This document shows, in pieces, positions 1-32,054 of a stretch of 32,054 nucleotides of DNA. Source of the DNA: Akkermansiaceae bacterium (lineage in GTDB: Bacteria > Verrucomicrobiota > Verrucomicrobiia > Verrucomicrobiales > Akkermansiaceae); contig JAQXBQ010000044.1 of NCBI GenBank assembly GCA_029252325.1, forward strand, positions 1-32,054, written 5' to 3'. The position numbers and the translations under genes were made by a program. The notes beneath the pieces were generated by a model that did not search any database, was not told the origin of the DNA, and saw only the letters and a program-made list of their open reading frames with translations. Every line of letters begins with the position of its first letter. Position 1 is the first letter of the stretch.

Positions 1-1
1 C

Positions 2-3000
2 CGTATTATTCCAGACCGTGGTTCATGGTTGGAAACACAATTTGACACCAATGACTTGCTTTATGTCTACCTAGATAGACGTCGCCGCCGTCGTAAGTTC
101 CTCGCGACTACTTTCCTGCGTGCTATGGGATGGCCTACGGATCGTGACCTCTGCGAGCACTTCTACAACATTGAGAAGCTTGACCTTAAGAAGATCCTTA
201 AAGCGAATGACGAAGAAGAACTCGCTCAGAAGGTAACCTTCGAGGACATCCTTGATGATGAGGTCGTCATCGTTAAGGCCTACGAGCCAATGACGATTGG
301 TAATGTAAACCAACTCATTGAGCTTGGATACAAAACAGTCGACGTCATTGACGCCCGCGAAGATGAAATTCTTCTCAAATCTCTCAAGAAAGACCCTGCG
401 CATGACGAGGAGTCCGCACTTAAGGACATCTACCGTAAGCTTCGCCCGGGTGACCCACCAACTGTAACCAACGCAAAAGCTCTTCTTGAGCGTCTCTTCT
501 TTGATGAGAAGCGTTATGATTTGACCCGTGTAGGACGCTACAAAATCAACCAAAAGCTCAAGCTTGATGTTGACCCCAAGGCTCGCATCATGGTCCCTGA
601 AGACTTTTTGGGTGCTGTCAAATACCTCCTTCGCTTGAAGAAGGGTGAAGGTATGCTTGATGATATCGATCACCTTGGCTCGCGTCGTGTTCGCGCAGTT
701 GGTGAACTACTCGGTAACCAGTGTCGTGTGGGATTAGCCCGCACAGAACGTCTTGTTAAAGAGCGCATGACTCTCTTTGATGTTAACTTAGAGGGGATGA
801 CTCCTCAAAAGCTGATCAACCCTAAGGCACTCAGTGCTGTCATTCGTGACTTCTTTGGTCGTTCTCAGCTATCACAGTTCATGGACCAGACCAACCCGCT
901 GGCTGAGTTGACGCACAAGCGTCGTCTTTCAGCTCTAGGACCTGGTGGACTTAACCGTGACCGTGCAGGCTTCGAAGTGCGTGACGTTCACACTTCTCAC
1001 TATGGACGTATTTGTCCGATTGAGACTCCTGAGGGTCCCAACATCGGATTGATCAACTCGCTCTGCACCTATGCTCGCATTAATGAGTTTGGATTTATCG
1101 AGACGCCATACCGCTTGGTCAAGAATGGTAAAGTTAGCAACCAGATCGAATATGTGACCGCCGATCAAGAGGAAGAATTCCTCATTGCTCAGGCTAGTAA
1201 CCCTATTGATAAAAAAGGTAACTTCCTAACCGAGAAAATCACGGCTCGTGAGAGTGGTGAGTTTATCGAGGTTGATCCTAAGACGGTTCAATACATGGAC
1301 GTTTCTCCCAAGCAGCTTGTATCTGTTGCGGCCGGTATTATTCCTTTCCTTGAGCACGATGACGCCAACCGTGCCCTGATGGGTGCAAACATGCAACGTC
1401 AGGGTGTTCCTTTGCTTATTTCTGATGCTCCACTTGTGGGAACTGGACTTGAAGCCAAGGCGGCTGAAGACTCACGTGCCGTTATTGTTGCCGAAGCTGA
1501 TGGTGTGATTGCTGCTGCTACTGCTGAAGTGATCATCACTACCAAGGATGGTAAGCTTCCCGTTTCAGACGAGAAGTTCCTCAGTGAGATGACTGCGGTG
1601 AAGAGTAATCCTGCTAAAGGTATCTTTGCTTATCCATTGCGTAAATTTATGCGCTCCAATGCAGGAACCTGCCTCAACCAAAAGCCGATCTGCAAACGCG
1701 GAGACAAGGTGAAGGTTGGCGATGTGCTTGCAGATGGCCCGAACACAGAAGGTGGTGAGCTTGCTCTCGGTCGTAACATCCTAGTAGCGTTCATGCCCTG
1801 GAATGGATACAACTTTGAGGATGCTATCGTAATCTCTGAAAAGGTTGTCAAAGAGGACATTTACACCTCCATTCATATTTCTGAATTTGAGTGCGCTGCA
1901 CGTGACACCAAGCTCGGACCAGAAGAAATCACACGTGATATTCCTAACGTTGGAGACGAGGCCCTCAAAAACCTCGACCATGATGGTATTATTCGCGTCG
2001 GAGCAGAAGTGAAGCCTGGAGACATTCTAGTCGGTAAAATCACGCCGAAGAGCGAAACAGAGTTGGCGCCTGAAGAGCGCTTGCTACGTGCTATCTTTGG
2101 TGAGAAAGCTGCTGATGTTAAGGATACATCACTACGTGTCCCATCTGGTTGCACCGGTATCGTTCAGGATATCAGGGTTGTTACTCACGGCCTCGCTCGT
2201 AAGCGCGAGAATGAGTTGGATCCAGTCAAACTCAAGAAGCAGGTCAAGAAGATCAACGATGATTACAAGAAGAAGAAAGATCAGCTCACTGAGCAGCTGA
2301 CCGAGAAACTCTCTGACATTCTTCTCGGTGAGAAAATTCCTCTTGATGTTGTAAATGCTCAAACGGGTGAGATTATCATTCCTGCTAACCGCAAGATTAC
2401 TAAGACGCTGCTTCGCAAGCTGGCTTCTATCTACGACCATATCGAAATCGATCCCTCACCGATTCGCAACAAGATCCTCGAGATCATTGCCACATTTGAA
2501 AGCCGTTTCGGTGAGCTTGACACAGATCGTGAGCGTCGTCTTGACCAGCTCGAAAGCGGTGAAGAAATTGATCCAGGTGCCATTAAAGAGGTTAAAGTCT
2601 TTGTCGCAGCTAAGCGTAAGCTCAGCGTTGGTGACAAGATGGCTGGACGCCACGGTAACAAAGGAGTTGTTGCAACGATCGTGCCTGAAGAAGACATGCC
2701 TTACCTCAGTGATGGAACTCCAGTGGAGATCTGCCTGAACCCACTCGGTGTGCCATCTCGAATGAACGTTGGACAGGTTCTTGAAACTCACCTTGGAGTT
2801 GCTGCAAAAGCCCTAGGGTTCACCGTAGCTACTCCGATTTTCGACGGCATTCCTGAGTCTGAAATTTGGAAGTTCATGAGCGAGGCAAAGAAGGTCGACG
2901 GCGTCAAATACGTCGGTGACAATGGTGAGGTTCGCGAACGTAAGAAGGACGAAGCTGAAACCGCTGGTTACACCTGGATTGGTGACGGTAAGGATGGCAC

Positions 3001-3466
3001 CATCGGTGGTAAATCGACCCTCTATGATGGGCGCACCGGCGAAGCCTTCCACAACCCAGTCGTGGTCGGCATGATTTACATGCTGAAGTTGGGACACCTC
3101 GTCGCCGACAAGATTCACGCTCGTGCCGTTGGTCCATACAGTCTCGTCACCCAGCAGCCGCTTGGTGGTAAGGCACAATATGGTGGTCAGCGATTCGGTG
3201 AGATGGAGGTTTGGGCACTTGAAGCTTACGGTGCCGCATACACTCTTCAAGAAATTCTTACTGTGAAGTCTGATGATGTTCAGGGTCGCACAAGGATCTA
3301 CGAAGCCATTGTCAAAGGGGATAACAACCTCGAGGCAGGCACACCAGAGTCCTTTAACGTTCTGATGAAAGAAATGCAGTCTCTATGCTTGGATGTCAGA
3401 CCGGGAAGCGGTGGACAACCCAAAAAGGGTGGTGCGGAATTCTCACTCGATGACCTCACACTCTAA
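2..3466 (+). CDS. rpoB: DNA-directed RNA polymerase subunit beta (5' end outside window)
   Basis: Frame is open from the window edge ([11 protein letters not shown]...). Contains RpoB motifs such as [46 protein letters not shown] and [14 protein letters not shown]. Ends with TAA at 3466. Confidence 0.98.
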
Positions 3467-3522
3467 CCGCAGATAAAACAACACAACCTAACTATTAAAC
3501 TTAATACTTACTATTTACCATT

Positions 3523-7743
<4,221 letters not shown>

Positions 7744-7774
7744 AGCTGATAATTTCGACACATAGAAAAATCAC

Positions 7775-7809
7775 AAGCCCGGTTCACATTATGTGATGCC
7801 GGGCTTTTT
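7775..7809 (+). terminator. Rho-independent terminator after rpoC
   Basis: AAGCCCGG-t-TCACAT-t-ATGTGA-tg-CCGGGCTT hairpin followed by a T run. Confidence 0.85.
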
Positions 7810-7863
7810 CGTGTCCTGCTGTCAATGCTTTAACAGTGACGCGATATTCTGCCGCCGGACTAG

Positions 7864-8424
7864 TTAATTCCAGTCTACCTCAACTTCGGCTACGTTGCCA
7901 TTACGGTCCTTGTATTTCAAATGACCATTCTTAAGGGCATATTCATACACTTCCTTTGTAACCTTCACATCATAGCAGCAATACTCCGCGATTTTCATCA
8001 TGGGCTCAGGGTTACGTGTTTTCTTGTATTCTTGCCACCAGCGGAGGGCATCGAGACCGTCGGCAGATTTCCCCATGCCTAGTGTGGCGGACGCGATTGA
8101 GTCTAGCTTGAGACGATGGCCAAGTATTTTTTCAACTTCGAGGAGCATATCAAGATTGAGAGTCTGATTAGGAAGATCGAGGATGGTATATCCCTGAAGC
8201 ACTGGGTAATCGAAATAAATATGATTGTAACCGACCACAAGATCAGCCTTCACAAGCATATCTACCAGCGCATCTGTCTGATCTTCTCCAAAGATGTGAT
8301 ACTGGCCCGTGCGTGTGGAGTATGCGACGCCCACAGAGATGCCCATCTTGTCTTTGTTTTTTGCTCCTCCTACGTCGCCAAAGCTGCGCTGAGTTTCGAG
8401 GTCAAAGTAGACGATGTCTTTCAT
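7864..8424 (-). CDS. Ribonuclease H-like / DEDD-type 3'-5' exonuclease domain protein
   Basis: Starts MKDIVYFDLETQ (DxE), with VGYNHIYFDYPVL and YCCYDVKVT (final D), consistent with DEDD exonuclease motifs. Confidence 0.7.
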   Translation of the reverse strand: MKDIVYFDLETQRSFGDVGGAKNKDKMGISVGVAYSTRTGQYHIFGEDQTDALVDMLVKADLVVGYNHIYFDYPVLQGYTILDLPNQTLNLDMLLEVEKILGHRLKLDSIASATLGMGKSADGLDALRWWQEYKKTRNPEPMMKIAEYCCYDVKVTKEVYEYALKNGHLKYKDRNGNVAEVEVDWN

Positions 8425-8508
8425 TGGAATGGAGGTTCAAGAATCTGGAACGAAGAATCAAGACCCAAGTGTGAAAGTAGTATTTATTCAGCCATTCTGC
8501 GGACAAGA

Positions 8509-10194
8509 CTACATATTACGCAGAGATTTCGCGGCATCGCTGCGGGAAGCAACAATAGCCGGAACGAGTGTGGCGATCACACACATAACAAAGGCAAAGC
8601 CAAATACTCCGATGAATTCCTTCGCTTGGATATCTGCTGGTAGGCCGTCAAAGCCGTTGAACTCGGAGGGGAAGGGGTCAAAGCCCCAAGTGGCAAAAAG
8701 GTCGAGGATGACTTGTCTGTTATCAATTACCAGATAGCCAAGACCTAAGCCAAGAATACTGCCAAAAAGACCAATAATAATACCTTGATAGAGGAATACG
8801 CGTATGAGCTGTGCAGGTGTAGCTCCAAGGGCTTTCATTACACCGATCTCACGTTTCTTTTGTATCGTGACGGTAAACATAACCGCCATGATGGAGAAGG
8901 CTGAGACCATCATGATAAAGGACAAAGAAAAGGTTAACAACTGACGTTGGGTTTTGATGAGGCCAAATTGTTGCTGATGATTCTGCATCCAGGTCCGCGC
9001 TACCCAGGCGTCGCCATCGGGAAGTCTGGGGCCGACAACCTCGCTGAGAATCTCAGCCGCCAAGTAAGGATCATCGAGGCGAAGTGCGATACCTCGTATG
9101 CCGGCACCAAGTCCCGTCAGGTCTTGGCCAACGGGGAGGGGGACAAATACATCAGGACTGGCGGCGTGACGTGTTGCTTGGTAGATGCCTATAACCGTGA
9201 GGTCCTTTGGAAGAACCACCGTTTTCATATGTTTGATATCTTCGATATCGGCTTTGTCGGTGTTGATCTGCCTAATTCCAGCCAGCAGCTCAAGTGCATG
9301 TGCCTTATGACCTGTTTCGAAAATATAATTACCGCTGTCATCCGGCTTGGCTGTGCTGCGCTCGCCCTGCTCCAAGTGAATGAGAATGGCGTCAATGGCG
9401 CTTCTTTCTGCATTGCGGATATTACCATCCATGAGTGGTTGCAGCCGGTTGTAATAGAGCTGCTGAAGATCTTTGATGGCGATGGTTTCTTGTTTGCCGT
9501 CTAGGGTATAGATAGTTTGTAAATCAGTTCGAATTTGGTCGAGCTCTGAAGTGATTGTCTGATGCAGGGGAGCTTGGCCTATTCGCTCGAGGATTGGCTG
9601 CACCTGCTTGAGGTTGCGATTGGTGTGAATCTGAATGGTATCGCCAACCATGATGCCAAAGCGTTCGGATGTGATTGATGATATTACAGCGGTCTCTCCC
9701 ATGCCCATGTCGGCATTTCCGTTACCTGATGCGATGAGATCTTGCAGTGATTTGAGTTGAGCCTCGTTGGTGGTATCAATCGCTTGCATGGCTGCAGGAG
9801 CAACAGCTCCAGCGCGGTCGAGTAGCACCCAGTCGTTGACGAGAGCGTAGGCGCTTTCAATGCCTTCCAGAGTAGACATCGATTTTTCCAATGCGCGCCA
9901 TTCCTGCTCAGCATTATAGTCGGGAAATTCCTCGGTGTCGGGCCATGGGGCGATGCGCTCTATATTAATGTGTGGCGTGTAGCTGAGCACGCGATCTTTG
10001 ACGAGTTGCTCGAACCCGCCAAATACAGAAAGAACGACGATGAGCACCATCACGCCGATGGCTACACCAGCGAGCGAGATCAAGGTGATGACCGAGACGT
10101 GCGTGCGCAGCGGATTGAGATAGCGCAGGGCAAGAAGAAGGCTGAAATTTTTCCGGACGATGACTTGCTGAGGTGGTTGGTTACTGCATGGCAA
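8509..10194 (-). CDS. FtsX-like ABC transporter permease, LolC/LolE type
   Basis: N-terminal LLALRYLNPLRTHVSVITLISLAGVAIGVMVLIVVLSVFGGFE and C-terminal KKREIGVMKALGATPAQLIRVFLYQGIIIGLFGSILGLGLGY are LolC/E hallmarks; large extracytoplasmic domain between. Confidence 0.85.
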   Translation of the reverse strand: MPCSNQPPQQVIVRKNFSLLLALRYLNPLRTHVSVITLISLAGVAIGVMVLIVVLSVFGGFEQLVKDRVLSYTPHINIERIAPWPDTEEFPDYNAEQEWRALEKSMSTLEGIESAYALVNDWVLLDRAGAVAPAAMQAIDTTNEAQLKSLQDLIASGNGNADMGMGETAVISSITSERFGIMVGDTIQIHTNRNLKQVQPILERIGQAPLHQTITSELDQIRTDLQTIYTLDGKQETIAIKDLQQLYYNRLQPLMDGNIRNAERSAIDAILIHLEQGERSTAKPDDSGNYIFETGHKAHALELLAGIRQINTDKADIEDIKHMKTVVLPKDLTVIGIYQATRHAASPDVFVPLPVGQDLTGLGAGIRGIALRLDDPYLAAEILSEVVGPRLPDGDAWVARTWMQNHQQQFGLIKTQRQLLTFSLSFIMMVSAFSIMAVMFTVTIQKKREIGVMKALGATPAQLIRVFLYQGIIIGLFGSILGLGLGYLVIDNRQVILDLFATWGFDPFPSEFNGFDGLPADIQAKEFIGVFGFAFVMCVIATLVPAIVASRSDAAKSLRNM

Positions 10195-10244
10195 ATTGAT
10201 ACCTTAGAGCCAGATTGTCCATCGAATTGTCATCACGGCAGGCT

Positions 10245-12572
10245 TCATAGTTTGAGGGTGATTGTTTGAGCGCTCGGAAGAGTCGGGGTTAGTATGAGTT
10301 TCTGATCTTGGATCGTTAGCGTTACCGCACCAGATTGTTGCTGGTCGACGGTCATGATGTTGAGGGACTCTGTCAGCTCAAACCAGCTTTTGGGTATTTG
10401 CTCGTTTTCTGGGAACTCTGCATGTGTTGAGATGATAAGCTGAGGAGAGACTGCTTGATAAAAAGCTTCTCGACCGGTGAAATCAGTTCTGTTTCTACCG
10501 CTGATAATGACGTCTGCTTCTAGATTGATACCCGATGCTAGTAATCTGGTTTCGGTGATGAAGCCGGCATCCCCTGTAAACATGATTTTCCAATCGTGCC
10601 AACGAAGTAGAATAACCAAGCCGCTATCATCAGCGCGTCCCTTGCCGTGGAGCTCTGCAGGTGCATGCAAAATCTCAAGTGATACTCCAGGCTCGATAGC
10701 AAATTTCTGACCTGTATGAGGTGTGATGAGATGGCAATTAGCATGCCTCGATTTTTCAATGAAATGCCGATAGCTTTTGCTCAGAGAGTCAATACGAGGA
10801 ATCAGAGCTTGCTTTGGGGAAAAATGATCCAGGCAGGCACTCATTCCGCCGCTATGTTTAGAATCAGCGTGACTGATGATAAGCGAGTCAGGATTGATCT
10901 TGAGAACCTCGAGGGCTGGCAGCACATGACGACGAAAGGTGTCGTCGCGACCACTGTCCAATAAGATGCCAGCTCCAGCATCAATGAGGTGGGCAGCGCC
11001 TCCGTTAGGAATATCAAAAACAATAATCTGACCTTTTCGAGGGCGCTGCGGTTTTTGGTGCCAGTGGCTACCGGGAATGCGCGCGAAGGTAGCGGCAGTA
11101 TGGTAGGTCGATTTTGCTATCCATGAGTTGAGCTGATTGAGAGTTTCGCCTGCTGGTAGCCAGAGAGCTCCCGCTGAAATAGAAAGCATAGCTAAGGCGA
11201 GGATCACAAAAACCATCAGCATGAGTGGAATACCGGCGATGACAGCAATAGGGGTGAGGATTCCAAAGTGAATCCATATCAGTGGGGCAGAGCCCACCCA
11301 CGCGGCCATTGATACTGCTAGTGAGTTACGTAGCCATTTTTTCCACCCAAGAACGCGCTCTTGCCATGGTGATAGCAGAAGTCGGGGCATAAAAGGGTCG
11401 ATTTCAGCCATGGGCTTTAGCACACGAATCCAGAATGTGGTGGCGAGTGCAAGTGCTAGCAGAACTCCATATGATAGTTGAAAGCCAGGGGTGAAGAGTT
11501 GATGGCCATCCCAGAGTAAGACGATCATTGCACTAGCCGCTAAGCTGTTTATCAAGGTAGGCTTTCGCCTGAGGAGGAAGCCAGTGAGGAAAACGGTTGC
11601 CATAATGACAGCGCGTACTGAGGGGGGGCGTAGACCTGTAGTGGCAGCGTAGGCAGTCATGGCGATGATGATGCCACTGATAAGTAACCATCGAGGGGCT
11701 CTCATAAACCACAGTAGACAGGCAAAGATCGTGCCCACCATGCCCACATGAAGGCCACTTACTGCAAAGACATGCAGTGTACCGCTATTTCGAAAGTCCT
11801 CAATCATTGTCGATGTGCGTTCAGGGCGCTCGCCCAGAACAACAGCTCGTATCAGCTGAGCAGATTGACCATTAGCATCCAGACCAGAGGTGATGCTTTT
11901 GCGAACAGACTGCCGCCAGTCGGCCATGAAGCGGAGAGGTCGGTGCAGCACGCTGACGTGTGAAATGACGACAGGGTATTGAGTGGTAATACTGAGATTC
12001 ACCCCCTGACGGTAAAGCCATGCTTGTTGGTTGAATGCATAGGGGTTACGAGCCGGTTGAATGGGTTCGACAATACCAGATGTTTTGATGGCATCGCCAT
12101 ATTTTAGTTTTTGTCGATGGAAGAAGGGTTTTTTCAGCAGTATTTTCAGGCCCGATGTTTCGGGTAGGCTGTTGGTCTCAACTTTGGTTTCTAATACATG
12201 GGCATCCACAAGATAGGGGCCGTTTCCCTTGGAGCCTGTCGAAATGACGACCCCCTCTAAAGTGCATGTGGGGGGAGCTTGTTCGGAGTTTGCGAAATAT
12301 TCCCAAGCACCTAGTTTGGCTATCTTAGGTCCATGGATTCCAAGGGCTAGCAGTAGGGATACGATAAACAAGAGTAGCTCTCTACTGCGAAAAATAAGAA
12401 CGCAGGCGATACTTACGATGCTAGTAATACTAGTAATGCTGGCCAGGTTCGTGGTGATTCCGTTTAGGGCTGCGAAATATTCCGCAACAAGAATGCCTGA
12501 TATAACTCCCGATAATAGTGGCCAGAGAGGAAATGATAAAAGCCACCTCTGAATTATGTTAGAATCGCGCAC
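10245..12572 (-). CDS. comEC: ComEC/Rec2-family DNA uptake channel with C-terminal metallo-beta-lactamase-like domain
   Basis: Competence core (LIRAVVLGERPERTSTMIEDFRNSGTLHVFAVSGLHVGMVG; TGLRPPSVRAVIMATVFLTG) plus MBL-like C-terminus (LIISHADSKHSGG, IMFTGDAG). GTG start. Confidence 0.88.
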   Translation of the reverse strand: MRDSNIIQRWLLSFPLWPLLSGVISGILVAEYFAALNGITTNLASITSITSIVSIACVLIFRSRELLLFIVSLLLALGIHGPKIAKLGAWEYFANSEQAPPTCTLEGVVISTGSKGNGPYLVDAHVLETKVETNSLPETSGLKILLKKPFFHRQKLKYGDAIKTSGIVEPIQPARNPYAFNQQAWLYRQGVNLSITTQYPVVISHVSVLHRPLRFMADWRQSVRKSITSGLDANGQSAQLIRAVVLGERPERTSTMIEDFRNSGTLHVFAVSGLHVGMVGTIFACLLWFMRAPRWLLISGIIIAMTAYAATTGLRPPSVRAVIMATVFLTGFLLRRKPTLINSLAASAMIVLLWDGHQLFTPGFQLSYGVLLALALATTFWIRVLKPMAEIDPFMPRLLLSPWQERVLGWKKWLRNSLAVSMAAWVGSAPLIWIHFGILTPIAVIAGIPLMLMVFVILALAMLSISAGALWLPAGETLNQLNSWIAKSTYHTAATFARIPGSHWHQKPQRPRKGQIIVFDIPNGGAAHLIDAGAGILLDSGRDDTFRRHVLPALEVLKINPDSLIISHADSKHSGGMSACLDHFSPKQALIPRIDSLSKSYRHFIEKSRHANCHLITPHTGQKFAIEPGVSLEILHAPAELHGKGRADDSGLVILLRWHDWKIMFTGDAGFITETRLLASGINLEADVIISGRNRTDFTGREAFYQAVSPQLIISTHAEFPENEQIPKSWFELTESLNIMTVDQQQSGAVTLTIQDQKLILTPTLPSAQTITLKL

Positions 12573-12663
12573 AAAGCGATGTTAGTATAGTTAGATTGTG
12601 CGGCAAGAAGATCTTCCGGTAATCTAACGACAATTATGAATTGTCTGCGAACTCTATTTTTTG

Positions 12664-13293
12664 TTAGTTTGTGTGCGCGCCTTCCTGCATCTTAGCTATT
12701 TCATTGAGCCTGTGATGGGCAGTCGCTGAGTATTGTGAATCAGGAAATGTTTCAGCGATCTGTTCGAGGATTGTAACGCATGTATCCCTGTCATTGAGCT
12801 GATTGAGGTGGATTTCAGCGATGCGACCCATGAAAAATGCAGCATCGTCAGCAGGCCACTCTTGAGCTTCAAGTGCTGTTTTCAGAGTATTGATGGCGAC
12901 CTCTGGATCCTCGAGCTGATCATTTTGTATTTTAGCAATTTCAACCCAAGGAAGTCGATTGTCAGGATTTTCTTCTGCTATGGCTCGGTAGAGAGAGATC
13001 GCTTCCATGTATTCACCGCGAGCATAGGCAGCTTGTGCGATATGAATAGGGGCTCTGGCCATGGTCTCGTTGGAGGCAAGTACAGCATTGGTGGCCTTGT
13101 TCGTTAGTGCCGGTAAGATATACATGACGAAAATGAAACCGGCATACAGACCTGCAATTAAAAGTGCCGGAAGTTTTGCGACTTCTTTAGATGCGTCATC
13201 GGGGTCGTTACTCATCAATACTGATGTGACTAAATAGGCAATGACCAAGAAGGCGGCAACGTGGAAAATTTTACGAAACATATCTATACCCAA
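12664..13293 (-). CDS. Membrane-anchored TPR protein
   Basis: N-terminal hydrophobic segments followed by TPR-like helices (AAYARGEYMEAISLYRAIAEENPDNRLPWVEIAKIQ). Start may be M1 or M5. Confidence 0.6.
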   Translation of the reverse strand: MGIDMFRKIFHVAAFLVIAYLVTSVLMSNDPDDASKEVAKLPALLIAGLYAGFIFVMYILPALTNKATNAVLASNETMARAPIHIAQAAYARGEYMEAISLYRAIAEENPDNRLPWVEIAKIQNDQLEDPEVAINTLKTALEAQEWPADDAAFFMGRIAEIHLNQLNDRDTCVTILEQIAETFPDSQYSATAHHRLNEIAKMQEGAHTN

Positions 13294-13363
13294 CTTATAG
13301 CATTGGTGAAAGAAGTATGGAAAGCAGAAAAAGTAAGCTGAGTGTTACCTCACCATTAGGCAA

Positions 13364-13822
13364 TCACATGCGCCGTGCGTTGCGTCCTTCGTCGATGAGT
13401 TTCCAAAAGTGTTTGGAGTCCGCAAGCTGCTCATCCTCTGAAATTGGCATTTTTGATCTGAACAAAAAGTCAGAGAATGTGTTTTTGTGAAGTACACGGT
13501 GCACAATCACAGAGTCTTCAGCCACTTCAAAGTAGATACGGCAGTCATTTGCACGAAATCGGTAGAGTGTCTTACCCTCTCTTGTCATTTTGCCGAAACA
13601 TTCATGCTCTTTATCATCATCTAATTCAACGAGGTCTGACTCTGAAACCTTGAAGGCATCGAGTAGCTCTAGTTGATCCATGGTATCCATGCGTGATATC
13701 TCAGCAGCACTAATTTCATTGAAAACGATCTGTAACACGTGGGTAGACAAGCACTGGGCGAACAAATAATCAAGCAATCTCGAATTTCTTTGTCTTGCTC
13801 CATGCTTCATGGGTGCTTGCAA
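13364..13822 (-). CDS. RelE/ParE-fold-like small protein
   Basis: C-terminal half GKTLYRFRANDCRIYFEVAEDSVIVHRVLHKNTFSDFLF resembles the RelE-superfamily beta-sheet core. True start is probably internal (for example MDTMDQLELL), since only 14 bp separate it from the divergent gene. Confidence 0.5.
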   Translation of the reverse strand: MQAPMKHGARQRNSRLLDYLFAQCLSTHVLQIVFNEISAAEISRMDTMDQLELLDAFKVSESDLVELDDDKEHECFGKMTREGKTLYRFRANDCRIYFEVAEDSVIVHRVLHKNTFSDFLFRSKMPISEDEQLADSKHFWKLIDEGRNARRM

Positions 13823-13836
13823 TGATAGTTATTTAA

Positions 13837-14877
13837 ATGCAAACTTGGGGTGATTTGATGCTTAATTCCTTTTTCAAACGCGGGGTATCGGTGAAGATTC
13901 TTGTGACTCTTGCTTGGGGGCTGCTACTATCATCGTGTTCGACCGCCATTAGCTTTGCCCCCACTGTGAAAGGAACTCCTCAGCTCAAGAAAGACCATTT
14001 TATTAGTTATGACGATGAGCGGTTTGGTTATCGAAAGTGGTTACCTCAATCAGCAGAGTTTCGAGATCCTGATCTAGTCATTATCGGTGTGCACGGTATC
14101 TCTGGACATGCTGGTGACTATGAGAATTTGGCAAAATATTTGTTGGGCTGCCGGCATGATGTGGCTCTTTATGCCGCAGAAACGAGGGGGCAGGGTATGG
14201 ATTCTAAGCACAAAAGACGCGGTGATATTAGGCGAGTCGAACAATGGTATGATGATCTATTGACCTTCACCAAGTTGGTGCGCCAAGAGCATCCAAAGTC
14301 AAAAATTATTTGGTTTGGAGAGAGTATGGGCTCTTTGATTATTATGCATGCTTATCAACGTGCACAACATGAGCTTCGCCCTTATGCGATGGCTATTTCT
14401 TCGCCCATTATTGAAGTTGATTCCGAGTTGCCATGGTGGAAGCTCGCTGCAGCAAAATGTGCGGCGGTGTTTTTTCCGGGAGCTAAAATATCGCTTGAGT
14501 CACTCTCTGATGGTCGTCGGCCAGTGGTCACGAAGAAAGACCAGCATGAGCAACAGGCGGCAAAAAATGCGTGGTATATTCGACGCTATACGTTGCGCTT
14601 ACTGGTTAAACTCGGTGATATGGCTCAATCCATGGATGAGATGGCATCAGCTGTCTCATGTCCTGTGTTGGTAATGCATGGAGACAAGGATGTGTTCACT
14701 CAGCAAGACAAGGTAAACGATTTTTGTAATCACTTCGATCCCTTAATAAGCAAAACACGCCACGACTACACCGGTTCATACCACCTTTTGATGTATGATC
14801 ATCAGAAGGATAAGATTTTTGCCGATATATCTACATGGTTAAATCAGCATCTTGATGGTAACAATGGGGGTAAGTAG
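13837..14877 (+). CDS. Alpha/beta hydrolase (monoacylglycerol lipase/lysophospholipase-like), predicted lipoprotein
   Basis: Lipobox LLSSC; GVHGISGHAGDY, nucleophile elbow FGESMGS, VLVMHGDKDVFT. Start could be the internal ATG at 13858. Confidence 0.8.
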   Translation: MQTWGDLMLNSFFKRGVSVKILVTLAWGLLLSSCSTAISFAPTVKGTPQLKKDHFISYDDERFGYRKWLPQSAEFRDPDLVIIGVHGISGHAGDYENLAKYLLGCRHDVALYAAETRGQGMDSKHKRRGDIRRVEQWYDDLLTFTKLVRQEHPKSKIIWFGESMGSLIIMHAYQRAQHELRPYAMAISSPIIEVDSELPWWKLAAAKCAAVFFPGAKISLESLSDGRRPVVTKKDQHEQQAAKNAWYIRRYTLRLLVKLGDMAQSMDEMASAVSCPVLVMHGDKDVFTQQDKVNDFCNHFDPLISKTRHDYTGSYHLLMYDHQKDKIFADISTWLNQHLDGNNGGK

Positions 14878-14892
14878 TAATAACCCGGAATT

Positions 14893-17655
14893 ATGCAGCG
14901 CAAGTTCAGTTATTTTAAGCAAGCTCACTTTCAATCGAAAGCTAGGGTGCTTTGTTGTTTGTCATGGTTGGTGATTTCATCACTGCCTTATTCTCGTGAG
15001 GCTTCAGCAGAGGCTGTAAAACCACCACAAGACGTTCCGGCTCGTGATGTTGAGCCTGCCAGTCTAGTCGGACAATTGGTGTTGCAGTTGGGTGACGAAT
15101 CCTTTGAGTTGCGTGAATATGCTATGGCTGAGCTGTGGAAGCTGGGTCGAGTAGCGTTACCTACTCTGCGGCTTGCAGAAGCTGGTGATGACATTGAGGC
15201 TTCCGAGCGAGCAAGCGAGCTGATTCATTATATCTCAATAGGCTTGCTGTATGATTGCCCAGAGGAGGCAAAGGGATTAGTAATGAAGTTTTTTCAGCAC
15301 ACCTATGATGGCAAAGTCATCATTCTGCATAAGCTGATGAAGTTAGATCTTTGGAAGCAAGTGCTCAATCTTGGCTTCTTTGACAGCGATCCTAATATCA
15401 AGCGTTTCACTGTCAGCCTCACGTGGCCCCGATTACAGTCGACTCTGACTAGGGCGATTGCTGACAATGCTCATCAGCAAGTTGGCGAAATTATAAGTAT
15501 GCTGGGAGATAGCGATTTGCACATGCGCGTTAAAGCCCACTACTACATTCACGGTAATCAACTCGATAAAGAGCTGAGCAAAGCCGAGGGTCTTCTGGGA
15601 AAAGAAGCAGCAAGGTGGAGGATGTGGCTATATCGCTGTAGTGGTAATCTAGAGGCTTCGATCAGAGAGGCAGAGAATGCTAGTCAGAATGGGGTTGCGG
15701 ATTTATTGCGAGTGCTCGACGGTAATGCGTTACCATGGCTCGAGCGATCCGCTAGCGAGGGTGATGCGATCTATCGATGGGGCTGTAAGCTACAGCAATT
15801 GAGGCTTGATGGTAAAGATGCTGAGGCACAAGAGGAGAGTGAAAAATGGGAGGCTATCGAAGCGGCTGATGTGAAGCTGCCGGTGGTGTCTCGCTACCTT
15901 GCGGTTAATGGATTTCGGGAGCGGTCACTCAATGTGCTAAAAACTAGTGATGCTAATGCAGCTTTTGACTTTTATGATCTGGCTGAGATGCCAAAGCAGA
16001 GCTTGAAGTTGCTCGGTATCGTGGACAATGCCAAGCCTCCATATGTCGACTGGGTCGGTGAACGTATTGAGCAGATCAAGAAGGGAGACGCTGACGTTCG
16101 GAAAAAGCTGTCGAAGGAAGTAATGATGCTAAGCCATTTTCTTTACTCTAGGGGTGAGGGCGCGCATGGAAGTGATGTGATCACGCCCATGATGACCCTT
16201 TTTTCATCAGAAAATAAAGATTGGGATGAACATATAGAGGCAATGTTGTTAGGTGGCATGGAATCGATGGCAATTGATTTTATGAAGCAGAGGCTTGCCC
16301 AAGGTGATGTTGACCAAGATGAGCTCGCAAAAATGGCTGGGAAAATTCTCAAAGAGATGCAGCCATTAATGCGGGACTTCTTTTGGGATTATTTGAGTAA
16401 GCGTAAAGGCGATACTAACGGAGCATTACTCGACCAAGTTGGTTTGCTTGCAGGTCTGTTGCCTGATCCTGAGGATATAGCGGCTAAGATTCACGACGAG
16501 CTCTTGTTGGAAATCGGAGAGGAGGGCGCATTAGCTGATCGCAATCGGATCATGCTCATCGATGCCTTGTTTCATCTATGTATCATGCGCAACGACCTAG
16601 GTGCAGCCTCCAAGATGATAGATGGCTATGCGGATGTAAGTAATACCCTTAGGTCAGCTCAAGTTGATATACGATACAACCTGCTGCGCTGGGAGCAGGT
16701 TGAGCCTGCATTAGCGGCTCGAGCTAAGAATCAACCAGATGACCACAAAAACCTCATCAAGTGGCACATTACGCTGCAGAAATTAGGCCGAAATAGCAAA
16801 TCTCAAGAAGTATTTGATCGGGCTATGCGTCTATGCCTCGGCAATCCAGGTAATTTGAGCGACTATGGTGAGTATTTGTATGCTGCCGGATACGAGCGCA
16901 AAGCGACAGAGTTGTGGATGCGGGCGGCGATGATGTCTGATCTTGTATCTGCAGATCTGGACGACTTTGTTTGGTTAGTGACACTGCTGGCGAGTAATGG
17001 CCAACATTTTTATGCTTCAGGAGATTGGCAAAAGGCATGGTCAATTAGTGAGGTGTTTGCTCGTTTTATCATGCGCAGCAGCTCAGTGAGCACCCGTGTG
17101 GCTCTCAAGGCGCGCTATCAGGCTGAGTTTTGCCATGGGATGATGATGCTCAATCAAGGGAGCACGAAAGAAGGAATGAGGAGGCTGGAAGCTGCTCGAA
17201 AAATGATTCCAGCAGATGGAGCGCTTGCTGATGATTTTTTCCCAGCATTGCGTAACAAAATCCCCGCCAAGATTTATAACCGTTGGTTTGATGAGAGCTA
17301 TGCTCATATTTTAGAGGTCTGCAAAGATTATCCTCAATCTCATAATGCACATAATACAGCCGCTTGGTTGGCTTCAAGGGCAGTGAGGCATTTAGACGAG
17401 GCACATACTCATGCCCAAAAAGCGGTTGCGCTTCGCCCAAACCAAGGAGCTTACCTCGACACGATGGCTGAGGTTTGGTTTGCAAAAGGTAAGCGTGAAA
17501 AAGCGCTGGCGTGGTCGGAGAAAGCCATGGCTGCTAGTATCTCCAACGCTGCAGGAAGCCCCAGAGGGCTTCGCCTAGTATATGCGAACTACCAGCAGCT
17601 TAATAAGCAATACCAGCACTTTAAAAATGACCCTTTACCAATGAAGGCGCGTTGA
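14893..17655 (+). CDS. Large exported HEAT/TPR-repeat protein
   Basis: N-terminal hydrophobic segment, HEAT-like ESFELREYAMAELWKLGRVALPTLRLA, C-terminal TPRs (ALRPNQGAYLDTMAEVWFAKGKREKALAWSEKAM). Confidence 0.65.
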   Translation: MQRKFSYFKQAHFQSKARVLCCLSWLVISSLPYSREASAEAVKPPQDVPARDVEPASLVGQLVLQLGDESFELREYAMAELWKLGRVALPTLRLAEAGDDIEASERASELIHYISIGLLYDCPEEAKGLVMKFFQHTYDGKVIILHKLMKLDLWKQVLNLGFFDSDPNIKRFTVSLTWPRLQSTLTRAIADNAHQQVGEIISMLGDSDLHMRVKAHYYIHGNQLDKELSKAEGLLGKEAARWRMWLYRCSGNLEASIREAENASQNGVADLLRVLDGNALPWLERSASEGDAIYRWGCKLQQLRLDGKDAEAQEESEKWEAIEAADVKLPVVSRYLAVNGFRERSLNVLKTSDANAAFDFYDLAEMPKQSLKLLGIVDNAKPPYVDWVGERIEQIKKGDADVRKKLSKEVMMLSHFLYSRGEGAHGSDVITPMMTLFSSENKDWDEHIEAMLLGGMESMAIDFMKQRLAQGDVDQDELAKMAGKILKEMQPLMRDFFWDYLSKRKGDTNGALLDQVGLLAGLLPDPEDIAAKIHDELLLEIGEEGALADRNRIMLIDALFHLCIMRNDLGAASKMIDGYADVSNTLRSAQVDIRYNLLRWEQVEPALAARAKNQPDDHKNLIKWHITLQKLGRNSKSQEVFDRAMRLCLGNPGNLSDYGEYLYAAGYERKATELWMRAAMMSDLVSADLDDFVWLVTLLASNGQHFYASGDWQKAWSISEVFARFIMRSSSVSTRVALKARYQAEFCHGMMMLNQGSTKEGMRRLEAARKMIPADGALADDFFPALRNKIPAKIYNRWFDESYAHILEVCKDYPQSHNAHNTAAWLASRAVRHLDEAHTHAQKAVALRPNQGAYLDTMAEVWFAKGKREKALAWSEKAMAASISNAAGSPRGLRLVYANYQQLNKQYQHFKNDPLPMKAR

Positions 17656-17682
17656 TCATACCTCGCTTTTCATTCTTATAAC

Positions 17683-18330
17683 ATGCATCGCCTTTTATTA
17701 TTTCTCTCATTGCTACCTCTGCTGGCGGCATTAGTTCTGCGAAAGTTTAATGCTGATCGCATCTTGAAGCTGGCCCGAGATCAGAAGCTCTCAGGCGATG
17801 GCGCGGCACTTGCTGAGCGAATGCTGTCATCGATGGGGAAGGGGGATGCCGAGCTCCGAATCAAAAAGCGAGAATGGGCTGGAGCTGCAGCCAGTGGTGA
17901 TAGTTGGTTGTCGCTGACGCCTCAACTCGCAAGTGGTAAAAGTGTCGCAGATCATGGGCAAGTGGCATTGCGAGTAGGTCTCTATTTCTTAGCCTTGAAA
18001 GATCCCAAATCCGTCGCTCGGCGTCGCTGGGCGCTGCGCTTTGGGCATGCCTTTCCCATTTTCACGCTAGTGGTATGCGTCTTTGCTTTGTTGGTAGGAA
18101 AGTTGCCCCCGGTGTGGGTGATCAGTATCGCGTTGGCTTCTTTGGGGATTGCAGCCTGTGCGCAGATATTAACTCTGACAACGAACTTACAAGCGTATGC
18201 GATGGCGGCTGTTGTGCTTGAGAAGAAACGTATTTACCCAAGGCTCAGCGATGAAGAGTCGGTATGTGCATCAATGCGCGGATGGGCATGGTATAGTATT
18301 GTGCCCGGTCTGATTTCTAGGTTGATGTAG
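17683..18330 (+). CDS. Integral membrane protein resembling YugP-type zinc metallopeptidases but lacking HExxH
   Basis: Colinear by eye with the YugP pattern: helix, LSGDGAALAERMLSS (cf. S.LTGAEVARRLLD), WLSLTPQLASGKSVADHGQVALRVGLYFLAL (cf. VRLSPGVYNS.SIAAVGVAAHEVGHAIQ), then paired TM helices and AQILTLTTNLQAYAMAAVVLEK. No HExxH present. Confidence 0.45.
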   Translation: MHRLLLFLSLLPLLAALVLRKFNADRILKLARDQKLSGDGAALAERMLSSMGKGDAELRIKKREWAGAAASGDSWLSLTPQLASGKSVADHGQVALRVGLYFLALKDPKSVARRRWALRFGHAFPIFTLVVCVFALLVGKLPPVWVISIALASLGIAACAQILTLTTNLQAYAMAAVVLEKKRIYPRLSDEESVCASMRGWAWYSIVPGLISRLM

Positions 18331-18481
18331 TTGGTCATGCCGACCCGATGCCACTCAACTTGTCAGCTGGCATGGCGACCTTGCCTTTCTAGCTGATGGT
18401 GTCAAAAACAGTATTCTGTACTCGCCAGCGTGTGGGCTTTTTGATAAGGATTTCTTAACTATTGGCGAAGCACCTCTGCCA

Positions 18482-20101
18482 ATGAAATTTCTACTACACG
18501 CTATGCTTTCATATAATCGCGATCCACAACAGACCATCCCAGAGTCATCCGTTAAAATTATCGGACTCGGTGGGGCAGGAGCCAATATGCTTGATCGAGC
18601 CACTTTAGATGGTCTGACCGGCCCCGAGATGACCTGTGTGAACACTGATTTGCGCACATTATCAAGCTCGGTAGCAGCAGAGAAAATTCATTTAGGAAAG
18701 AATTTGACCAAGGGGCTTGGATCCGGTGGTGATCCTGAGTTAGGTGCTCGTGCAGCGCAGGAGTCTGAGTCTGAGTTGCGCGATGCCCTCCGCGGAAGAA
18801 AAATGGTTTTTTTGTGCGTCGGATTAGGTGGGGGTACGGGATCAGGGGCCGCCCCCTTGATCGCACGTATTGCTCGCGAGGAAGGCGCTTTTGTCGTTGT
18901 GTTTGGCACGATGCCTTTTGGCTTTGAGGGGCAGCGCCGCAGAGAACAGGCGGACACAGCACTCAACGAATTGTCTGTGTTGGCCAATGCGGTCGTGACC
19001 TTTGACAATGACCGTATGGGAGAGCTGGTATTGGCTAAGCAGGGCATCCATGAGGCTTTTGCCGCTTGCGATACGATGATTTCAGAATCTATCAAAGCCG
19101 TAACGCGCTTGGTAGTCAGGCCGGGTTTGATTAATATTGGACTTGCTGATTTGATGAGTGCTCTAAATACGACACGTTCGCGTTGTCTCTTCGGATCCGG
19201 TTCAGGCCAAGGCGAGAACCGGTCACAGCAGGCGATCGAAAACGCGCTCAACAGCCCATTGCTCGACAAGGGACACCTTCTCGCTGATGCCTCAAGCGTG
19301 CTCATTCATGTTTGTGGAGACGAAAGCCTGACCCTTTATGAAGTAGAGCTACTTATGCAGAGCCTTTCTAAGCATATACCTAAAGACTCACAGGTTTTAT
19401 TCGGAGTTGCTACTGATCCATCAATGGAGGGCGAGCTTAGTGTGACGCTGATCAGTGCCGTGCCTGAGGAGAAAATTCATTCTGGGGTTTCTCATGACGA
19501 TAATGATGACCAAGAAGATGAGTCATCTCTCGATGATCAAATATCTGCGTCCCTAGCGGCGGTTGAGTCGAGTCGTGTGATGGAAGCTCCCGAGGATGAG
19601 CAAATTATGGAGCCAAGTGAGGGTTTTTCACCAGAGGGTGATGCTGATGATGAGGATCCACAACGAGATCAAGGTGAACTCGATCAGAGTGATGAGACGT
19701 CGGAAGATAGTCAGGGTAGCTACGCAGAATTTATCAATATGGATGATGTGCAAGATCTTGCTGATGCTGTGCTCAAGGATGCAGAATTTGAAATAGATCA
19801 CGGATCAAATGAAGAAGCCGCTGATGAGGAAGAAGTCGCGGAACAACCGTTTGCTGAAATCGAGGGCCTTGAAAACGATGAACTTGAGAAAACCGAAGAG
19901 GGGGAGACCGAAAGTTCGCAAATAGCCATTGACCAAGAGCAGAGTCTTTTTGGCGATAACTCACTTAGTGACAAGCAAAATGCCCAGGGTGAGCTAGAGC
20001 TGGACGGTGGACCTAAGGGTAAATTTGAGGGCGAAAGCCCGAACGTGCTTGAGGGCGAAGATCTTGATATCCCGCCATTTTTGCGTAACAAGAAGAAGTA
20101 A
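18482..20101 (+). CDS. ftsZ: Cell division protein FtsZ (divergent, long acidic linker)
   Basis: GLGGAGANM, NTDLRTL, GLGGGTGSGAAPLIA tubulin signature, PFGFEGQRRREQA, T7-region PGLINIGLADL, C-terminal peptide DIPPFLRNKKK. An alternative start at 18503 is possible. Confidence 0.93.
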   Translation: MKFLLHAMLSYNRDPQQTIPESSVKIIGLGGAGANMLDRATLDGLTGPEMTCVNTDLRTLSSSVAAEKIHLGKNLTKGLGSGGDPELGARAAQESESELRDALRGRKMVFLCVGLGGGTGSGAAPLIARIAREEGAFVVVFGTMPFGFEGQRRREQADTALNELSVLANAVVTFDNDRMGELVLAKQGIHEAFAACDTMISESIKAVTRLVVRPGLINIGLADLMSALNTTRSRCLFGSGSGQGENRSQQAIENALNSPLLDKGHLLADASSVLIHVCGDESLTLYEVELLMQSLSKHIPKDSQVLFGVATDPSMEGELSVTLISAVPEEKIHSGVSHDDNDDQEDESSLDDQISASLAAVESSRVMEAPEDEQIMEPSEGFSPEGDADDEDPQRDQGELDQSDETSEDSQGSYAEFINMDDVQDLADAVLKDAEFEIDHGSNEEAADEEEVAEQPFAEIEGLENDELEKTEEGETESSQIAIDQEQSLFGDNSLSDKQNAQGELELDGGPKGKFEGESPNVLEGEDLDIPPFLRNKKK

Positions 20102-20180
20102 TACTGATAAATACTAGAGAATATCTAGCGAATAATTCAGCTTGCTGTTAGTTTAATATAATACTACACGTTTATTCATA

Positions 20181-20906
20181 ATGTCAAATGTAGGAACTTT
20201 CATATTAGTCGCCGTGTGTCTTGGCATGGGGTATCTGATCGAGCCAGTCGTATTTGAGCTCCGTAACAAGGATAGAAATAAGAGTGCTGCAGTTGAGAAA
20301 ATGCCTGTAGTGAAGAAAGAGAAGCCCAAGCCCAAGCCCAAGCAAAGGCCCACTGTTAATATTGATTTAGGTTTAGTTAAGCCTGCAGACTACCCAGGCA
20401 GAGTATCGCTCTTTGAGCCCCTGGAAATTAATCATGAGGGTCTCACCCTTAGCCTCAAAGAGGGGGCTCAAATAATACCAGTTCGCCTTGAAGGTAGCGA
20501 CTTAGTTTTTAAAACTGAAGGCATCAGTGTTGAGCACTCTGTTGACGTTGATCAGACTGATTTCAAGCAATTAGTATTGCCTGTGATGAATGCTCGGATT
20601 CAGAGAGAGGCTGAAATGAAGCGCATTGAAGATGCTAAGCCTGTCGTGCTTGATGATTCCGCGATTGTTGCTTGTGTTCAGGCGAGTGTGGAAAGCGGAG
20701 CTGTGAATGAATTTAAGGCCGAGCAAGTCACAGAGTGGCTCGTGGGTGATGACATGGAGTTTGACGGCGCAACTTATCAGACTGGATTGGTGACCTTTAA
20801 GTCAGAGACAATATTGGGTGTTCAACAACAAAAAGCGATTGCACTGATCGAAGATGGAGAAGTCGTTAAATGGCTTTGGGCTAAGACTAGCCTCGAAATG
20901 CGCTAA
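20181..20906 (+). CDS. Hypothetical single-pass membrane protein with Lys/Pro linker
   Basis: N-terminal TM (GTFILVAVCLGMGYLIEP), basic KKEKPKPKPKQRP linker, soluble C-terminal domain; no family recognised. Confidence 0.6.
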   Translation: MSNVGTFILVAVCLGMGYLIEPVVFELRNKDRNKSAAVEKMPVVKKEKPKPKPKQRPTVNIDLGLVKPADYPGRVSLFEPLEINHEGLTLSLKEGAQIIPVRLEGSDLVFKTEGISVEHSVDVDQTDFKQLVLPVMNARIQREAEMKRIEDAKPVVLDDSAIVACVQASVESGAVNEFKAEQVTEWLVGDDMEFDGATYQTGLVTFKSETILGVQQQKAIALIEDGEVVKWLWAKTSLEMR

Positions 20907-20936
20907 TCGATAGTTCGGCTCTCTGAGGGGCTATGC

Positions 20937-22679
20937 TTATCTGGTAGCTTTGTTACTGCCCAGAAAATCTTGTATTTCGCCAAGGCTACGAGTGTTGAGC
21001 ACGTCTTCTCGTCTCAGCCAGCCTTTGCGCGCGATGCGGACTCCAAAGGCAAGATACTGCAGCTGTTCAGTAGAGTGAGCATCAGGATTGATGGAGGTCA
21101 TCACACCTTTGTCACGAGCACGGTGCCAGTGGCGCCAGTCCATATCGAGGCGGTATGGGTTGCAATTGAGCTCGATGATCGTGCCCGTAGCAGCAGCGCA
21201 ATCGATGATTTTATCGATATTAATCTCATAGCCTTTTCTTTTCAGCAGTAACCTGCCGGTCACATGGCCGATCATGGTGACGTAGGGGTTTTCCATAGCG
21301 CTGATGATGCGCTTGGTCTGTTCTTTTTCTGATAGCTGGAATGAGCCGTGGACGGATGCCACACAGTAGTCTAGCTGGGCCAATAGGCTGTCTTCAAAGT
21401 CGAGTGTGCCATCTTTAAGGATGTCGACCTCAGTGCCGGCGAATACCTTGAAATCATCCCACTTAGCGTTAAGGGTATGGATCGCTTCCACTTGGCGGAG
21501 TAGTCGGTCAGGCTGGAGCCCTCGTGCCTGAAACTGTGATTTTGAGTGGTCAGCAATGCCGAGGTACTGCAGACCGAGATCGCGAGCGGCGGCGGCCATT
21601 TCCTCGAGAGTATTCTTGCCATCAGATTCCGTGGTATGGTTGTGGAAGGTGCCGCGCAGGTTTTCTAAATCAATTAAGCGGGGTAATTCACCGGCATCAG
21701 CGGCCTCAATCTCACCCTGATTCTCCCGTAGCTCAGGCGGTATGTCGTCTAGACCGAGTGCCCGGTAGATGTCGCGCTCATCCTTGACAGAAGGTGCTGC
21801 AGGGGTGGACTTGTCCTTGGGAGTGAAGCCATACTCGTTGAGTGACCAGCCGTGTTTGAGCGCGCGTGAGCGCAGTGCGACGTTATGTTCCTTGCTACCT
21901 GAAAAATACTGCAGGGCGAATGGGAACTGATCATTGGAAACGGCGCGCAGGTCACACTGCAAACCGTCCTCAAGCCTTATCGAAGCCTTGGTGTCTCCCT
22001 GCGCGATCACTGAGTGCACTTCTGGTAAACTGGTGAAGTAGGCAGTGAGCTTGGCCGGTGCGGCGGTAGCGACCAGGAAGTCGAGATCATGGAGCACCTC
22101 CTTGCTTCTGCGGTAAGAGCCCGCCGCTGCCACCCGCAGCGAGTCGGGATGCTCGCGGAGAATATTGAGCATGTGTTCTGCAATCGGAGCCACATCTCCG
22201 AGGCGGAAGAAATCGGCAAACTGTTCCTTGAGGGCAATCGACTCTATGAGCTTCTCAATCGATTTCTTGCCAAAGCCCGGCAGCGAAGCTGCTGATCCGT
22301 CTTCGCACACAGCCTTGAGAGCATCGATGGAATCAACATTGAGCTTGTCATAGAGAGCACGAACTTTTTTGGGTCCCAGCCCCTGGATGCCAAAGAGGTC
22401 GAAGAGCCCTGGGGGGAACTCAGCACGCAGGTTTTGGTGGAACTCGAGTTTGCCTGTGCTGGCAAGCTCATGGATTTTCTGCTGCAGGGCTTTGCCGATA
22501 CCGGCAATGCCCTCAAGGTTATCTGCAGCCGCCATGGCAACAATCTCTCCCTGAAAGTTTCGGACTGTTTCTGCACCATTGCGATAGGCACGGGTTTTGA
22601 AAGGGTTCTCACCCTTAATTTCCATGAGCAGTGCGATCTCATCGAGAACTGCAGCAATTTCATCTCTTGAGATAGCCAT
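20937..22679 (-). CDS. polX: DNA polymerase/3'-5' exonuclease PolX
   Basis: N-terminal HhH pol-beta-like region, [17 protein letters not shown] palm motif, C-terminal PHP domain ([27 protein letters not shown]). Confidence 0.93.
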
Positions 22680-22681
22680 AA

Positions 22682-23197
22682 TTAGAGACTGGGTCTTAAA
22701 TTGATAAATTTAGAGTTGTAGTGATCACGTGGGCTAAACAGCCAGCCTGGATTGCGGTTTACGAGTTCGTAACGGGTAAGCATAAATTCTGGCAGGATTT
22801 GGTTGGAGTTGATCTCATATACTTTGTCGCCGGTGTAATAACCATAAATCTTATATTCGAAATTTTGGTCAAAACCGTAGCGATTACCCACCGGTCCAGT
22901 TTCAGGTAAACGGTCTGGGTTTTGTTTTTTGCTCTCGTTGAAAACCACAAGTCTAGCTGTATTAGCACTCTGGCGTGGCTTACGCAAGTATCCCCAGAAG
23001 CGAGTTTTTTCCACGTAGTAGCGCCTGCCATAGAAGAAATTGCCAGTTGGTTCGCTGGCGATCTTGGCAGCGCGGACTTCAGCTGGCGGGCCACCCATAT
23101 TGGGTGAGCCGTAAGTTCCGGAGTATCCACCGGTAGCACAGGAGCCCAGCAGCATGGCAAGAACTCCAGAGGCAAAAAGGATAACGTGTTTCCACAT
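22682..23197 (-). CDS. Hypothetical lipoprotein
   Basis: From the internal Met: MWKHVILFASGVLAMLLGSCATGG, signal peptide with lipobox LLGSC. The longer upstream ORF extension is not lipoprotein-like. Confidence 0.6.
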   Translation of the reverse strand: MWKHVILFASGVLAMLLGSCATGGYSGTYGSPNMGGPPAEVRAAKIASEPTGNFFYGRRYYVEKTRFWGYLRKPRQSANTARLVVFNESKKQNPDRLPETGPVGNRYGFDQNFEYKIYGYYTGDKVYEINSNQILPEFMLTRYELVNRNPGWLFSPRDHYNSKFINLRPSL

Positions 23198-23391
23198 GGC
23201 ATGATCTTTGGTGAGAACCTCAGTGAGGTCAAGCAAGGCTTGTGCGTTCTGTGTCGTGTAAACGAGTCTGGTTATAATACCGCATAGCATATTAGTTGAC
23301 AGTTATGGCTGGGGGTTGTAGCTCAACTGCATCGCATTACTGTGTTGAACGTTGACTGTGTTCATTGTTCTCTCTAAAAGCGATTCACAAG

Positions 23392-23465
<74 letters not shown>

Positions 23466-23478
23466 CTTTTTTTACACA

Positions 23479-23764
23479 ATGGCATATGTTTACATGCTAA
23501 AAGGGGCAAAGGGTCGGTATTACATCGGCTGCACAGAGGATGTCGAGGCACGTATAATACGACACAACACTGGTATGGTGTACTCGACGGGACGACTTGG
23601 CTTGCCTCTCGAGTTGGAAGCATGGCGAGAGTTTTCTGACATGGCTTATTGCATTTGCAGTTCGTCAGCCAGCGGTGAATGGAGTTGAAGTTGAAAGATG
23701 CGTGATGCGCGCTCTGGCGGAGGGGGTGGGATTGCCTTCATGCTATGCAGGCTATGCGAAATAG
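23479..23764 (+). pseudogene. Truncated/frameshifted GIY-YIG endonuclease
   Basis: MAYVYMLKGAKGRYYIGCTEDVEARIIRHNTGMVYSTG matches the GIY-YIG N-terminal core. The frame ends at 23688 after WREFSDMA without the usual C-terminal helices. A +1 frame continues AVRQPAVNGVEVERCVMRALAEGVGLPSCYAGYAK to TAG at 23764. Confidence 0.6.
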
Positions 23765-23914
23765 CAGAAATCCTCCTACGGATTTCTGATTATTGAAAGC
23801 GTGATGCACGCACTGGCGTGTGCGTTCAAACCCTTGCTCGCTGAGCTCGCAAAGAGTTCTTGGCCCGCGCCTAAATGCCAGAGCCCGACCCACATGAAGT
23901 GGGCCGGGCTCTGG
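23711..23914 (-). mobile_element. tRNA-3'-end-associated repeat element, copy 1 (attached to tRNA-Ser)
   Basis: Starts at the tRNA-Ser CCA and ends in a 23-bp copy of the tRNA-Ser 3' end (23711-23733 vs 23908-23930, 22/23). Contains a 66-bp core (23762-23827) shared with copy 2. Confidence 0.7.
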
Positions 23915-23916
23915 CA
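23876..23916 (-). repeat. 18-bp-stem hairpin incorporating the tRNA-Ser GCCA end
   Basis: Minus strand: TGCCAGAGCCCGGCCCAC-TTCAT-GTGGGTCGGGCTCTGGCA; fully paired apart from one G.T wobble. Confidence 0.9.
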
Positions 23917-23999
23917 GAGGGGGTGGGATTCGAACCCACGGTGACTTGCGCCACGCCGGTTTTCAAGACCGGTGCATTCGACCACTCTGCCACCCCTCC
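23912..23999 (-). tRNA. tRNA-Ser (UGA), CCA encoded
   Basis: GGAGGGGTGGCAGAGTGGTCGAATGCACCGGTCTTGAAAACCGGCGTGGCGCAAGTCACCGTGGGTTCGAATCCCACCCCCTCTGCCA; long variable arm, anticodon TGA. Confidence 0.95.
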
Positions 24000-24145
24000 G
24001 TGATTACAAAGCTTGTTGCGGTCGGGAGGAACTTTCCTTACTCGATAGAATTTTGCAAGGATAGTTTCATCTGATTTTATAAGTTTTTCTTGAGATGCGA
24101 TGTGAGCTTGCGCATCCGTGGGCTGTCACTTAGAAAAAGGGCATC

Positions 24146-25072
24146 ATGAGCAACGTAGTTATATTATTTTCCGGTCAAGGAGCGCAGAAGGTGGGCATGG
24201 GTAAAGATTTGGCAGATGCCTACCCAGTGGTCGCAGATATGTTTACCAAGGCAGATGCCGCACTCGGCTACTCATTAAGTGATATTATGTTCAATGGACC
24301 AGATGAGGAGTTGACCAAGACCTCGCGCTGTCAACCGGCACTCTTTTTACATGGTCTTGCTTGCCTCGAGGTTTTGAAAGAGAGAATTCCCGCACTCAAG
24401 CCAGTCGCAACTGCCGGCTTATCATTGGGTGAGTTCACCGCTCACACCTTAGCAGGCACCTTTGATTTTGAAACGGGCTTGAAGATTGTTGAACAACGTG
24501 GGCTCTTTATGGAAGAAGCCTGTGATGCCACCAATGGTAGTATGGCAGCTATGATCGGGGGTGATGAAGAAGCTGTTGCCCAGCTAGCGGCTGACTGTAA
24601 TGTGGATGTCGCCAATTTTAATACCATTGGACAAATCGTCATCTCGGGTGATGAAGCTGGCATTGACAAGGCGGTTGCAGAAGCAAAAAGCCGAGGCGTT
24701 CGCATGGGTAAAAAGCTCAACGTTGCAGGAGCTTACCACTCGCGTTTGATGCAGAGCGCACAAGATAAGCTTGCTGAAGTTCTTGCTGGGGCAAGCCTTT
24801 CAGAGCCAAGCATTCCTGTCATCTGTAATTTCGAGGCACGTGCCGTAAGTGGCGAAGATGACATCAAATCCATGCTTGAGCAGCAGGTGACGGGTTCGGT
24901 GCGCTGGACAGCTTCGATGCAAAAGCTAATTGCTGATGGTAATACTACCTTCCTGGAACTCGGTCCAGGCAAGGTGCTGGCGGGGCTTATGAGCCGTATT
25001 GATAAGTCAGTATCGGTGCTTTCCGTCGAGGATGTCGATAGCCTAGAAGCTGCTGTAGAGGCCTTAAGCTAG
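24146..25072 (+). CDS. fabD: Malonyl-CoA:ACP transacylase
   Basis: FSGQGAQKVGMGKDL, active-site GLSLGEFTA, AYHSRLM, FLELGPGKVLAGL. Confidence 0.95.
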   Translation: MSNVVILFSGQGAQKVGMGKDLADAYPVVADMFTKADAALGYSLSDIMFNGPDEELTKTSRCQPALFLHGLACLEVLKERIPALKPVATAGLSLGEFTAHTLAGTFDFETGLKIVEQRGLFMEEACDATNGSMAAMIGGDEEAVAQLAADCNVDVANFNTIGQIVISGDEAGIDKAVAEAKSRGVRMGKKLNVAGAYHSRLMQSAQDKLAEVLAGASLSEPSIPVICNFEARAVSGEDDIKSMLEQQVTGSVRWTASMQKLIADGNTTFLELGPGKVLAGLMSRIDKSVSVLSVEDVDSLEAAVEALS

Positions 25073-25161
25073 AGCTAGACAAAAAAATGATTATTTTCGC
25101 AAAAAAGTGATTGCCAGCGGCGAGTATTCTCACTAAGTTCCGCCCGCCCCGAGCAAAGCAA

Positions 25162-25238
25162 GGGGTGGTAGCTCAGTTGGTTAGAGCGCCGCCCTGTCAC
25201 GGCGGAGGTCGCGGGTTCGAGTCCCGTCCATCCCGCCA
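25162..25238 (+). tRNA. tRNA-Asp (GUC), CCA encoded
   Basis: GGGGTGGTAGCTCAGTTGGTTAGAGCGCCGCCCTGTCACGGCGGAGGTCGCGGGTTCGAGTCCCGTCCATCCCGCCA; anticodon GTC. Confidence 0.97.
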
Positions 25239-25275
25239 CTGCCCCGGCCCACTTCATGTGGGTCGGGGCAGTGGC
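25235..25275 (+). repeat. 18-bp-stem hairpin incorporating the tRNA-Asp GCCA end
   Basis: GCCACTGCCCCGGCCCAC-TTCAT-GTGGGTCGGGGCAGTGGC; same inner core as the tRNA-Ser hairpin, different complementary outer arms. Confidence 0.9.
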
Positions 25276-25448
25276 TTTTATGGCCTGAGCAGAGAACTGA
25301 CCCGCAGGCCGCGCAGGCGGACAAGGGTCATTCGAACGCACACGCCAGTGCGTGCATCACGCTTTTAATAATCAGAAATCCGAAGGAGGATTTCTGCTAA
25401 GTAGCATAGCTTGAGCGGAGCGAAAGCAATCCCGTCGGTCCCGCCACT
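25236..25448 (+). mobile_element. tRNA-3'-end-associated repeat element, copy 2 (attached to tRNA-Asp)
   Basis: Same order as copy 1: CCA hairpin, linker, 66-bp core (25334-25399, 64/66 identical to copy 1), terminal GCAATCCC, then a tRNA-Asp-like 3' end copy (25429-25448 vs 25221-25240, 17/20). Confidence 0.7.
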
Positions 25449-25501
25449 TTGTTTAGCTTAAAAGCCCCGCTTCAGCATAGATGTATGATGCGCATCTTCG
25501 T

Positions 25502-25861
25502 TCATTCGCCTGAGGTCGAATCAACGGGCTGCATCAATACAAAGGGTGATACCACTAACGCGGTGAATTGTGCTGGGTTCTCATGCCACCAATCGGCGTG
25601 AGGTTTCGATGGTTTGACGAGGTTGCCCGACTTTAGCCAAGCTTCAATGGCTTCCTTATCATCATCTGCAAGAGCTAACCCAACATCAGTGATGTTGAGG
25701 CATGGGTCTACGAAGAGAAGTGCCCCCGAGTCGAAGTGTGGTTTGAGATATTCCCAATCCACAATACCGGTGTATTTCTCCAGCTTCTCTGAGGTGCCTT
25801 GAGTATCCTCGCCGAGAACGCCGTAATTCATTTCTTCAGGTTGATTGGTGTCGTCTTTCAT
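25502..25861 (-). CDS. DUF2288-like protein
   Basis: GIVDWEYLKPHFDSGALLFVDPCLNITDVGLALADDDKEAIEAWLKSGNL...PAQFTALVVSPFVLMQ matches the recalled DUF2288 pattern. Confidence 0.65.
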   Translation of the reverse strand: MKDDTNQPEEMNYGVLGEDTQGTSEKLEKYTGIVDWEYLKPHFDSGALLFVDPCLNITDVGLALADDDKEAIEAWLKSGNLVKPSKPHADWWHENPAQFTALVVSPFVLMQPVDSTSGE

Positions 25862-25892
25862 CCTGCTTAAATTAATATTGGCTCAGAATCTC

Positions 25893-27599
25893 TTAGCCCA
25901 TGCGGTCTGGGCCAATGCGAAAACGTTGGTTTCTCAGCTTGGAATCGGATAGGGCATCGCAGAGCTTGCCTGCCACTTTCTCGTCCACGTCAACGAGTGA
26001 GTGGCGGTCAAAAAGCTGAATGCGACCGACGGAGTTATCAGGTATCTTACCTTCTCGGTAAAACATGCCAAGTAAATCACTTGGCCGGACACCTGCCGCT
26101 TTACCTAAACTTACGAAGAGTGTGGCCATGCCAGCTTCTTTCTTGCCCTGGCCTTGCTTGTCACCACGCCGACCGCGATCGCCTCTGTCTCCACGATCGC
26201 CTCTTGCACCTCTGCGGTCATCGCCTTTTTCTCGGCTTCGGCGTGCGCCACGGTCTTTGTTGGGATTGTAGTCGGGGCGATCTTCGATGATCTCTTCACC
26301 TTCTCGGCCCAGGGACTCACGCAGCAACTCAAATACTGAGGATGCGATATCAGTCGCTGTGTGCCCTTGGTCCAGTAACCTGTCGATGTAATGGCGGTAG
26401 CTACGGCTGACTTCTTTTTCCAGTCTGGACTGCACTAGTTCGAACAATTGGTCAGCGCGTTTGCCCTCAACTTCTTCTTGAGTTGGGATTTTTGCGCGAG
26501 TGATGTGCTGCTTGGTATAGCGTTCAATGCTTTGTAGTCGATAGATATCACGACCAAACACAAAACTTACGGCGCGGCCTTCGCGGCCAGCTCGGCCGGT
26601 GCGCCCGATACGGTGAACGTAATCTTCAGGGTCTTGCGGGATGTCGTAGTTAAAGACGGCTTCGACGTCATCGATGTCAAGACCACGTGCGGCGACGTCA
26701 GTGGCAATTAGGAGATCAAATTTCCCATCGCGGAACCTTCTGGTGGTGCGTTCACGTGCTTGTTGGCCGATGTCTCCGTGCAGTTTGTCAGCTGCATAAC
26801 CACGTGCGGTGAGGGCATCGGTGCATTCATCAACACTTCGCTTGGTGTTGCAGAAGATTACGGCAAGGCGTGGGCTGTCCATATCAAGAAGGCGTGTCAG
26901 CACCTCAACTTTCGAGCGGTTCCTAACCTCGTAATAAGTTTGGGTAACCGTTGAGACAGTTTTTGTCTGACCTTTGATCGAGATCTCTTCTGGGTTGTTG
27001 CCAAATTTTTGAATCAGCTTCTGCACCTGCTTGTTCATGGTGGCGGAGAAGAATAGCGTTTGGTGATCGGCTTTCATGGCACCTAGGAGGTCTTCCATGT
27101 CTTCGCGGAAGCCCATGTCGAGCATGCGGTCTGCTTCGTCGAGGATCGCTAGTTTGATGGTGGCAGGTTTCAGTGTTTTACGGCGCAGGTGATCCAAGAG
27201 TCTGCCCGGAGTGCCTACAATGATGTGGGCACCTCGTTTTAGCTGTGTGATCTGGCGATCGATTGGGGTGCCTCCGTAGACAGGGACGGCACGCAGTCCT
27301 TTGAGATGGTTTCCCAGACGATGGACTTCTTCACAGACCTGCACACAGAGCTCTCTCGTTGGAGATAGGATTAGCACCTGGGCTTCGTCTGCATGAACAT
27401 CGATCATTTGAAGAGCGGGCAGGGTAAAGGCAGCGGTTTTACCTGAACCTGTTTCTGAGAGCCCTACGATGTCCCTGCCTTCAAGCACAGGAGGGATGGC
27501 GCGGGCCTGAATGGGGGATGGGCTTTCAAAGCCCAGGTCGTCAATCGCTTTAAGAAGCTCATCGCGGAGGCCAAGTGTCGAAAATGGAACGTCGGTCAT
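25893..27599 (-). CDS. DEAD-box RNA helicase with RGD-rich linker and C-terminal DbpA/CsdA-type RNA-binding domain
   Basis: Q-motif [70 protein letters not shown] linker; C-terminal [18 protein letters not shown]. Confidence 0.92.
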
Positions 27600-27819
27600 G
27601 TTATTTGTATTTAGGTTGTTGTGGATGGTCCCTCAGGACCAACTGTAGCTTACCGCTTTGACTCCGTGGTGCGGAACACTCCATAACAAGCCTGGGCGGT
27701 GGGAGGGCGAGCCATATGCTCCGATTGCTTTATAAGCAACTTTAAAAGCGAACAAGCGAGGGTATTGAAGCTGGCTTGAGGTAATAATTGATGACATAGG
27801 CAGACCAATAAATGATCAA

Positions 27820-27855
27820 CACAGGTGTTGACCTGTGGAATTTGGCACCCATAAT
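27820..27855 (+). promoter_or_regulatory. Candidate sigma70-type gap promoter with overlapping palindromic operator
   Basis: -35 TTGACC (27828-27833), 16-bp spacer, -10 CATAAT (27850-27855); perfect inverted repeat CACAGGT-GTTG-ACCTGTG at 27820-27837 overlaps the -35. Confidence 0.5.
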
Positions 27856-27892
27856 CCCGCCCCGCTCTAAACAGCAGCGGCGAAAACAATAA

Positions 27893-28915
<1,023 letters not shown>

Positions 28916-28932
28916 TTGATCGACCGAATTTT

Positions 28933-28967
28933 AAAAGGCGGGGGAGGGTAACTTCTTCCGCCTTTTT
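28933..28967 (+). terminator. Rho-independent terminator after gap
   Basis: AAAAGGCGG ... CCGCCTTTTT hairpin with T tract. Confidence 0.75.
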
Positions 28968-29005
28968 GCTCCAATCTCTTCTATAACCTTACAATCTGAT
29001 ATCCC

Positions 29006-30205
29006 ATGGCCAAACTCAGTATACGTGATCTTGATGTTAGCGGCAAAGCCGTGCTAATGCGTGTCGACTTTAATGTGCCTCTTAATGATGCAGGTGAAAT
29101 CACTGATGATACGCGCATTGTTTCGGCTTTGCCCAGTATTAAGCAACTGCTCTCAGGTGGTGCTCGGCTGACACTTTGTTCGCATCTTGGACGCCCTAAA
29201 AATGAATCAGATTTAAAATATTCGCTTCGCCCAGCCGCTATTCGTCTCAGTGAGTTGCTGAACCAAGATGTAGCTTTTGCAGATAGTTGTATCAGCGAGC
29301 AAGCTGCAGCGGCTCGCACTGCACTGCAAGCAGGGGAGATCATTCTTTTAGAAAACACTCGGTTTTACCCAGAGGAGAAGTCAAATGACGCAGACTTTGC
29401 TAAGGCTCTGGCTGGTGGTGCCGAGATTTTTGTGAATGATGCTTTTGGCACGGCCCACCGAGCTCACGCTTCTACTGAAGGTGTGACTCATCACATTGCT
29501 CAAAGTGCGATGGGCTTACTTATCGAGCGTGAACTTGAATTTCTCTGTGAGAAGCTTGAGTCACCAAGTAGCCCGTTTCTCGTGATCATGGGCGGCGCCA
29601 AGGTTAGTGATAAGATCGAAGTAATCACAGCTTTGCTCGACAAGGCGGACACCTTTATTATTGGCGGAGCCATGGCTTACACATTTCGCAAGGCGCAAGG
29701 CCATGCAGTGGGAGATTCTCTCGTTGAGAATGATAAGTTAGACCTAGCACTCGACATTCTTAAGAAAGCGGATGAGCTGAATACTCGTTTCCTTTTGCCT
29801 GCCGATACCCGCATTACCCAAGAATTTAAAAACGGTGCAGAGACAAAAGTCACGGATAGCTATGCCGATGGTGGTAATATTCCGGATGGCTGGGAAGGCA
29901 TTGATATAGGCGATGTTGCTATTGATGAGTTTTGCGCTGAGATCAGCCAAGCAGGAACGATCGTATGGAATGGCCCTATGGGTGTTTTTGAAATCAATTC
30001 CTTTGAAGCTGGCACTAAAGCCGTTACTGAAGCAGTTGCCAAAAGCAGCGCTCTATCCATTGTGGGTGGAGGCGACTCTGTGACAGCTGTCAAAAAGTAT
30101 GGTCTCGCAGACCAAGTCTCCTTTATATCTACTGGTGGTGGTGCTTCTCTCGAGCTTCTGGAGGGCAAACAACTTCCTGGTGTTACCGCCCTGACTGATT
30201 CCTAA
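29006..30205 (+). CDS. pgk: Phosphoglycerate kinase
   Basis: GKAVLMRVDFNVPL, LCSHLGRP, ENTRFYPEEK, VIMGGAKVSDKI, VWNGPMGVFE, IVGGGDSVTAV. Confidence 0.97.
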   Translation: MAKLSIRDLDVSGKAVLMRVDFNVPLNDAGEITDDTRIVSALPSIKQLLSGGARLTLCSHLGRPKNESDLKYSLRPAAIRLSELLNQDVAFADSCISEQAAAARTALQAGEIILLENTRFYPEEKSNDADFAKALAGGAEIFVNDAFGTAHRAHASTEGVTHHIAQSAMGLLIERELEFLCEKLESPSSPFLVIMGGAKVSDKIEVITALLDKADTFIIGGAMAYTFRKAQGHAVGDSLVENDKLDLALDILKKADELNTRFLLPADTRITQEFKNGAETKVTDSYADGGNIPDGWEGIDIGDVAIDEFCAEISQAGTIVWNGPMGVFEINSFEAGTKAVTEAVAKSSALSIVGGGDSVTAVKKYGLADQVSFISTGGGASLELLEGKQLPGVTALTDS

Positions 30206-30241
30206 CCAAATATTCTCTTAACTACATTAAAAATTAATCTT

Positions 30242-31012
30242 ATGCGCAAACCAATTATTGCAGCCAACTGGAAAATGAATATCGGCCCTAAAGAAGCCGA
30301 AGATTTTCTTTCCACCTTCACGAGCCAGCTTGACAACCTCACTGATGCAGCTGATGTGGTCATTGCTCCTCCTTATGTCACTATTCCTGCAGCAGTGGGG
30401 GCACTTCATTCTAATTCTTCAGTATCTATTGCTTCTCAGAATGTATCAGAGCAAGACAATGGAGCCTACACAGGCGAGATCAGCACGATGATGCTTAAGG
30501 AACTATTTGTTCGTTATGCCATCATTGGCCACAGTGAAAGACGCACGATCTATGGTGAGACCAATGCGGTGATTAATGCAAAGATCAAAAAGGCAAGAGC
30601 TGCTAATCTGAAGCCAATTTTCTGTATCGGCGAAACGCTCGACCAGCGTGAAGCAGGCAAACTTGAGGAGGTTCTTCGTAGCCAAATCACAGAAGGCCTT
30701 GCGGGCATCGATGATAAGGACATGAAGGAAATCGTTGTTGCTTATGAGCCCGTCTGGGCAATCGGCACGGGTGTCGTAGCAACGGTAGAGCAAGCTCAGG
30801 AAGCTCACGCGTTTGTTCGCTCTGTGATTGCAGATCTCTACAGCGCTGAACTTGCTGACAAGATTCGTATTCAATACGGCGGCAGCATGAAGGCAGACAA
30901 TGCCGGAGAACTGCTTGCTCAGCCTGATATTGATGGAGGGCTTGTTGGTGGAGCAAGTCTAGAGCCTCAGAGCTTTTTAGAGCTCATTCGTGCAGCGGTT
31001 GCCGCTGGCTAA
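30242..31012 (+). CDS. tpiA: Triosephosphate isomerase
   Basis: AANWKMN, IGHSERR, VAYEPVWAIGTG, IQYGGSMKADNAGELLAQPDIDGGLVGGASL. Confidence 0.97.
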   Translation: MRKPIIAANWKMNIGPKEAEDFLSTFTSQLDNLTDAADVVIAPPYVTIPAAVGALHSNSSVSIASQNVSEQDNGAYTGEISTMMLKELFVRYAIIGHSERRTIYGETNAVINAKIKKARAANLKPIFCIGETLDQREAGKLEEVLRSQITEGLAGIDDKDMKEIVVAYEPVWAIGTGVVATVEQAQEAHAFVRSVIADLYSAELADKIRIQYGGSMKADNAGELLAQPDIDGGLVGGASLEPQSFLELIRAAVAAG

Positions 31013-31039
31013 GCGGCGAGCTTATTGATTCTCATATAG

Positions 31040-31072
31040 AACAGGAGTTCCTAGCGGGGCTCCTGTTTTTTT
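31040..31072 (+). terminator. Rho-independent terminator after tpiA
   Basis: AACAGGAG...CTCCTGTTTTTTTG hairpin plus T run. Confidence 0.8.
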
Positions 31073-31105
31073 GTGTTCTGAATGAGGGCTCACGGCCTTA
31101 CGCAA

Positions 31106-31507
31106 TCACCCAATGCTGATCACGCCATAATAAATCAAGGCAACGTAGATGATCTTGCACAGGTAGTGGAGGAATTGGTCGGTATTGAATCCGGTCCAAT
31201 TTTCACATTTTGTAAAGTCAATGAACCAATGGAGCACGAACTCTGCCAAGCCGAGGATGACTGAACCCGTGATCAGCCAGACGGCACCACAATGAATGAG
31301 CGAGTGCGCACTCATCGCATGAAGCCAAACGCAGCGTGGGCTTTTGCTATTTAACTGCTGAGAAAGCTTTTGGTTTCTATTTTTTGCTTGTGACAGAAAT
31401 ATCCCCTGCAACGGGAAATCAGCCACAACATGACCAATCGCTAAAGCAAGAAATAGCGCTAGAGCTCCAGAAAAGCATTGTGGATGGATGTTAAGTATTT
31501 CAATCAT
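31106..31507 (-). CDS. DUF3307-like small membrane protein
   Basis: LALAIGHVVADFPLQG, HSLIHCGAVWL, HWFIDFTKC: His/Asp-containing TM pattern typical of DUF3307. Confidence 0.6.
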   Translation of the reverse strand: MIEILNIHPQCFSGALALFLALAIGHVVADFPLQGIFLSQAKNRNQKLSQQLNSKSPRCVWLHAMSAHSLIHCGAVWLITGSVILGLAEFVLHWFIDFTKCENWTGFNTDQFLHYLCKIIYVALIYYGVISIG

Positions 31508-31556
31508 GAGCAGTAAATTTGATAAGGCCTGAGCTTATCGGTCTAACGTGATGTTA

Positions 31557-32036
31557 TCATGATTGCCATAGTTCTTGATAAGATACTTCCATGGCAATGA
31601 GCTTGCCGTTTAAAAAGCGAATACGTCTGCTTAGTTCGCCGACCAAAGCGACGAGGATATGTTCGCCTACCTCAGGATAGGTTTGAACGAAGGCTTCAAA
31701 ATCTCGCCGAGTTGCCTTCCAAACCTGTGAGAAAGCTTGGGATGTTACCGATGCACTGGCTGTGCCTGGGTCAAAAAGGTTGATCTCGCCAATACTCTCA
31801 CCCGTTCCGATGCGGGCAATGAGCGTGTGCTTGTTATCTTTGTCGGTGTGAACATGAAGTAGACCAGAAATAACCAGATAAAGCGCGTCTTGTTGTTTGC
31901 CTTCTTCGATGAGCAGTTGGCCTTCATGAACGGGAATAAATTCGCCGTAGCTGCTCAGAGCAATACGATCATCTTCTGAGACGCCTTTGAGAAGTCCAGA
32001 TGCAGGAAGGAGAGGGGAGTTGAATTCTTCGCTCAT
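31557..32036 (-). CDS. Cyclic nucleotide-binding domain (Crp-type effector domain) protein without HTH
   Basis: PVHEGQLLIEEGKQQDALYLVISGLLHVH, GESIGEINLFDPGTASASVTSQAFSQVWKATRRDFEAF; ends after the effector domain and C-helix with no HTH. Confidence 0.8.
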   Translation of the reverse strand: MSEEFNSPLLPASGLLKGVSEDDRIALSSYGEFIPVHEGQLLIEEGKQQDALYLVISGLLHVHTDKDNKHTLIARIGTGESIGEINLFDPGTASASVTSQAFSQVWKATRRDFEAFVQTYPEVGEHILVALVGELSRRIRFLNGKLIAMEVSYQELWQS

Positions 32037-32054
32037 AATAATTATTAAGGTTAT

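Follow-up and report, generated by a model that had tools for sequence, protein, structure and literature searches.

The window (the whole stretch of 32,054 nucleotides of DNA that was analysed) encodes an FtsZ in which Gly stands at the first of the two catalytic acids of the T7, or synergy, loop and Arg replaces the Gln of the T2 loop. We conclude that this is an apparently new form of a well-known protein, namely the division FtsZ of a bacterium of Akkermansiaceae type (order Verrucomicrobiales). The reading that we favour, with slightly more confidence than doubt, is that it is the sole division FtsZ of the cell, that the rewiring of its active site dates back to an ancestor of the order and that its GTPase is probably slower and relies on D223, the T7 acid that is kept. 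In the catalytic model of FtsZ, both T7 Asp residues and the K+-locking Gln are regarded as conserved. Most of the Verrucomicrobiota lineages sampled here, including the family of Akkermansia, are without one of the acids, which implies that the active site of the textbooks does not apply to every FtsZ. The window FtsZ and its relatives offer natural variants on which the T7 catalytic model can be tested. With such variants, including that of a species whose ftsZ is reported to be essential, the parts that the two acids, the K+ site and filament turnover play in division can be told apart.

The ftsZ gene, its product and its surroundings

The gene occupies positions 18482-20101 of the + strand, on which the features of ftsZ given below also lie, and profile searches identified its 539-aa product (P0001) as FtsZ (PF00091, E=1.2e-38; PF12327, E=3.8e-18; TIGR00065, E=2.2e-83). 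The cut-offs of PF00091 and PF12327 were both exceeded, indicating that the Tubulin/FtsZ GTPase domain and the FtsZ C-terminal domain are present. The score against the NCBIfam equivalog TIGR00065 was 280.5 bits, below the cut-off of 295.2 bits. Since only 23 of 289 Verrucomicrobiota genomes passed this cut-off, which 13 control genomes did pass, we ascribe the low score to phylum-wide divergence rather than to membership of another family. The core was modelled with AlphaFold2 (mean pLDDT 86, with lower certainty near T7), and the predicted fold matched solved FtsZ structures (best E=4.5e-40). A long, acidic, low-complexity C-terminal linker (19487-20056) is followed by the C-terminal peptide EDLDIPPFLRNKKK (20057-20098), which we take to resemble the canonical FtsA-binding tail; by inspection, LDIPPFLR close to the C-terminus is the predicted FtsA-binding peptide. 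The genome (2.49 Mb, 96% complete, 285 contigs) contains one single match to the FtsZ/tubulin family and thus P0001 is its division FtsZ, not a specialised second copy.

As originally predicted, no genes of the dcw cluster adjoin ftsZ within the window, but ddl, ftsQ and ftsA lie together on another contig of the same genome (G000:C137). Whereas ftsA is directly upstream of ftsZ in most Akkermansiaceae loci, the window ftsZ is preceded by a gene for a 215-aa protein (17683-18330) that has no Pfam match. This gene is found upstream of ftsZ in all but one of the loci of the window's genus in which the upstream sequence suffices. The location of ftsZ outside the dcw cluster is seen in the genus both in the window (17683-18330 and 18482-20101) and in locus L255, and the relocation looks like a genus-level rearrangement. 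Because Gly is also present in relatives whose ftsZ is linked to ftsA, we consider the substitution and the relocation to be independent. Three Roseibacillus loci (L038, L040 and L043) also differ from most Akkermansiaceae in having no ftsA within 6 kb upstream of ftsZ. Proteins of 920 aa (14893-17655) and 241 aa (20181-20906), both without a Pfam match, flank the ftsZ region, and their position is conserved in a sister species (L004).

Residues of the active site and their distribution

The T7 loop, PGLINIGLADLMSAL (19121-19165), reads N-I-G-L-A-D at the catalytic positions and hence does not match the N-x-D-x-x-D pattern. Alignment confirmed the original prediction of an N-x-G-x-x-D loop altered at a catalytic position: G220 (codon GGA, 19139-19141) is equivalent to S. 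aureus D210 and E. coli D209, and the second Asp is kept as D223 (codon GAT, 19148-19150; S. aureus D213, E. coli D212). Between G220 and D223 lies A222 (19145-19147; S. aureus A212), a position that holds Ala in the window, Gly in the three sister species and Asp in most Verrucomicrobiales. In the window's clade, the Asp equivalent to D223 is thus the sole acidic residue left in the loop. A further change had escaped the original prediction: in the T2 loop, NTDLRTL, the Gln of S. aureus (Q48; E. coli Q47) is replaced by R58 (18653-18655). These two, at S. aureus 48 (Q to R) and 210 (D to G), are the key positions that have changed, while the Mg-site Asp D56, R153 (18938-18940; S. aureus R143, the catalytic Arg), N218, D223 and the T3 Gly G82 are retained. 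The T4 loop, GLGGGTGSG (18821-18847), had been described as intact. It does match the nucleotide-binding signature GGGTG[TS]G, but as GGGTGSG and not GGGTGTG, with a Ser in place of Thr that is conserved in the order Verrucomicrobiales and is also common to Opitutales-like families. A 2007 paper already noted this Ser in V. spinosum (PMC1845146).

Gly and Arg at S. aureus positions 210 and 48 (S. aureus numbering is used from here on for positions in the comparison) were found together in 49 of 49 Verrucomicrobiales genomes and in all 80 named relatives and loci, and position 213 was Asp or Glu in each of the 49 genomes. The Gly codon differs among relatives (GGA, GGG or GGC), which argues that Gly is maintained and is no sequencing error. 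Most members of the order carry an extra Asp two residues past the Gly, at position 212 (GLDD). The four-species clade of the window has lost Asp212 and has GLAD or GLGD instead, with Ala222 in one genome alone within the clade; Verrucomicrobium-like genera have Ala at 212, with Ser in one, and there too D213 is the only acid left in the loop. At many further core positions, other residues have become fixed in the order. From these alignments, the active site appears to have been rewired in the ancestor of Verrucomicrobiales. Within the same family, the FtsZ of genus g2 (L144-L148, L250) diverges strongly and forms a long branch. It combines Arg or Gln at 208 with GLDD, and a quick tree placed it apart from its own family.

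One member of the order may link these residues to cell division. Locus L254, from an 8.2 Mb single-contig genome (G321) of the same genus as G218, encodes an FtsZ of 673 aa from the first Met, with T7 loop PGIVRMGIADLLTAL, T2 loop MHTDVRVL and R48, R208, G210, A212 and D213. The published FtsZ of V. spinosum (VerFtsZ) is also 673 aa long (PMC1845146), and this equal length makes it likely that L254 encodes the V. spinosum protein. The ftsZ gene of V. spinosum, which multiplies by binary fission, has been called essential from transposon data (PMC12283558). If the identification is right, an FtsZ with Gly210, Arg48 and a single T7 acid would support division. The earlier description marks eight unusual FtsZ core residues in a figure, and its text is silent on T7, catalysis and GTPase (PMC1845146). 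We found no description of the T7 change in Verrucomicrobiota in the open-access literature, and the papers searched yielded no GTPase, polymer or K+ data for any Verrucomicrobiales FtsZ, nor GTPase data for the other Verrucomicrobiota compared here.

The original prediction had considered that the Gly might be common to all Verrucomicrobia. All Verrucomicrobiales sampled have it, whereas most other Verrucomicrobiota do not and have often lost the other Asp instead. A phylum-wide Gly was thus ruled out: the residue is a trait of the order and, outside it, of two small class-level families only (f6 and f14). We compared FtsZ from 168 Verrucomicrobiota genomes, a sample without some of the most divergent proteins of the phylum; conservation beyond the phylum was judged from E. 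coli, S. aureus, Aquifex and the literature. Both acids (D210 and Asp/Glu213) were kept in 38 of the 168 genomes, 213 was the sole acid in 66, 210 the sole acid in 63, and neither was present in one, so at least one T7 acid was retained in 167. The two-acid T7 pattern was lacking in 130 of the 168 and therefore does not define FtsZ membership in this phylum. All 24 genomes of family f5, which we infer from context to be Opitutales, retain D210 but not the acid at 213 (DFAT and similar). Loci L082-L100, which belong to this family, and other class-level loci have Thr, Ala, Gly, Ser or Gln for S. aureus D213 beside a kept D210, the reverse of the change in the window. The lone sampled FtsZ with neither acid (L164) has Thr at 210 and Ser at 213.

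Parsimony required a minimum of 8 changes at 210 and 11 at 213. Counts that ignore relatedness spoke against loss of both acids (p=3e-4 for families, p=8e-9 for genera). Tree simulation gave a mean of 8 double losses against 1 observed (P=0.11), and when conditioned on similar loss totals none of 126 simulations was as low, although the fitted rates yielded too few losses at 210; independent-pair tests on the tree had no power for the exclusion of double loss. This distribution is suggestive of a dependence in which loss of one T7 acid may make the other indispensable. The same tests had no power for a coupling of G210 with cationic residues at 48 or 208, since G210 has too few origins on the tree.

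Proposed mechanism and alternative explanations

In S. aureus filaments, D210 swings and places the catalytic water, D213 and G72 hold this water, R143 acts like an arginine finger in supplying positive charge, and K+ is held by N208 together with Q48 of the neighbouring subunit (PMC8936486). Mutants D210N and D213N of S. aureus do not assemble, and Q48A assembles with a GTPase about 6-fold lower (PMC8936486). E. coli D209A aggregates in yeast (PMC3684127); loss of this Asp alone is therefore damaging where it has been tested, in view also of the S. aureus D210N result, which speaks against the reading that we favour. For the window FtsZ we propose that subunits would still polymerise with GTP at the interface, that the attacking water would be positioned by D223 with R153 and G82, and that R58 of the neighbouring subunit may carry a permanent positive charge in place of the K+ that Gln holds in other FtsZs. 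Compared with E. coli FtsZ, hydrolysis would then proceed more slowly and depend less on K+. Slow hydrolysis, which the original prediction had put forward, would fit the mutant data on other FtsZs. The rewired active site is supported by the single FtsZ of the genome, the fixed G210 and R48, the synonymous variation of the Gly codon, the retention of the polymer-forming parts, the predicted fold, the residue roles known from S. aureus, the likely V. spinosum FtsZ and the retention of at least one of the two acids in 167 of the 168 genomes. A broader proposal, which we offer tentatively, is that the T7 acids have become separated in Verrucomicrobiota, with only D213 in Verrucomicrobiales or only D210 in Opitutales-like bacteria and at least one always needed, and that in Verrucomicrobiales the neighbouring Arg replaces K+, giving a K+-independent GTPase.

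It is possible, although in our judgement unlikely, that catalysis is fully compensated, the lost Asp having moved to position 212 and other changes restoring the GTPase, with the window's clade compensating elsewhere, so that the trait would be neutral. The many other core positions fixed differently in the order agree with this explanation, as does the residue at 212, which is acidic (Asp or Glu) in 32 of the 39 tree rows that have G210 and in 2 of the 85 that do not. However, the pairing of G210 with D212 seems to have arisen once, so that the coupling lacks independent replicates. Position 212 holds Ala or Gly both in the window's clade and in genera like Verrucomicrobium, among them the likely V. 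spinosum with its reportedly essential ftsZ, which indicates that Asp212 is dispensable. G220 is indeed a lineage trait by alignment, yet the Asp that it replaces has been reported to be catalytic and to be conserved across species, and neutrality does not follow.

Rather improbable, to our mind, is a division that runs on near-static filaments with GTP barely hydrolysed. Changes at T7 and T2 positions lower the activity of other FtsZs (PMC8936486), and E. coli D212G, with a roughly tenfold lower GTPase in a membrane-targeted chimera, forms static rings in vitro (PMC7320174). Nevertheless, E. coli D212G and Q47K need suppressors in order to complement (PMC5405962), and the invariable Asp/Glu213 of the order suggests selection for hydrolysis.

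The original prediction had also raised a second, specialised FtsZ, which would exist alongside a canonical one. This idea finds encouragement only in the place of the gene outside the dcw cluster, and we regard it as very improbable: the search for another ftsZ returned none among the contigs of this 96% complete genome, in which P0001 is the single family match, and in the tree the window gene groups with the ftsA-linked ftsZ of relatives. That the Gly is an artefact of sequencing, assembly or alignment can practically be dismissed, despite the fragmented assembly and an Ala222 seen in one genome of the clade, in view of its presence with different codons in every sampled member of the order.

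Comparison with known FtsZ proteins

The favoured reading, a rewired and probably slower active site in a sole division FtsZ, can be set against four known systems. S. aureus FtsZ (7OHK and related structures; PMC8936486) has the same fold, and the equivalents of its D46, R143, N208, D213 and G72 are kept in the window; the window protein differs in having Gly for D210 and Arg for Q48, both reported there as key and conserved. E. coli D212G (ftsZ2) and other T7 mutants share with the window the loss of one of the two T7 Asp residues. D212G is, however, an otherwise canonical protein, whereas in the window FtsZ the missing Asp is the other one (E. coli 209), and the rest of the protein has diverged naturally. 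V. spinosum VerFtsZ, described as divergent from all other bacterial FtsZ (PMC1845146), belongs to the same order, shares the T4 Ser and likely has the same G210, R48 and A212 (L254); unlike the window gene, its gene adjoins ftsA in the dcw cluster, and it has Arg at 208 where the window has Asn. Finally, Opitutales-like FtsZ (f5; L082-L100), from the same phylum and class, also carries one T7 acid only, and is the mirror image of the window protein, with D210 kept and Thr, Ala, Gly, Ser or Gln at 213.
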